Positions 1 through 64,000 of a DNA stretch of 64,000 nt are shown piece after piece. The notes under the pieces were generated by a model. That model saw only the letters and a program-made list of their open reading frames with translations, was not told the DNA's origin and made no database searches. Origin of the DNA: an uncultured Pelagibacteraceae bacterium (GTDB lineage: Bacteria > Pseudomonadota > Alphaproteobacteria > Pelagibacterales > Pelagibacteraceae); assembly GCA_902595465.1 (NCBI GenBank), contig CACJQE010000002.1, positions 59,260 through 123,259 on the forward strand, in the 5' to 3' direction. The stretch's first letter is position 1. Every line of letters starts with the position of its first letter. A program made the position numbers and the translations under genes.

Positions 1-789
1 TTTATAAGATTATCTTCGATAGATACATGGGGGTTATTATTCTATAGAGGTGCGATACCATTTGTAGCTGTATTAATTGGCCTTCTTATATTTTATAAAA
101 AAAACTTTATTAAAGCATTTTTGAATGTTGGTTATGCTGGTATTTTTTATATTATAAGTTTTTCGATTTGTAACATCACATTTATAATTTCAATCCAAAA
201 TACAAATGTAGCAAATACATTAATAATGATTGCAATGGCACCCATGCTTTCAGCAATCCTTGGTGCAGTATTTCTAAAAGAGGTTCCCGATAAGAAGACT
301 TGGATAGCTATAGCTATTACCTTAGTAGCTGTAATATATATATTCTACGACTCTCTAGAGATGGGTAACTTATTTGGTGATCTTATGGGTATAACAACAG
401 CTTTTGGACTCGCCACCAACGCGGTAATAATCAGATCGGCAAAAGATAGAGATTTGCTACCTTCAGCAGTTGTCGGTAAGCTTACAGTAGCTCTATTTGC
501 TCTCTTATTCGTTGAAAGTTATGAGTTAGTTGAAAAAGACCTGATTTATATACCTTTAATGTGTATTTTGTGTGTAGCAATACCATTCGTTTTGGTGACG
601 ATTGCTCCAAGATTTATACCTGCCGAGGAAGTTAATCTGTTTTTTCTTCTTGAGACCATTTTAGGACCCATTTGGGTTTGGTTAGTTATCAAAGAGCAGC
701 CTAGTCTAGAGACAATAGTTGGTGGACTGGTAATTATATTTACTATAGCTGTTCACTCGTATCTAAAATTAAAATCTTCCTCTAGTTAA
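1..789 (+). CDS. EamA/DMT-family transporter, 5' truncated by window edge
   Basis: Frame of ORF 121..789 stays open back to base 1; multi-TM protein with EamA-like repeats. Confidence 0.8.
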   Translation, partial: FIRLSSIDTWGLLFYRGAIPFVAVLIGLLIFYKKNFIKAFLNVGYAGIFYIISFSICNITFIISIQNTNVANTLIMIAMAPMLSAILGAVFLKEVPDKKTWIAIAITLVAVIYIFYDSLEMGNLFGDLMGITTAFGLATNAVIIRSAKDRDLLPSAVVGKLTVALFALLFVESYELVEKDLIYIPLMCILCVAIPFVLVTIAPRFIPAEEVNLFFLLETILGPIWVWLVIKEQPSLETIVGGLVIIFTIAVHSYLKLKSSSS

Positions 790-858
790 AATTATTTTTC
801 TTTTTTTCAAAATTTGTCTTGATTTAAAATTAGATCGCCCATAAACACCGCTAATTTT

Positions 859-2151
859 ATGAATAAAATTATAAAAAACTCTTGGGCTCTATTTACAGGT
901 ATGGCATTTATAATGCTAGCTCATGGTTTTCAAGGTACTCTTTTAGGTGTTAGAGCAGTTAAAGAAAATTTTGGTCTATCATCGACAGGTTTTTTATTTT
1001 CTGGATACTTTGTTGGATATTTTATTGGAGCAAAGATTATACAATCTTTAATTCATAGAGTTGGGCATATTAGAGTTTTTGCAGCTTTTGCTTCTGTAAC
1101 CTCAATTGTCGTATTATTACACTCAATTTTTGTAAATCCTTTTTCCTGGTTTGTGCTTAGAATGATTTCTGGATTTAGTATGGTTTGTCTTTATACAGTT
1201 GCTGAAAGCTGGTTAAACGATAGATCTACAAATAAGAATAGAGGTAGTGTTTTATCAATCTACATGATCGTTATGTATGCTTCTATGGCAATTGGGATGT
1301 TTTTCATAAACTTTAGTAAACCAGAAAATTTTCAACCTTTTATACTGATATCTTTATTTATGTCATTATCTCTTGTTCCAATACTTTTAACAAAAAGGAA
1401 GGCACCTAATTTTAAAAAAATATCAGGTATGAAACTCAAAGAAGTTTATAAATCATCGCCATTTGGTGTTGTAAGTTCATTTTTGTGTGGAATATCTCAT
1501 TCAGCCGTTTTCTCAATGATTGCAGTTTATGCCACTTCAATGAATTTTAGTATTTTAGAAGTTTCTATAGTAACTTTTTTATTTGCTATATCTGGAGCAA
1601 TAAGTCAATGGCCAATAGGAAAACTATCTGATGTTTTAGATAGAAGAATTGTGATTATTTATACTACATTTGGAGCGGCTTTATTTTGTTTTTTAGCAAT
1701 TATTTCTTCAAGTCAAATGTACATGCCTGAAGGTTTGGCCACATCAAAAATATTTTTTTATATTTGTATAATGTGTTTTTCTTTTTGTAGTCTTCCAATG
1801 TTTGCATTAATTTTTGCACATACAAATGATTTTATACCAAAAGAAAAATTTGTAGCTGCAGGAGCAGGATTACAATTTGTTTTTGGACTTGGTGCGATTT
1901 ATGGTCCTTTTATGTGCTCATTATTTATGGAATTTTTAGGAGAAAATGGATTTTTTATTTTCTTAATTATATTTCATTCATTTATTGGTTTATTTGGAAT
2001 ATATAGAATGCAAGTTAGAGAGTCTGGTGATAACCCAGATTCACAATTTGTACCTATGCCTCAAACCATAACTCCAGCTGGCATAGAACTTAATCCATCG
2101 ACTGAACCTATAGAAGAGCAAAATAATTTGAGCGAATTTAAGAAAATTTAG
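859..2151 (+). CDS. MFS transporter (YcaD-like)
   Basis: 12-TM-like protein, MFS motifs (GKLSDVLDRR). Confidence 0.85.
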   Translation: MNKIIKNSWALFTGMAFIMLAHGFQGTLLGVRAVKENFGLSSTGFLFSGYFVGYFIGAKIIQSLIHRVGHIRVFAAFASVTSIVVLLHSIFVNPFSWFVLRMISGFSMVCLYTVAESWLNDRSTNKNRGSVLSIYMIVMYASMAIGMFFINFSKPENFQPFILISLFMSLSLVPILLTKRKAPNFKKISGMKLKEVYKSSPFGVVSSFLCGISHSAVFSMIAVYATSMNFSILEVSIVTFLFAISGAISQWPIGKLSDVLDRRIVIIYTTFGAALFCFLAIISSSQMYMPEGLATSKIFFYICIMCFSFCSLPMFALIFAHTNDFIPKEKFVAAGAGLQFVFGLGAIYGPFMCSLFMEFLGENGFFIFLIIFHSFIGLFGIYRMQVRESGDNPDSQFVPMPQTITPAGIELNPSTEPIEEQNNLSEFKKI

Positions 2152-2166
2152 TGTAAGTTTATAATT

Positions 2167-2841
2167 ATGAAAACAGCTTTAATATTCGGCTCAACCGGAT
2201 TAGTAGGTGGAGATTTGCTAAGATTATTAGTAAAAAATGAAAAATACAAAAAAATCAAGGTTTTTGTAAGGTCTTCTATATCTAAAATCGATCCAAAAGT
2301 AGAGGTTGTTCAAACAGATTTTTCAAAATTAGAAAATATTAAATCAGAAATAAAAGGTAACGATTGTTTTTTTTGCATTGGAACAACAAGAAAAAAAACT
2401 CCTAACAAGGAAGATTATATAAATACAGAATATAATTTACCTGTAACTATAGGAAAAATTTGTAAGGATAATGGTGTGGAAATTTTTACTTTTATATCTT
2501 CATTGGGTGCTAGTCCAAAAACATCAAATTTATACTTAAAAAATAAAGGTATGGCTGAAGAGGTATTAAAAGAACTAAACTTTAAAAAGTTTATTATAAT
2601 TAGACCATCATTTTTAATTGGAAAAAGAAAAGAGGAAAGATTAGGAGAAAAAATAGGAATTTATGCTATGAAATGTGTGTCACCATTTTTAGTTGGGCGT
2701 TTGCAAAAATATAGATCAATAAATGCAGGAATAGTTGCTAAATCTGCAATTAATATTTCAAACAGTAACATACCTGGTGGAGTATTTGAACCACCACAAT
2801 TATTACAGATTGAAAAGAATAAACTTTTAATAAATCAATAA
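2167..2841 (+). CDS. NAD(P)H-binding oxidoreductase / epimerase-like (HTATIP2-type)
   Basis: N-terminal GSTGLVGGDLL Rossmann motif. Confidence 0.75.
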   Translation: MKTALIFGSTGLVGGDLLRLLVKNEKYKKIKVFVRSSISKIDPKVEVVQTDFSKLENIKSEIKGNDCFFCIGTTRKKTPNKEDYINTEYNLPVTIGKICKDNGVEIFTFISSLGASPKTSNLYLKNKGMAEEVLKELNFKKFIIIRPSFLIGKRKEERLGEKIGIYAMKCVSPFLVGRLQKYRSINAGIVAKSAINISNSNIPGGVFEPPQLLQIEKNKLLINQ

Positions 2842-2893
2842 AAAATTTATAAAATTTATTTTTAGTGCTATAATACATTTAAAGGAGGTATCT

Positions 2894-3217
2894 ATGGCTA
2901 AATTTTTTTTAATGGGTAATTTTACAGAGAAAGCATTCGCAGGTTTTCTAAAAGATCCTGGATCAGATAGATCTGAGGCCGCTAGAAAGTGCTCTGAAAG
3001 TGTTGGAGCTGAAATGAAATCTTACACATATTTAAGAGGACAGTATGACTTTATGGTTGAAACACATGGCACATTTGAGCAAATGGCCGCTATTAAAATG
3101 GCTACTGAAGGAAGTGGTGCGCTTAAAAATATCGCTATTTGTGAGGAAACGCCAATGAATGAAATTGCAAATCATGCAACAAAAGTATCAAGTGGCTATA
3201 AAGTGCCTGGACAATAA
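2894..3217 (+). CDS. GYD-domain-like small protein
   Basis: LRGQYDFMVETHG...KMATEGSGALKNIAI resembles GYD domain; RBS aaaggaggt upstream. Confidence 0.6.
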   Translation: MAKFFLMGNFTEKAFAGFLKDPGSDRSEAARKCSESVGAEMKSYTYLRGQYDFMVETHGTFEQMAAIKMATEGSGALKNIAICEETPMNEIANHATKVSSGYKVPGQ

Positions 3218-3223
3218 TCTTAC

Positions 3224-3252
3224 TGGTAGCTTCATTAATTATGAAGCTACCA
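3224..3252 (+). terminator. Hairpin, putative terminator
   Basis: TGGTAGCTTCAT-TAATT-ATGAAGCTACCA perfect 12-bp stem just after stop. Confidence 0.6.
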
Positions 3253-3317
3253 ATTTAAAATCGAAGCTGTCAAAATATCTCATTCAAATAAAGTAATATT
3301 GATCTAATAAGAAAGTT

Positions 3318-3776
3318 ATGAACAAAAGAAAATTTATTAAATTATCTATATTTGGATCATTATTATACAGTATCTTTCCATACAAAATTTTATTAGCTGA
3401 AACAAAAAAAATAATTAATCAAAATTTAACAGAAGCCCAAAAAAAAATAATGTTTAATGAAGCGACTGAACGACCATTCTCAAGCCCTCTTAATTATGAG
3501 AAAAGAGAAGGTTTTTATCACTGTGCAAATTGTGGAGCTAAACTTTTTAAGTCTAGCTCAAAATTTGACAGTGGAACTGGTTGGCCGTCATTTACCGAGG
3601 CGCTTCCTGGAGCTTTCAAAACTAAGGTTGATTACAGCTTTGGCATGAAAAGAATTGAATACCACTGCGCAAAATGTGGTGCTCATCACGGACATGTCTT
3701 TGAAGACGGTCCTGGATCGACAGGAAAGAGATATTGTAATAACGGCTTGTGTTTAATATTTAAGCCATCATCATAA
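3318..3776 (+). CDS. msrB: Peptide-methionine (R)-S-oxide reductase with N-terminal export signal
   Basis: CxxC zinc motifs, GTGWPSF, HCAKCGAHHGHVF, RYC; N-term NKRKFIKLSIFGSLLYSIFPYKILLA is Tat-like. Confidence 0.85.
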   Translation: MNKRKFIKLSIFGSLLYSIFPYKILLAETKKIINQNLTEAQKKIMFNEATERPFSSPLNYEKREGFYHCANCGAKLFKSSSKFDSGTGWPSFTEALPGAFKTKVDYSFGMKRIEYHCAKCGAHHGHVFEDGPGSTGKRYCNNGLCLIFKPSS

Positions 3777-3788
3777 AACGGAGGAACA

Positions 3789-3974
3789 ATGAAGATATTG
3801 AGTATATTGAAAGGGGTTGAATTAGTTATAGCAGATTTAGAAGTAAGTTTAGGAGAACAAGTGAGAAGTGCACCTACATTATGCGCAAGATACAAAGGTA
3901 AAATTATACCTTTAAACACTGCTCAAGATGGTCGACCTATTCTTATGAGAGAAGAAAACGCTTTAGAAAACTAA
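3789..3974 (+). CDS. Small conserved-looking hypothetical protein
   Basis: 61 aa ORF with RBS (ggagg) directly after msrB. Confidence 0.5.
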   Translation: MKILSILKGVELVIADLEVSLGEQVRSAPTLCARYKGKIIPLNTAQDGRPILMREENALEN

Positions 3975-4038
3975 TATTGTATCCAATTGCGTCAACTTAA
4001 TTAAGTTTATTTATAAGAAAATATTATAAGAAACAACT

Positions 4039-4632
4039 ATGATATTTGAATTACCAAAACTAGATTATTCTAATGAAGCTTTGTCTCCAATAATGTCACA
4101 AGAAACATTAGAGTTACATCATGGAAAACATCATCAAACCTATATAACAAATCTTAATAATTTTATAAAAGATACAGATATGGCTGAAATGTCATTGGAA
4201 GATATAATTGTAAAAAGCTCAAAAGATAACTCAAAAGCTGGAATATTTAATAATGCAAGCCAGCATTGGAACCATAATCTTTTTTGGAAATGCATGAAAC
4301 CAAAAGGTGGTGGAAATATTCCATCAAAACTTGAGAAAAAAATTATTGAGGATTTTGAGAGTGTTGAAAAATTTAAAGATCAATTTAAACAAGCTGGTAT
4401 AACTCAGTTTGGATCAGGTTGGTGTTGGTTATCTTTGAATAATGACAAATTAGTTGTGACAAAAACAGCTAATGCTGCTAATCCTTTAATTGATAACTTA
4501 AAACCAATACTTGGTTGTGATGTCTGGGAACATTCATACTATATAGATTATCGAAATAGAAGACCTGAATATTTAGATAAATTTGTTGAAAATCTTATCG
4601 ATTGGGAATTTGTTGAGTCTCTATTAATTTAA
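4039..4632 (+). CDS. sodB: Superoxide dismutase (Fe/Mn)
   Basis: HHGKHHQTYITNLN, QFGSGWCWL, DVWEHSYYIDYRNRRPEY signatures. Confidence 0.95.
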   Translation: MIFELPKLDYSNEALSPIMSQETLELHHGKHHQTYITNLNNFIKDTDMAEMSLEDIIVKSSKDNSKAGIFNNASQHWNHNLFWKCMKPKGGGNIPSKLEKKIIEDFESVEKFKDQFKQAGITQFGSGWCWLSLNNDKLVVTKTANAANPLIDNLKPILGCDVWEHSYYIDYRNRRPEYLDKFVENLIDWEFVESLLI

Positions 4633-4654
4633 GTAACTAAAGAAAGGAAAAACT

Positions 4655-4912
4655 ATGAATTTTGTTGGAACAACAACTTATGAAGGAACTAAAAAAGATG
4701 CAGATGAATTATACAGTATGTTTAAAGATGATCTTGCAAAATGCACATCATCATTTGAATGGGCACACATTCGTGAAGGTAAAATGATTTTTATTGCAAA
4801 TGTCACTGATGAAGAAAAATTTTATGCCTTATTTGAAGATCAAAGATCAAAAGACTGGAACGCAAAGTTTAATGCTAAAGATGAAGCTTGGAAACTTGAA
4901 AAAATAATGTAA
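4655..4912 (+). CDS. Hypothetical protein
   Basis: 85 aa ORF with RBS aaagaaagga. Confidence 0.6.
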   Translation: MNFVGTTTYEGTKKDADELYSMFKDDLAKCTSSFEWAHIREGKMIFIANVTDEEKFYALFEDQRSKDWNAKFNAKDEAWKLEKIM

Positions 4913-5011
4913 CTAAAACCATAACGATAACTTTTTGAAATAAAAAAGTTTAAAGTGGTATCGGTCCAGAAATCTCCTAAAATTTAAAAAACAAAATAAA
5001 AAATAGTTTAT

Positions 5012-6010
5012 ATGACGACCTCTAACAAAAAATTAAATCCTAAAATACCTGATGCTTCTGATATAAGCAAACCATGGGATAAAGATAATCAGGCTTGGTG
5101 GGACTGGTACGTTAGTCTTGCAGATAATGATGTTAAAAAAGATGAAATTATTAATGCCGATCCCTTACCAGAAATTGAAATACCAAGTGATGATGAAGTT
5201 ATCTCACAATTAGCAAAGCCCTACCAGTTAACGAACGATCAAATCGATTTTTTTAAAAAAAATGGTTTTATAAAACTAAAGAAGGTTTTTTCACCTGGAG
5301 CTGTGTTAAAACTTAGAGCTGAATTAATTAATCTATTAAAGAAAGAGTTTAAGGTTGATCCAGATAAAGGAGCACATGACCGTTTCCTTAGTCTTGAGAT
5401 GATTTGGCCTGACAACGCACTCCTTCGTGCTTACGTGTTATCGCCACGTCTAGGGCAAATTTCAGCAGATCTTCTTGGGGTACCAGCAGTTAGACTTTAC
5501 CATGACAATGTACTAGCTAAACAAGCTGGTTGTGGTCGTACGCCATGGCACTTCGACGATCATCATTTTCCTCTAGATACTAACGATGTAGTTACAGCTT
5601 GGGTACCAGGTCAACCAACCCCTCTTGAGATGGGACCACTCTCTTTTGCGTATCCACTAAGTGTGCACAAATTAGTTAAATCTGTTGAGTTTGAAAAGAT
5701 TGGTACTGGATACGACCGTGGGGTCTCAAACATTTTTTCAAAAAATAATGTAATGATAAATGAAACTCCATTTGAACTAGGCGAAGTTAGCTTTCACCAT
5801 AATTTGAATTTTCATACAGCTTCACGTAATCGAACCAATCGTAGCAGAGTTGCTCTAGCCAATACTTATTACCGAGATGGAGCGAGGGTAGTTAATTCAC
5901 CTACAATGGTTTCGGGTGACTGGCAGAAATTTATGCCTAATGTTAAACCAGGGGACTTAGCTGCTAGCCCGCTAAATCCAATTTGTTGGCCAATTAAAGA
6001 TAAATCATGA
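5012..6010 (+). CDS. Phytanoyl-CoA dioxygenase (PhyH)-family Fe(II)/2OG oxygenase
   Basis: HxD iron motif (WHFDDHHF), distal His and Arg (FHTASRNRTNRSR). Confidence 0.8.
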   Translation: MTTSNKKLNPKIPDASDISKPWDKDNQAWWDWYVSLADNDVKKDEIINADPLPEIEIPSDDEVISQLAKPYQLTNDQIDFFKKNGFIKLKKVFSPGAVLKLRAELINLLKKEFKVDPDKGAHDRFLSLEMIWPDNALLRAYVLSPRLGQISADLLGVPAVRLYHDNVLAKQAGCGRTPWHFDDHHFPLDTNDVVTAWVPGQPTPLEMGPLSFAYPLSVHKLVKSVEFEKIGTGYDRGVSNIFSKNNVMINETPFELGEVSFHHNLNFHTASRNRTNRSRVALANTYYRDGARVVNSPTMVSGDWQKFMPNVKPGDLAASPLNPICWPIKDKS

Positions 6011-6927
6011 AAAACATAAATAATCAAAATGGGCTAAATTCGATCTGGACTGACAGTCTTACTCGCAATCTCCATCCTGATAGTAATGCTTTAGTTGATC
6101 ATTTAAGAACTGTGCATCAAGAACATGCTGGATTTACCGAAGCATGCGCAAGTTCGTGTCGCGATGAAGCTGGACGTAATAGTTATGAATGGCTAGCAGA
6201 AATTGTGCCTAATAACGAGCGTTTAAATGTATTAGATCTTGCTTGTGGGTCAGGTCCATTATTAAAAATCTTATTTGATCGAAATAAAAATTTAAATTTA
6301 AAAGGTGTAGACATGTGTCCTGAAGAATTAAAGTTAGCTAAGAAACTTCTTATAAACAGTAGAGTTAATCTTATTGAGTCAAAAGCACAAAATTTGTCAG
6401 CAATCAATGATAACTCTATTGACATAGTGCTATGTCATTGGGCTTTAACATTAATGGACCCTATAACTCCTGTGTTGGATGAAGTCAGACGAGTTTTAAA
6501 TACTAAAGGTCGATTTGCAGCTTTAATTGATGGACCAATGAATACAGCCCCAGGGTATAAAGAAGTACACGATTTAATTTATAGCTACGTACAAGAAGAA
6601 ATACCTAGTTATGGAGAGATTGATTTGGGTGACCCAAGGATAAGAGGAACTAAAAGCCTAAGTGATCTTGCAAATAAAACATTTCCAGGAGCTAATGTGA
6701 CTATAGAAACAAATGTTGTATCTATGTATGGGCCCGTTACACGAGTGGCTGAAATTGCAGCAGGATTTTTTTATGCTGCTTTTGTCTTAAAACCAAAAAA
6801 AAGGAAAACAATGATTGCAGATCTATCTAACATCCTGGCAATATCCAAAGATAGTAATTATGCTGAAAGAAAAGGACGTTTTTCAATGCCAATTAGTCGT
6901 CTTTTAGTTGTACCTACTATAAAATGA
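6007..6927 (+). CDS. Class I SAM-dependent methyltransferase
   Basis: VLDLACGSGPLLKIL motif I; 4-nt overlap with preceding dioxygenase. Confidence 0.85.
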   Translation: MKNINNQNGLNSIWTDSLTRNLHPDSNALVDHLRTVHQEHAGFTEACASSCRDEAGRNSYEWLAEIVPNNERLNVLDLACGSGPLLKILFDRNKNLNLKGVDMCPEELKLAKKLLINSRVNLIESKAQNLSAINDNSIDIVLCHWALTLMDPITPVLDEVRRVLNTKGRFAALIDGPMNTAPGYKEVHDLIYSYVQEEIPSYGEIDLGDPRIRGTKSLSDLANKTFPGANVTIETNVVSMYGPVTRVAEIAAGFFYAAFVLKPKKRKTMIADLSNILAISKDSNYAERKGRFSMPISRLLVVPTIK

Positions 6928-6946
6928 AATAATTTTTATAAGTAGT

Positions 6947-7015
6947 ATGACGCCAGAAAACTCCCAGAAAATCTGGAAAATTATTCAGGAAGCTGGCGAT
7001 TATTTACGGGATTAG
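6947..7015 (+). pseudogene. Truncated copy of a small QEAGDYL-family ORF (MTPENSQKIWKIIQEAGDYLRD*)
   Basis: 22 aa; shares exact 25 nt attcaggaagctggcgattatttac (6983-7007) with 10058-10082. Confidence 0.55.
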
Positions 7016-7122
7016 AGGAGCAACTTAATCCACATTAAGCTACAATATTCTACAGTACTTATGCGGATATTAAAAAGTTACCTTGAATTAAATCGCTTAA
7101 AGACTCATCAATTTTACAGTCA

Positions 7123-7147
7123 AACTAGAACCACAACTAGAACTTTT
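7123..7147 (+). repeat. 25-nt direct repeat copy A (aactagaaccacaactagaactttt)
   Basis: Identical to 9971-9995. Confidence 0.9.
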
Positions 7148-7215
7148 TGAGATAAATCAAACAGCCATTTTTAAAGCAAATAGACTCATGGTTCGAGATT
7201 TGATAATCTTGGATT

Positions 7216-7273
7216 ATGAAAAAACTTTTAGGGATCGTGTTTCTTGGTTTGTTGTTGAGTGGAAACTCTAACG
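7216..7273 (+). repeat. Signal-peptide-encoding repeat copy 1
   Basis: First 24 nt ATGAAAAAACTTTTAGGGATCGTG identical in all three copies. Confidence 0.9.
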
Positions 7274-8055
7274 CTTGTGAAAAAGAGGATTTCATAAAAT
7301 ATATATCAGCAGGTAAAAACAAATGTATAGCAATTTTAAATTTAGGAAAAATTGAAAAGAGTAAAAAAAACTTAATAGTATTTCTTCATGGTGATGGTAG
7401 TCCTAATTCTCCAAGGCCAGGAATACCCAAAAAAAGTCAAATTAGATTTGCAAAAGAATTAATAAACGATGATAACAATATTTTTCTTTTTGCAAGACCT
7501 GGTTACTTTATTAGAGAAAGAGGCAGTAGTGAAGAGGATAGATATTCATCAGGACCTCGTAACGCTATAAAGAGTACAGTAGTAAATTATGATTGGAAAA
7601 ATTTTCAAATACTAGTACCTGCATTACAAAATCTTAAAAAATATTATAAACCAAAAAAACTAATTTTAATTGGTCATTCTGGAGGAGCTTATCAGGGAGG
7701 TACTATTCATGGAAAAGTACCAGGATTAGTTGATATGAATATTTTGATCTCTTGCCCGTGTGATTGGGAAATTAGAAAAAAACTAAGCAACGGTAAAAAA
7801 TGGGAAACCAAATCTCAATTGAAAGAATTAAAAAAAAACTCACCAAGTTTCAATTATAAAGATATAGATTTAAAATCTCTCAATATATTAATTGTTGGAA
7901 AAGATGATAAAAATACAGCTCCAGGAGTTTCAAAATATTATTATGATTTACTTAAAAAGAAAAAACTACAAGTTAAGTTACATATTATTGATGGAGGTCA
8001 CGGATTAAGGTCTATGCCAACAATTGGATCTATAATTAAAGAATATATAAACTAA
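7216..8055 (+). CDS. Exported alpha/beta-hydrolase-like protein
   Basis: Signal peptide MKKLLGIVFLGLLLSGNSNA; nucleophile elbow GHSGGAYQGG; C-terminal His in GGHGL. Confidence 0.7.
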   Translation: MKKLLGIVFLGLLLSGNSNACEKEDFIKYISAGKNKCIAILNLGKIEKSKKNLIVFLHGDGSPNSPRPGIPKKSQIRFAKELINDDNNIFLFARPGYFIRERGSSEEDRYSSGPRNAIKSTVVNYDWKNFQILVPALQNLKKYYKPKKLILIGHSGGAYQGGTIHGKVPGLVDMNILISCPCDWEIRKKLSNGKKWETKSQLKELKKNSPSFNYKDIDLKSLNILIVGKDDKNTAPGVSKYYYDLLKKKKLQVKLHIIDGGHGLRSMPTIGSIIKEYIN

Positions 8056-8113
8056 TGAAAAAACTTTTAGGGATCGTGGTTCTGGGTTTATTAATATGTG
8101 AAAACGTGTTTGC
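8055..8113 (+). repeat. Signal-peptide-encoding repeat copy 2
   Basis: First 35 nt identical to copy 3. Confidence 0.9.
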
Positions 8114-8933
8114 TGGCGTAGAAGAAGTTTTGAAAGAAATCAAAAAAAATAAAGATATAGTCCAGGGTTTTGATAAAGTTAAAGAATTTGATACTTGGAA
8201 TGAATGGCGTGTTACCCCTAAAGCAATACTCAAATCAGATAAATCAAAAAGACAGCATATAGTCAAAATTGTTAATAAATCTGATAATCATCCTGTTAGA
8301 TTTGGAAAACAATCCTTAAGATTTGAAGTTAGAAATGGTGATGGCTGGGGTTGGGATGCCAGGAATGATAGGGAAAGATCCGAACTACTAATTTGTTGTG
8401 TTAATAAAAAAACTACATGGACTGCTTGGTCACTATATTTGCCTAATGATTATGAAAAGATATTTCCTGCTAAGACTATGTTAGCACAATTCCATAATGA
8501 TGCTGATAATCCACCTGCATTTGCTTTTGATAATCAATCTGAACGTCATGTAAATGAGGGAGGTGGTTATTGGATTGCAGTAGATGAATATATAAATAAG
8601 AAATTTTTACTAAAAAAACTATTAGATCATTCAGAAACACTTGGCAGATGGAACGATATTTTAGTTAATGCAAAATGGACACACAAGGAAAATGGTTTTT
8701 TTAAAATTTGGATTAATGGTAAACTTGCTTTTCACCACAAAGGTATGACGCAAGAAAAAGGAGAAAATATTGAATTTCATGTTGGTATTTACAGATCTTT
8801 TCTTTCAAGAACACCTGGGCCAGATAAAACTCAAATAGCTTATTATGATGAGATAAGACATGCAAAGACTTGTAAAAAACTTAAAATCAATGATCTAGGA
8901 TATTCTTGTAAAGATATAGAAAATCAAAATTAA
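8055..8933 (+). CDS. Exported polysaccharide-lyase-like (heparin lyase I fold / Polysacc_lyase) protein
   Basis: Signal peptide MKKLLGIVVLGLLICENVFA; LRFEVRNGDGWGWDARNDRERSEL and WTHKENGFFKIWINGKL..YDEIR resemble the jelly-roll lyase family. Confidence 0.7.
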   Translation: MKKLLGIVVLGLLICENVFAGVEEVLKEIKKNKDIVQGFDKVKEFDTWNEWRVTPKAILKSDKSKRQHIVKIVNKSDNHPVRFGKQSLRFEVRNGDGWGWDARNDRERSELLICCVNKKTTWTAWSLYLPNDYEKIFPAKTMLAQFHNDADNPPAFAFDNQSERHVNEGGGYWIAVDEYINKKFLLKKLLDHSETLGRWNDILVNAKWTHKENGFFKIWINGKLAFHHKGMTQEKGENIEFHVGIYRSFLSRTPGPDKTQIAYYDEIRHAKTCKKLKINDLGYSCKDIENQN

Positions 8934-8934
8934 A

Positions 8935-8997
8935 ATGAAAAAACTTTTAGGGATCGTGGTTCTGGGTTTGTTGTTGAGTGGGAATACTTTTGAATAA
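8935..8997 (+). repeat. Signal-peptide-encoding repeat copy 3, truncated (MKKLLGIVVLGLLLSGNTFE*)
   Basis: 20-aa ORF starting 1 nt after the lyase stop; runs out of frame into the HNH ORF. Confidence 0.85.
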
Positions 8998-9922
8998 GTA
9001 TATTGAAGAGTTTACTGATCTAATTTCAAATTGTTCGATGGATAACACCTATAAAATGGCTTGGTGTAGAGCCTTAGTTGAATATTCCTGCAATCATACT
9101 GATAAAAAGATTCATTTTAATCACCTTTCTGAGCTAATGTTCAAATATTATTGGGATCAAACAATATTTTTTAATCTAGAACAAGGATCTAACTTAAAAA
9201 AGAGGCCTACTATTATTCAAATTGTAAAAAATGAAATTAATAAATATGAAAAGAATTTTGACAAAAAACCTATTAACTATATTCGAATAAAAGACAAAAT
9301 AGATGTTGATATTACTAAAATTAGCAAAACACTAACCTACGACGTTTCTTGGAGATTTTTAAATTTAGGAAGTAAAACTTATGATACTTATAAATATAAA
9401 AAGGGAGATAAGCATCTAATTTTACATCAACCTGATATTATAAAACACCATTCCAAACTATTATTTCAACTAATAAATTACAGATGGTCTCAAAAATTGG
9501 AAGATCTGAATAATGCCCCTCGTATTTCGCAAAAAGTAAGAGGTGTTGATAGAGATCAAGAACCTAAAAGAAAATCACTTAAAAAATTTAAGCAATTTTT
9601 AGATCATGAAAACCCTGATAGGGTATGTTTCATAACAGGTAAAGCTATTCCAGAAAATGATCTATCAATAGATCATATTATTCCGTGGTCTTACATGTAC
9701 TCAGATGATCTATGGAACTTGGTTTATGTGAACAAATCAATTAATTCGAGCATGAGCAATAGAATCAAAAAGGATGATATTAAAAATAAATTAATAAGTA
9801 GAAATAAAAAACTCCTTCGATCATTAGATGCAAAGAAAATAAACACCAAAGATGTGGAAGAACTTCGTTTAGCTAATGAAAAAGATTACGTTGAATTATT
9901 TTGGATAGCTAATCAAGGGTAG
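8978..9922 (+). CDS. HNH endonuclease-domain protein
   Basis: CFITGKAIPENDLSIDHIIPWSYMYSDDLWNLVYVNKSINSSMSNRI = HNH core; starts at GTG (8978) or TTG (8990). Confidence 0.8.
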   Translation: MGILLNKYIEEFTDLISNCSMDNTYKMAWCRALVEYSCNHTDKKIHFNHLSELMFKYYWDQTIFFNLEQGSNLKKRPTIIQIVKNEINKYEKNFDKKPINYIRIKDKIDVDITKISKTLTYDVSWRFLNLGSKTYDTYKYKKGDKHLILHQPDIIKHHSKLLFQLINYRWSQKLEDLNNAPRISQKVRGVDRDQEPKRKSLKKFKQFLDHENPDRVCFITGKAIPENDLSIDHIIPWSYMYSDDLWNLVYVNKSINSSMSNRIKKDDIKNKLISRNKKLLRSLDAKKINTKDVEELRLANEKDYVELFWIANQG

Positions 9923-9963
9923 AAAATTGTCTTTAAGATTAATATTTAATAATGTAGGATTTT

Positions 9964-10029
9964 ATGGGACAACTAGAACCACAACTAGAACTTTTGGAGA
10001 TGTTTCAAGGTTTTGTAGTAAATGAATGA
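9964..10029 (+). other. Small ORF MGQLEPQLELLEMFQGFVVNE*, contains 25-nt repeat copy B (9971-9995)
   Basis: 21 aa; 25-nt identity to 7123-7147; overlaps start of next small ORF. Confidence 0.4.
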
Positions 10030-10247
10030 AGATAATCGGCGTAAACTCTGGGTTTTAATTCAGGAAGCTGGCGATTATTTACATGGTCAACTTCCTGATC
10101 ATCCAAATCATCCAAAAGGAAAATCCATATGCTCATGTAGCAATATGTGTAAAAAACAAATTTAATTCTACTTATAAAGATATTCCTGATGACAAATTTG
10201 ATGAAGTAATCAACTATATTAAATTTTTAAAAGAAAATCCTAGTTAA
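10022..10247 (+). pseudogene. Frameshifted small QEAGDYL / ORF6C-like gene
   Basis: Frame 1: MNEDNRRKLWVLIQEAGDYLHGQLPDHPNHPKGK; after a frameshift at ~10121: NPYAHVAICVKNKFNSTYKDIPDDKFDEVINYIKFLKENPS*. Confidence 0.6.
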
Positions 10248-11293
10248 TTAGATATAGTTTTTAGAAATTCGTCTACTTCACTACTTTTAGTATTCCAAGC
10301 TGTGACAAGTCTAACTGTCTTACCACCTAATTCCTCATTGCTCATCATATATTCTTCTGTATTTAAATGCTCAACCATCTTTTTTGGGAGTTTAACAAAA
10401 ACTTCATTTGCCTCAGTTGGATATTCAAGTTTAACTTGATTACTAGAAACTAAACCATCACTTAATTTTTTTGCCATTAAATTTGCATGTCTTGCGTTTT
10501 TTAACCAAACATCATTTGAGATATACCCATCTAATTGTGCAGAAACAAAACGCATTTTAGATAATAAATGACCAGATCTTTTTAACAAAAAAGGTAAATT
10601 ACCAACTAATTCTTTATTAAATATAATAATTGCTTCTGCTGCTATACATCCGTTCTTTGTTGCTCCAAAAGATAATATGTCTATCCCTGATTTCCACGTC
10701 ATTTCTGCAGGAGTAACATCTAGTGAAACTAAAGCATTAGCAAATCTAGCACCATCCATATGTACTTTTAAATTTTTTTTATGTGCAATTTCTGAAATAT
10801 TTCTAATTTGATCTAAGGTATAAACTTCACCAGTTTCTGTAGCTTGAGTTATACTAACAATTGATGGTTGAGTGTGATGCACAATTCCAAATCCTCCAAT
10901 ATTATCATTTAGCTCATTAACTGTTATTTTGCCGTCTTTACCATTTAATGGAACAAGTTTTGCACCACCGGTATAAAATTCAGGGGCTCCGCACTCATCA
11001 ACATTGATATGAGAAAATTTATGGCAATAAATATTTCCAAACGATGGAGATATAGCAGAAAGTGCTAAAGCATTTGATGCGGTCCCTGATGCTGTAGGAT
11101 AAACAATTACATCCTTTTCAAAAATTTTTGAAAATTTTTCTTGTAATACTCCTGAAATTTCATCATTGCCATACGGAGGGGCAATACCATCGTTTGCTTT
11201 GATAATTGCATCCAAAACTTCTGGGCAAGCGCCAGTTACATTATCTGAAGCGAATTTTACTCTTTTTCGTTTCGTATTTATTTTTGCATTCAT
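10244..11293 (-). CDS. ltaE: Low-specificity L-threonine aldolase / beta-eliminating lyase
   Basis: PLP-enzyme motifs HMDGARFANAL, SFGATKNG. Confidence 0.85.
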   Translation of the reverse strand: MNAKINTKRKRVKFASDNVTGACPEVLDAIIKANDGIAPPYGNDEISGVLQEKFSKIFEKDVIVYPTASGTASNALALSAISPSFGNIYCHKFSHINVDECGAPEFYTGGAKLVPLNGKDGKITVNELNDNIGGFGIVHHTQPSIVSITQATETGEVYTLDQIRNISEIAHKKNLKVHMDGARFANALVSLDVTPAEMTWKSGIDILSFGATKNGCIAAEAIIIFNKELVGNLPFLLKRSGHLLSKMRFVSAQLDGYISNDVWLKNARHANLMAKKLSDGLVSSNQVKLEYPTEANEVFVKLPKKMVEHLNTEEYMMSNEELGGKTVRLVTAWNTKSSEVDEFLKTISN

Positions 11294-11294
11294 T

Positions 11295-12410
11295 TTATTG
11301 TTTTGGAAAATAATCTTTCAAAGTACCTTCTCTATAAACATCAGCTGTACAACAATGAAGTCCTCCACCAAAAGCATATGCATCTCTCAACTCTACAGGG
11401 ATAACTTCCATACCTAATTTATCTAACTGTTCAGCTTGATATTTTTCACTTTTTTCAACACATACAGTTTTAGGGTCAAGTACTAAAACATTCATCGATA
11501 GCCATACTGAGGAGTAACAAAGTGGTGGTGGGGAATTATGAGCAGGTTGTGCAGCATCAATAATTTCCCATCCATTATCTTCAAATAATTTTCTTTGTTC
11601 TTTTGGAAGTCTTCGTTGTGGATTATTAATAATTAACCCTTCTTTAATTGGGGTAAAGGTTGCATCAATATGAATTGGATATGGATCGCCCGGGAAATTT
11701 ACAGCATGAACTCTATGATCCTTATAATGTCTTTTTATCCAATCGATACCTTTTAGATTAGTTGTAAATCCGTGTTGTACAACCAAATCCTTTCCAAATC
11801 TTAGAATATCTGCGGCATCGAATAATGGCTCTTCCTCTGTTGTGACAAAGTATTTATTTTCTGTCCATTCAAGTCTTTTAGTTACACCAATTTTATCTGA
11901 CAAATAGTCTTTTCTATAATCTGCGTCTGTTAATCTAGGCTTTGGTGCTGACTCATGTCTCATATTTGGATCTTTATTATAATAGTCTTTTAATAAAGGT
12001 CTGTAACATAGGTACTCAAACCATCTGCACCTATAGCTCATTGTAGCTTCTAATATTTCATTTCCCACAGTTAACAAAACATCTCTAGGTGGCATACATC
12101 CAAACATAGTTTCGGCTTTCCAGTCAGGAGTTGATGTTGGTTGATTAAAATCTAAAGGTGTAGGTCTGTCAACTTTTATACCCCTTTTTTCAAGCAAATT
12201 TGAAAAGTTATCTAATAGTTCATTGGCTTTATCTACAGTGTCCTTAGTTCTTGGACCATAAGTTCCTCGCATATCAGAGTCTTCTGGAACTTTAGCATCT
12301 AAAGCAGGTTCGGGTGCTGGAATACAAGTACCATCTGCTCTTCCAACAATTACATGTTTTAATGGATCCCATTCATTCCAACTATTAACAATCTTATTAT
12401 TTTGAACCAT
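11295..12410 (-). CDS. Glycine amidinotransferase-like protein
   Basis: NSWNEWDPLKHVIVGRADG, HIDATFTP, catalytic-Cys region GGGLHCCTAD. Confidence 0.8.
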   Translation of the reverse strand: MVQNNKIVNSWNEWDPLKHVIVGRADGTCIPAPEPALDAKVPEDSDMRGTYGPRTKDTVDKANELLDNFSNLLEKRGIKVDRPTPLDFNQPTSTPDWKAETMFGCMPPRDVLLTVGNEILEATMSYRCRWFEYLCYRPLLKDYYNKDPNMRHESAPKPRLTDADYRKDYLSDKIGVTKRLEWTENKYFVTTEEEPLFDAADILRFGKDLVVQHGFTTNLKGIDWIKRHYKDHRVHAVNFPGDPYPIHIDATFTPIKEGLIINNPQRRLPKEQRKLFEDNGWEIIDAAQPAHNSPPPLCYSSVWLSMNVLVLDPKTVCVEKSEKYQAEQLDKLGMEVIPVELRDAYAFGGGLHCCTADVYREGTLKDYFPKQ

Positions 12411-12416
12411 GTAAAA

Positions 12417-13322
12417 TTAATTTAATCCAATAAATCTTCTATTAGATTGCATTATCATACTATAATAAAATATAGCTAAAAAAATAAAGAACCCACCAAT
12501 AATTGTGTTAGTTGAAGGAATTTCATTTATTCCAAGCCATGGAAGCCAAACCCAAAATATTCCTCCTATAACTTCAGTCAAAGATAATAAAGTCAAATCA
12601 GCTGCTGGAATATGTTTTGATCCAATTGAATAAAGAATTAAGCCCATGCATACAAGTGTTCCATGAGTAGCAAATAATGCTTCGTTTTTATTTGAAGATA
12701 AAAAATTTGCATCGTTATTTAAAAGCATAACTGTTGAAAATAAAAAACAAAATAAGCCTGCTATAGCAACAGTTGTAAACGTGGGAGTTTGTTTTCTCCA
12801 TCTCAGGCTTACTGAAAAAATTGAAAAACCTAGTGCTGATACAAGTCCAAATATTAGACCCATTATCGAATTTCCTCCGGTGTTATCGTAGGCCATTACG
12901 ATTATACCAAATGCTGCAACTAAAATTGATATCCATACTGTAATTGATATTTTTTCTTTTAAAAAAAGAAAACCAAGTAACGCGGTTATAAATGGCATAG
13001 CAGCTAAACATAATAGAGTTACTGCTGCTGTAGTATTAGTAATTGACCAAATAAAAGTTATCATTGCTGTTCCTAAACCGACACCACCTATAATTCCAGA
13101 TATCCCTATTTTTAAATAATTTTTATAAAATGAAATTCCTTCTTCCAAAAATAAGTAAACATTGAGCAATAAAAAAATAACAATGCCTCTCGCAAACAAG
13201 TATTGCCAAGGGACAGTTTCGGGTTGATCTATATGTCTTACAACATATGGTCCAAATGACCAAAGTATGCCTGCAAATAAAACAATTGGAATAGCTACTT
13301 TAGGATTTTTTAAATCAGGCAT
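12417..13322 (-). CDS. EamA/DMT-family transporter
   Basis: Two EamA-like TM repeats. Confidence 0.85.
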   Translation of the reverse strand: MPDLKNPKVAIPIVLFAGILWSFGPYVVRHIDQPETVPWQYLFARGIVIFLLLNVYLFLEEGISFYKNYLKIGISGIIGGVGLGTAMITFIWSITNTTAAVTLLCLAAMPFITALLGFLFLKEKISITVWISILVAAFGIIVMAYDNTGGNSIMGLIFGLVSALGFSIFSVSLRWRKQTPTFTTVAIAGLFCFLFSTVMLLNNDANFLSSNKNEALFATHGTLVCMGLILYSIGSKHIPAADLTLLSLTEVIGGIFWVWLPWLGINEIPSTNTIIGGFFIFLAIFYYSMIMQSNRRFIGLN

Positions 13323-13369
13323 AAATTAATTTATTTTTTATAAATTTTAAGTGATATTATTAAATAAAT

Positions 13370-13771
13370 ATGGATTTAGATATAATAAAAATTGCATCCG
13401 ACACGACTAATAATAAGATATTGAAAGATTATACCCATAGATCGAAATACAAAAATAAAACTTGTGGTGATATAATTGAAATGAGAGTTAATATTAAGAA
13501 AGATATAATACAAGATGTTGGGTATCAGACAAAGTCTTGTGTATACTGTCAGGCTTCTGCAAGCTTAATATCTCATAAACTTATCAAAAATAATAAAAAT
13601 AAAGTTAATTATTTATTAAAAAATCTTATCGATTATTTTGAAAAAGAAATTAAACCTTTGCCAAAAAATCTAAATAAATTTAAAAAATTGTTTAATAAAA
13701 AAAATATACCTAGAAAAAACTGTGTATTAATGCCATTAATTGCACTTAAAAAACTCAACATTGATGAATAA
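13370..13771 (+). CDS. Iron-sulfur cluster scaffold protein (NifU/SufU-like)
   Basis: CGD..M motif, SCVYCQASAS, C-terminal RKNCVLMPL. Confidence 0.7.
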   Translation: MDLDIIKIASDTTNNKILKDYTHRSKYKNKTCGDIIEMRVNIKKDIIQDVGYQTKSCVYCQASASLISHKLIKNNKNKVNYLLKNLIDYFEKEIKPLPKNLNKFKKLFNKKNIPRKNCVLMPLIALKKLNIDE

Positions 13772-14228
13772 TTTGGATATTAAAAAACCTGTTATCGCTG
13801 CAATATTTTCTACTTTGACAATTGGGGTTTTGTCATTGCTTACTTATAAAACACCTTATGGATTATTTTTGATTGCTTCCTTTGGTTCTACAATGGTTTT
13901 ACTTTATGGTTATCCAGAAAGTCCTTTTGCAAAACCTAAAAATATATTTTTTGGTCATTTTTTAACCTCGCTTGTTGGTGTGATATTCGTGAATTTCGTT
14001 CCGCTCCCGATATATATTATTATACCTGTTGCTGTTGGAATAGGTGTCGGATTAATGATTATTCTTAATGTAACCCACCCTCCTGCTGGAGGAAATCCTA
14101 TAATTGTGATCATGGGATCAGTTTCATTTGAATATTTAATATCCCCAGTTATAAGTGGATCAATTATTGTGATAGTTTTCGGCATAATCTTGAACAAATT
14201 TATTGCTAAAAGGAATTACCCAAAATAA
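13740..14228 (+). CDS. HPP-family membrane protein
   Basis: THPPAGGNPIIV motif, 4 TM. Confidence 0.8.
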   Translation: MHLKNSTLMNNLDIKKPVIAAIFSTLTIGVLSLLTYKTPYGLFLIASFGSTMVLLYGYPESPFAKPKNIFFGHFLTSLVGVIFVNFVPLPIYIIIPVAVGIGVGLMIILNVTHPPAGGNPIIVIMGSVSFEYLISPVISGSIIVIVFGIILNKFIAKRNYPK

Positions 14229-14322
14229 ACACAATTTGTTTGCTAGTCCTATTTAACTTGTGCTAGTCTTTTTAAATAATAATTAATAATTCAGCTTTAA
14301 GAAGCTAGTAATAGGAGTAAAA

Positions 14323-15522
14323 ATGAAAGTACTTTGTGTATTGTATGATGATCCAAAAGGAGGAATGCCTAAATCTTATCCTCTGTCGGATTTACCAAAA
14401 TTAGAGAAATATCCAGATGGAATGACATTGCCATCGCCTAAAGGAAGAGATTTTACACCAGGCCAATTACTTGGTTGTGTTTCAGGTGAACTTGGTTTGA
14501 GAAAGTTTTTAGAGAGTAATGGACACGAGTTGGTTGTTACTAACAGTAAAGATGGAGATGGATGCGAAGCGGATAAACATATTGTTGATGCTGACATTGT
14601 TATCTCTCAACCATTTTTCCCTTATTATTTAACTAAAGAAAGAATCGCTAAAGCTAAAAACCTTAAGATGGCAATTACAGCAGGAATAGGTTCTGATCAC
14701 GTTGATTTACAAGCAGCAATGGATAATAAAATTGATGTTGTTGAAGTAACTTTCTGTAATTCTCGATCAGTTGCTGAACACATAGTAATGATGATTGTTT
14801 CAATGGTTAGAGATTATCACAATCAACATAGAATAGTTAATGAAGGTGGATGGAATATTGCAGATGCTGTTCAGAGAAGTTATGACGTTGAAGGAATGCA
14901 TATAGGAACCGTTGCTGCTGGAAGAATCGGTTTAGATGCACTTAGAAAAATGAAACCATTTGACGTTCATTTGCACTATTTTGACAGACATAAATTACCT
15001 GACAGTGTTGAAAAAGAACTAAACTTAACTTTTCATGAGTCAGTGGAGTCTATGGTAAAAGTTTGCGACGTTGTTACAATTAATTGCCCACTTCATCCTG
15101 AAACTGAAAATTTGTTTGATGATGAAATGATAAGTAAAATGAAAAAAGGAGCATACATAGTTAACACTGCAAGAGGTAAAATTTGTAATCGAGATGCAAT
15201 AGCTAAAGCCCTAAAAAGTGGACAGCTAAGTGGTTATGCAGGTGATGTATGGTTTCCACAGCCTGCTCCAAACGACCATGTATGGAGAACAATGCCAAAT
15301 CATGGAATGACACCTCACACTTCTGGTACATCTTTATCTGCTCAAGCAAGATATGCAGATGGTGTTAGAGAAATATTGGAATGTTTCTTTGAAGGAAAAG
15401 AAATTAGAAATCAATATTTGATTGTAAAAGATGGCCAATTAGCAGGAATGGGTGCGCATTCTTACAGTAAAGGGTCTGCAACTAGTGGATCAGAAGAAGC
15501 TGCTAAATATCAAAAAAAATAA
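14323..15522 (+). CDS. fdh: NAD-dependent formate dehydrogenase
   Basis: D-2-hydroxyacid dehydrogenase fold with FDH-type GLGCVSGELG-like and NQHRIVNEGGWNIADAVQRSYD regions. Confidence 0.9.
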   Translation: MKVLCVLYDDPKGGMPKSYPLSDLPKLEKYPDGMTLPSPKGRDFTPGQLLGCVSGELGLRKFLESNGHELVVTNSKDGDGCEADKHIVDADIVISQPFFPYYLTKERIAKAKNLKMAITAGIGSDHVDLQAAMDNKIDVVEVTFCNSRSVAEHIVMMIVSMVRDYHNQHRIVNEGGWNIADAVQRSYDVEGMHIGTVAAGRIGLDALRKMKPFDVHLHYFDRHKLPDSVEKELNLTFHESVESMVKVCDVVTINCPLHPETENLFDDEMISKMKKGAYIVNTARGKICNRDAIAKALKSGQLSGYAGDVWFPQPAPNDHVWRTMPNHGMTPHTSGTSLSAQARYADGVREILECFFEGKEIRNQYLIVKDGQLAGMGAHSYSKGSATSGSEEAAKYQKK

Positions 15523-15532
15523 AATAGATTTA

Positions 15533-15569
15533 TTAAAGGTATGCTACTTAAATAAGTAGCTACCTTTAA
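15533..15569 (+). terminator. Hairpin terminator after fdh
   Basis: TTAAAGGTATGCTACTT-AAAT-AAGTAGCTACCTTTAA near-perfect stem. Confidence 0.65.
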
Positions 15570-15602
15570 TACCATAGATTTAAACACTCATTATTATATA
15601 TT

Positions 15603-16181
15603 TTGAATATGAGGTTATTTTACTACTTTTTATTATTATTTCTTATCTCGACATCATTCTCTCATTCAAAAGATAAAGCATATTTTGCAGGAGGTTGTTT
15701 CTGGTGCATGGAGGAATCCTTTGAAATGTTAGAAGGTGTAGAAGAAGTTATATCAGGTTACTCAGGAGGGATCACTGCTAATCCAACATATAGGGAAGTC
15801 ACTTACGGAGATACGGGTCATTTTGAGGTTGTTGAAATAATTTATGACAAAGAGAAAATATCCTATAAAGAACTCTTGAAAAACTTCTGGCTTAATATTG
15901 ATCCATTTGATGCTTACGGCCAGTTTTGTGATAAAGGATACAGCTACAGATCTGTGGCATTTTACGAAAATGATTATCAAAAAGATTTAATCGAGAAAGA
16001 TATAAAAAGATTAGAAAAGAAATTTAAAAAAAAAGTCGTTACATATGTCAAAGAATTTGAGATTTTTTACATAGCAGAAGATAAGCATCAAGATTACTAT
16101 CAAGTATATTTAGAAAATTATTTAAAATATAAGAAAGCATGCAAAAGAGAGAGAATTCTTGATATTATTTGGGGATCATAA
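15603..16181 (+). CDS. msrA: Peptide-methionine (S)-S-oxide reductase with signal peptide
   Basis: AGGCFWCMEE, VISGYSGG; hydrophobic N-term; ATG at 15609 likely start. Confidence 0.9.
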   Translation: MNMRLFYYFLLLFLISTSFSHSKDKAYFAGGCFWCMEESFEMLEGVEEVISGYSGGITANPTYREVTYGDTGHFEVVEIIYDKEKISYKELLKNFWLNIDPFDAYGQFCDKGYSYRSVAFYENDYQKDLIEKDIKRLEKKFKKKVVTYVKEFEIFYIAEDKHQDYYQVYLENYLKYKKACKRERILDIIWGS

Positions 16182-16184
16182 TCA

Positions 16185-17192
16185 ATGCCTGTAACAAGCA
16201 AATTTGTAGCTTTAAAAAACTATATCCCTACAGGTTTACCAAAAGAAACTGACTTTGAAATAAAAACAAAAGAGATATCTTTAGATACTAAGAACAATAT
16301 ATTGGTTTTAAATTTATGGATTTCAGTTGATCCTTATATGAGGGCAAGGATGACCGAAAGAAAAAACTATAAACCACCTTTTAATATTGGTGAAGAGATG
16401 GAAGGTTATGCGTTAGGAATAGTTAAAGAGTCTGAAGACAAAAATTTTAAAGAAGGAGATATTGTTTTTAGTAATTTCGGAATGAGAGATTACTTTGTTT
16501 GTAATTCCAATGATCTAAAAAAAATTGAGCCAATAAATATTCCTATACAAACATATCTAGGTCCACTTGGAATGACAGGTCATACAGCTTATATAGGACT
16601 TTTTAAACATGGTGAGTTAAAACCAGATCAAACAATCCTTGTTTCTTCAGCTGGAGGTAGTGTTGGATCTACTGTTTGTCAAATTGCAAAAAATATGGGT
16701 TGTAAAGTAATTGCAAGTACAGGATCAGATGAAAAAGTTAAATGGTTAAAAAATGATTTAAAAATTGATCATGCGTTTAACTATAAAAAAATTGAAAATC
16801 TTGTTTTGCATCTTAAAGAAGTTTGTCCTGAAGGATTTGATTTATATTTTGATAATGTAGGTGGCGATTTCTTAGAATCAGCTATTTTTCAAATGAAGAA
16901 CTTTGGAAGAATTGTAATTTGTGGAAGGATATCCCAAATGAATGCAACTAATCCTGGTTCTGGTTTAAAAAATATGGCTCATGTTCTTGTAAAAAGACTA
17001 ACTATTAAAGGTTTTATAATTTTTGATCATGAAAATGATCGAGAACAGTTTGAAACCGATATGGCTAAATGGCTATTAGAAGATAAAATTAAATTTAAAG
17101 AAACTGTTTACGAGGGTATAGAAAATACGCCAAAATCATTCATTGATTTATTAGAAGGTAAAAACATAGGAAAAATGCTTGTAAAAATTTAA
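16185..17192 (+). CDS. MDR-family NADP-dependent oxidoreductase
   Basis: SSAGGSVGSTVCQIAK cofactor motif; PTGR/CurA-like. Confidence 0.85.
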   Translation: MPVTSKFVALKNYIPTGLPKETDFEIKTKEISLDTKNNILVLNLWISVDPYMRARMTERKNYKPPFNIGEEMEGYALGIVKESEDKNFKEGDIVFSNFGMRDYFVCNSNDLKKIEPINIPIQTYLGPLGMTGHTAYIGLFKHGELKPDQTILVSSAGGSVGSTVCQIAKNMGCKVIASTGSDEKVKWLKNDLKIDHAFNYKKIENLVLHLKEVCPEGFDLYFDNVGGDFLESAIFQMKNFGRIVICGRISQMNATNPGSGLKNMAHVLVKRLTIKGFIIFDHENDREQFETDMAKWLLEDKIKFKETVYEGIENTPKSFIDLLEGKNIGKMLVKI

Positions 17193-17203
17193 TTAGAATT
17201 TTT

Positions 17204-17374
17204 ATGAAATTTTTAAAGAAATTTTATAGACCCTTTTTATTAACCTATATTTTTTTGAGTATAGCTATCAGTTTTTATCCATCATTTGATTTTTACTCAC
17301 TAAAAGGTCAAATTCTTATAATTGCTGTATCTTTTTTTAATGGGATGATGGGAGTTTACGTAAAAAAATTATAA
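17204..17374 (+). CDS. Small hydrophobic protein, 56 aa (absent from supplied track)
   Basis: MKFLKKFYRPFLLTYIFLSIAISFYPSFDFYSLKGQILIIAVSFFNGMMGVYVKKL*; two predicted TM segments. Confidence 0.5.
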   Translation: MKFLKKFYRPFLLTYIFLSIAISFYPSFDFYSLKGQILIIAVSFFNGMMGVYVKKL

Positions 17375-18472
17375 GACGTAGGGCTCGGGTCTTGCAGAGC
17401 TATTTAATACTCTTTCGACTGCGAAAACACTAATATCTATAGTTTGATAACTGCCTGTAGTTATTAATTCAGTTAGAGCTCTACCAATTCCTGGTGCCTG
17501 CATTAAACCTCTGCCAGTAAATCCTGAGGCCATGTAAACATTTTCATATTTTGGATGTTTTCCAACTACAGCATTATTATCTAATTTGTTACAATCATAA
17601 TATCCAGCCCATCCACCTGTTAATTTGAGTTCTTCAAATGCTGGTATTCTTTTTGCAAGAGCAGGCCAAACTAATTCTTCAAAATCATTCCATGCAGGTT
17701 CGAGATCTTCTGCATCAAAAACTGAAATTGGAGAACCTGCTAAATATTCTTTTCCTTCTGGTCGCCAATATACTCCTGTTGTTAGATCTCCGGATAATGG
17801 CATCTCTGGAATATGTTTAGGACATTTAACTCTAAAGACTGTATGTTTTTGAGGTACTACAGGAATATCTTCAAGTAGTTCCTTAGTCCAACACCCAGCT
17901 GCGGAAATAATTGTCTTTGCATTAATTTCGGAAAGGCTCTTAACCTCTCCCTTAATAAATTCTGCCCCAAGATCAATTGCTTTATGCTTTAAAGCGCTAT
18001 GAAATAAAAATGGATCAATCCATCCCTCGCTCTTGTTATCAGTAAATGTTGCAGTTTCAATTCCTTCCTCATTAATGTAAGGAAAATAGTTTTTCAATTC
18101 AGAACCTTTAATATTTTTTGTACCCGCCTCACATTCTTTATGATTTTGTAAAGCTCTGTATTGCTCTTCTGCATGATCTGGACCAAACATTAGAAGATAT
18201 CCATTGGGCACCATGCTAGCTGTTGGATTTGGATTGTTTTCAGTTTTCAATAATTCTGGTATTTGAAATATAAATTCCCTTGCAAATTTTCCTAAAAGAA
18301 TATTTTCTTTTTGAAAAAACTGTCGTCTAAATCCACCAAGTGATAATGGGAATGATGCAGTCTTATAAGTTGGATCCCTTTCAATGACTTTTACTTTTCT
18401 GCCTTCTTTGGACATAAAGTATGCAGTTGCGGCTCCAATTATACCACCACCTACTATTACAACATCATCCAT
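17369..18472 (-). CDS. FAD-dependent oxidoreductase (DAO family)
   Basis: N-term VVIVGGGIIGAATAYFM; GFTGRGLMQAPGIGR. Confidence 0.85.
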   Translation of the reverse strand: MDDVVIVGGGIIGAATAYFMSKEGRKVKVIERDPTYKTASFPLSLGGFRRQFFQKENILLGKFAREFIFQIPELLKTENNPNPTASMVPNGYLLMFGPDHAEEQYRALQNHKECEAGTKNIKGSELKNYFPYINEEGIETATFTDNKSEGWIDPFLFHSALKHKAIDLGAEFIKGEVKSLSEINAKTIISAAGCWTKELLEDIPVVPQKHTVFRVKCPKHIPEMPLSGDLTTGVYWRPEGKEYLAGSPISVFDAEDLEPAWNDFEELVWPALAKRIPAFEELKLTGGWAGYYDCNKLDNNAVVGKHPKYENVYMASGFTGRGLMQAPGIGRALTELITTGSYQTIDISVFAVERVLNSSARPEPYVL

Positions 18473-18473
18473 A

Positions 18474-18941
18474 TTAGTTTATCAAAAAAATGTTAATATT
18501 TAAAAGCAATGCAAAACAACACCATAACAAATATGGAATCATCAAGTACATGCTTAATTGACTTATATTCTTATATTTAAATACCAATAAAACAATAAAT
18601 ATAATTAACACAACAAGATTTAAAATTGCTAAAGAAATATTATGGAAACCAAAGAAAACAACACTCCAAGTTGTATTAAAAAAAAGGTGAATGAAATATA
18701 AAAATACAATATTTAAATTTTTTGTGTTTTTATGCCACGCATTCCATATGGCTATTGTCATAAATAAATAAAGTAATGTCCATACTGGCCCAAATATCCA
18801 ATCTGGTGGATTGTATTGAGGTTTAGATAAATTTGAATACCAAGGTTCTTTAAAATTTATAGTAACCAAACCTCCAATAAATGAAGCTGAAAACGTAGTA
18901 ATTGCAAAGAGAATAAAAGATAAAATTTTATTTTTTAGCAT
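18474..18941 (-). CDS. tspO: TspO/MBR-family protein
   Basis: YSNLSKPQYNPPDWIFGPVWTLLYLFM. Confidence 0.9.
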   Translation of the reverse strand: MLKNKILSFILFAITTFSASFIGGLVTINFKEPWYSNLSKPQYNPPDWIFGPVWTLLYLFMTIAIWNAWHKNTKNLNIVFLYFIHLFFNTTWSVVFFGFHNISLAILNLVVLIIFIVLLVFKYKNISQLSMYLMIPYLLWCCFALLLNINIFLIN

Positions 18942-18965
18942 TTAAGTACTATACAGCAGTTAAAT

Positions 18966-19724
18966 ATGAATAAAAAAGTAATTTGGATCACCGGCGGAAG
19001 TACAGGAATTGGCAAAGCACTTGCATTAAAATTTGCTAATAATGGATGGACAGTTGCTATTTCTGCACGAAGAGAAAATTTATTAAAAGAAATTGAAGAT
19101 AAGCATCAAAATATTAAATCTTTTCCACTTGATGTAAATGATAAGGAAAAGTGTAAGTCTGTTTTTGAAAATATAAAAAAGGAACTTGGTGACATCGAAA
19201 TTTGTTTTTTTTCTACGGGTACTTGGGATCCAAAAAAAGAAAAAGAAATTGATGTAGAGCAAATTGAAAATGTATTTAAAGTAAATTTTTTTGGAACATT
19301 AAATTGTATAAAAGCAGTTGAAACTCATTTTCGAGAAAGAGGAAAAGGTATTATTACCATTGTATCTTCGATTGCAGGATACAAAGGCTTACCTAACTCA
19401 AGTGGCTATGGACCATCCAAAGCTGCTTTAAGTAATCTTGCTGAAAGTTTACATTTTGATTTTGGAAGATATGGCGTGAGAATTTGTTTAGTTTCTCCAG
19501 GTTTTATCAAAACACCAATGACTGATAAAAATGATTTTAAGATGCCTTTTCTAAAAACTCCAGAATTCTCGGCAGACAAAATTTATGATGGGCTTATCAA
19601 TGGTTCTAATTTTGAAATACACTACCCAAAAGAATTAACTTTGATCCTTAAATTTTTAAAAATAATACCTGATCGATTATATTTTTATTTAATACGGAAA
19701 TTAACTAAATTACAAAAAAAATAA
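18966..19724 (+). CDS. SDR-family oxidoreductase
   Basis: TGGSTGIGKALA; YGPSKAAL. Confidence 0.9.
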   Translation: MNKKVIWITGGSTGIGKALALKFANNGWTVAISARRENLLKEIEDKHQNIKSFPLDVNDKEKCKSVFENIKKELGDIEICFFSTGTWDPKKEKEIDVEQIENVFKVNFFGTLNCIKAVETHFRERGKGIITIVSSIAGYKGLPNSSGYGPSKAALSNLAESLHFDFGRYGVRICLVSPGFIKTPMTDKNDFKMPFLKTPEFSADKIYDGLINGSNFEIHYPKELTLILKFLKIIPDRLYFYLIRKLTKLQKK

Positions 19725-19726
19725 AA

Positions 19727-20275
19727 TTAATCTTTAACAAACATCACAGTCAACTCTGCAACTTTAATTCCAAATTTTGTCATCTTAGCTCTGTTGATAG
19801 CTACTCTTTCGTCTTGCATAAATATCCAATCATCAAAAGTAATTTTGATATTTTTTCCTTTCACAGGAACTAACAAAACATACTCAAATTTAAATGCTGG
19901 GCCATATGAATACCCCCTAGCCTTACCAACTACATCGCCTGCGGTTCCCTCGTAATTGTGTTCATCAATTTTATCTATTACCCATTGCCTATTTTGTATT
20001 TCACCATCGTTCCAAATAAATTTTTCGTCTAATATAAGTTGTTTGCCATCCCACTTACCGTCTAGGTCTGCTGAAAATTGTCTTGTAACTTTACCTGATC
20101 TATTTTGTAGTATACCCCAAGCTTTGAGGTTTCCGCTTAAATATTCTTCAATTATTAGTCTTGGTTTTTGATCTTTAAAATCTTCTGGTTTCATAGATTG
20201 ATTATTTATACAGCTTGTAATTAATCCTGTAAAAATTATCAATAAAAATACTTTAAAAAATTTTTTGTTAATCAT
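19727..20275 (-). CDS. DUF3833-like lipoprotein
   Basis: Lipobox ITSC; WDGKQLILDEKFIWNDGE..R.W. Confidence 0.75.
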   Translation of the reverse strand: MINKKFFKVFLLIIFTGLITSCINNQSMKPEDFKDQKPRLIIEEYLSGNLKAWGILQNRSGKVTRQFSADLDGKWDGKQLILDEKFIWNDGEIQNRQWVIDKIDEHNYEGTAGDVVGKARGYSYGPAFKFEYVLLVPVKGKNIKITFDDWIFMQDERVAINRAKMTKFGIKVAELTVMFVKD

Positions 20276-20276
20276 A

Positions 20277-21458
20277 TTAAGTTTTATTTTGCATTGAAAA
20301 TTGAATTAAATCTATATTCTTTGATTTAAACCCAGCTTCACAATATGACAAATAAAAATGCCACATACGTTTAAATTTATTATCAAATCCATGTTTTGAA
20401 ATCTCTTCCCATTTTTTTAGGAATTCATCTCTCCATATTTTTAAGGTATTGGAATAGTGAGAGCCATATGACTCATATTTTTTAATTTCTAAACCGTTGC
20501 TACTAGATAAATCATATAATTTTCTTTTTGATGGCAAAAAACCTCCAGGAAATATGTATTTTTGTATAAAGTCTTCTTTGGTTTTATATCTGTCAAATAA
20601 ACTATCATCGATTGTTATCGCTTGTATCGCGGCCCTTCCGTTCTTAGATAGATTTTTTTTAATACTTTTAAAATAATTGACTAAATAATTTTGCCCAACC
20701 GCTTCTATCATTTCTATAGATGCGATAGAGTCATATTTGTCTTTTACATCTCTATAATCTTTCAAAAATATATTCACTTTTTCATTCAATCCATTTTCAA
20801 ATATTCTTTTTTTTGAAAATTCAAATTGCTCTTTAGAAATTGTTATACAATCTAATTTTACATCATAATTTTTACCCACATATTCAGCAAAGCCACCCCA
20901 GCCACAGCCAATTTCTAAAATTTTATTTCCTACGTTTGGCTTTATTAATTCTGTAAGCTTTTTATATTTATTTAGTTGAGCAGAAAATAAATCGTCTTTT
21001 TGTTTTTCAAAAATTGCACTAGAATAAGTAAGTGAAGGATCCAACCATAATGAAAAGAAATCATTTCCTAAATCATAATGTTTTGAAATATTTTTCTTAC
21101 TTCTACTCTTATTATTTTTTATGAAAATACTCTTTAATTTATTAATCATTGATAAATCAAAAATACCTGAAAATTTATAGACAATTTTTATATTTTTAGC
21201 AGTTATTTCTATTAGATTGGTTAGATTATCTGTTTCAAATTCATTTCGCATGTACGCTTCTGCAAGTCCTACACTTCCCGATTTTATTATTTGAAGTGTT
21301 AAACCAGGTTTGTTAATTTTAATCTTTGCTCTTAATTGTTCAGTCTCATTACCAAACTTATATATTTTGCTGTCATGATTTTGAATTTCAAGAAATCCAT
21401 GCTTTATTAGTTTTAGAGAATTAAATACGATTTTATCTGACAAAAGATTAAAATTCAT
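20277..21458 (-). CDS. cfa: Cyclopropane-fatty-acyl-phospholipid synthase family protein
   Basis: HYDLGNDFFSLWLDPSLTYSSAIF; ILEIGCGWGGFAEY. Confidence 0.9.
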   Translation of the reverse strand: MNFNLLSDKIVFNSLKLIKHGFLEIQNHDSKIYKFGNETEQLRAKIKINKPGLTLQIIKSGSVGLAEAYMRNEFETDNLTNLIEITAKNIKIVYKFSGIFDLSMINKLKSIFIKNNKSRSKKNISKHYDLGNDFFSLWLDPSLTYSSAIFEKQKDDLFSAQLNKYKKLTELIKPNVGNKILEIGCGWGGFAEYVGKNYDVKLDCITISKEQFEFSKKRIFENGLNEKVNIFLKDYRDVKDKYDSIASIEMIEAVGQNYLVNYFKSIKKNLSKNGRAAIQAITIDDSLFDRYKTKEDFIQKYIFPGGFLPSKRKLYDLSSSNGLEIKKYESYGSHYSNTLKIWRDEFLKKWEEISKHGFDNKFKRMWHFYLSYCEAGFKSKNIDLIQFSMQNKT

Positions 21459-22222
21459 TTTTTTTCAAACGTAATATTATTTTTTATTTTTATGTTTTTT
21501 TTGACTAACTTAACTCCCTTTAACCATAATTTTAATGCTTCAAAATGAATTGCGGCAATAACTTTAAAGGTCATTAAAGGGTGAGAAATATAAGATATAA
21601 GCATATTTTTATTGTTAATTTCTTTTGCAACCCCATCTTGTGAAGCATATAACAATTTTCCCTCCTTATCACTTTGATCAATTATTACGGATAACATTTT
21701 TTCAGGTTTGAGGATTCTAAAATTGTATTTACTTTTCATTTCAATAAATGGTGAAACGAAAAACTTCTTCTCACAGCTATTTGTAATTATTTTTTCGTCG
21801 TTGACTTTAAATATATAAGTATGTTGCTCACCAAATGTATTTTTAACTTCATACAATATAGCTATAATTTTTGAATGATTATCATAAACGAAAAAAATAC
21901 TTAATGGATTAAATACGTAACCAAATATTCTAGGATAACAAAGCAATTTTACCTTTATGTTTTCAAATTGAATGTTGTTTGATTTTAAATTTTCTATTAC
22001 CCAGGCTTTTAAATCACTACCATCTCTAGGTCCGTGATCTTTCTCATAAAAACTTAAAATATTAAAACTATTGTTAGAAAAAATTTTAATTTTTTTTTGT
22101 ATCAAATTAATTTCATCAAGATCTAAAAAGAGTGAGAAAACGTTGTATTTAAAAAAGTGATATTTTGGCTTAAATCTTTTATGAATTACTTTACCTTCGT
22201 AAATATTGGAATTTTTAATCAT
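21455..22222 (-). CDS. DUF1365 protein
   Basis: Position in cluster; PRIFGYVFNPLSIFFVYD. Confidence 0.85.
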   Translation of the reverse strand: MIKNSNIYEGKVIHKRFKPKYHFFKYNVFSLFLDLDEINLIQKKIKIFSNNSFNILSFYEKDHGPRDGSDLKAWVIENLKSNNIQFENIKVKLLCYPRIFGYVFNPLSIFFVYDNHSKIIAILYEVKNTFGEQHTYIFKVNDEKIITNSCEKKFFVSPFIEMKSKYNFRILKPEKMLSVIIDQSDKEGKLLYASQDGVAKEINNKNMLISYISHPLMTFKVIAAIHFEALKLWLKGVKLVKKNIKIKNNITFEKK

Positions 22223-23453
22223 TTAGGTTTTCAATCATATTAATGGATGATTTTATTCCATCTTCATGAAAACCGTAACCAAAATAACTTCCACAAAACA
22301 ATACATTTCTTTTATTTTGTATTTCTTTTAATAATTTTTGATTATTCAAAGCATCTTGATCAAAATAAGGGTGGGTAAAAGTCACTTTTTGTAGGATTTT
22401 TTTTTGATCTATTTCAAAAAAAGGATTTAAGGTTAAGAAAATATTTTTTTCTGTCTTCAGATTTTGTAATAAGTTCAACCAATAAGTTAATGATGTCTTA
22501 CTAATATCTGATTTATCAACTGAGGAATTCCATGAAGACCAAACTTTTTTATTGTTTGGCATACATACATCGTCAGTATGTATTACTGCTAGATTGGATT
22601 TATATTTAAAATTTGAAAGTATTTTTTTTTCATCCTCAGTCGGCTCACTCAAAATTTTCAATGCATCGTCTGCATGAGTAGCGATGACAACTTTATCATA
22701 GTCAAAAAATTCGTTACGAGCACCGTAATATACTTGAACACCAATTTTATTTCTTTTTATCGAACTAATCTTATAATTTTTAAAATATTCTCCACTTATT
22801 TGAGTTAATACTTTCTCTACATAAGTTCTACTTCTGTTGGTGACTGTGTACCATTGTGGTCTATTTTTTAATTTAAAAAGTCCATGATTTTGAAAAAATT
22901 TTAAAAAAAATTTAATTGGCATTTGATTTGCTTCTACTGGAGGCATAGACCAGATAGCAGAAACCATTGGGATTAGATGAAAATTAATAAAATTTTTTGA
23001 CCATTTATTTTTTTCAAGAAATTCACCAAGAGTAATCTCTTCATTTAAACTTTTAATTTGATTACACTTTTTGTAGAAATTTATAATATCAAAAAACATT
23101 TTTAAAAATTTTAAATTTAAAAGATTAGCTTTATTTGCAAAAATTCCGTTTAAACCTCTACCACAATATTCATAATTTGTATCTTTTACAGAAACAGAAA
23201 ATGACATATCGCTTTTTTCAATTTCAATTTTTAATTCGTTAAAAAAATTTATGAGATTTGGATAAGTTTCATGATTAAAAACAATAAAGCCAATATCTAC
23301 AGGAACTTTTTTACCATTGATTAAAGTATCTAAGGTATATGAATGACCACCAAAATGATCTTCACTTTCAAATAAATCAACATGGTGTTTTTTGGAAAGC
23401 TTTTGTGCTGCTGATAAACCAGAGATTCCTGATCCAATTACTGCAATTCGCAT
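22215..23453 (-). CDS. FAD-dependent amine oxidase-like protein
   Basis: IAVIGSGISGLSAAQKL; FCGSYFGYGFHEDG. Confidence 0.85.
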   Translation of the reverse strand: MRIAVIGSGISGLSAAQKLSKKHHVDLFESEDHFGGHSYTLDTLINGKKVPVDIGFIVFNHETYPNLINFFNELKIEIEKSDMSFSVSVKDTNYEYCGRGLNGIFANKANLLNLKFLKMFFDIINFYKKCNQIKSLNEEITLGEFLEKNKWSKNFINFHLIPMVSAIWSMPPVEANQMPIKFFLKFFQNHGLFKLKNRPQWYTVTNRSRTYVEKVLTQISGEYFKNYKISSIKRNKIGVQVYYGARNEFFDYDKVVIATHADDALKILSEPTEDEKKILSNFKYKSNLAVIHTDDVCMPNNKKVWSSWNSSVDKSDISKTSLTYWLNLLQNLKTEKNIFLTLNPFFEIDQKKILQKVTFTHPYFDQDALNNQKLLKEIQNKRNVLFCGSYFGYGFHEDGIKSSINMIENLND

Positions 23454-23458
23454 TAAGG

Positions 23459-26329
23459 CTATGCTGCGTCTTCTTTAAACTCATCCATGCTTGGGCATGT
23501 GCAGAATATATTTTTATCTCCATAAACATTGTCTACTCGGGCAACTGGAGGCCAAAATTTATTTTGTTTTAGAAAACTTGCAGGATATGCTGCTTCTTGT
23601 CTTGAATATTTATGTTCCCATACATCTGATGATAATTCAGTATCAGTGTGAGGAGCATTTTTAATTGGATTATCAATTTTATCAAATTCACCTGATTTAA
23701 TTTTTTCAATTTCTTGTTTAATCTTAATTAAAGTGTCACAAAATCTGTTTATTTCTGATAAACCTTCGCTTTCAGTTGGCTCTATCATCATAGTGCCAGC
23801 TACAGGCCATGACATAGTTGGTGCGTGAAATCCAAAATCTATCATTCTTTTAGCAATATCTTCTTCAGTTACCCCTGTTTCAGATTTAATATTTCTAATA
23901 TCAATTATGCACTCGTGTGCAACATTGCCATTTGCACCTTTGTACAAAATAGGAAAGTGATCTTTAAGTCTATGAGCAATATAATTTGCGTTTAAAATTG
24001 CAACTTGAGTAGCAAGCTTTAATCCCTCTGATCCCATCATTTTAATATACATCCAAGAGATTGATAGAATGCTTGAACTACCCCAAGGAGCTGCTGATAC
24101 TGCTCCAATTCCACTTGTCGGTCCGCAATCTTTTATTACTGGATGATTAGGCAGATAAACTTGTAAATGTTTTTTACAAGCTATAGGTCCCATTCCAGGT
24201 CCACCACCACCGTGAGGAATACAAAATGTTTTATGCAGATTAATATGACAAACATCTGGACCAAAATTTCCAGGCTTTGCAACTCCAACAAGGGCATTTA
24301 AATTTGCTCCATCCATATAGACCTGTCCACCATGTTTATGAACTAACTCACAAATATCAATTATTTTTTCCTCAAATACTCCATGGGTAGATGGGTAGGT
24401 TACCATTAAAGCTGCAAGATTTTCTGAATGTTGCTCTACTTTTTTCTTTAAATCATCGAAATCTACATTTCCCTCTTTATCACAATTAACAACAACGACT
24501 TTCATTCCAACCATTTGTGCGCTTGCTGGATTTGTACCATGTGCCGAACTTGGGATTAAACATATATTACGATGAGCATCATCTCTATCTAAGTGGTACT
24601 TTCTTATAACCATTAGACCTGCATATTCTCCTTGGGCGCCTGCATTAGGTTGTAGAGAAACACCGGAAAAACCCGTTATAGATCTCAACCAATTTTTTAA
24701 ATCAGTAAACAAATCTCTAAAACCTTCCATTTGTTCAACTGGAACAAAAGGATGAGGTTCTGCAAATTCTTTCCAAGAAATCGGGATCATTTCAGCAGCA
24801 GCATTTAACTTCATTGTGCACGAACCAAGTGCTATCATAGTTCTATTCAATGCTATATCCTTATCCTCTAGCTTTTTAAGATATCTAAGCATTTCAGTTT
24901 CTGAATGATATAAGTTAAAAATTGGATGCTCTAAATATTTTGAAGTTCTTAATAAATTTTTTGGTAAATTGGGTAATTTAACTGAAGGATCCTCTTTTTT
25001 TATTGATTCTGCAGCATTAAAAATTTTTAATAATTGATTTACTCTATAAACGTTTTTTCTTTCATCAAAAGAGACAGCAAGCATTTCAGAATTTACTTTT
25101 CGTATATTAACTTTCTGATTTAGAGCATTTTTATAAATTTGATCAGTCTTTTCTTTGGTAATAATTGTAACAGTATCAAAAAAATAATCAGAATAAATTT
25201 CATAACCTGACTGTTTTATTTTATCAGCAAAACTTTTTGCTAATTGAGAAACTCTTTCAGAAATATTTTTAATCCCATCTGGACCATGATAAATAGCATA
25301 TGCTGCTGAAACAATTGCTAATAAAGCTTGTGCAGTACAAATATTGCTTGTCGCCTTATCTCGTCTAATGTGTTGCTCTCTAGTTTGTAAAGATAATCTG
25401 TATGCCTTGTTACCATGTCTATCAACTGACACACCTACAATTCTACCAGGCATCGATCTCTTATACTCATCTTTAGTTGCAAAAAATGCTGCATGTGGAC
25501 CTCCATAACCCATTGGTATTCCAAATCGCTGAGAGCTTCCTACTGCTATATCAGCACCAAGTTCTCTTGGTGTTTTTAATTTTGCTAAAGCTAATAAATC
25601 ACAAGCTAATACAGCCTTACCGTTTTTTTTATGAATTTTGCTAATTGCTTCACTTGGGTCTTTAATATCACCTAAAGTTCCAGGATATTGTAAAATTCCA
25701 CAAACTAGATCTTCTTTTAATTGGTCTAAAACTTCATCTTCTTTTCCAACTAAAACTTTTAATCCCATTGGTTCAGCTCTAGTTTGAATTACATTTATTG
25801 TTTGAGGATGGCAATCCTCAGATACAAAAACTAAATTACTATCTTTTTTATTTAATCTATGACTAAGACCCATGGCTTCTGCTGCTGCTGTACCTTCATC
25901 CAATAAAGAAGCATTAGCGATATCCATTCCAGTAAAATCAACAATCATTTGTTGAAAGTTTAATAACATCTCAAGTCTTCCCTGAGCTACTTCAGGCTGA
26001 TAAGGTGTATATGATGTATACCAACCTGGATTTTCTAAAATATTTCTTAAAATTACGTATGGCGTATAAGTTCCATAATAACCCATTCCAATAAAATTTG
26101 AGTAAACATGATTTTTTTTTGAAATTGCTCTTAATTTTCTTAATGCCTCATATTCTGAATTAGACTCTCCGATATTAAGCTCACCTTTAAACATTATTTT
26201 TTCTGGAACAGTGTTATTCATTAAATCATCTATTGTTTGATAATTTAATTCTTTTAACATTTTTGATTGGTCTTCTTTAGAAGGTCCAATGTGTCTTTTT
26301 ATAAAATCTTTTTCTGAATTTGGTAACAT
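23459..26329 (-). CDS. gcvP: Glycine dehydrogenase (decarboxylating), single-chain P protein
   Basis: 956 aa; NLHKTFCIPHGGGGPGMGPI. Confidence 0.97.
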   Translation of the reverse strand: MLPNSEKDFIKRHIGPSKEDQSKMLKELNYQTIDDLMNNTVPEKIMFKGELNIGESNSEYEALRKLRAISKKNHVYSNFIGMGYYGTYTPYVILRNILENPGWYTSYTPYQPEVAQGRLEMLLNFQQMIVDFTGMDIANASLLDEGTAAAEAMGLSHRLNKKDSNLVFVSEDCHPQTINVIQTRAEPMGLKVLVGKEDEVLDQLKEDLVCGILQYPGTLGDIKDPSEAISKIHKKNGKAVLACDLLALAKLKTPRELGADIAVGSSQRFGIPMGYGGPHAAFFATKDEYKRSMPGRIVGVSVDRHGNKAYRLSLQTREQHIRRDKATSNICTAQALLAIVSAAYAIYHGPDGIKNISERVSQLAKSFADKIKQSGYEIYSDYFFDTVTIITKEKTDQIYKNALNQKVNIRKVNSEMLAVSFDERKNVYRVNQLLKIFNAAESIKKEDPSVKLPNLPKNLLRTSKYLEHPIFNLYHSETEMLRYLKKLEDKDIALNRTMIALGSCTMKLNAAAEMIPISWKEFAEPHPFVPVEQMEGFRDLFTDLKNWLRSITGFSGVSLQPNAGAQGEYAGLMVIRKYHLDRDDAHRNICLIPSSAHGTNPASAQMVGMKVVVVNCDKEGNVDFDDLKKKVEQHSENLAALMVTYPSTHGVFEEKIIDICELVHKHGGQVYMDGANLNALVGVAKPGNFGPDVCHINLHKTFCIPHGGGGPGMGPIACKKHLQVYLPNHPVIKDCGPTSGIGAVSAAPWGSSSILSISWMYIKMMGSEGLKLATQVAILNANYIAHRLKDHFPILYKGANGNVAHECIIDIRNIKSETGVTEEDIAKRMIDFGFHAPTMSWPVAGTMMIEPTESEGLSEINRFCDTLIKIKQEIEKIKSGEFDKIDNPIKNAPHTDTELSSDVWEHKYSRQEAAYPASFLKQNKFWPPVARVDNVYGDKNIFCTCPSMDEFKEDAA

Positions 26330-26709
26330 TATGCTGATGTCTCCTTTGCAAATTTTTCATATTCTTCTTTACTCATAAGACTATCCATTTCAGATTTGTC
26401 TTTTATTTTAAGTTTAAAAAACCATGCAGACTCTTCTGGGTCTTCATTTATTTTTGATGGATCATCAACTATCATTTGATTTGTATCTATAACTTCTCCA
26501 CTAACAGGAGTGTAAACATCACTAGCAGCTTTCGTTGACTCAACCACTCCAGCAGTTCCATCTTTATCAACATTTGAACCTTTCTCTGGGAGTTCAGCAA
26601 ATACTATATCCCCAAGCATTTCTGTTGCATGCTTGGTTATTCCAATTGTAGCTTCTTCTCCATCTAGTTTAATCCACTCATGTTCTTTTGAATATTTAAC
26701 TTCAGACAT
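26329..26709 (-). CDS. gcvH: Glycine cleavage H protein
   Basis: [19 protein letters not shown] lipoyl-Lys motif. Confidence 0.97.
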
Positions 26710-27808
26710 TAATTTCCCCTTTTACGTAATTTTTTTTATAAAACGGTAAGTTACAAATATTTGCGGGAATTTTTTTTCCTCTAACTTCAAGAAATATTTT
26801 TGTATTTACAGTTGAATAACTATTATCGACATATCCCATTGCTATTGGATGTTCAACGCTTGGTCCAAATGTGCCACTTGTTACTTTCCCAATTTCTTGA
26901 TTTTTATCATTGTAAATTTTGGTATTTCCTCTAGCAATTACTTTGCTGTCTGGTTTTATACCAACTCTCAATTTTTTTACTCCACTTTGAAATTGGTTTT
27001 TTAAAACTTCTGATCCAACAAATTCAGTCTCAATTCTGCTCTTAGGTATTGCCCATTTTAGATTAGCTTCGATAGGACTTGTATCGTTGTCTAAATCATT
27101 TCCATACAAGCAGAGTCCAGCTTCCATTCTTAATGTATCTCTTGCTCCTAAACCAATCAATTTAGATCCATTTTCTATCAAACTTTCTACAAAAGTTTCA
27201 GCATCACTATGTTTTATAGAAATTTCAAATCCATCCTCACCAGTATATCCTGATCTAGTTATGTATACTTTTTCATTTTTATAGACATAGTTGTTTCCGT
27301 TCATAAATTTTAGACTGTCACAACCAGGTATAACTTTATTTAAAACATTTTTTGCTTTGGGGCCCTGTAATGCAATTAATGACAATGACTCGTCAAGATT
27401 TAATTTATATTGATTATTAAGTTTAGATTTTATTACTTCATAATCATTATACTTACATGCAGCATTCAAGATAATTAAAAATCCATCAGATGTTTTGGTA
27501 ATTATCAGATCATCCTGAATTCCTCCTTTGTTATTCATTAAAAATGAATATTTACTTTGATTAGTTTTCAATTTTTTCAAATCTGCAGGAAAAATCTTCT
27601 CAAGATCATTTGTAAGATCATCACCACCCGATATAAATAATTGACCCATATGAGAAACATCAAAAATACCAGAGTGTGAACGTGTGTATTTATGCTCTTG
27701 TATAATTCCATCTTTATATTGGATGGGCATTTGATATCCAGCAAACTCTACAAGCTTTGCGCCATACTTAATGTGGAGATTATTTAACGATGTTTTTTTT
27801 ATAGTCAC
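26702..27808 (-). CDS. gcvT: Aminomethyltransferase (T protein), GTG start
   Basis: [16 protein letters not shown]; start codon GTG at 27808. Confidence 0.95.
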
Positions 27809-27809
27809 A

Positions 27810-27962
27810 TTAACTCTTTATGCCCCCTCTGTCTTTTTGCCTGAGAGATTTGCTCCTTCGGCGAGAATAATTCTCTTTCCAGAGTTAATATGTACGGTCC
27901 ATTTGCCTGAGAGTTTCCGGGGTGGTTGCTCCTTCGGCGCTACAAAAGTAGTCTCTCCCGTA
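27810..27962 (-). ncRNA. Tandem glycine riboswitch upstream of gcvT
   Basis: Minus strand carries two similar aptamers: ...gcgccgaaggagcaa...actctcaggcaaa... and ...cgccgaaggagcaaat..ctctcaggcaaaaagacagaggggg. Confidence 0.93.
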
Positions 27963-27999
27963 TAAATTCTTATAACATAACTAATATAAATTTATAGCT

Positions 28000-28872
28000 C
28001 TAATTTGTTGCACTTTTTTTTTTCATAAGTGAAAGAAATTGTATTAAAACTGCAAATATCACTATTAAACCACCAATTAAAACGCTGGTTGGAGGATTTT
28101 CATTTATAAACATCCAGGCCCAAAAAGGTCCTAAAACTGCCTCTGATAACATTATGATTCCAACTAAGGCTGAAGGTGTAGATCTTGCACCGATTGTAAT
28201 AAAAATAAAACCAAAACCAAGTTGGAAAAAACCAGCTAAAAATCCCAAAAAAATGTCATTTAAAGATATAAAGATCGTTTTAGACATAAAATATCCAATG
28301 ATCAAAGCAATAACACCTGCAATAAATTGTAATGGAACCATATCTACACTTGGAAATTTTCTAACTATTAAAATTAATGTTGCGAATGATATTGGCATAA
28401 TAAAAGCAGCAATATTTCCACTCATTTGTCCAATTGTTAATGAGCTTCCAACCATCAAAATTATTCCTGAAATTGCTAAAACTATAGAAGTTAATGTTAT
28501 TAAGTTTATTTTTTCTTTTAAAAATATATATCCAAAAATTGCTAAAAATAATGTTTGGGTTTGAATTATAAAATTAGTATTTGCTACAGTAGTATTATAC
28601 ATCGCAAAAACATAACCACTAAAGCCACAGGCAAGTATAATGCCTCCAATAAGACCAGGGATTCCAGATTTATAAAACGCCGAAATAAAATTTTGCTTAT
28701 AACTAATAATTAGAAAGATCAGAACTACAATAATAAAAAAAACTGATCTCCAAAATAGAATCTGCCATAGAGTGGAACCTTCGAAAGATTTGACTATCAA
28801 CCCTCCAAAACTTAAACTGAAAGCACCAAAAAAAATCAAAAGCGGTCCTGGTAATTTTGTAATTAAATTCAT
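28000..28872 (-). CDS. EamA/DMT-family transporter
   Basis: Two EamA-like repeats. Confidence 0.85.
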   Translation of the reverse strand: MNLITKLPGPLLIFFGAFSLSFGGLIVKSFEGSTLWQILFWRSVFFIIVVLIFLIISYKQNFISAFYKSGIPGLIGGIILACGFSGYVFAMYNTTVANTNFIIQTQTLFLAIFGYIFLKEKINLITLTSIVLAISGIILMVGSSLTIGQMSGNIAAFIMPISFATLILIVRKFPSVDMVPLQFIAGVIALIIGYFMSKTIFISLNDIFLGFLAGFFQLGFGFIFITIGARSTPSALVGIIMLSEAVLGPFWAWMFINENPPTSVLIGGLIVIFAVLIQFLSLMKKKSATN

Positions 28873-29825
28873 TTAATTTGAGAAATAATATTATTAGTCT
28901 CCATCTGATAAAGTTTATATAATGTTTCAGCATCCTCTAAACTTACATCTTTAAATTTAATATTAGATCCTGGTGTTAATTGTACCAGTCGATCATAGTC
29001 AGCAGATATGACGGTTGCAATCTTCGGATATCCACCAATAGTCCCATGATCTGATAACATAATTATTGGATCTCCAGCAGATGTTATTTGAATTACACCT
29101 TTTACCAAACCTTCAGATTTTATATTAGGATCAACGATATTTTCAATTTTTGGACCTTCTAATCTCATACCCATCCTGTCTGAAAGTTTTGTAATTTTAA
29201 AACTTTCTTTAAAGAATTTATTTTGTGAAGACTCAGAAAAATAATCATAGTTTGTGCCTTTAATGACCCTTATATTTTCAATAGTGCTACCTAAATAATC
29301 AAGTTTTCTTTTGTTAAAAGAATTATTAATATCAATTATTTCAATTTCTAAATCTTTAGAAAATTTATTCCCGTTATTTGGTCCAATTTGAGCTTGTGTA
29401 TTTATTGAACAGCTTCCCCAATAATAATCAACACCAAAAGTTCCATTAATCGAAAAATATCCATAAACAGACTTGTTGGTTGAATGAATATCGACTTCAT
29501 CACCATTTTTTAACAAATAACATTGGTAGGAATTACCATCAATAACACCTTCTTTTGTTATAATTTTAAATGATACATTTCCAGAAATACAAAAAAAAAT
29601 ATCTTTTCCAAAATACTTCAAATGCGGGCCTTGATAAGCAAATTCTATTACAGGTGAATTGTAATCATTTTGTAGAAGTGAGTTTAACAATTGAAAATTT
29701 CTTTTATCCATTGCTCCACTAAAAGGAATACCAATATGGTATAAATTATTTCTTCCTAAGTCTTGATATGTGGTGTTGATACCAGCTCTTAAAATTTTAA
29801 AGTAGTTTCTATCTTTTGATTTCAT
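28869..29825 (-). CDS. pxpC: 5-oxoprolinase subunit C (KipA/biotin-dependent carboxyltransferase family)
   Basis: GINTTYQDLGRNNLYHIGIPFSGAMD; HGTIGGYPKIATV. Confidence 0.9.
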   Translation of the reverse strand: MKSKDRNYFKILRAGINTTYQDLGRNNLYHIGIPFSGAMDKRNFQLLNSLLQNDYNSPVIEFAYQGPHLKYFGKDIFFCISGNVSFKIITKEGVIDGNSYQCYLLKNGDEVDIHSTNKSVYGYFSINGTFGVDYYWGSCSINTQAQIGPNNGNKFSKDLEIEIIDINNSFNKRKLDYLGSTIENIRVIKGTNYDYFSESSQNKFFKESFKITKLSDRMGMRLEGPKIENIVDPNIKSEGLVKGVIQITSAGDPIIMLSDHGTIGGYPKIATVISADYDRLVQLTPGSNIKFKDVSLEDAETLYKLYQMETNNIISQIK

Positions 29826-30483
29826 TATATTGATCTAAAGTTATTCTATGAAATTTTATTGTATCACCTGGATTAACAAGATTAGGGTTTGATTGATTAG
29901 ATGTGTCGAAAATATTTTGTGGTGTATTTCCCAAAATATTCCATCCCCCAGGTGTTTCAAAAGTATATATGTTGCAAAATTGTTCCGTTATTCCAACTGA
30001 ACCTTTTGGAACTTTAACTCTTGGTGTTTCTAATCTTTTTAATCTCATATCCTTTTCAAGATCACCGAGAAAAGGCATGCCAGCCACAAATCCTGTCATA
30101 TAACAAAAGTAATTTTTGCTAAAAAATTTTTCTAGGATTATTTCTGATTTTAATTTTAATTTATTTTCAACTCTTTTAATATCTAATGCAAAATTATTAT
30201 CACAACACACAGGAATTTCGATTAAGTTTTTTTCTAATTTATTGTTTTCTTTAATCTCTATATTTTCAATTTTTTTTTTTAAAGATAAGAAAGAATGTAT
30301 ATTTAAATCATATGAAATTATTAATTTATTATAAGATGGAGTTAAGTTTGTAATACCTTTTAAATTTAATTTTTTTATATGGTAAAAATATTTGATAACA
30401 TTTGAATTAATTTCTTGATTTACATCATTTCCAAAATCGCAATACAAAGCTGCGTCACCAAGATTTAATATATTTTTTATCAT
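29809..30483 (-). CDS. pxpB: 5-oxoprolinase subunit B (KipI family)
   Basis: GFVAGMPFLGDL; TPRVKVPKGSVGI; TPGGWNILG. Confidence 0.9.
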   Translation of the reverse strand: MIKNILNLGDAALYCDFGNDVNQEINSNVIKYFYHIKKLNLKGITNLTPSYNKLIISYDLNIHSFLSLKKKIENIEIKENNKLEKNLIEIPVCCDNNFALDIKRVENKLKLKSEIILEKFFSKNYFCYMTGFVAGMPFLGDLEKDMRLKRLETPRVKVPKGSVGITEQFCNIYTFETPGGWNILGNTPQNIFDTSNQSNPNLVNPGDTIKFHRITLDQYNEIKR

Positions 30484-30510
30484 AACATGTTATACTTATG
30501 ATTTATTAGT

Positions 30511-31284
30511 ATGGAAATTAATATCAATTGTGATTTAGGTGAAAAATCACAGCATCATTCAGATGAAAATGATCCAAAATTACTGGAAATTGTCAATTCA
30601 GCTAATGTTGCTTGTGGTTATCATGCTGGTGATGAAGATAGCATGAACCAAGTTGTAAAAATTTGTAAGAAAAACGGTGTGAGCATAGGTGCGCATCCAT
30701 CATTTAATGATCCAGAAAACTTTGGACGTAAAAGACTAAATTTATCGTCAGATGAAATAAATAAATTATTAATTGATCAGTATGAAATTTTACAAAATAT
30801 AGCTGAAAAACATGGTGAAATCGTTACACATATTAAACCACATGGTGCATTAAATAATATGGCTTGCGAGGATATTGAGCTTGCAACTATCATTGCAAAA
30901 TCAATCTGCAATTTTAATAAAGATTTAATCTATTTGGTACCGACAGGTTCAAAAATGGAAGAGGCTGCAAAGAAATTTGATATGAGGATAGCATGTGAAA
31001 TTTTTGCCGATAGAAATTATGAAGATAATGGAAATTTAGTGTCTAGAAAAGAGCCTCATGCACTTATTACAGATCCAGATAAAGCAAAAAGTCACGTTTT
31101 AAGCATGGTTCAGAACCAGGCCATTAATTGTCACAGCGGAAAGCAAATACCTTGTGAAATAGACTCTGTATGCATACATGGAGATAATGAAAGTTCACTA
31201 TCTACAGCTATATCTATAAAAAATAATTTAATAGATAATGGCTTAGAGCTAAAAACACTAACTAACTTAAGGAAATTTAAATAA
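30511..31284 (+). CDS. pxpA: 5-oxoprolinase subunit A (LamB/YcsF)
   Basis: INCDLGE; ANVACGYHAGD; GAHPSFND. Confidence 0.92.
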   Translation: MEININCDLGEKSQHHSDENDPKLLEIVNSANVACGYHAGDEDSMNQVVKICKKNGVSIGAHPSFNDPENFGRKRLNLSSDEINKLLIDQYEILQNIAEKHGEIVTHIKPHGALNNMACEDIELATIIAKSICNFNKDLIYLVPTGSKMEEAAKKFDMRIACEIFADRNYEDNGNLVSRKEPHALITDPDKAKSHVLSMVQNQAINCHSGKQIPCEIDSVCIHGDNESSLSTAISIKNNLIDNGLELKTLTNLRKFK

Positions 31285-31769
31285 TGATAAAAAAAATAAT
31301 TTTTTCAATGTCCTTTTTAATTTTTTTAGCAGAAACATCTTTTGCTGCTGGTTCAAGTGACTCGAGCTCAAAGGAAACGTTATATGATAAAGCTGTACAA
31401 CAAATAAAAATGGCAAAAAAATTAGAAAAAAAAGGTAAAACCGAGAAAGCGATTAAAAGATACGAAAGAGCAATTAAATTTTTGGTAAAGTCAAATAAGA
31501 TGAAACCAAATAAAGCAGATACTTTAAACTATCTTGGATTTGCAACAAGAAAAATTGGTGATTTTGAAAATGGTGAGAAATATTATCTTCAAGGTTTAGC
31601 GATTGAGCCAAATCACATAGGAATTAACGAATATTTAGGTGAATTATATGTTGCAACCAATAGAATGAATTTAGCAAAAGAAAGATTGAGTGTTCTAGAG
31701 GGATGTAATTGTGAAGAATACAATCAGCTAAAAGGTGTTATAGACGGATCTAAAAAATCAAAATACTAG
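31284..31769 (+). CDS. TPR-repeat exported protein
   Basis: Signal peptide plus TPR motifs. Confidence 0.75.
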   Translation: MIKKIIFSMSFLIFLAETSFAAGSSDSSSKETLYDKAVQQIKMAKKLEKKGKTEKAIKRYERAIKFLVKSNKMKPNKADTLNYLGFATRKIGDFENGEKYYLQGLAIEPNHIGINEYLGELYVATNRMNLAKERLSVLEGCNCEEYNQLKGVIDGSKKSKY

Positions 31770-33076
31770 TTTATATTTTTTATCATTTGCTCAGGCATCC
31801 AAAGAGCAATTTCTGGAAATATCACAACCAAGATAACAGCAAAAATCATTAGCAAGAAGAGTGGAAACGCACTTCTTGCTATATAACCCATATCTTTATT
31901 AGCCATACCCTGAAGAACAAAAAGATTAAAACCAACCGGCGGCGTGATCTGAGCCATTTCGACAACAATAACTAGAAAAACACCAAACCAAATCATATCA
32001 AAACCTGCTTGTCTAATCATTGGTTCAATTATAGCCATTGTTAAAACTACAGCAGAGATACCATCAAGAAACATTCCAAGAATTATATAAAAGATCATTA
32101 AAACAAAAATTAAAACATAAGGAGAAAGTTCCATTCCTTCAATCCATAGAGCAAGATTTCTTGGCAATCCTGTAAAACCCATTGCCAAAGATAAAAAAGT
32201 GGCTCCAGCTAATATAAAAGCTATCATGCAAGAAGTTTTAGTAGCACCCAAGAGAGACTCTTTAAATGTTCTTAAAGACAAACTCTTTTGAAAGTATGAT
32301 AAAATTAATGCACCTACTACACCCAAAGAAGCCGCTTCAGTTGCGGTTGCTATACCAGTATAAATTGAGCCAATAACTGAAACTATTAATAATATTACAG
32401 GTATCAGTTTTCCTGATTTCCTTACCTTTTCCATAAGTGAGAAGTCTTGTTTAAAAGCAGGCATGGATTTTTTATTTATTAACGACCAAATCATTACATA
32501 TGTCATAAAAATCAACGCAATCATTATTCCTGGTACAATTCCTGCAATAAATAGTTTTGCTATCGACTCTTGGACAGTCACACCATAAATAATTAAAATA
32601 ATTGAAGGTGGAATTAGAAGACCCAGCGTTCCTGATCCAGCTAAACTTCCAAGCAAAATACTTTCTGGATATTTTCTTTTTCTTAGTTCTGGAATAGACA
32701 TTTTTCCTACTGTGGCTACAGTTGCTGCAGAAGATCCTGAAATAGCTGCAAATAAAGCACATCCAACTACATTAACATGCACTAAGCCACCGGGTAGTTT
32801 TTGCATCCATGGGGATAATCCTTCAAATAAATTTTCAGATAACTTCGTCCGAAATAAAATTTCACCCATCCAAACAAATAAAGGAAGTGCAGTTAAAGTC
32901 CATGAAGATGAAGCTCCCCAAATTGTTGTTGCCATCGCATCACCAACTGGCCTTGTGGTGAACAGCATCATTCCTATTGATGAAACTCCAACCATACTTA
33001 TAGCAACCCAAATTCCCGAGCCTAAAAATATCAAGAGAACACTTATGAAAAATATAGTAAGTAAAATTTCAGTCAT
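31766..33076 (-). CDS. dctM: TRAP transporter large permease
   Basis: 12-TM; GILIPPSI-like LGLLIPPSIILIIYG. Confidence 0.93.
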   Translation of the reverse strand: MTEILLTIFFISVLLIFLGSGIWVAISMVGVSSIGMMLFTTRPVGDAMATTIWGASSSWTLTALPLFVWMGEILFRTKLSENLFEGLSPWMQKLPGGLVHVNVVGCALFAAISGSSAATVATVGKMSIPELRKRKYPESILLGSLAGSGTLGLLIPPSIILIIYGVTVQESIAKLFIAGIVPGIMIALIFMTYVMIWSLINKKSMPAFKQDFSLMEKVRKSGKLIPVILLIVSVIGSIYTGIATATEAASLGVVGALILSYFQKSLSLRTFKESLLGATKTSCMIAFILAGATFLSLAMGFTGLPRNLALWIEGMELSPYVLIFVLMIFYIILGMFLDGISAVVLTMAIIEPMIRQAGFDMIWFGVFLVIVVEMAQITPPVGFNLFVLQGMANKDMGYIARSAFPLFLLMIFAVILVVIFPEIALWMPEQMIKNIN

Positions 33077-33560
33077 TTTTTTTTGTTTGTATTTTCAAAA
33101 CTAATTGATGAGATACACATATGAAAAATATTAATGATCCTAAAGCAACACTAGTTTGTGGTATCCAAATTAAAATTTCGTCAGCTCCTTCACTTCTCTC
33201 TTGAAATTCATAAGATATTTTAAGCATTTTTAAAAAGTAAAAAGCTAGATAACCAGAAAAAATAGTTGCAACTATCAAACTCCATAATTCCAAAAATCTC
33301 TTTTTAATCCCAGTAGCTTTTTCTAAAAATAAAGTAATTCTAATGTGACCACCTTCTACAAAAGTATAAGATAAAGCAAAAAAAGATGAGGCAGCCATAC
33401 AATATCCAGAATATTCAGCTAGACCTCTTATATAAAAACCAAATATTCTTGATGAAATTCCAATTAAAATAAAAACTGCAACCAAAATAAGAAAGAATGC
33501 AGCGATATAGCCTGAGTAACTATAAAGATTATTTAAAAATTTATTGACTTTAGTAAACAT
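33069..33560 (-). CDS. dctQ: TRAP transporter small permease
   Basis: 4-TM DctQ-like; overlaps dctM. Confidence 0.85.
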   Translation of the reverse strand: MFTKVNKFLNNLYSYSGYIAAFFLILVAVFILIGISSRIFGFYIRGLAEYSGYCMAASSFFALSYTFVEGGHIRITLFLEKATGIKKRFLELWSLIVATIFSGYLAFYFLKMLKISYEFQERSEGADEILIWIPQTSVALGSLIFFICVSHQLVLKIQTKKND

Positions 33561-33562
33561 AT

Positions 33563-33589
33563 AAAAAGGCCGTTTAATACGGCCTTTTT
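33563..33589 (-). terminator. Hairpin between dctP and dctQM
   Basis: AAAAAGGCCG-TTTAATA-CGGCCTTTTT. Confidence 0.75.
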
Positions 33590-33601
33590 AATTATAATGA
33601 T

Positions 33602-34573
33602 TTAATTATAAGCAGCAAGAACACTAGCACCTCTATCGCCAGCTTTTTTCTTCCATTCTTCTGCCATTGTAGCACCAACTTTTTTGAAATGACTTTCAAG
33701 GGCTGAATTTACTTTGCCTACTTTCATTCCAGCATCAGCTAAAGCTTTTTTATCAGCAACATTTCCTTTTTTTGAAAGTGCCCAACCTTTTTTCTCAGCA
33801 ACTGCTGCCTCTTCCATAATCATTTTTTGTGTAGCTTTATCTAATTTATTCCAGGAACCTCTGTGAGCTACAATCATATTTTTTGGAAACCAAGCTGCAA
33901 TATCATAAAAATACTTTACTCCATTTTCCCAAATTTTACTGTTCTTACCAGTGGTTGGTGATGTAATCATACTTTCAACCGCACCAGTTGAGAATGCTTG
34001 GCTTATTTCAGCTGCTTCTATTTTTGTAGGAGCCATACCTGTCAACTCGGCCATTCTAATAGTTGCAGAATTATATGCTCTAAATTTTAAACCTTTTAAA
34101 TCAGCAACACTATTAATTTCCTTTTTACTATAAAGACCTTGCGCAGGCCATGGTACAGCATATAAAAATACAAGACCTTTTTGATCTAGACCTTTAATTA
34201 TTGCAGGCTTAGATGCTTGATAAAGTTTCATAGCATCATCATAAGATGTCGCAAGAAATGGTTGTGAATCAATCTCTAATAACGGATCCTCTTTACCTAG
34301 GGCCGACATAAATCTCTCACCAATTTGAGCTTGTCCAGTTCTAACAGCCCTAAATATCTCTCCACCTTTAAATAGAGATCCACCTGGGTGTGTTACTATT
34401 GTTAATTTCCCCCCACTTTTTTCTGAAACATTTTTAGCAAATTCAGCTGCATTAGCAGAATGGAAGTTGCTTGCACCATATGCTAGTGCCATATCCCATT
34501 TTTCTGCGGCAAAAGCATTAGCAGTTAAAAGAACAGAAAATAAAACAGAGAGCAAAATTTTTAAAAGTTTCAT
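33602..34573 (-). CDS. dctP: TRAP transporter substrate-binding protein
   Basis: Signal peptide; DLKGLKFRAYNSATIRM. Confidence 0.93.
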   Translation of the reverse strand: MKLLKILLSVLFSVLLTANAFAAEKWDMALAYGASNFHSANAAEFAKNVSEKSGGKLTIVTHPGGSLFKGGEIFRAVRTGQAQIGERFMSALGKEDPLLEIDSQPFLATSYDDAMKLYQASKPAIIKGLDQKGLVFLYAVPWPAQGLYSKKEINSVADLKGLKFRAYNSATIRMAELTGMAPTKIEAAEISQAFSTGAVESMITSPTTGKNSKIWENGVKYFYDIAAWFPKNMIVAHRGSWNKLDKATQKMIMEEAAVAEKKGWALSKKGNVADKKALADAGMKVGKVNSALESHFKKVGATMAEEWKKKAGDRGASVLAAYN

Positions 34574-34685
34574 AAATCCTCCATATTTCTAAAAAACATA
34601 TCTCATTATGTATTAAAACTTAAATCAATAAAAATTTTTGATGTTTTATTGAAAAATAATAAATAATTACTATTATAATAACATC

Positions 34686-35297
34686 TTGATCGAACAGTCA
34701 CTCATTTTACTGCAAATTATATTTATAGATATTATTCTTGCGGCAGATAATGCAATAATAATAGGATTAATAGCAGCTAATTTTGTACCAAAAAATAGAA
34801 AAAAAATAATATTCTGGGGAGTAGTTGGAGCGTTAGTTTTCAAAGTTATATTTGCAATATTTGCAACATATTTATTTAAGTTTTACTTCATTAAAATTCT
34901 TGGTGGATTACTTTTAATTTGGATTGTTAATGACTTAAGAAAAGATTTATTTGAAATTCAAAAAATTAAGTCTCCTAAAAAGAAATCTATGGAACCTTCA
35001 TTTATCAAAAGTATTTACAAAGTGTTATTTGCAGATATTACGATTAGTTTTGATAACGTTATTGGCGTTGTGGGTGCAGCCAAAGGTAATTTTGGTTTTA
35101 TGATTTTTGGCTTGGTATTATCAGTAGTTCTTACTGGAGCCTTAGCTACTTATTTAGCAAATTATATACAAAAACATTTATGGATAGCTTACATAGGTTT
35201 AGGCTTTATATTATTGGTTGCTATTCAATTAGTAATAGGTGGGCTAGTCGATTTAGAAATTTTAAATATTAATGAAAAATATATAAAGTATTTCTAA
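34686..35297 (+). CDS. TerC/YkoY-family membrane protein
   Basis: IDIILAADNAIIIGLIA; ADITISFDNVIGVVGAAKGN; TTG start. Confidence 0.88.
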   Translation: MIEQSLILLQIIFIDIILAADNAIIIGLIAANFVPKNRKKIIFWGVVGALVFKVIFAIFATYLFKFYFIKILGGLLLIWIVNDLRKDLFEIQKIKSPKKKSMEPSFIKSIYKVLFADITISFDNVIGVVGAAKGNFGFMIFGLVLSVVLTGALATYLANYIQKHLWIAYIGLGFILLVAIQLVIGGLVDLEILNINEKYIKYF

Positions 35298-35299
35298 TA

Positions 35300-35719
35300 T
35301 TACCAAGTTCCAGTATTTTCCATTGATGACCAGGGCTCTTTGGGAGGAAGATTTCCTTCCTGAAGTATTTCTATTGATATTTTATCTGGTGATTTCACAA
35401 ATGCCATATGACCATCTCTAGGTGGTCTATTAATTGTATAACCCATATCCATTAGTCTTTGACATATTTCGTATATATTTTTAACTCTATAAGCTAAGTG
35501 ACCAAAATTTCTAGATCCCTCTCCTAAATTGTCACCGTCCCAATTATAAGTTAGTTCAATTTCTGCATTATTGTCGTTTGGTGCAGCTAAAAAAATTAAT
35601 GTATATCTGCCTTTTTCATTTTCCATTCTTTTTGTCTCTTTTAAACCCAGTCCATCACAAAAAAATTTTAACGACTCCTGAATATTAGAAATTCTGATCA
35701 TTGTGTGTAAATATTTCAT
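35300..35719 (-). CDS. gloA: Lactoylglutathione lyase
   Basis: LHTMIRISNIQESLKFF; NFGHLAY. Confidence 0.85.
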   Translation of the reverse strand: MKYLHTMIRISNIQESLKFFCDGLGLKETKRMENEKGRYTLIFLAAPNDNNAEIELTYNWDGDNLGEGSRNFGHLAYRVKNIYEICQRLMDMGYTINRPPRDGHMAFVKSPDKISIEILQEGNLPPKEPWSSMENTGTW

Positions 35720-35739
35720 AGTAAAATTATAATTTATTT

Positions 35740-37311
35740 CTATTCTAGTTCAATAGTACTTGGTGGTTTAGAAGTCACATCATAAACTACTCTATTTATA
35801 CCTCGAATATTATTAACTATTTTATTCGATACCATTTGCATAAATGATTTATTAAATTGAAAATAATCCGCTGTCATCCCATCTTCAGATGTTATTGCTC
35901 TAAGCAAACATAAATATTCATAGGTTCTATTGTCTCCCATGACACCAACAGTTTTAACAGGCAGTAATGCAGCATAAGCCTGCCATATCTTATGATATAA
36001 ATTGTTTTCTCTTAATGCATTTACAAAATAATTATCTGCTTCTTTTAAAATTTTTATTTTTTCTTTAGTAATTATGCCTGGCATTCTAATTGCTAAACCA
36101 GGACCAGGAAAAGGATGTCTAGAAATAATTTCTTTACTTAAATTTAATTCTAGACCTAACATTCTAACTTCATCTTTAAATAAATACTTCAATGGCTCAA
36201 CCAATTTTAATTTCATTCTTTTCGGCAGACCACCTACATTATGATGAGACTTAATTTTTGACGTTTGACTTCCTGTTACAGATTTACTTTCAATTAAATC
36301 AGGGTATAGAGTTCCTTGAGCTAAAAATTTTACATTTTTTATTTTTTTTGCGTATTTTTCAAAAAGTTTGATAAATAAATTTCCAATAATTTTTCTTTTT
36401 TTTTCTGGATCTGTTACGTTTTTTAATTTGCTTATAAATAATTGTTCAGCATTTACATAAATTAAATTCAATTTAAATTTTTTTCTAAAAGTATTTACTA
36501 CTTGTTTTTCTTCGTTTTTTCTGAGCAGGCCAGTATTAACGAATATACAAGTTAGGTTTTTTCCAATCGCATTACTAATTAATTTTGCTACTACACTGCT
36601 ATCTACACCACCAGATAATGCACAAATTACTTTAGAATTTCCAACTTGTTCTTTAATTTGTTGAATAAGTTTGGATTTTTGATTTTTTGATGTCCAATTT
36701 TTTTTAATTTTACAAATTTTAATTACAAAGTTTTTTAATATTACTTTGCCTTTAACTGTATGGGAAACTTCTGGATGAAACTGTATGCCATATATTTTTT
36801 TTTTTACATTTTCTATCATACATAATTTCGAATTTGAGGATTTTGCTATAACTTTAAAACCTTTAGGTAATTTAATTACCTCATCTCCATGGCTCATCCA
36901 TACATTGGTGGATTTTTTTGAAAAGAAATTTTCGGTTAAAGCGCTTTTTTTTAATTTTGTAACTTTTGCTAACCCAAATTCTCTTGATTTTGCTCGTTTT
37001 ACTTTACCTCCTAATTCTTTAGAGATTATCTGATGGCCAAAACAAATACCTAAAATTGGAATATTTAAACTTAATATAATTCTATTGAATTTAACTTTTT
37101 TATTTTGATAAACATTTAAGGGACCACCAGATAAAATGATGCCTTTCACATTTTTTTCATTTTTGTAGTTTTTAAGTTTGTTGTGACTTATAATTTCACA
37201 AAAAACATTTAATTCCCTTACTTTTCTTGCAATTAATTGTGTAAACTGAGACCCAAAATCGATTATTAAAATTTTATCTAGATTATTTTCAAGACGCATC
37301 TTTTTTTTCAA
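35740..37311 (-). CDS. guaA: GMP synthase (glutamine-hydrolysing)
   Basis: [28 protein letters not shown]. Confidence 0.97.
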
Positions 37312-37723
37312 ACTCTTTTAGCCGTTTGTTTATAGATGCGATTTTATCACAAAGGTTCGAGCATATTTTCTTAAAATCTTCTCTAAGTTCCTCTGCTTTA
37401 GAAAAATTAGATCTTTCTAACTCAATATCTATTAATAGATACATTGCCTCTTCGTTGTTTGGCTCGAGTAGTAAAACTGTATTTATATTTTTTTCCAGTT
37501 CTGATTTGTTTTCTTCATTTTTAAATATTTTTGCTAAATATAGATATGACTTTGAGTCTTTGGGATTGTATACAATATTTCTTTGAAATAAAAATTTTGA
37601 ATCTTCATATTTTTCATTTTCATAAAGACTTTTTGCTTCATCAAAAAAATTAACTTTCTCCGCGTTAACATTAAAAATTAAAGTAAAAAGTAAAATTTTT
37701 GCTAAAGTAATTTTTTTTATCAT
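37289..37723 (-). CDS. TPR-like exported protein
   Basis: Signal peptide; TPR-like repeats; between guaB and guaA. Confidence 0.65.
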
Positions 37724-38784
37724 CTTTTTATTTCGTCAATATTATGTACCATACTTTCATAAAAACCTGCTTTAGTAATTTTGACAAATTTTGGTTTTTT
37801 TCTGAGATCTTTAATTCTTTTTGCACCTAAGTATCCCATTGATGATTTTAAACCCCCTACTAGTTGGTAGATTATTTTTTCAACTGTGCCTTTGTATTTA
37901 ACAAAACCTTCAACACCTTCTGCTACATATTTTGAAGTATCTTTTTGTTTTGATTGAAAATATCTATCTGCTGATCCTTTATTCATTGCTCCAATAGATC
38001 CCATGCCTCTAAAACTTTTAAATAATTTACCACCTCTTTTAATAATTCTTCCTGGAGCCTGATCTGTTCCTGCAAATAATGATCCAATCATTACCGCATC
38101 TGCTCCTGCTGCAAGTGCTTTTGCAATATCCCCAGAAAATTTGATACCTCCATCAGCTATTAATGTTGTTTTACTTTTGCCCATACCTTTTTTTACATCT
38201 AAAATTGCACTTAACTGTGGAACTCCTATCCCCGCAACTAATCTTGTAGTGCATATAGATCCTGGTCCAATTCCAACTTTTATAATATCTACTCCTTGCT
38301 TAATCAGAAATTTAGCTGCTTCTGCTGTAGCAATATTACCTGCACATAAAGCTGTTTTGGTTGGTTTAATTTTTTTAATTTTTTTTATTATTTCAGCTAC
38401 TTTTTTTGTGTGACCATGAGCTGTATCAACAACAATTAAATCGATATTTTCTTTTAAAATCTTTTGAGCTCTTATGTGTTCGTTTAAACTTGCACCAACA
38501 GCTGCACCAACTAACATTTTTTTTGCTTTTACTTTTCTTATTTCTTTTATCTGATCATTTATTGATAAATTTCTATGTATAACACCTATTCCACCCTTTT
38601 TACCGATTGAAATAGCCATGTTAGACTCTGTTACAGTATCCATTGCTGAAGTTAGAAGGGGTATAGAAATATTTAAGTGTTTTGATAATTTAACTTCAGT
38701 CTTTACTTCTGAAGGTAAAATTTCAGAATAATTTGGTGCTAAGGTTACATCATCGAAAGTGAGCGCTTCTTTGATAGGATCCAT
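37720..38784 (-). CDS. guaB: IMP dehydrogenase lacking the CBS (Bateman) insert
   Basis: GIGPGSICTTR; MIGSLFAGTDQAPG; RGMGSIGAM; only 354 aa. Confidence 0.95.
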   Translation of the reverse strand: MDPIKEALTFDDVTLAPNYSEILPSEVKTEVKLSKHLNISIPLLTSAMDTVTESNMAISIGKKGGIGVIHRNLSINDQIKEIRKVKAKKMLVGAAVGASLNEHIRAQKILKENIDLIVVDTAHGHTKKVAEIIKKIKKIKPTKTALCAGNIATAEAAKFLIKQGVDIIKVGIGPGSICTTRLVAGIGVPQLSAILDVKKGMGKSKTTLIADGGIKFSGDIAKALAAGADAVMIGSLFAGTDQAPGRIIKRGGKLFKSFRGMGSIGAMNKGSADRYFQSKQKDTSKYVAEGVEGFVKYKGTVEKIIYQLVGGLKSSMGYLGAKRIKDLRKKPKFVKITKAGFYESMVHNIDEIKR

Positions 38785-38821
38785 GTCCTTATATAAACGA
38801 TTCTTAAAAAAATGAAAGTAT

Positions 38822-39433
38822 CTATCTTAAATTTTTGCAGATTAAGAAACTTTCTTTAGAGTCTTTTCTACTTGCTGGAGGCTTATAGACATTAAATTTT
38901 ACAAAATTTTTTTTTGAAAATGCAATTATCTCATTAAATGAAGTTCCCATAAATAATTTTGAGACAAAATAGCCATTTGACTTCATCATTTTTGTAGCGA
39001 AATCCAAAGCTTCTAAAACTAATTCTCCAGTTACCATAGAGTCTAGGTTTTTGTTTCCTGTAGTATTGACTGCCATATCTGAAATAATTAGGTCAATTTT
39101 TCCATCAAAATAATTATTAATTTTATTTTGTTGCTCAGTATCCGTAAAATCTCCTTTTAAAATTTTTACATTCTTTATTTCTTCTATTTCTTTTAAATCT
39201 ATTGCTAAATGTTTATTACATTTTAAATTACTTGATATATATTGAGACCAACTTCCAGGAGCAGCTCCAAGATCTATTACTGATATATTATTTTTTAAAA
39301 ATTTAAATTTTTCGTTAATTTCCTTTAATTTATAAACGGCTCTTGATCTATATCCTTCAACTTTTGATTGTCTAACATAAATATCTCTTCTCTGCTTATT
39401 AATCCAATTTTTTGAGATTTTATTTTTTTTCAA
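38822..39433 (-). CDS. rlmE: 23S rRNA (uridine-2'-O)-methyltransferase
   Basis: FtsJ motifs VIDLGAAPGSWSQ; DMAVNTTGN. Confidence 0.9.
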   Translation of the reverse strand: MKKNKISKNWINKQRRDIYVRQSKVEGYRSRAVYKLKEINEKFKFLKNNISVIDLGAAPGSWSQYISSNLKCNKHLAIDLKEIEEIKNVKILKGDFTDTEQQNKINNYFDGKIDLIISDMAVNTTGNKNLDSMVTGELVLEALDFATKMMKSNGYFVSKLFMGTSFNEIIAFSKKNFVKFNVYKPPASRKDSKESFLICKNLR

Positions 39434-40344
39434 TTAGTTTTGAACCTTAAAGATTTTGAGATTTTATTATTATCCAAAGTATTTAATTCTATCTCTAGAT
39501 TTTTCTCGTTTCTCATATCTTTATCATTTACTTTAATACCACTAGCTAAATGTATAATTCCAATTTTATGATTTGGTAAAAAAGGTTCCACGAAAATTTT
39601 ATTCTTTTCATCAAACTTTGGAAGTAAGTTGCTAGCTAACCAGTTGCAATTATGAGGAAGAAATTCAACATCTACATTATCAATATATACGCATATATTT
39701 ATTGCTAGTTGCTCTGAACCAAATATTTGTCCATGACTAAGAGTAGTTTTTAAATTTTTTTGCCAAACATTCCAGCAGCTAGAGTCTTTTTCTAATGAGA
39801 AAACACCAATATTAATATGCGGAGCAAATGCTAACTTTCTTGCTTTATTAATATCAATTTTAGATTTAATAGCATGTTTAAAATTTTGAGATTTTATAAT
39901 GGCTAATTTTCCAAACAACCAGTTAACGTTACTTAATATTCTATATCCAGGTGTCATTGTCTGGGTAATGCCTAGTTTACCATTATCACAAGCCTTAAAA
40001 TATAAGTCTATTGAGCTCCAATCTTGAACCCAAGCATCACAATCAATCCACAGGTATTTTTTATAGTTTGGAAAATATTTTGGAAGAAACGCTCTTGATA
40101 CCTGGCTTTTTAGCCATTCTTTACCTTTAACTTTAGATTGTGGAACCTCAATATCCCATTCAGCTTTTTTGATCTCGTCTACTTTATCTTTTAGAAGAGC
40201 GGTTTGCTCCTCTGTTAAACCCGCATCAAGTATACAAATAGCAACCTTTTCACTGTAATTGAATTGTTTAATAGAGTCTATTAATTCATTTAGCAATTCA
40301 AAGTAATTAGAATCTGCTAGAGAAATAATTACATTCTCTTTCAT
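39430..40344 (-). CDS. GT8-like glycosyltransferase
   Basis: YLWIDCDAWVQDW DxD-like motif; overlaps neighbours. Confidence 0.6.
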   Translation of the reverse strand: MKENVIISLADSNYFELLNELIDSIKQFNYSEKVAICILDAGLTEEQTALLKDKVDEIKKAEWDIEVPQSKVKGKEWLKSQVSRAFLPKYFPNYKKYLWIDCDAWVQDWSSIDLYFKACDNGKLGITQTMTPGYRILSNVNWLFGKLAIIKSQNFKHAIKSKIDINKARKLAFAPHINIGVFSLEKDSSCWNVWQKNLKTTLSHGQIFGSEQLAINICVYIDNVDVEFLPHNCNWLASNLLPKFDEKNKIFVEPFLPNHKIGIIHLASGIKVNDKDMRNEKNLEIELNTLDNNKISKSLRFKTN

Positions 40345-41141
40345 TACAAAATATCTTCGTGATGATCAACGCCATCATCTTTTTCTTTATTTTGTTTTTT
40401 TAAAAATAAGTAATGAATTGAACTTGCTGGAATCATTAATAAATAAATAATTCCTGAAATTATAATTGTATTAAAGGTATATATTAGCAACAAACCAAAA
40501 TATAAAATTATTCCAAATAAAAGAAATATTGAAGTACTTCTTGGGACAACAATTCTTTTAAAAGAATATGTAGGAATTTTACTTATCAAAAGCACAGAAA
40601 TAACAATGAATAAAGATGGAACAATAATATTTTTATTAATAGTTATAAACTGAACTTCACTAAAACTATAAATTAATGGCATTAATACCAATACTCCACC
40701 TGCTGGTGATGGAATACCCTCAAAAAAATTATCCCTCCATGAAGGTTCCCCACCTGTTGAAACATTAAATCTTGCAAGTCTCAAAGCAACACAAACCACA
40801 TATATTAAAGATATTAACCAACCAAATCTGCCGATATTATCTAGCGTCCAGAAATACATTATGAATGCTGGCGCAACTCCAAAACTAATTACATCCGTTA
40901 ATGAGTCTAATTCTTTTCCAACTTTTGATGTGGCTTTAATTAATCTGGCAATTCTTCCATCTAAACCATCTATAATTGCAGCAATTAAAACTGCAATAAC
41001 TGATAATTCAAATCTTCCATCAAATGCAAACTTAATTGAAGTCAAACCAATACACACTCCAACCAAAGTCATAATATTTGGCAAAATAACTCTTGAATTT
41101 TTATTTGATACTAATCTTATATTCTTTTTTGGATTTTCCAT
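40344..41141 (-). CDS. pssA: CDP-diacylglycerol-serine O-phosphatidyltransferase
   Basis: DGLDGRIARLIKATSKVGKELDSLTDVISFG. Confidence 0.95.
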   Translation of the reverse strand: MENPKKNIRLVSNKNSRVILPNIMTLVGVCIGLTSIKFAFDGRFELSVIAVLIAAIIDGLDGRIARLIKATSKVGKELDSLTDVISFGVAPAFIMYFWTLDNIGRFGWLISLIYVVCVALRLARFNVSTGGEPSWRDNFFEGIPSPAGGVLVLMPLIYSFSEVQFITINKNIIVPSLFIVISVLLISKIPTYSFKRIVVPRSTSIFLLFGIILYFGLLLIYTFNTIIISGIIYLLMIPASSIHYLFLKKQNKEKDDGVDHHEDIL

Positions 41142-41789
41142 TTATCTTTTGGCTATCAATGTTTCTCCAGCAACTGCTCTTTGATTAACTTTTACGAGTG
41201 GTTCATAGTTTTCAAAATATAAATCTGCTCTACTTCCAAATCTAATCATTCCTATTCTAGATCCTTGATCAACATTTTCTTCAACTGAGGTATCTGTTAC
41301 TATTCTTCGTGCAACCAGTCCTGCTATTTGAACTACAATTATATCTTCTCCGTGAGAATTTTTAATTTTATAATAATTTCTTTCGTTATCCTCGCTTGCT
41401 TTATCAAGAGATGCATTAATAAATTTTCCAGGTTTGTATAAAATTTCTTCAATTTTTCCTGAACATGGAGATCTATTCACATGACAGTCAAATACATTCA
41501 TAAATATACTTACTTTCTTAAATTTTTTATTTTCAAGGCCCAATTCTTTTGGTCCGTTTGTATCTAAAACTTGTAAAACTAGTCCGTCAGCAGGACTTGT
41601 TAAATAGTTCTCATCATTTATTGGAATTCTCTCTGGATCTCTAAAAAAATAATAACACCAAATACTCAAGACCAAACCTATGAAACCTAAAAAACCATGA
41701 ATGAAATATAGAATGATCGTTGCTACGACGAAAATTACTATAAATTTATAGCCTTCGTTATGAATCTTTGGAAAAATTTTGTCTATCAT
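41142..41789 (-). CDS. psd: Phosphatidylserine decarboxylase
   Basis: FDCHVNRSPCSG; RFGSRADLYF. Confidence 0.95.
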   Translation of the reverse strand: MIDKIFPKIHNEGYKFIVIFVVATIILYFIHGFLGFIGLVLSIWCYYFFRDPERIPINDENYLTSPADGLVLQVLDTNGPKELGLENKKFKKVSIFMNVFDCHVNRSPCSGKIEEILYKPGKFINASLDKASEDNERNYYKIKNSHGEDIIVVQIAGLVARRIVTDTSVEENVDQGSRIGMIRFGSRADLYFENYEPLVKVNQRAVAGETLIAKR

Positions 41790-41863
41790 AATCGTTCAAT
41801 TGATAATTTTGGATTAATATGTATATAAAAAGTATAAATTCAATTATTAAGATACATCAAAAA

Positions 41864-43078
41864 ATGAGCAAAATTAAGGTAAAAAATCCCATTGTTGAGC
41901 TAGACGGCGATGAAATGACAAAAGTAATTTGGGAATTCATCAAAAATAAATTAATTCTACCTTATTTAGATTTAGGCATTGAGTATTACGATCTAGGAAT
42001 GAAAAGCAGGGATGATACAGATGACAAAATTACCATCGACTGTGCTAATGCAATTAAAAAGAATGGAGTAGGTATCAAATGCGCAACTATTACTCCTGAC
42101 GAAGCGAGAGTTGAAGAATTTAAATTAAAGAAAATGTGGAGATCTCCGAATGGAACAATAAGAAATATTATTGGAGGAACAGTATTTAGAGAACCAATAA
42201 TTTGTAAAAATATTCCAAAACTTGTACCATCTTGGACGGATCCATTAATTATTGGAAGGCATGCTTTCGGTGATCAATATAGAGCTACAGATTTTTTAGT
42301 TCCAGGAAAAGGTAAATTAGAAGTTAAGTGGACATCGGAAGATGGAAGTGATGAAAAAAAATATGAAGTATTTGACTTTCCAGGACCTGGTATTGCTCTT
42401 TCAATGTATAATTTAGATAAATCAATTGAGGACTTTGCAAGATCATGTTTCAATTACGGTCTAATTAAAAAATGGCCTGTATATTTATCAACTAAGAATA
42501 CCATACTAAAAAAATATGACGGTAGATTTAAAGATATATTTCAAAATATTTTTGAAAAAGATTTTAAATCAGAATTTGAAAAAAATAACATAACTTATGA
42601 ACATAGGTTAATCGATGATATGGTTGCTTGTGCTATGAAGTGGCACGGTAAATATATATGGGCTTGTAAAAACTACGATGGCGATGTTCAATCAGATACT
42701 GTTGCTCAAGGTTATGGTTCATTAGGTTTAATGACTAGTGTTTTATTGGCACCTGATGGCAGAACAATGGAAGCAGAAGCGGCTCATGGAACTGTAACTC
42801 GACATTTTAGAATGCATCAGCAAGGTAAAGAAACATCAACCAATCCAATTGCATCTATATTTGCTTGGACAAGAGGTTTAGCACACAGAGGAAAGTTAGA
42901 TACTAATGATGAATTAATTAAATTTGCTAAAACACTTGAGGAAGTATGCGTTGAGTCAGTTGAATCAGGTTCAATGACCAAAGATTTGGCAATACTTATT
43001 GGTCCTTCTACAAATTATTTAACAACTAACCAGTTTTTAGACGTAATTGATGGAAGTTTAAAACAAAAATTAAATTAA
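41864..43078 (+). CDS. icd: NADP-dependent isocitrate dehydrogenase
   Basis: [13 protein letters not shown]; likely start 41864 rather than 41819. Confidence 0.93.
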
Positions 43079-45733
43079 GGTTTTTAGTTTTTCTAAAGCT
43101 TCGTCGATTTTATTAGAGTCTTGGCCTCCAGCCTGTGCAAAATCTTTACGGCCTCCACCGCCCTTTCCACCAATAATTTCAGATCCTAGTTTTGCAAATT
43201 TAACTGCATCGTATTTATTTGTTAAATTTTCTGTTACACCTACAGCAAGACCAACTTTCTCATCCTTATTTGCAAATACTACTACTATTCCCTCACCCAA
43301 CTCTTTTTTACCTGCATCAACGAGTTTTCTTAGGTCTTTTGGAGATAAATCTTGAACTTTTTGTAATCTAACTTGAGTGCCATTTATATTTTCATCTTTA
43401 ATTATGTTTTTTGTTTTATCAGCTAAAACTGATTGAACATTTAATTGCTCTAGTTGTTTATTTAGGTCTTTAATTAATCCTTTCGTATCTTTATTTTCTA
43501 GATTTGGTTTTCCACCTAATTTAATAATTTGTGCAGACACTTCTTTAATACTGTCTTCATCCTTTTGTGCAGAAAGGTTTGACATTTTTTCCTTGTTTTT
43601 TAAGAATATTTCGAGTTGTTTGTCCCTTAAAGCCTCAACCCTTCTAACTCCAGCAGCTATTGAGGATTGGCTAATAGTTTTAAATTTTCCAATATCACCT
43701 GTATTTTTTACATGTGTTCCACCACATAATTCTGTTGAAAAATAAGAGTTATTTTCCGCTCCCATAGAAACTACTCTCACCTCTTCTCCATATTTTTCAC
43801 CAAAAAAAGCTAAAGCACCTTTTTCAATGGCAGCTTTTGGTGTCATAATTCTTGTAGTTACATCAGTTTTGTTTTGCACGTATTCATTAACTAATTTATC
43901 AATAATTGTTAACTCATCCTCTGTAATTGGTTTCATATGACTAAAATCAAATCTTAGTTTATCAGGCGCAACTAAAGATCCTTTTTGCATAACGTGTTTT
44001 CCCAATGTTCTTCTCAAAGACTCATGTAATAAATGGGTTGCAGAATGATATGCCTTAAGATTGTTACGTCTTTCAATATCTATTTTCATTTCTACAACAT
44101 CTTTAATCTTAATCTCACCTGATTTTAGAATTCCATGATGTATAAACAGATCTCCAAGTTTTTTTTGAGTATCTGTAACCTCAAATACTGAATTACCAGA
44201 TACTATTGCTCCTTGATCTCCAACTTGTCCACCAGACTCTCCATAAAAAGGGGTTTGATTAGTAATAATTATCCCTTCCTCACCATTTGAAATATTTTGT
44301 GCTTCTTTATTATTTTTAATTATCGATAACACCACTCCTTCTGATTGGTTAAACTCATACCCAAGAAACTCTGTAGGTCCTATTTTATCTTTTATACCAA
44401 ACCAGATTTCTTCTTCAGAGGCATCTCCAGAACCTTTCCAATTTTGTTTTGCAAGCTCTTTGCTTTTTTTCATTAATTCATCAAATTTATTTTGATCAAC
44501 TGTCAAAGATTTATTTTTTAAAATATCTTCTGTTAAGTCTAACGGGAAACCATAAGTGTCATATAATTTAAAAGCTACTTCACCTGGTAAAACTTTTTTT
44601 ATTTTTGAAATTTCATCATTCAAAATTTTAATTCCTCTATCAAGTAATACTAAAAATTTTTCTTCTTCCATTTTTAATGTTTCTTTAATTAAGGTCTTTG
44701 ATCTTTCTAATTCAGGATAATTTCCTTTCATTTCATCTTTCAATATATCAAAGATTTTATTGAAGACTGGTTCTTTAGAACCTAGCAAATGAGAATGTCT
44801 CATTCCCCTTCTCATTATTCTTCTAAGAACATAACCTCTTCCTTCATTTGAAGGTAATACTCCTTCTGCAAGAAGAAATGAGCTAGCTCTTAGGTGATCT
44901 GCAATTACTCTAAAGCTTGATAAATTATTTTCATCTTGTTTTACTTTTGTAAATTCAGAAATCGAACTAATTAATTTTTTAAAATGATCTGTTTCGTAAT
45001 TATCATGTGTGCCCTGAAGTAATGCTGCAATTCTTTCTAAACCCATTCCAGTATCTACAGAAGGTTTTGGAAGATTAATTCTTTTATCTTTTGAAACTTG
45101 CTCAAATTGCATGAAGACTAAATTCCATATCTCAATATATCTGTCGCCATCCTCATCTTTGGTTCCGGGCAAACCACCTTTTAAATGATCTCCATGATCA
45201 TAAAAAATCTCTGAACAAGGTCCGCAAGGGCCCGTTTCGCCCATTGACCAAAAATTATCAGAAGTTGCTATCCTAATAATTCTATCGTCGCTAAAACCCG
45301 CTATTTTCTTCCAAAAATTGAAGGCTTCATCGTCTTCATGAAATACTGTTACATATAATCTATCTTTATTTAATCCAAAATCTTTAGTAATTAAATTCCA
45401 AGCAAGTTCAATTCCTCTTTCCTTGAAGTAATCTCCGAAAGAAAAATTTCCAAGCATTTCAAAAAATGTATGGTGTCTTGGAGTGTAGCCAACGTTTTCA
45501 AGATCGTTATGTTTACCTCCTGCTCTTACACATTTTTGAGAAGTAGTAGCTCTTTGATAATCCCTTTTTTCTAATCCAGTAAAAACATTTTTAAACTGGA
45601 CCATTCCTGAATTTGCAAACATTAATGTTGGATCATTATTTGGAACCAAATTGCTAGACTCAACTATCTTGTGATCATTTTTTTCAAAATAATCTAAAAA
45701 AGTTGATCTGATCTCGTTTAATGTTTTTGCCAT
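43070..45733 (-). CDS. alaS: Alanyl-tRNA synthetase
   Basis: [37 protein letters not shown]. Confidence 0.98.
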
Positions 45734-45782
45734 ATTTTGTTAAAATACAGCTTTTTCTATTGATGTCTACACCTCTGAAGGG

Positions 45783-45811
45783 AAAAAAGGCGCCCTTTCG
45801 AGCGCCTTTTT
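45783..45811 (-). terminator. Terminator downstream of recA
   Basis: AAAAAAGGCGC-CCTTTCGA-GCGCCTTTTT. Confidence 0.85.
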
Positions 45812-45830
45812 AATAACTAAAAGTTATCTG

Positions 45831-46955
45831 CTAATTTTTTTTAGTAGGAACTTCTTCTTCTGTTTTTTGAGCCTCTACTTTTTCTTCGCTTAGTGGATTT
45901 CCCTCAATTTTCTTTGAGATCACACCAGCCTTTTCTCTGATTGCCATTTCAATTTCAGCAGCGGCTTTAGGATTTTGTTCAAGGTAAAGTTTCGCATTCT
46001 CTCTACCTTGACCAATTTTTTCACCTTTGTAAGCATACCAAGCTCCAGATTTCTCTACAATATCTGCTTTGGCACCTAGGTCTATTAGTTCCCCTACTTT
46101 ACTAATTCCTTTTCCATACATTAAATCAAACTCAACAACTTTAAATGGTGGAGCAACTTTATTTTTCACAACTTTAACTCTTGTTGTGTTACCAACGATA
46201 TTATCTTTATCTTTGATTGCTCCAATTCTTCTAATATCCATTCTAACTGATGAATAGAATTTTAAAGAATTTCCACCTGATGTTGTTTCTGGACTTCCAA
46301 ACATAACACCAATTTTCATTCTAATTTGGTTAATGAAAATAACCATTGTATTAGTTCGTGAAATTGAGCCTGTTAATTTTCTCAATGCTTGAGACATCAA
46401 TCTAGCTTGCAAACCAACATGAGTATCACCCATATCGCCTTCAATTTCAGCTCTTGGCGTTAATGCAGCTACAGAGTCCACAACAAGAACTGACATTGAG
46501 CCAGATTTAATTAATGTATCAGTAATTTCTAAAGCTTGTTCACCTGTGTCTGGTTGAGAAATTAGCAACTCTTCAGTATTTACACCTAATTTCTTTGCAT
46601 ACACTGGATCTAAAGCGTGTTCTGCATCAACGAAACCACAAATTCCGCCTGCTTTCTGTGCTTCTGCAACTACTTGTAATGCTAATGTAGTTTTTCCTGA
46701 AGACTCTGGTCCATAAATTTCAATAATTCTTCCTTTTGGTAATCCACCAATTCCTAAGGCAAGATCTAAGCTTAAAGATCCAGTTGAGATAGACTCAACA
46801 TCCATAGCTTTTTGCTCACCAAGCTTCATTACTGAGCCTTTTCCGAAGCTATCTGTAATTTGGCTGATTGCTGCGTCTAATGCTTTATTTTTCTCTTTGT
46901 TTTCCAATTCTTTATCTTTTGCGGTTTTCACCACTTTTAAGTTATTTTTAGTCAT
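45831..46955 (-). CDS. recA: Recombinase RecA
   Basis: [43 protein letters not shown]. Confidence 0.98.
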
Positions 46956-47005
46956 TTTTTGCCTCTTTTTTTGCTTTTTTTAACACTCGAATCATGGATT
47001 TAAAT

Positions 47006-47020
47006 GTACACATTTTGTTC
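47006..47020 (-). promoter_or_regulatory. Degenerate SOS box candidate upstream of recA
   Basis: Minus strand GAAC-AAAATGT-GTAC; one mismatch to GAACN7GAAC. Confidence 0.45.
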
Positions 47021-47062
47021 TCATTAGCAATATATTTCTCAAAATAGCTTAAAATCGTTAAA

Positions 47063-48355
47063 TTACTTAAGTTTTAGGTATTCGCTATTCAATAAACCAA
47101 TAGCTTTTAGAACATTGTATTGGGCGATCAGATTATTTCTCTCAGATTCTGCTAGAGAAATTTTTGCAGCCAATAACAAAGAATTTGATTGAATAACATC
47201 TAGCGTTGTTCTTGAACCTCTTTCATACTCTGCAGCTATTCCTTCGTTGGCAATTTTTGCTGCTCTAACTTGAGATCTTACAGAATTTAAAAAACTTTTA
47301 GATGCTTCAAGATTTGACCATGCACTTCCAACATTTTTTTCAGTTGTTTTTACTGCATCCTCAAATAATAAAATTTTTCTAGTTTTTAGATTTGTATTCT
47401 TGTTTATTTTTGCACGTTTACTCCCACCTGAATAAAATGGCCAGCTAATTGTCGCTTTAAGTGTATCCTTTTCTCTTTGATCATAAGTTGAACTAAAATC
47501 CTCAGCATATGATCTTTCTAAAGATAAAGATGCGCTTGGTTTTAGGTCGCTTTCAGCAATTGCAATATCCATTTCGGACTGATTTAATTCTATTTTAGCG
47601 ATCATTATATCTGGGTTGTTCTCTCTTGCTAAATTGATTGCTGTACTAAGTTCACTTGGAACTCCTACAATTGCTCTATTGGTCTTTTTTAATTCATTTG
47701 TATTTAAGAGTTTACCAATAATATTTTCGTAATTTAATTTGTTAATCATTAATTCACTTCTTGCCTGAGTTAGTTGAGCACTTGCTCCAGCAAGAGAAGA
47801 TTCGGTTTGTGACAAATCTGCAGTTTTTATTTGTCCTCTATCCAATCTAACTTTATCATTTTCAAGTTGTTTAATAAGTAAGTTTAAATTTTGTCTATTG
47901 ATCGCAACTTTTTCTCTTGATAAAATTACAGATGTAAAGGCTTCTATGGCACTGTAAAGAACATCTTGTTCTTTTTTAAATAATCTTGCTTTTGAAAGTT
48001 CTAAACCTATCAAATTCTTTTCATAATTAAGGTCTCTTCCGAAATCCAATAAGGTTTGTTCTAATTTTATTGATGTTGTGAATGGATCAGAATCGCTAAT
48101 AGCTGCATCGCCTCCACTTTGATTTGTTAACTTATTCGTTTCCTCTAGGCTTTTAGAGCCGCTTAAACTCAAAGAAGGCATATAGTCGGCTTTAGATATA
48201 TTTAGATCTTCTTCTGATGCTTTTATATTTTCTCTCTCAGCATTTAATTGTTTATTGTTATTGTAAGTTTCATTTAATGCTTCATATAATGTGACAGCTA
48301 GCGATTGAGCTGTTAAGCAAAAAAAACTAAAAATTATTATTATTATTTTTTTCAT
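47063..48355 (-). CDS. tolC: TolC-family outer membrane efflux protein
   Basis: Signal peptide; YERGSRTTLDVIQSNSLLLAAK. Confidence 0.9.
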   Translation of the reverse strand: MKKIIIIIFSFFCLTAQSLAVTLYEALNETYNNNKQLNAERENIKASEEDLNISKADYMPSLSLSGSKSLEETNKLTNQSGGDAAISDSDPFTTSIKLEQTLLDFGRDLNYEKNLIGLELSKARLFKKEQDVLYSAIEAFTSVILSREKVAINRQNLNLLIKQLENDKVRLDRGQIKTADLSQTESSLAGASAQLTQARSELMINKLNYENIIGKLLNTNELKKTNRAIVGVPSELSTAINLARENNPDIMIAKIELNQSEMDIAIAESDLKPSASLSLERSYAEDFSSTYDQREKDTLKATISWPFYSGGSKRAKINKNTNLKTRKILLFEDAVKTTEKNVGSAWSNLEASKSFLNSVRSQVRAAKIANEGIAAEYERGSRTTLDVIQSNSLLLAAKISLAESERNNLIAQYNVLKAIGLLNSEYLKLK

Positions 48356-49281
48356 TAATTGTACTTTACAGAATTAATTTGATGATTAGAATTTAATTTA
48401 ATAACTATAGATGCGTATTTTGGCGCATATTTAAACATATTCTGAGTAATTCTCTGGTAAGTTTGCATAAAGTTTAAAACTTCTTTTTTTGTCATGATTT
48501 TTTGTTTTGTTTTTTTATTCTTATTTTTTAATTTAAGTTTTTTTTCCTGAATAACTCTCCACTTTTGTAATAAACTAAAATTTTCTGCCCTTAAAAATAA
48601 CAAACAATCGAGCTTACTATAAAGTTTCTTGTATCTTTTTTTTAGCTGGTCATTAACGTGTTTTCTCCAGATTAGTTTACCATCATCATTTTTTTCCATC
48701 ATATTTACACTTTTTTTTAATGTTTTTAAACTTTCGGGTCTTGCTCCAACACACCAGCCTTCAAAAATGATTACATCTGGTCTGCTATTTACTTTATACC
48801 AATTATTTTTTGAAAACCTATCATCAATTGCCTTATCAAATTTAGGTAATATAATTGATCTAAATTTTCTAGAGTTTGCTTTTTTAATAAAGCTAGACAT
48901 ATAATTTATATCATGGGTTCCTGGTACACCTCTTGTTAATAATAATGGATGAACTTTCTTTGATAACTTTATTCTATCTTTTTTAGTTTTGTAAATATCA
49001 TCAATTGATATTTTGAAAACGTTTAACTTAAAATATTTTTTTAAAATTATCATTAAGATAGAACTTATAGTAGTTTTTCCAGTGCCCTGCCCTCCTGTTA
49101 AACCAACAATATAAGGTTTCTTAAAATTTGTTTTTTTTGCAATCCAAAAGCTCATTGGGATAAGATAATCTTTTAACATCTTATCCTTGTTTTTAAATTT
49201 ATCTGAAGATGTTTCTTGTGTTTTTATAAATTTATAACAATCTTTTTTTACTTTATTTAAACAATCCTCAACTAAATTCAT
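48355..49281 (-). CDS. D-glycerate 3-kinase-like P-loop kinase
   Basis: VGLTGGQGTGKTT; SIDDIYKTKKDR; RGVPGTHDI; FEGWCVGARP. Confidence 0.8.
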   Translation of the reverse strand: MNLVEDCLNKVKKDCYKFIKTQETSSDKFKNKDKMLKDYLIPMSFWIAKKTNFKKPYIVGLTGGQGTGKTTISSILMIILKKYFKLNVFKISIDDIYKTKKDRIKLSKKVHPLLLTRGVPGTHDINYMSSFIKKANSRKFRSIILPKFDKAIDDRFSKNNWYKVNSRPDVIIFEGWCVGARPESLKTLKKSVNMMEKNDDGKLIWRKHVNDQLKKRYKKLYSKLDCLLFLRAENFSLLQKWRVIQEKKLKLKNKNKKTKQKIMTKKEVLNFMQTYQRITQNMFKYAPKYASIVIKLNSNHQINSVKYN

Positions 49282-49287
49282 TTAATT

Positions 49288-49650
49288 TTATTTTTGGTCA
49301 AGCGGATGATTGTTACCATCATTAATTGAAACATCTTTATATTCGAAAGGATCAACTCCCTCAACACATGCAATATTTATCATATGTAATTTTGGATTAC
49401 TTCTTGGCCTTGTATGTGTAAAAATTCCACAGATAGAGCAAAAATAATGTTTAGCTGTGTTAGTATAAAATTGATATAATGTTAACTTGTCTTCTCCTTT
49501 AGTAATCTTCATATCGTTTTCTCCAATCGGAGACATAACATAGCCCTTTCTTTTACATACAGAACAATTACATCTTAAAACTTTTTCAAATTTATCTGGA
49601 ACATTAACCTCTGCTTCAACCGCACCACAATGACATGTTAGTTTTTTCAT
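49288..49650 (-). CDS. GFA-family (glutathione-dependent formaldehyde-activating-like) protein
   Basis: CHCGAVEAEV; RCNCSVCKRKG; FCSICG. Confidence 0.85.
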   Translation of the reverse strand: MKKLTCHCGAVEAEVNVPDKFEKVLRCNCSVCKRKGYVMSPIGENDMKITKGEDKLTLYQFYTNTAKHYFCSICGIFTHTRPRSNPKLHMINIACVEGVDPFEYKDVSINDGNNHPLDQK

Positions 49651-49848
49651 TTTTTTATCTTTTAAATTTTTTGATAATTCTTTGTATTTAAACTTTTAAC
49701 TCATATTTTCATAAACTATAACTTGTTAAAGTTATCCACAGTCATACTAAATCTTGTTTCGATGTTCTCGTTTTGATTCACTTTTGATTCACTTACAGAC
49801 TCAAAATACAACCTAATTGACACTATTGTATAACTCATGTACTAATAA

Positions 49849-49863
49849 GAACAAAACAAGAAC
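49849..49863 (+). promoter_or_regulatory. SOS (LexA) box upstream of umuDC
   Basis: Exact GAAC-AAAACAA-GAAC, 5 bp before ATG 49868. Confidence 0.75.
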
Positions 49864-49867
49864 ACTT

Positions 49868-50263
49868 ATGAAGCTAACAATACCTTATTATTTACACAAA
49901 GCAGGAGCTGGTTTTCCTTCGCCTGCAACTGATTACATAGAAGAAGATATAGATTTAAACGTACATCTGATCAAGAATGTTCCAGCAACTTTCATCATAA
50001 GGGTTCAAGGAAAATCAATGGTGGATGTTGGAATAAATGATGGCGATTTATTAGTTGTAGACAAAAGCTTAACTCCAAAAAATTTTTCAACTGTCATAGC
50101 AAATGTTCATGATGAACTCGTTGTTAAAACTTTAGTTAAAGAAAAAGATAAGCAATTTTTAACATCAGGCTCTAAAGAATTTTCTGATCGAATTTTGATT
50201 AATGAAGAACAAGATATTTTTATTTGGGGAGTAGTCACCTATGTCATACATTCAGTACACTAA
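49868..50263 (+). CDS. umuD: UmuD/LexA-like S24 peptidase (start revised)
   Basis: KAGAGFPSPATDYIEE cleavage region; GKSMVDVGI Ser; VVKTL Lys. Confidence 0.9.
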   Translation: MKLTIPYYLHKAGAGFPSPATDYIEEDIDLNVHLIKNVPATFIIRVQGKSMVDVGINDGDLLVVDKSLTPKNFSTVIANVHDELVVKTLVKEKDKQFLTSGSKEFSDRILINEEQDIFIWGVVTYVIHSVH

Positions 50264-51518
50264 AAAATTAGCACTAGTTGACTGTAATTCTTTCTATGTT
50301 TCTTGTGAAAGACTATTTAACCCAAAAATAAGGAAAAAACCTGTTGTAGTTTTATCTAATAATGATGGCTGTATAGTTTCACGATCCACTGAAGCAAAAG
50401 CTTTAGGAATTAAAATGGGTGAGCCCTACTTTAAAGCAAAAGATATTATTATCAAAAATGATGTACAAGTATTCTCATCAAATTATTCTTTGTATGGAGA
50501 TTTATCTAGAAGAGTAATGAGAACTTTAAAAAGATTTAACTCTGATATTGAAGTTTATTCAATTGATGAAGCATTTATGGATTTATCAAATTTTTCTGAC
50601 AATGAAGTAGAGCGGGTTGGAAGAGAAATTAGAGAAACAGTTTTAAAGTGGACTGGTATTCCAACAAGTATAGGAATAGCTAAAACTAAAACTTTAAGCA
50701 AGGTTGCAAATCATATAGCTAAGAAAAAACAATCAGGTGTTACAAGTTTAATTGGAATAGAAAATCTCGATCCTATTCTTGAAAAAATTGATATTAATGA
50801 TGTTTGGGGTGTTGGAAGACAGATGACAAAGTTTTATCAAAAAAATGGAATTTATAATGCTAAACAATTAAAAAATAAATCAAACACCTGGATTAAAAAA
50901 TCCTCAAATGTTCTAAGTTCAAGAACTGCAATGGAGCTTAGAGGTGTGCCTTGTATTGATTTAGAAAAAACTGCATCAAAAAGAAAAAGCTGTGTAGTAT
51001 CAAGATCATTTGGAAAAAGAATAGAAAAATTCCAAGAACTTGAAGAAGCTGTTGCTAGTTATTGTTTAAATGCATCAGAAAAGATAAGATCTGAAAACCT
51101 CGTTGCAAAAGCCGTTATGGTATTTGTTAGAACCAGTCCTTTTCAAAAACAATTTGGTTTTTATTCAAACTCTAGAACAGTTGATCTTCCTATAGCAACT
51201 AACAATAGCATAGAGATCGTAAAAAATGCTTTATCTGTCTTAAAAGTAATTTTTAGGAAAGGACATCGTTATCAAAAAGCAGGAGTGATGCTAACTGGAC
51301 TAACAGACGCTGAAAATAATGAAAACTTATTTTCGTCAGCAAAAGACGAGAGAATTAATAGATTAATGAGATCAATTGATAACACAAACTACAGGTATGG
51401 AAGATCGACATTAAGTCTTGCAAGTGCTGGCGTTAGAAAGTCCTGGAGCATGAAAAGGGATTATAACTCAAAAATAGATACTGCTGATTTCTATTGTTTG
51501 CCAACAATCAGAGCTTAA
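50241..51518 (+). CDS. umuC: DNA polymerase V catalytic subunit
   Basis: ALVDCNSFYVSCERLF; SIDEAFMDL. Confidence 0.95.
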   Translation: MSYIQYTKKLALVDCNSFYVSCERLFNPKIRKKPVVVLSNNDGCIVSRSTEAKALGIKMGEPYFKAKDIIIKNDVQVFSSNYSLYGDLSRRVMRTLKRFNSDIEVYSIDEAFMDLSNFSDNEVERVGREIRETVLKWTGIPTSIGIAKTKTLSKVANHIAKKKQSGVTSLIGIENLDPILEKIDINDVWGVGRQMTKFYQKNGIYNAKQLKNKSNTWIKKSSNVLSSRTAMELRGVPCIDLEKTASKRKSCVVSRSFGKRIEKFQELEEAVASYCLNASEKIRSENLVAKAVMVFVRTSPFQKQFGFYSNSRTVDLPIATNNSIEIVKNALSVLKVIFRKGHRYQKAGVMLTGLTDAENNENLFSSAKDERINRLMRSIDNTNYRYGRSTLSLASAGVRKSWSMKRDYNSKIDTADFYCLPTIRA

Positions 51519-51523
51519 AAAAA

Positions 51524-52393
51524 TTATTTTATCGTATCAATACTTTCAATACTACTCAGAGAATTATTTAATTCCTCTAAATTTTCTCTTCTTCCAATCA
51601 TTACAACTGATAATCCAAAAGCGATAATTAGAGCTAAAGGGATAGCCGTCACAACGCTTATGTAATCAGCCATTAAGATTAAATAAATGGCATAAAATAA
51701 AATTGATCGGATAATAACTGTAGATTTAAAAACAGCTATGATTGCTAAAGAATGCTTTATTAAATTTTTGAAACTCATTTTAGAAGGACCAAAATATCTT
51801 GTTCCTCTTTCTGAAGGAGATGAAGATCTATCTTTTTCTAATTTTGCCAATGCTCCAGAGAAACTGCACCAAATAGATTTATCATTTATTAATTTCTCAA
51901 CAGTTGATTTTGGAAGACATGTATAATTTCCAAATTTTATCGAGTGACCAGTAAATACATAAGTGATTATTTTATGGAAATGATAACAAGTCTTAAAAAT
52001 AACATTTTCAGATCTTTTTACTCTTTCTCCTACAATTGGTTTTCCTTCATCATAATTAATATACTCAAGAAAATTTTTGATTTCTTCAGGTCTATCTTCA
52101 CCATCTGAATCCATTGGAATTACATAATCAAATTCTTTATTTTGAAATATATGTTTAAGTCCTATTGCAATACATCTTCCATGTCCTTGGTTGTTTCTAA
52201 TATTTAAAATTTCAACAGATGATAAACTTTCTATATTGAAAAAAGAGATTGGTTTTATCTCAGTTGATGCATCGTTAACTATGAGAAGAGAAAATTCGGC
52301 ATCTAAGTCTTTTACAATTGTATTTATTTCCTCAATTAATTTTGAAGCTGATTTCCAGTCATTGTAAACTGGTGTTAAAATTGTAATTTTCAT
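51524..52393 (-). CDS. Glycosyltransferase family 2
   Basis: ITILTPVYNDWKSA; MDSDGEDRPEEI. Confidence 0.88.
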   Translation of the reverse strand: MKITILTPVYNDWKSASKLIEEINTIVKDLDAEFSLLIVNDASTEIKPISFFNIESLSSVEILNIRNNQGHGRCIAIGLKHIFQNKEFDYVIPMDSDGEDRPEEIKNFLEYINYDEGKPIVGERVKRSENVIFKTCYHFHKIITYVFTGHSIKFGNYTCLPKSTVEKLINDKSIWCSFSGALAKLEKDRSSSPSERGTRYFGPSKMSFKNLIKHSLAIIAVFKSTVIIRSILFYAIYLILMADYISVVTAIPLALIIAFGLSVVMIGRRENLEELNNSLSSIESIDTIK

Positions 52394-52397
52394 TTAT

Positions 52398-52502
52398 TTA
52401 ACTTGTAAGCAACCTCAATAAAGAAGCTACAATTCCATGTCCAGACAGCTCTATTATTACAACAATAAAGACGATGAAAAGAATATTTTTATTGAATTTC
52501 AT
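52398..52502 (-). CDS. Possible 34-aa membrane microprotein (absent from supplied track)
   Basis: MKFNKNILFIVFIVVIIELSGHGIVASLLRLLTS*; one hydrophobic helix; between two glycosyltransferase genes. Confidence 0.35.
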   Translation of the reverse strand: MKFNKNILFIVFIVVIIELSGHGIVASLLRLLTS

Positions 52503-52504
52503 AT

Positions 52505-53860
52505 CTACGATCCAACACAAATCTTATCAATACACATATATTTTTCAAATGAATTCAATTTTTCCATAGTAACAAAGCCTTTCCAAATAGGCCTTGAATT
52601 AATGTGATATGATAAATTTCCAGCTGCCCATTCATCACCAAGCACATATTTTATAGATTCATCATGTTGTTCATGCCATGCCGTTTGAACTTTTATAGCT
52701 ATATCTTTTCCAGGATAATCAGTCCTTTTATCAGTCTGAGATATTGAGACATAACCATACAAAATTGGAGATAATAAAAATAAAAATATAAATCCAATTA
52801 AAAAGGAATTTAGTTTCTTAATGTTTATTTGATCTTTCAAAAGATAAATAAATAAAGTTCCAAAGAATAAGTAAAAAGGCGTCATCCACATTGTTCTAAT
52901 TTTTGATCCAGTTATTAGCGATGTCATAAAAACCAGAACAATTGGGACTAAATTAATAAATATTAAAAATAAAAGTTTTTCATCTTTTAAATTTAATTTT
53001 TTAGGAATTTTTTTTATTAGTAACCACACTAAAATTAAAAATGGTATTAAAATACCAATTTGTTTTAACGTGAATATCAATGGATATTTAAAATGGTCTA
53101 TTATCTGTCCTTCATCCAAGCCTGCACGAGCAAAACCATACTTAATGGTAATAAAATCATTATCAAATAACCAAATTAAATGTGGAATTAAAATAATAAT
53201 AAATATTTCTAAAGAAATTAGATAATTAAAGTCAAATCTTTTTGATCTTTTAAAAAAAATTAAATATGAAAATAAAAAAAATATTGCAACTAATAAATAA
53301 GCAAAAAGATATTTTGACAAAATACCTAATGCGGATACAGATCCTAATAATATACAATCGTATAAATTAATTTTTTTACTATTAAATATTTTCCATGTAT
53401 AATAAACAGCAAAACACCAAAAAGGTAGTTGGCAAATGTTTACATTGAATTCTGGGGTTGTAAAATTATAAAAGTATATCCCTTCCATAAGAAAAACTGA
53501 CAATAAACTTAAAGTAGTATCATTTAGAATTTCTTCTGAAAGTTTAAAAATAATTAAAAAAGATATAACCACAAATATTTGACTTAAAAAATAGTAAGCC
53601 CAATCTTGTGATCCAAATATTTGAAAAAAGACTTCTGTAAAAAAAGCTTTCAATGGAGGATGTTTATTAAATCCCCAATCTAAATTACTGCCCCAAGCCA
53701 AAGCCTCAATTGTATCTAAAGGTAAATTTGAGTTTGTAATCGTCGGAACAACTGTCCATAATATTAAGTGAGTCGTTACAAAAATATAAAAAATATTATT
53801 TATATTTCTTTTGTTTAAGGCCATTTTCATCAATCTATATGAATAAACCGTTCTTGACAC
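52505..53860 (-). CDS. GT39-type membrane glycosyltransferase
   Basis: Many TM; WGSNLDWGFNKHPPLKAFF; start probably internal Met. Confidence 0.8.
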   Translation of the reverse strand: MSRTVYSYRLMKMALNKRNINNIFYIFVTTHLILWTVVPTITNSNLPLDTIEALAWGSNLDWGFNKHPPLKAFFTEVFFQIFGSQDWAYYFLSQIFVVISFLIIFKLSEEILNDTTLSLLSVFLMEGIYFYNFTTPEFNVNICQLPFWCFAVYYTWKIFNSKKINLYDCILLGSVSALGILSKYLFAYLLVAIFFLFSYLIFFKRSKRFDFNYLISLEIFIIILIPHLIWLFDNDFITIKYGFARAGLDEGQIIDHFKYPLIFTLKQIGILIPFLILVWLLIKKIPKKLNLKDEKLLFLIFINLVPIVLVFMTSLITGSKIRTMWMTPFYLFFGTLFIYLLKDQINIKKLNSFLIGFIFLFLLSPILYGYVSISQTDKRTDYPGKDIAIKVQTAWHEQHDESIKYVLGDEWAAGNLSYHINSRPIWKGFVTMEKLNSFEKYMCIDKICVGS

Positions 53861-53903
53861 TCATTTATTCATGAATATATTCACCAACGCAAAATAGCTA
53901 AGT

Positions 53904-54320
53904 ATGGTAAGAATTTCAAAAACTTATATTCCAAAAGAAAAAGAGAAATATATGTGTGCTAAACATTTAGCGTATTTTAAAATGAAATTAATGGAGTGGA
54001 AAAAAGATTTAAAGATATCTAATAATGAGGCGATTTTTCAAGCGTCCATGGATGATAATAGTGCATCAGCTGACATAGTTGACCAAGCAAGTTCATACAC
54101 AGAAAAAAACGTAGAGATGAGAGCTATTAACAGACAAATCAAATTAATTTCAAAAATAGATGGTGCATTGAAAAAAATTCAGGATGGAACTTACGGTTTT
54201 TGTGAAGAAACTGGTGAGCCTATTGGTTTAAAAAGATTAATGGCAAGACCAGTTGCAACTCTTTGCATTGCAGCTCAAGAAAAGCACGAAAAAGACGAAA
54301 AAGTTTACGCTGACGATTAA
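53904..54320 (+). CDS. dksA: DksA/TraR-family transcription factor
   Basis: DIVDQAS; YGFCEETGEPIGLKRLMARPVATLCIAA. Confidence 0.92.
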   Translation: MVRISKTYIPKEKEKYMCAKHLAYFKMKLMEWKKDLKISNNEAIFQASMDDNSASADIVDQASSYTEKNVEMRAINRQIKLISKIDGALKKIQDGTYGFCEETGEPIGLKRLMARPVATLCIAAQEKHEKDEKVYADD

Positions 54321-54940
54321 GGAAAGTCTATTTCAGCATCTTTGTTTAATGCTTTAAACCCTTTTACAACGGCTGGACGTTGAGCAATTTCAGCAAACCA
54401 CCTAGATAGGTTTTTAAAATTATTTAATCCAATATCGTGTCTTTTATGTCTTGCAATCCAAGACCATGTAGCAATATCAGCAATAGAATATTTATCATTT
54501 GCTAAAAATTTACTTTGAGCCAATCTAGCCTCAAGATCTTCATAAATCTTTCTTGTAATTTTGAAGTATCTTTCTTCACCCCAATCACTTTTTCCTTGAT
54601 GATAATAATGAAACTGGTGATGTTGACCTATCATTGGACCAACAATAGCCATTTGAGCCATCAACCACTGATTTATCTCTAACCTATCTGCTTCAGGATA
54701 TAATTTGTTACTTTTCTCGCCCAAATACATAAGTATAACTCCAGACTCGAACACAGTCTTATTATGCTCATGATCTATAATTACAGGAATTTTATTAAAG
54801 GGACTTATTTTTTTAAATTCTGGTTTAAATTGATCTCCACTCAAATTAACTTTTGTAAGTTTGTATTTAAAATCAATTTCCTCGAGCATAATGCTAATTT
54901 TCCAACCATTAGGGGTATCAGCAGTAAAGAGTTCTATCAT
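54317..54940 (-). CDS. Glutathione S-transferase family protein
   Basis: TPNGWKISIMLEEI; FNKIPVIID; ESGVILMYL. Confidence 0.9.
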   Translation of the reverse strand: MIELFTADTPNGWKISIMLEEIDFKYKLTKVNLSGDQFKPEFKKISPFNKIPVIIDHEHNKTVFESGVILMYLGEKSNKLYPEADRLEINQWLMAQMAIVGPMIGQHHQFHYYHQGKSDWGEERYFKITRKIYEDLEARLAQSKFLANDKYSIADIATWSWIARHKRHDIGLNNFKNLSRWFAEIAQRPAVVKGFKALNKDAEIDFP

Positions 54941-55953
54941 TCTTTCACACCCAATCTATCTTTGATAGTGCTGGATGCAGTTGTGAATTCAAATCTATAT
55001 TTTTCATCAGGTCTTGCATATTTAAAGCAGCCTCTTGCAGCTAAAGCTCCTTCATGAAAACCTGAAAGTATTAACTTTAATTTGCCTGGATAAGTACAGA
55101 TATCTCCAATTGCAAATATTCCTTTTTTATTTGTTTCAAAATTTTCTGTATTTACTGGTATTGTTTTTTTATTTAAATTTAGACCCCACTCAGCAATTGG
55201 TCCTAATTGCATTATTAATCCAAAAAAACCTAAAACATAATCAGCTTTTATAACTTTACTTTCACCAGACTCACTTTTTATTTCTACACTTTCTAATGAG
55301 CCATTTCCTTTTACATCTTTAATTGAATATTTAGTAATTAAATCAATAGTTTTATTATCACTTAATTCTTTTATTTTTTGAACGCTTGCAGGTGCACCTC
55401 TAAACTCATCTCTTCTGTGTACAAGAGTTACTTTAGATGAATTAGATAATTCTATAGCCCAATCAAGTGCACTGTCTCCGCCTCCAAATATAACTACCGA
55501 TTTATCTTTAAAAATATTTTTGTCTTTTATTGAATATAAAACTGATTTTCCGTCATACTTTTCAGCACTTTTAGTTGGAAATTTTCTTGGTTCAAAAGAA
55601 CCTACGCCACCTGCTATAACAATATTAGGTGTTTCAAATTCTTTACCATTTAATGTTTTAACTAACCATTTATTGTTTTCATTTTTTAATTCTTGAACTC
55701 TGTCACTTAAATGAAAGTTAAAATTAAAAGGTTTTATTTGTTCAATTAAATTATTTGTAAGTTCTTCTCCTGTGCATTTGGGAACTGCAGGAATATCATA
55801 AATTGGTTTATCAGGATAAAGCTCAATACATTGTCCTCCAATTTTATCTAAATTGTCTACAATTTCACATTTTAATCCAATTATCCCTAATTGGTGTGCA
55901 CAGAATAAACCTGTGGGTCCTGCTCCAATAATGACTACATCTGTTTTAATCAT
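54937..55953 (-). CDS. Ferredoxin--NADP reductase type 2 / thioredoxin reductase-like
   Basis: VIIGAGPTGLFCAHQLG; GGGDSALDWA. Confidence 0.9.
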   Translation of the reverse strand: MIKTDVVIIGAGPTGLFCAHQLGIIGLKCEIVDNLDKIGGQCIELYPDKPIYDIPAVPKCTGEELTNNLIEQIKPFNFNFHLSDRVQELKNENNKWLVKTLNGKEFETPNIVIAGGVGSFEPRKFPTKSAEKYDGKSVLYSIKDKNIFKDKSVVIFGGGDSALDWAIELSNSSKVTLVHRRDEFRGAPASVQKIKELSDNKTIDLITKYSIKDVKGNGSLESVEIKSESGESKVIKADYVLGFFGLIMQLGPIAEWGLNLNKKTIPVNTENFETNKKGIFAIGDICTYPGKLKLILSGFHEGALAARGCFKYARPDEKYRFEFTTASSTIKDRLGVKE

Positions 55954-56276
55954 TAAACTTGTTTCTCCGGCATATGGACTGTCAATCCATCTAAATCATC
56001 AGAGACGATTAATTGGCAACTTAATCTGCTATTAGATTTGGGTTCAAAGGCTTGATCTAACATATCATCTTCACCCATTTCTTTTTCTGGGAGTTTTCTT
56101 AACCATTCGTCATCATTAATATATACATGACAAGTTGCACATGACATTCCACCTCCACAATCTGCATCTATGCCTGGGATATCATTTTGTATAGCACCTT
56201 CCATTACACTAAGACCGTTTGCAACATCAGCTTCATGTTCTGTGCCATTAAATTCTATATATTTGATTTTTGCCAT
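55953..56276 (-). CDS. 2Fe-2S ferredoxin
   Basis: DADCGGGMSCATCHVY; RLSCQL. Confidence 0.93.
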   Translation of the reverse strand: MAKIKYIEFNGTEHEADVANGLSVMEGAIQNDIPGIDADCGGGMSCATCHVYINDDEWLRKLPEKEMGEDDMLDQAFEPKSNSRLSCQLIVSDDLDGLTVHMPEKQV

Positions 56277-56357
56277 ATTAAATAAATAATTCTTATAAAC
56301 TAATTTGCGACTGCGGCAAATTTTTGAAATTCAGTATTTTCAATTTTTTTAGACCAA

Positions 56358-56395
56358 AAAAAAAGGCAGGTATGTTTTAGCATACCCGCCTTTTT
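56358..56395 (-). terminator. Terminator after proteorhodopsin
   Basis: AAAAAGGCAGGTATG-TTTTAG-CATACCCGCCTTTTT. Confidence 0.85.
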
Positions 56396-56415
56396 AAATA
56401 TTAAAAGCTAATTAT

Positions 56416-57189
56416 TTAGCCTCTAGCTCTCGCTCCACCTTGTGAAACTGCTGCTGACCAGATTACTAGACCAAAAGCAATTTTGTTGATGAAGTCTGCT
56501 AAGTTGTAGATCACGTTCAATGAGTTAGCATCTACTCCACCTACTAGGTAACCAAAAATGTAACCTAATGGGTAAATAGCCCAACCGATTGTTACGATCA
56601 TTCTCATAGCACCCCATGCAGTTGCTAATGGCTTGTTTCCAGTTTTTGCTGCAATTTTTCCAGCTTCACCAGAGAATACTTCATATAAGATGTAGATCCA
56701 TCCAGCCATACCGACTATGAAACCAAGCATAGCATTGATGTAACCTGCTTCTCCTAAGTATCCACCAATTAACATCACAAGCGAACCAATTAATAATCTC
56801 CAGAAGATTGCTCCTGGGATTTTCTTAACTGCTGCTAGAATTAAGTAAAACTCGATCATCTGCAATGGTACAGTGATTAGCCAATCAATATATCTATATA
56901 CTGTTGGAGAATCTCCAGTCATTACCCATACATCTCTCATGTACATGTAGTGAATGAATGCAACACCAGTTACAAGACCAGCTACTGTTACTGAAGTTTT
57001 CCAGCCTGCTGCAACAGTATTTCTTTCCATGAAGAAGAATACTGTAGCTGCTGCCATACCCATTGCGATTACCCAAAAGGAAATCCCAACGAAGTCGTCA
57101 GAAGCTAACATAGCAGTTGCTGCGTTTGCTGCACCAGTAAGACCAAATAGAGCCACTGCTGCTAATGCAAACATTTTAAGTTTTTTCAT
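56416..57189 (-). CDS. Proteorhodopsin, Gln105 (blue-type)
   Basis: RYIDWLITVPLQMIEFYLIL (D97, Q105, E108); retinal Lys in DFINKIAFG. Confidence 0.96.
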   Translation of the reverse strand: MKKLKMFALAAVALFGLTGAANAATAMLASDDFVGISFWVIAMGMAAATVFFFMERNTVAAGWKTSVTVAGLVTGVAFIHYMYMRDVWVMTGDSPTVYRYIDWLITVPLQMIEFYLILAAVKKIPGAIFWRLLIGSLVMLIGGYLGEAGYINAMLGFIVGMAGWIYILYEVFSGEAGKIAAKTGNKPLATAWGAMRMIVTIGWAIYPLGYIFGYLVGGVDANSLNVIYNLADFINKIAFGLVIWSAAVSQGGARARG

Positions 57190-57216
57190 AAAAAACTCCC
57201 TCTCGTTAGTTTTTTT

Positions 57217-57234
57217 TAGTTTAAATTTAAACTA
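57217..57234. promoter_or_regulatory. 18-bp perfect palindrome in the proteorhodopsin leader
   Basis: TAGTTTAAATTTAAACTA. Confidence 0.6.
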
Positions 57235-57403
57235 CGGACAAACCACAAAGGTTTTTCCAAAGTTAGGGGCTTAATATCAAATTAAATTAGTTTGTTGAAG
57301 GCTTTTTGCCGCGTTATAAGTGTTGATTTTACTTACTTTTTAAAATTAAATACAACCTGTTGCATAAATTCAATAGAAAAATGACACCAAATAGCAAATC
57401 AAA

Positions 57404-59299
57404 ATGAATAGAAATTACAAAGAAATTTACGACGAATCTTTAAAAAATCCTGAGGAATTTTGGCAGAAAGTTTCTGAAGATGTGTTTTGGTTCAAAAAAC
57501 CTACTAAGATTTTAAAAAAAGACAACCCTCCTTTCTATAAATGGTTTGAAGATGGTGTAACAAATACATGCTACAACGCCTTAGACCTTCACATAGATCA
57601 AGGAAGAGGTGATAAAACTGCTTTAATCTATGACAGTCCTATAACAGAAAGTAAAGCAAAGTTCACTTTCAAAGAATTAAAAAAAAAAGTTTCAAAATTT
57701 GCAGGCGCTTTAGATAAGCAAGGAGTTAAAAAAGGAGATCGAGTAATAATTTATATGCCGATGATACCAGAAGCGGTGGTTGCGATGCTTGCATGTGGGA
57801 GAATTGGAGCAATTCACTCTGTTGTATTCGGTGGTTTTGCCTCAAATGAATTAGCTAGCAGAATTGATGATAGTAAAGCTAAAATTTTAATTACAGCATC
57901 ATGTGGATTTGAGCCTGGAAGAACAGTTGAATATAGACCACTTGTAGATGGGGCTTTAAGATTAGCAAAACACCAAGTTGAAAAAGTAATATTATTTCAA
58001 AGAAAAGGACACGAGGTAAAATTAAATAAACCATTAGAAATAAGTTGGGATGAAGCACTATCTGGAGCAGATGATAAAGATTGCGTTGAGATGGGTGCCA
58101 ATGAATATGCTTACATCCTTTATACTTCAGGAACCACTGGTATTCCAAAGGGGATTGTTCGAGATATTGGTGGTCACATAGTTGCTCTTAAATGGACAAT
58201 GAAAAATATTTATAACATTGATCAAGATGATGTATGGTGGTCAGCAAGTGATATTGGTTGGATAGTAGGACATTCCTATATTGTCTATGCTCCATTATTC
58301 AAAGGTTGTGCAACTCTTTTATTTGAGGGCAAACCTGTTGGTACTCCTGATGCTGGAGTATTTTGGAGAATAATCTCAGAATATAAAATTAAATCTTTAT
58401 TCACAGCGCCAACTGCATTTAGAGCAATAAAAAAAGAAGATCCAGAAGGTAAGTTTTTTTCTAAATATGATTTAAGTTCATTTGAGTCATTATTTTTAGC
58501 AGGTGAAAGAGCTGACCCTGATACTATTAAATGGGCTGAGAATTTACTTAAAGTTCCTGTAATTGACCATTGGTGGCAAACTGAAACTAGTTGGGCGATA
58601 AGTTCAAATTGTACTGGAATTGAAATGCAAGAAACAAAATATGGATCCGCCTGCAAAGCAGTTCCAGGTTATGATGTAAAAATAATTAAACCAGATCAAA
58701 CAATAGCTAAACCAAATGAGATGGGAGATATTGTAGTTAAACTTCCACTTCCTCCAGGCACCTTTCCAACTTTATGGAATGCAGACGAAAGATATAAAGA
58801 AAATTATATGTCAAATTATAATGGATACTATCAAACTTACGATGCAGGGCATATTGATTATGATGGATATATTTGGATTATGTCTAGAACAGATGACATA
58901 ATAAATGTAGCAGGTCATAGACTTTCAACTGGTGCAATAGAAGAAGTTTTGTCTGAACATCAGTCAGTTGCTGAATGTGCAGTGATTGGAATAAAAGATC
59001 AGCTGAAAGGACAATTACCAATTGGTTTAATTGCTCTAAAATCAGGTGTTTCTAAAGATAATGAGACTATTTCAAAAGAGTGTGTACAAATGGTTAGAGA
59101 TAAAGTCGGACCAGTTGCAGCTTTTAAAATAGCAATTGTTGTTAAAAGATTACCAAAAACTAGATCTGGAAAAGTTCTAAGAGGAACAATTAGAAAGATT
59201 GCTGACAAAGAAGAATATAAAATGCCTGCAACAATTGATGATCCTGCTATCCTTGATGAGATAAAAGAAGACTTAATAAATAGCAGTATTTTGAAATAA
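57404..59299 (+). CDS. prpE: Propionyl-/acetyl-CoA synthetase
   Basis: YTSGTTGIPKG; DHWWQTETSW; TRSGKVLRG. Confidence 0.9.
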   Translation: MNRNYKEIYDESLKNPEEFWQKVSEDVFWFKKPTKILKKDNPPFYKWFEDGVTNTCYNALDLHIDQGRGDKTALIYDSPITESKAKFTFKELKKKVSKFAGALDKQGVKKGDRVIIYMPMIPEAVVAMLACGRIGAIHSVVFGGFASNELASRIDDSKAKILITASCGFEPGRTVEYRPLVDGALRLAKHQVEKVILFQRKGHEVKLNKPLEISWDEALSGADDKDCVEMGANEYAYILYTSGTTGIPKGIVRDIGGHIVALKWTMKNIYNIDQDDVWWSASDIGWIVGHSYIVYAPLFKGCATLLFEGKPVGTPDAGVFWRIISEYKIKSLFTAPTAFRAIKKEDPEGKFFSKYDLSSFESLFLAGERADPDTIKWAENLLKVPVIDHWWQTETSWAISSNCTGIEMQETKYGSACKAVPGYDVKIIKPDQTIAKPNEMGDIVVKLPLPPGTFPTLWNADERYKENYMSNYNGYYQTYDAGHIDYDGYIWIMSRTDDIINVAGHRLSTGAIEEVLSEHQSVAECAVIGIKDQLKGQLPIGLIALKSGVSKDNETISKECVQMVRDKVGPVAAFKIAIVVKRLPKTRSGKVLRGTIRKIADKEEYKMPATIDDPAILDEIKEDLINSSILK

Positions 59300-59631
59300 T
59301 GCTTAAGACATATCTTTTTTTAGTAGGAGCAATTATTTGTGAAGTATGTGGAACAATGCTTCTTCCTGTTACTCAAAACTTCACAAAAGTAACACCAACC
59401 GTGTTTTTAGCAGTATTTTATTTATCTGCTTTTTATTTACTTACGTTTGTTGTTGATAAATTACCAATTGCAATTGTTTATGGAACTTGGAGTGGACTTG
59501 GCATTTTTACTATTGCAATATTGGGATATATTTTTTTTAAACAATCTTTAAGTTGGCAAGCTATATTGGGGATGTTTCTTATTGTAGTTGGAGTGACACT
59601 TGTAAATATGTATTCAAGTAAAACTATTTAA
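59299..59631 (+). CDS. SMR-family transporter
   Basis: 4 TM; AIICEVCGTMLL; VYGTWSGLG. Confidence 0.88.
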   Translation: MLKTYLFLVGAIICEVCGTMLLPVTQNFTKVTPTVFLAVFYLSAFYLLTFVVDKLPIAIVYGTWSGLGIFTIAILGYIFFKQSLSWQAILGMFLIVVGVTLVNMYSSKTI

Positions 59632-59632
59632 A

Positions 59633-60943
59633 TCAATCAAAAATAATTGGTTTACCAGATGGGTCTCCTAAAATTTCATCCTCTTTCATTTTAATATCCC
59701 CATTAATAATTGTATAAACTGGCGAACCTTTAAATTTATAGCCATCAAATGGGCTCCATCCACACTTACTATGAATATTTTCATTTTTAATTTCAATTGT
59801 TCGATTCACATCTATTATTGTAAAGTCAGCATCATAATCTTTTTTGATAAATCCTTTATTTTTAATACCAAACACAGAAACTGGGTTCTCACAAAGAAGT
59901 TTAATTAGTTGATCCAATGTAAGTTTTTTGTCATTCACATGATTTAACATAACGGGCAACAATGTTTGTACACCAGGCATTCCTGATGGCGACTGGGGAT
60001 ATTCTTTTAATTTGTTTTCTTTTAAATGAGGTGCATGATCTGAACCGATAGTATCATTATAATTATTTCTAATAGCGTACCACAATCTATCATAATGAGA
60101 CTTATCCCTTAAAGGAGGGTTCATCTGAGCAAAGGTTCCAAGTTTGTCGTAACAATCTGGCGCATATATTGTTAGATGTTGAGGAGTAATTTCAAAAGTT
60201 ATGTTTCCTTTATTTTGTGACAAGAAATCTACTTCTTCTTTTGTTGTAACATGCAATATATGAGCTTTTTTATTAAATCTTTTCGCAATCTTTACAATTC
60301 TTCTGGTAGATGACATTGCACATTCTTCATTCCTCCATACAGGATGAGTATGAACATTGCCTTCTTCAATTAATTTTTTTCTCAAGTTAATTATTTCTTC
60401 ATCTTCAGAATGAACCGCAACTATTTTTGAAGTATTCTGAAAGACTTTTTCAATATCTTCTTCTTTATCAACTAATAGATTTCCAGTGGAGGAACCCGCA
60501 AAAAGTTTTACTCCGCAACAACCATCTAACCCTTTCAGCTTTGCCAAATCAGATGAATTATCTGGAGTTGCTCCAAAATAAAAAGCGTAATTTGAATACA
60601 TCCTATTTTTTGCTAAATTTAACTTATTATTAAATTCTTTCATATTAGCTGTTGGTGGATTTGTGTTTGGCATCTCGAAAACACTAGTAATACCGCCAGC
60701 AATAGCTGCCTTGCTTCCAGTATGTAAGTCCTCTGCATTTGTTGATCCAGGTTCTCTAAAGTGTACCTGAGTATCCATACAACCAGGTAAAACTATTAAA
60801 TTACTTGCATCGATAATTTCTATGCTTTCTTCGTTATTTAAATCACCAATTATTGAGATTTTTCCACTTTGAATTCCAATATTAGTATTAGAAAGTTTTC
60901 CGTCGATATAACACTTTCCATTTTTTATAATAAGATCTAACAT
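59633..60943 (-). CDS. pyrC: Dihydroorotase
   Basis: DTQVHFREPG; TIGSDHAPH. Confidence 0.88.
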   Translation of the reverse strand: MLDLIIKNGKCYIDGKLSNTNIGIQSGKISIIGDLNNEESIEIIDASNLIVLPGCMDTQVHFREPGSTNAEDLHTGSKAAIAGGITSVFEMPNTNPPTANMKEFNNKLNLAKNRMYSNYAFYFGATPDNSSDLAKLKGLDGCCGVKLFAGSSTGNLLVDKEEDIEKVFQNTSKIVAVHSEDEEIINLRKKLIEEGNVHTHPVWRNEECAMSSTRRIVKIAKRFNKKAHILHVTTKEEVDFLSQNKGNITFEITPQHLTIYAPDCYDKLGTFAQMNPPLRDKSHYDRLWYAIRNNYNDTIGSDHAPHLKENKLKEYPQSPSGMPGVQTLLPVMLNHVNDKKLTLDQLIKLLCENPVSVFGIKNKGFIKKDYDADFTIIDVNRTIEIKNENIHSKCGWSPFDGYKFKGSPVYTIINGDIKMKEDEILGDPSGKPIIFD

Positions 60944-60986
60944 TTTTTGAAATCGTTACTATATTATTCTAAAGTATCTATCAATA

Positions 60987-61877
60987 ATGAAAAAAAATAA
61001 TGTTTATATCTTAGAGGACAGAGGACTTTTGTATATCTCAGGTGAAGACTGTAAAGAATTTCTACAAAATATAGTTACCAATAATGTCAACAATGTAGAT
61101 GAAAAAAATTCATGTTATTCTGCTTTGCTTACTCCACAGGGAAAATATTTGTATGACTTTAATATATTAAAGCATAAATCTGGATATTTTTTAGATTGTG
61201 AAAAAAAAAATATAGATAATTTATTTAAACAATTAAATTTATATAAACTTAGATCAAAAGTAGAAATTTTAAATTTAAGTAATGAATTTGTAATTGCAGT
61301 TATTAGTAAAGAACAATTTTTAGATATGGAAAATTCAAGTTCTATTGCAGGTTGTACAATTAAATTTAGAGAGGATAGTATTTTTTTAGATCCTAGAAAT
61401 ATAGAGCTTGGAGCAAGAATAGTAACTAATTTAGAAAAATTATATTTATCATTAAAAAAACTTGGGCTTCAAAGTGCAGATAAAAATGAATATTACAAAT
61501 TGAGTCATGAGATTGGTATCCCACAAAATAATACTGAAAAACTTCAAAATAAACTTTTTGGTATTGAATGTAATTTTGATGAATTAAATGCAATAGATTT
61601 TAAAAAAGGTTGTTACATAGGCCAAGAAAATACTGCCAGAATTAAGTTAAAAGATAAATTAAATAAACGTCTTCTACCTATTGAAGTTATAGAAGGTGAT
61701 TTAGATAATGATGTCATATCAGTTGAGAAAGATGAAATAGGAAAAATATTAATAAATGATAATTATCCCTATGCTCTTATCAAAGTTAAGAATGAAAAAT
61801 TCGATTTTGGCAAAACTTTTAATTGTGGTTCTGCAAAAATTAAAATCAAGAAACCTAATTGGCTACAAATTACCTAA
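60987..61877 (+). CDS. ygfZ: Folate-binding YgfZ-like protein
   Basis: KGCYIGQENTAR. Confidence 0.88.
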   Translation: MKKNNVYILEDRGLLYISGEDCKEFLQNIVTNNVNNVDEKNSCYSALLTPQGKYLYDFNILKHKSGYFLDCEKKNIDNLFKQLNLYKLRSKVEILNLSNEFVIAVISKEQFLDMENSSSIAGCTIKFREDSIFLDPRNIELGARIVTNLEKLYLSLKKLGLQSADKNEYYKLSHEIGIPQNNTEKLQNKLFGIECNFDELNAIDFKKGCYIGQENTARIKLKDKLNKRLLPIEVIEGDLDNDVISVEKDEIGKILINDNYPYALIKVKNEKFDFGKTFNCGSAKIKIKKPNWLQIT

Positions 61878-62241
61878 TAAATTTAGACAAATCTGGTTTA
61901 AAATAATTTGGACCTTTCATAACTTTACCTTGATCATTAAAAATAGGTTTTCCATTATTTCCTAACTTACTCATATTAGAGTTTTGAACTTCCTGAAAGC
62001 AAGAATCTAGATCAATTCCAAATGCATGTCCTGCCCCATATGTAACATACAATATATCTGTTAAAGCATCAGCTGCTTCTAAAAGATCATTATTATCTAG
62101 CGCTTGTCTAAACTCTTCTAATTCTTCTTTAATTAAATTGTATCTTAGTTCATTGATTTTTTCAGAGCTAAAAGATGGTCTTGATTTTACTTCTTGACCA
62201 AAAGTCTCCATAAATTTTTTTACTTTTTGAAAATTTGTCAT
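61870..62241 (-). CDS. MazG-like all-alpha NTP pyrophosphohydrolase
   Basis: EELEEFRQA...EAADALTDILYVTYGAG. Confidence 0.8.
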   Translation of the reverse strand: MTNFQKVKKFMETFGQEVKSRPSFSSEKINELRYNLIKEELEEFRQALDNNDLLEAADALTDILYVTYGAGHAFGIDLDSCFQEVQNSNMSKLGNNGKPIFNDQGKVMKGPNYFKPDLSKFIR

Positions 62242-62302
62242 TTTACTCCTGTAAGATTAATAAAAACTAGTATATAAATTATTTAGTTATTTATTCAAAT
62301 AA

Positions 62303-63691
62303 ATGAAAACAAGAAAAGAATTTGATAGCATTGGCGGTATTAATGTGCCGAATGATAAATATTGGGGTGCATCCACTCAAAGATCAAAAAAATTTTTTAA
62401 TATTGGCAAAATATTAGTTCCATCGTCAATAATAAGATCTATTGCAATTATTAAGAGAAGTGCAGCAATCGTACACCAAAAAGATAAGTTAATATCCCCA
62501 AAAATTGCTAGAGCAATTATAAAAGCATCTAATGAGGTTATTAATGGAAAAATGAATAATAATTTTCCTTTAAAAGTTTGGCAAACAGGTTCTGGAACTC
62601 AAACAAATATGAACGTTAATGAAGTAATAGCAAACAGAGCTATAGAAATTTTAAAGGGTAAAAAGGGATCAAAGAAACCAGTTCACCCAAATGACCATGT
62701 AAATAAATCACAATCTACTAATGATGTTTTTCCAACTGCAATGCATATCTCAGTAGCAACTGAGACCATTAATAAACTTTTGCCAAGTTTAAAATTATTA
62801 CAGAATTTATTAGCGAGAAAAAGTAATGAATTTAAAAAAATTGTTAAAATTGGAAGAACTCATCTCCAAGATGCCACTCCATTATCTCTTGGTCAAGAAT
62901 TTTCTGGATATCATGAGCAAGTTAAAAAAAGTATTAATAGGATAAAATATTGTTTGAATGATATTTTTTATTTGGCTCAAGGAGGTACTGCGGTTGGTAC
63001 AGGAATAAACTCAAAGAAAAATTTTGACAAAAAAATTATTAAAGAGATAAAAAAATTTTGTAAAATAAAATTCATTCCTGCACCAAATAAATTTTCTGAA
63101 CTAGCTGCTCACGATGCAATTGTAAATTTTTCTGGATCTTTAAATTCGTGTGCAGTTGCTTTAATGAAAATTTCAAATGATATAAGATTTTTAGGTTCTG
63201 GTCCAAGAGCAGGTTATGGAGAGCTTTTACTTCCAGAAAATGAACCCGGCTCTTCAATTATGCCTGGGAAAGTTAATCCAACACAATGTGAAGCAGTTAC
63301 AATGGTTTGTGCAAAAGTTATTGGAAACCATACTGGTATAACTGTTGCAGGAAGTCATGGACATTTTGAATTAAATGTCTTTAAACCTTTAATTGCTTAT
63401 AACATATTACAATCTATTGATATTTTAGCTGACAGTGTAAAAAACTTTAGTCTTTTTTGCATTAAAGACATCAAAGCAAATAAAAAAAAAATTAAAGAAC
63501 ACCTAGATAATTCATTAATGCTCGTAACTGCATTAGCACCAAAAATTGGTTATGATAAAGCAGCAATGATTGCAAAAAAGGCATTAAAAAACGGTACTAA
63601 ATTAAAGGAGGAGGCAATTAAATCAGGTTTAATTGATGAAAAAGAATACGATAAGATAATTGATCCTACAAAGATGATTAAACCAAATTAA
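62303..63691 (+). CDS. fumC: Class II fumarate hydratase
   Basis: GSSIMPGKVNPTQCEA; WQTGSGTQTNMNVNEV. Confidence 0.96.
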   Translation: MKTRKEFDSIGGINVPNDKYWGASTQRSKKFFNIGKILVPSSIIRSIAIIKRSAAIVHQKDKLISPKIARAIIKASNEVINGKMNNNFPLKVWQTGSGTQTNMNVNEVIANRAIEILKGKKGSKKPVHPNDHVNKSQSTNDVFPTAMHISVATETINKLLPSLKLLQNLLARKSNEFKKIVKIGRTHLQDATPLSLGQEFSGYHEQVKKSINRIKYCLNDIFYLAQGGTAVGTGINSKKNFDKKIIKEIKKFCKIKFIPAPNKFSELAAHDAIVNFSGSLNSCAVALMKISNDIRFLGSGPRAGYGELLLPENEPGSSIMPGKVNPTQCEAVTMVCAKVIGNHTGITVAGSHGHFELNVFKPLIAYNILQSIDILADSVKNFSLFCIKDIKANKKKIKEHLDNSLMLVTALAPKIGYDKAAMIAKKALKNGTKLKEEAIKSGLIDEKEYDKIIDPTKMIKPN

Positions 63692-64000
63692 TCAATAATT
63701 TTCCTAATATGAGATCTTAAATTCTGAATATTTTTAACTAAAAATATTTCTTCAATATTTTCAATATTTTGATTGTTATTTATTTTTACATTAGTAATAA
63801 TAAAATCTGTTTCTCCAACTTTTTTTTCTAAATTAAAATATATCTGTTTAATGTTTTTTGCTTTTTTTGATCCAATTTGAAAAAATTTTGCAAATTCAAT
63901 ATGATTTTGTATATTTAATTTATTCCTTGAAATAAATTTAATATCTCCTTGATTATCTTTGTAATTCATTACTGTCTCAATATTTCCGATTTTATCTAAA
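63688..64000 (-). CDS. Hypothetical protein, 5' end beyond window edge
   Basis: Frame of the 93-aa ORF stays open upstream of its Met to the window end (LDKIGNIETVMNYKD...). Confidence 0.5.
   Translation of the reverse strand, partial: LDKIGNIETVMNYKDNQGDIKFISRNKLNIQNHIEFAKFFQIGSKKAKNIKQIYFNLEKKVGETDFIITNVKINNNQNIENIEEIFLVKNIQNLRSHIRKIID

Follow-up and report, generated by a model that had tools for sequence, protein, structure and literature searches.

The window analysed here, a stretch of 64,000 nucleotides from a draft genome of genus g1 whose relatives are almost all Pelagibacteraceae or Pelagibacter, i.e. SAR11, raises the question of why one short sequence is repeated at the head of neighbouring, unrelated genes. 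A preliminary description had noted three signal-peptide cassettes at this locus and proposed that the secretion signal spreads, or is homogenised, as a DNA module. The repeat itself was readily recovered: ATGAAAAAACTTTTAGGGATCGTG, a 24-mer, is found exactly at 7216, 8055 and 8935, always on the same strand. Even when 3 mismatches are tolerated the window holds no further match, and none arose in 100 shuffles. As had been claimed, copies 2 and 3 of this leader are identical over 35 nt, and TTGTTGTTGAGTGG is common to copies 1 and 3.

All features of the array described below lie on the forward strand (+). Leader copy 1 (7216-7250, two differences from the 35-nt consensus) constitutes the first 35 nt of a gene for a secreted alpha/beta hydrolase of 279 aa (cassette 1, 7216-8055; Pfam match to PF00326, prolyl oligopeptidase / alpha-beta hydrolase), whose TAA stop codon (8053-8055) shares one base with the ATG of the following gene. 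Leader copy 2 (8055-8089), in turn, forms the first 35 nt of a gene for a secreted polysaccharide lyase of 292 aa (cassette 2, 8055-8933; Pfam match to PF14099), and the mature parts of the two proteins are unrelated, as the preliminary description held. Leader copy 3 (8935-8997) reads MKKLLGIVVLGLLLSGNTFE, a mini-ORF of 20 codons with its stop at 8995-8997 that encodes no secreted protein; it overlaps, in another frame, the HNH-domain gene of cassette 3 (8978-9922, starting at GTG 8978 or TTG 8990; PF13395, E = 2.3e-9). Secreted proteins thus follow copies 1 and 2 alone, not all three copies as had been supposed. Nor does the identity stop at the cleavage site: copies 2 and 3 diverge after nt 35, in the middle of the hydrophobic stretch, and the likely cleavage site, near residue 20, lies well 3' of this point. 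Simple tandem duplication was rejected as the origin of the copies, for PF00326, PF14099 and PF13395 are unrelated and 83 families carry the leader genus-wide.

The array is enclosed by repeats of a second kind, which we call R2. One of them, recognised by repeat-family comparison and containing two copies of AACTAGAAC, marks the upstream end (7111-7152), and another, 86% identical to it, marks the downstream end (9959-10000). To the left of the array, 6955-7005 holds a third repeat, a piece of a small EAGDYLHG gene, which matches the array edges of two other genomes, G031 and G004, at 88-90% identity; at the right edge, a small gene of the EAGDYLHG / HPNHPKG type, as read from the sequence, is frameshifted (10025-10247), and the conserved backbone flank begins at 10058. 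The segment 9955-10080 is 98% identical to another locus (L163). At many loci the EAGDYLHG...HPNHPKG small-gene family directly follows R2; a 37-aa piece of it gave no Pfam match. Among 37 distinct R2 copies (the two in the window and those of loci L031-L200), a conserved frame, TATAGGATTTTATAGGA ... GAGATAAA, surrounds two direct copies of a variable word of 8-10 nt, AC[CT]NGNNCN, spaced 11 or 12 nt apart. There are 28 distinct words in the 37 elements, and both copies vary together, so that the pair looks like a putative paired binding site with diversified specificity.

The leader is not peculiar to this genome. The preliminary description had it recurring in other SAR11 genomes, and indeed 89 of 201 genomes of genus g1 carry it, with up to 11 copies per genome (21-mer, at most 3 mismatches). 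It is also present in genera g7, g8 and g9 of the same family, f1, and a sister family is essentially without it (one 3-mismatch match in 54 genomes). A scan of species genomes returned at least 120 stretches with the leader, and arrays may hold up to about ten leaders, head to tail, in 9.5 kb (genome G079). Altogether 279 distinct copies were collected, mostly from loci fetched by leader sequence, which biases the set to consensus copies; smaller sets fetched by mature protein were in agreement. An ORF of at least 70 aa follows 192 of these copies, and 87 (31%) head none. By blastp, the 192 ORFs fall into 83 unrelated protein families. Most have no Pfam name; those that do include polysaccharide lyases, esterase-like hydrolases, MORN-repeat proteins, an autotransporter and a glucose/sorbosone dehydrogenase. 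For the leader itself no NCBIfam or Pfam model was met among the 83 representatives scanned. Some lyase orthologs bear unrelated signal peptides, which counts against the explanation favoured below. Two usually cytoplasmic types of protein, AlgH/YqgE-like and SixA-like (members of alignment A1), appear with the leader in frame, through either an unusual fusion or a wrongly called start. Nearly the same leader relic was seen in a Methylococcales bin (L107) and in a Pelagibacteraceae MAG (L058); the former is probably contaminated. The leader bears a clade signature rather than one of a single locus, as genus g8 copies mostly read AGCGATC and those of g1 AGGGATC (by eye, AGC in about 13 of 16 g8 copies vs about 4 of ~150 listed g1 copies).

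How the array changes can be seen by comparing the same island in three genomes, the source genome, G031 and G004, where it adjoins a conserved threonine-aldolase-like flank. Relative to the window, the backbone of G031 and G004 is 73-80% identical and the cassettes 91-95%. The G031 match covers 6968-8088 at 94.8% between flanks of 73-78% and ends inside leader 2, past which G031 continues into an R2 repeat. In G004 the order of genes is swapped, lyase then hydrolase, and its two matches (7216-8093 and 8054-8988) each run from one leader into the next. The cassettes thus have leaders as their boundaries, and they have crossed between genera. At a genus g8 locus (L212) the hydrolase cassette is 97.8% identical over 7215-8091, with no similarity beyond (98.1% over 840 nt). 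Its mature part differs at 12 of 777 nt (98.5% identity) and its leader at 3 of 35, and both g8 leaders in this comparison carry the AGCG typical of g8. A different locus, L214, presents the lyase with 5 differences in 816 nt of mature sequence, 4 in the 35 nt of leader, and unrelated DNA upstream. No more than ~12 shared nt, ATGAAAAAA and a few T, precede its junction, which suggests that genes without a leader can be recruited through the common MKK start.

The same behaviour was found throughout the genus. Alignment ends fall in leaders in 128 of 1338 cases, about tenfold over the 12.7 expected; at the starts of other ORFs, taken as their first 35 nt, there is no such enrichment (47, where 40.9 were expected). 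After merging, 90 of 962 distinct breakpoints remain in leaders (expected 9.1), and a breakpoint is present in 39% of leaders vs 3.6% of random windows. Pairs with a common upstream 60 nt have a different downstream family in 137 cases and the same one in 17; close orthologs, on the other side, have unrelated upstream DNA in 112 of 117 pairs, right up to position -1 (identity over -10 to -1 is 0.37 vs a background of 0.38). Nearly all of the 14 upstream contexts seen at least three times precede more than one unrelated family or a relic leader, and the hydrolase 3' end is joined, through the leader that follows it, to at least 8 different families. Since homology breaks inside the leader on both sides, whole genes appear to move from leader to leader. 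Along nt 1-60, linkage to the upstream context falls (Spearman -0.54), whereas that to the gene body becomes stronger (0.55). When one recent pair was taken from each of seven families, leaders held 19 differences in 245 nt and bodies 18 in 1632 (p = 2e-8). As neither the breakpoint pairs nor the close-ortholog pairs are mutually independent, p-values are guides only. Breakpoints, linkage and the surplus of leader over body differences are all expected if crossovers take place inside the leader between non-identical copies.

The preliminary view would fall if leaders diverged at synonymous sites like ordinary homologs, and on this point the answer was mixed. In the lyase, same-codon identity is 0.72 in leader and mature part alike; in the hydrolase the leader, at 0.87, is below the mature part, at 0.96. 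Recombination within the leader predicts this; a leader frozen at synonymous sites within orthologs was accordingly rejected. Among loci, leaders of the same protein family differ at 3.6 positions per 35 nt and those of unrelated families at 3.2, so that leaders within a family are no more alike, in support of a module at DNA level. Of the preliminary view, the existence of a DNA module common to unrelated genes stands, and homogenisation within one locus does not: non-anchor copies gave p = 0.06, and the full set of copies gave no signal. The module idea was largely right, but the leader is a crossover zone and not merely cargo.

Conservation begins exactly at the ATG, with none of any strength upstream, second codon positions are the least variable, and 168 of the 192 ORF-heading copies have an AxA or lipobox signal-peptide look, as judged by a simple sequence pattern. 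One might suppose that selection for one optimal signal peptide, along with ordinary transfer of whole genes, has produced the likeness in DNA as a by-product, and the predominance of copies that head an ORF, their signal-peptide look and the low variability of second codon positions would fit. Yet a secretory role is not apparent for roughly one copy in three, and among the copies that head no ORF of this length the non-anchor ones have kept the sequence nearly as well as the rest (3.5 vs 3.0 mismatches). Neither the breaks of homology inside leaders, absent from other gene starts, nor the excess of leader over body differences in recent pairs follows from such selection, and we consider it quite improbable as the main cause.

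The relic leaders bring in another possible function. Of the 49 that are not followed by R2, 20 have the ATG of an ORF of at least 70 aa no further than 12 nt from the stop of the mini-ORF, where 4.2 would be expected. At two loci (L035:1921 and L106:5619) the mini-ORF stop and the ATG of a type IV pilin-like gene overlap (MKQKGFTLIELLVVVAIIGI). These arrangements speak for conservation of the leader chiefly as a mini-cistron for translation initiation, by which the next gene is driven, recombination being secondary. Against this, 38 relics lead directly into R2, with no excess of ORF starts there, and the joining of unrelated upstream and downstream sequences at the leader would be left unexplained; as the primary reason for leader conservation, a mini-cistron thus seems very improbable.

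Many of the source genomes are single amplified genomes, in which short repeats can mislead assembly, and chimeras formed at a 35-nt repeat during assembly or amplification might imitate the junctions. However, the same hydrolase-leader junction recurs, with several partners, in many separate assemblies, and leaders are present in four closed single-contig genomes (G226, G230, G231 and G341). G226 and G230 contain leader-R2 fusions, and in G341 a 93.7% match to locus L143 ends inside a leader. Recurrence of the pattern in closed genomes makes assembly error unlikely, and as a general account of the data we give it hardly any credence.

What could catalyse the exchange? RecA is present in 8 of 8 genomes tested, and each of the eight has a single tyrosine recombinase gene (PF00589, ~325 aa), the uniform size of which suggests a housekeeping recombinase of Xer type. 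In the source genome this gene is on contig C34 and the array on C2; the four closed genomes have no less than 90 kb between it and the listed leaders. The HNH-domain gene of cassette 3 was rejected as the recombination enzyme of the system, as it occurs in just one of the 201 genomes of the genus, that of the window; the gene also stands behind the same leader relic at L071:6277, with the same leader-HNH junction and a different cassette upstream. The fold of the leader is unremarkable against shuffles (z = 0.28 and 0.68), by which a structured RNA or DNA hairpin was ruled out. RecA pathways in E. coli need a match of about 35-60 nt. Taken together, the presence of RecA, the lone and distant tyrosine recombinase, the lack of a fold and the 35-60 nt match favour ordinary homologous recombination, which we infer to be of RecA type and RecA-dependent. 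The ~12-nt junction of L214, being shorter than RecA usually needs, is a point against this explanation.

A dedicated recombinase, site-specific or transposase-like, that targets the leader in the manner of an integron with its site at the 5' end of the cassette would account for the sharp edges of the core, which starts exactly at the ATG and in relics drops after nt 34, and for the head-to-tail arrays as dense as that of G079. A contig from a viral collection, L151 (IMGVR_UViG_3300025168_016823), has an integrase-like ORF and a MORN-type lipoprotein gene headed by a leader, at 973-1722 and 8498-9505, assignments read from translations, and would also fit; elements of this kind are possible vehicles for leader cassettes. 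Nevertheless, the leader forms no unusual hairpin (z = 0.28), the one gene per genome for a tyrosine recombinase, the class surveyed, is far from the leaders in the closed genomes, and crossovers seem spread over the leader, even if the linkage gradients are not significant within the 35-nt core alone, so that a preferred crossover point may exist there. On balance we regard a dedicated enzyme as unlikely, though less so than the other alternatives.

The explanation that we hold to be probable, with good confidence, is transfer of genes as cassettes that reach from leader to leader, through ordinary homologous recombination inside these ~35 nt; the leader would also provide the start codon, together with the signal peptide or a coupled mini-ORF. 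The leader would then be a short direct repeat, ATG plus about 32 nt, with two jobs. As DNA, it would offer a homologous block in which incoming and resident DNA recombine, the travelling unit reaching from a gene's own leader as far as that of its downstream neighbour. As coding sequence, it would contribute a start codon and encode the opening 11-12 residues of a signal peptide of the Sec or lipoprotein type, and nearly any gene captured in frame would be secreted, while out-of-frame joins would give rise to a coupled mini-ORF. Cassette arrays of this sort would fill variable islands of the SAR11 family f1 and be exchanged across species and genera. Incoming DNA presumably enters by transformation or on mobile elements, and the captured genes would be expressed from a shared upstream promoter and their products actually secreted. 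We also entertain, more tentatively and with some doubt, a gene-mobility system in its own right, belonging to the SAR11 family: a cassette array anchored at start codons in which signal-peptide DNA is the recombination site, so that capture, expression and secretion of a foreign gene are achieved in one step, with selection for both roles and possibly with help from a dedicated factor or from the R2 elements at array ends.

Several known systems resemble the leader arrays in part. Integron arrays likewise line up unrelated genes head to tail, and a short repeat is where these are acquired, lost and rearranged, but the leader repeat is translated, stands at the 5' end of the gene and encodes a secretion signal. 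Nothing like the folded attC-type site at the 3' end of integron cassettes was found, as the leader is 5' and folds as shuffles do, and in the source genome and the four closed genomes no IntI-type recombinase adjoined an array. For SAR11 hypervariable regions, Wilhelm et al. 2007 (PMC2217521) likewise report no attC sites. In the Vpma and Vsp genes of Mycoplasma, a conserved 5' region with the signal peptide is joined to different mature proteins by recombination, as in leader genes. The Vpma recombination site, however, is the stretch of 72 nt upstream of the start codon, and Xer1 acts on it to give inversions (PMC2268961). In contrast, leader conservation starts at the ATG, the upstream DNA is unrelated and the copies of the window share one orientation; a conserved 5' untranslated recombination site of the Vpma/Vsp type was not seen at leaders, where positions -10 to -1 are at background.

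Replacement flexible genomic islands of aquatic bacteria and SAR11 hypervariable regions occupy fixed sites with variable content, which is exchanged through homologous recombination (PMC4033161, PMC2217521). Leader cassettes share these properties with flexible islands, and at leaders, too, junctions lie in a shared homologous block and the flanks differ. Accounts of flexible islands invoke the conserved flanks of the whole island, whereas the leader permits gene-by-gene exchange via an internal 35-nt block. Polymorphic toxin systems combine a constant N-terminus with exchangeable C-terminal cassettes. As in those systems, a constant 5' coding segment is joined by recombination to varied downstream modules, but here the constant part has only ~35 nt and its partners are whole unrelated genes, both secreted and not. 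A search of open-access full text found no published account of the leader peptide or of SAR11 signal-peptide shuffling.

For the interpretation of SAR11 genomes, one consequence is that likeness of signal peptides says nothing on common descent of the proteins that carry them. The leader is, moreover, a simple marker for the exchangeable part of the SAR11 pangenome, and most leader-headed genes, including many without a known family, are predicted to be exported. SAR11 are among the commonest bacteria of the ocean, and their genomes are small and lean, yet variable islands within them turn over fast. A translated repeat of ~35 nt serving as a universal join would explain how new secreted enzymes can be plugged into these islands and spread between species.
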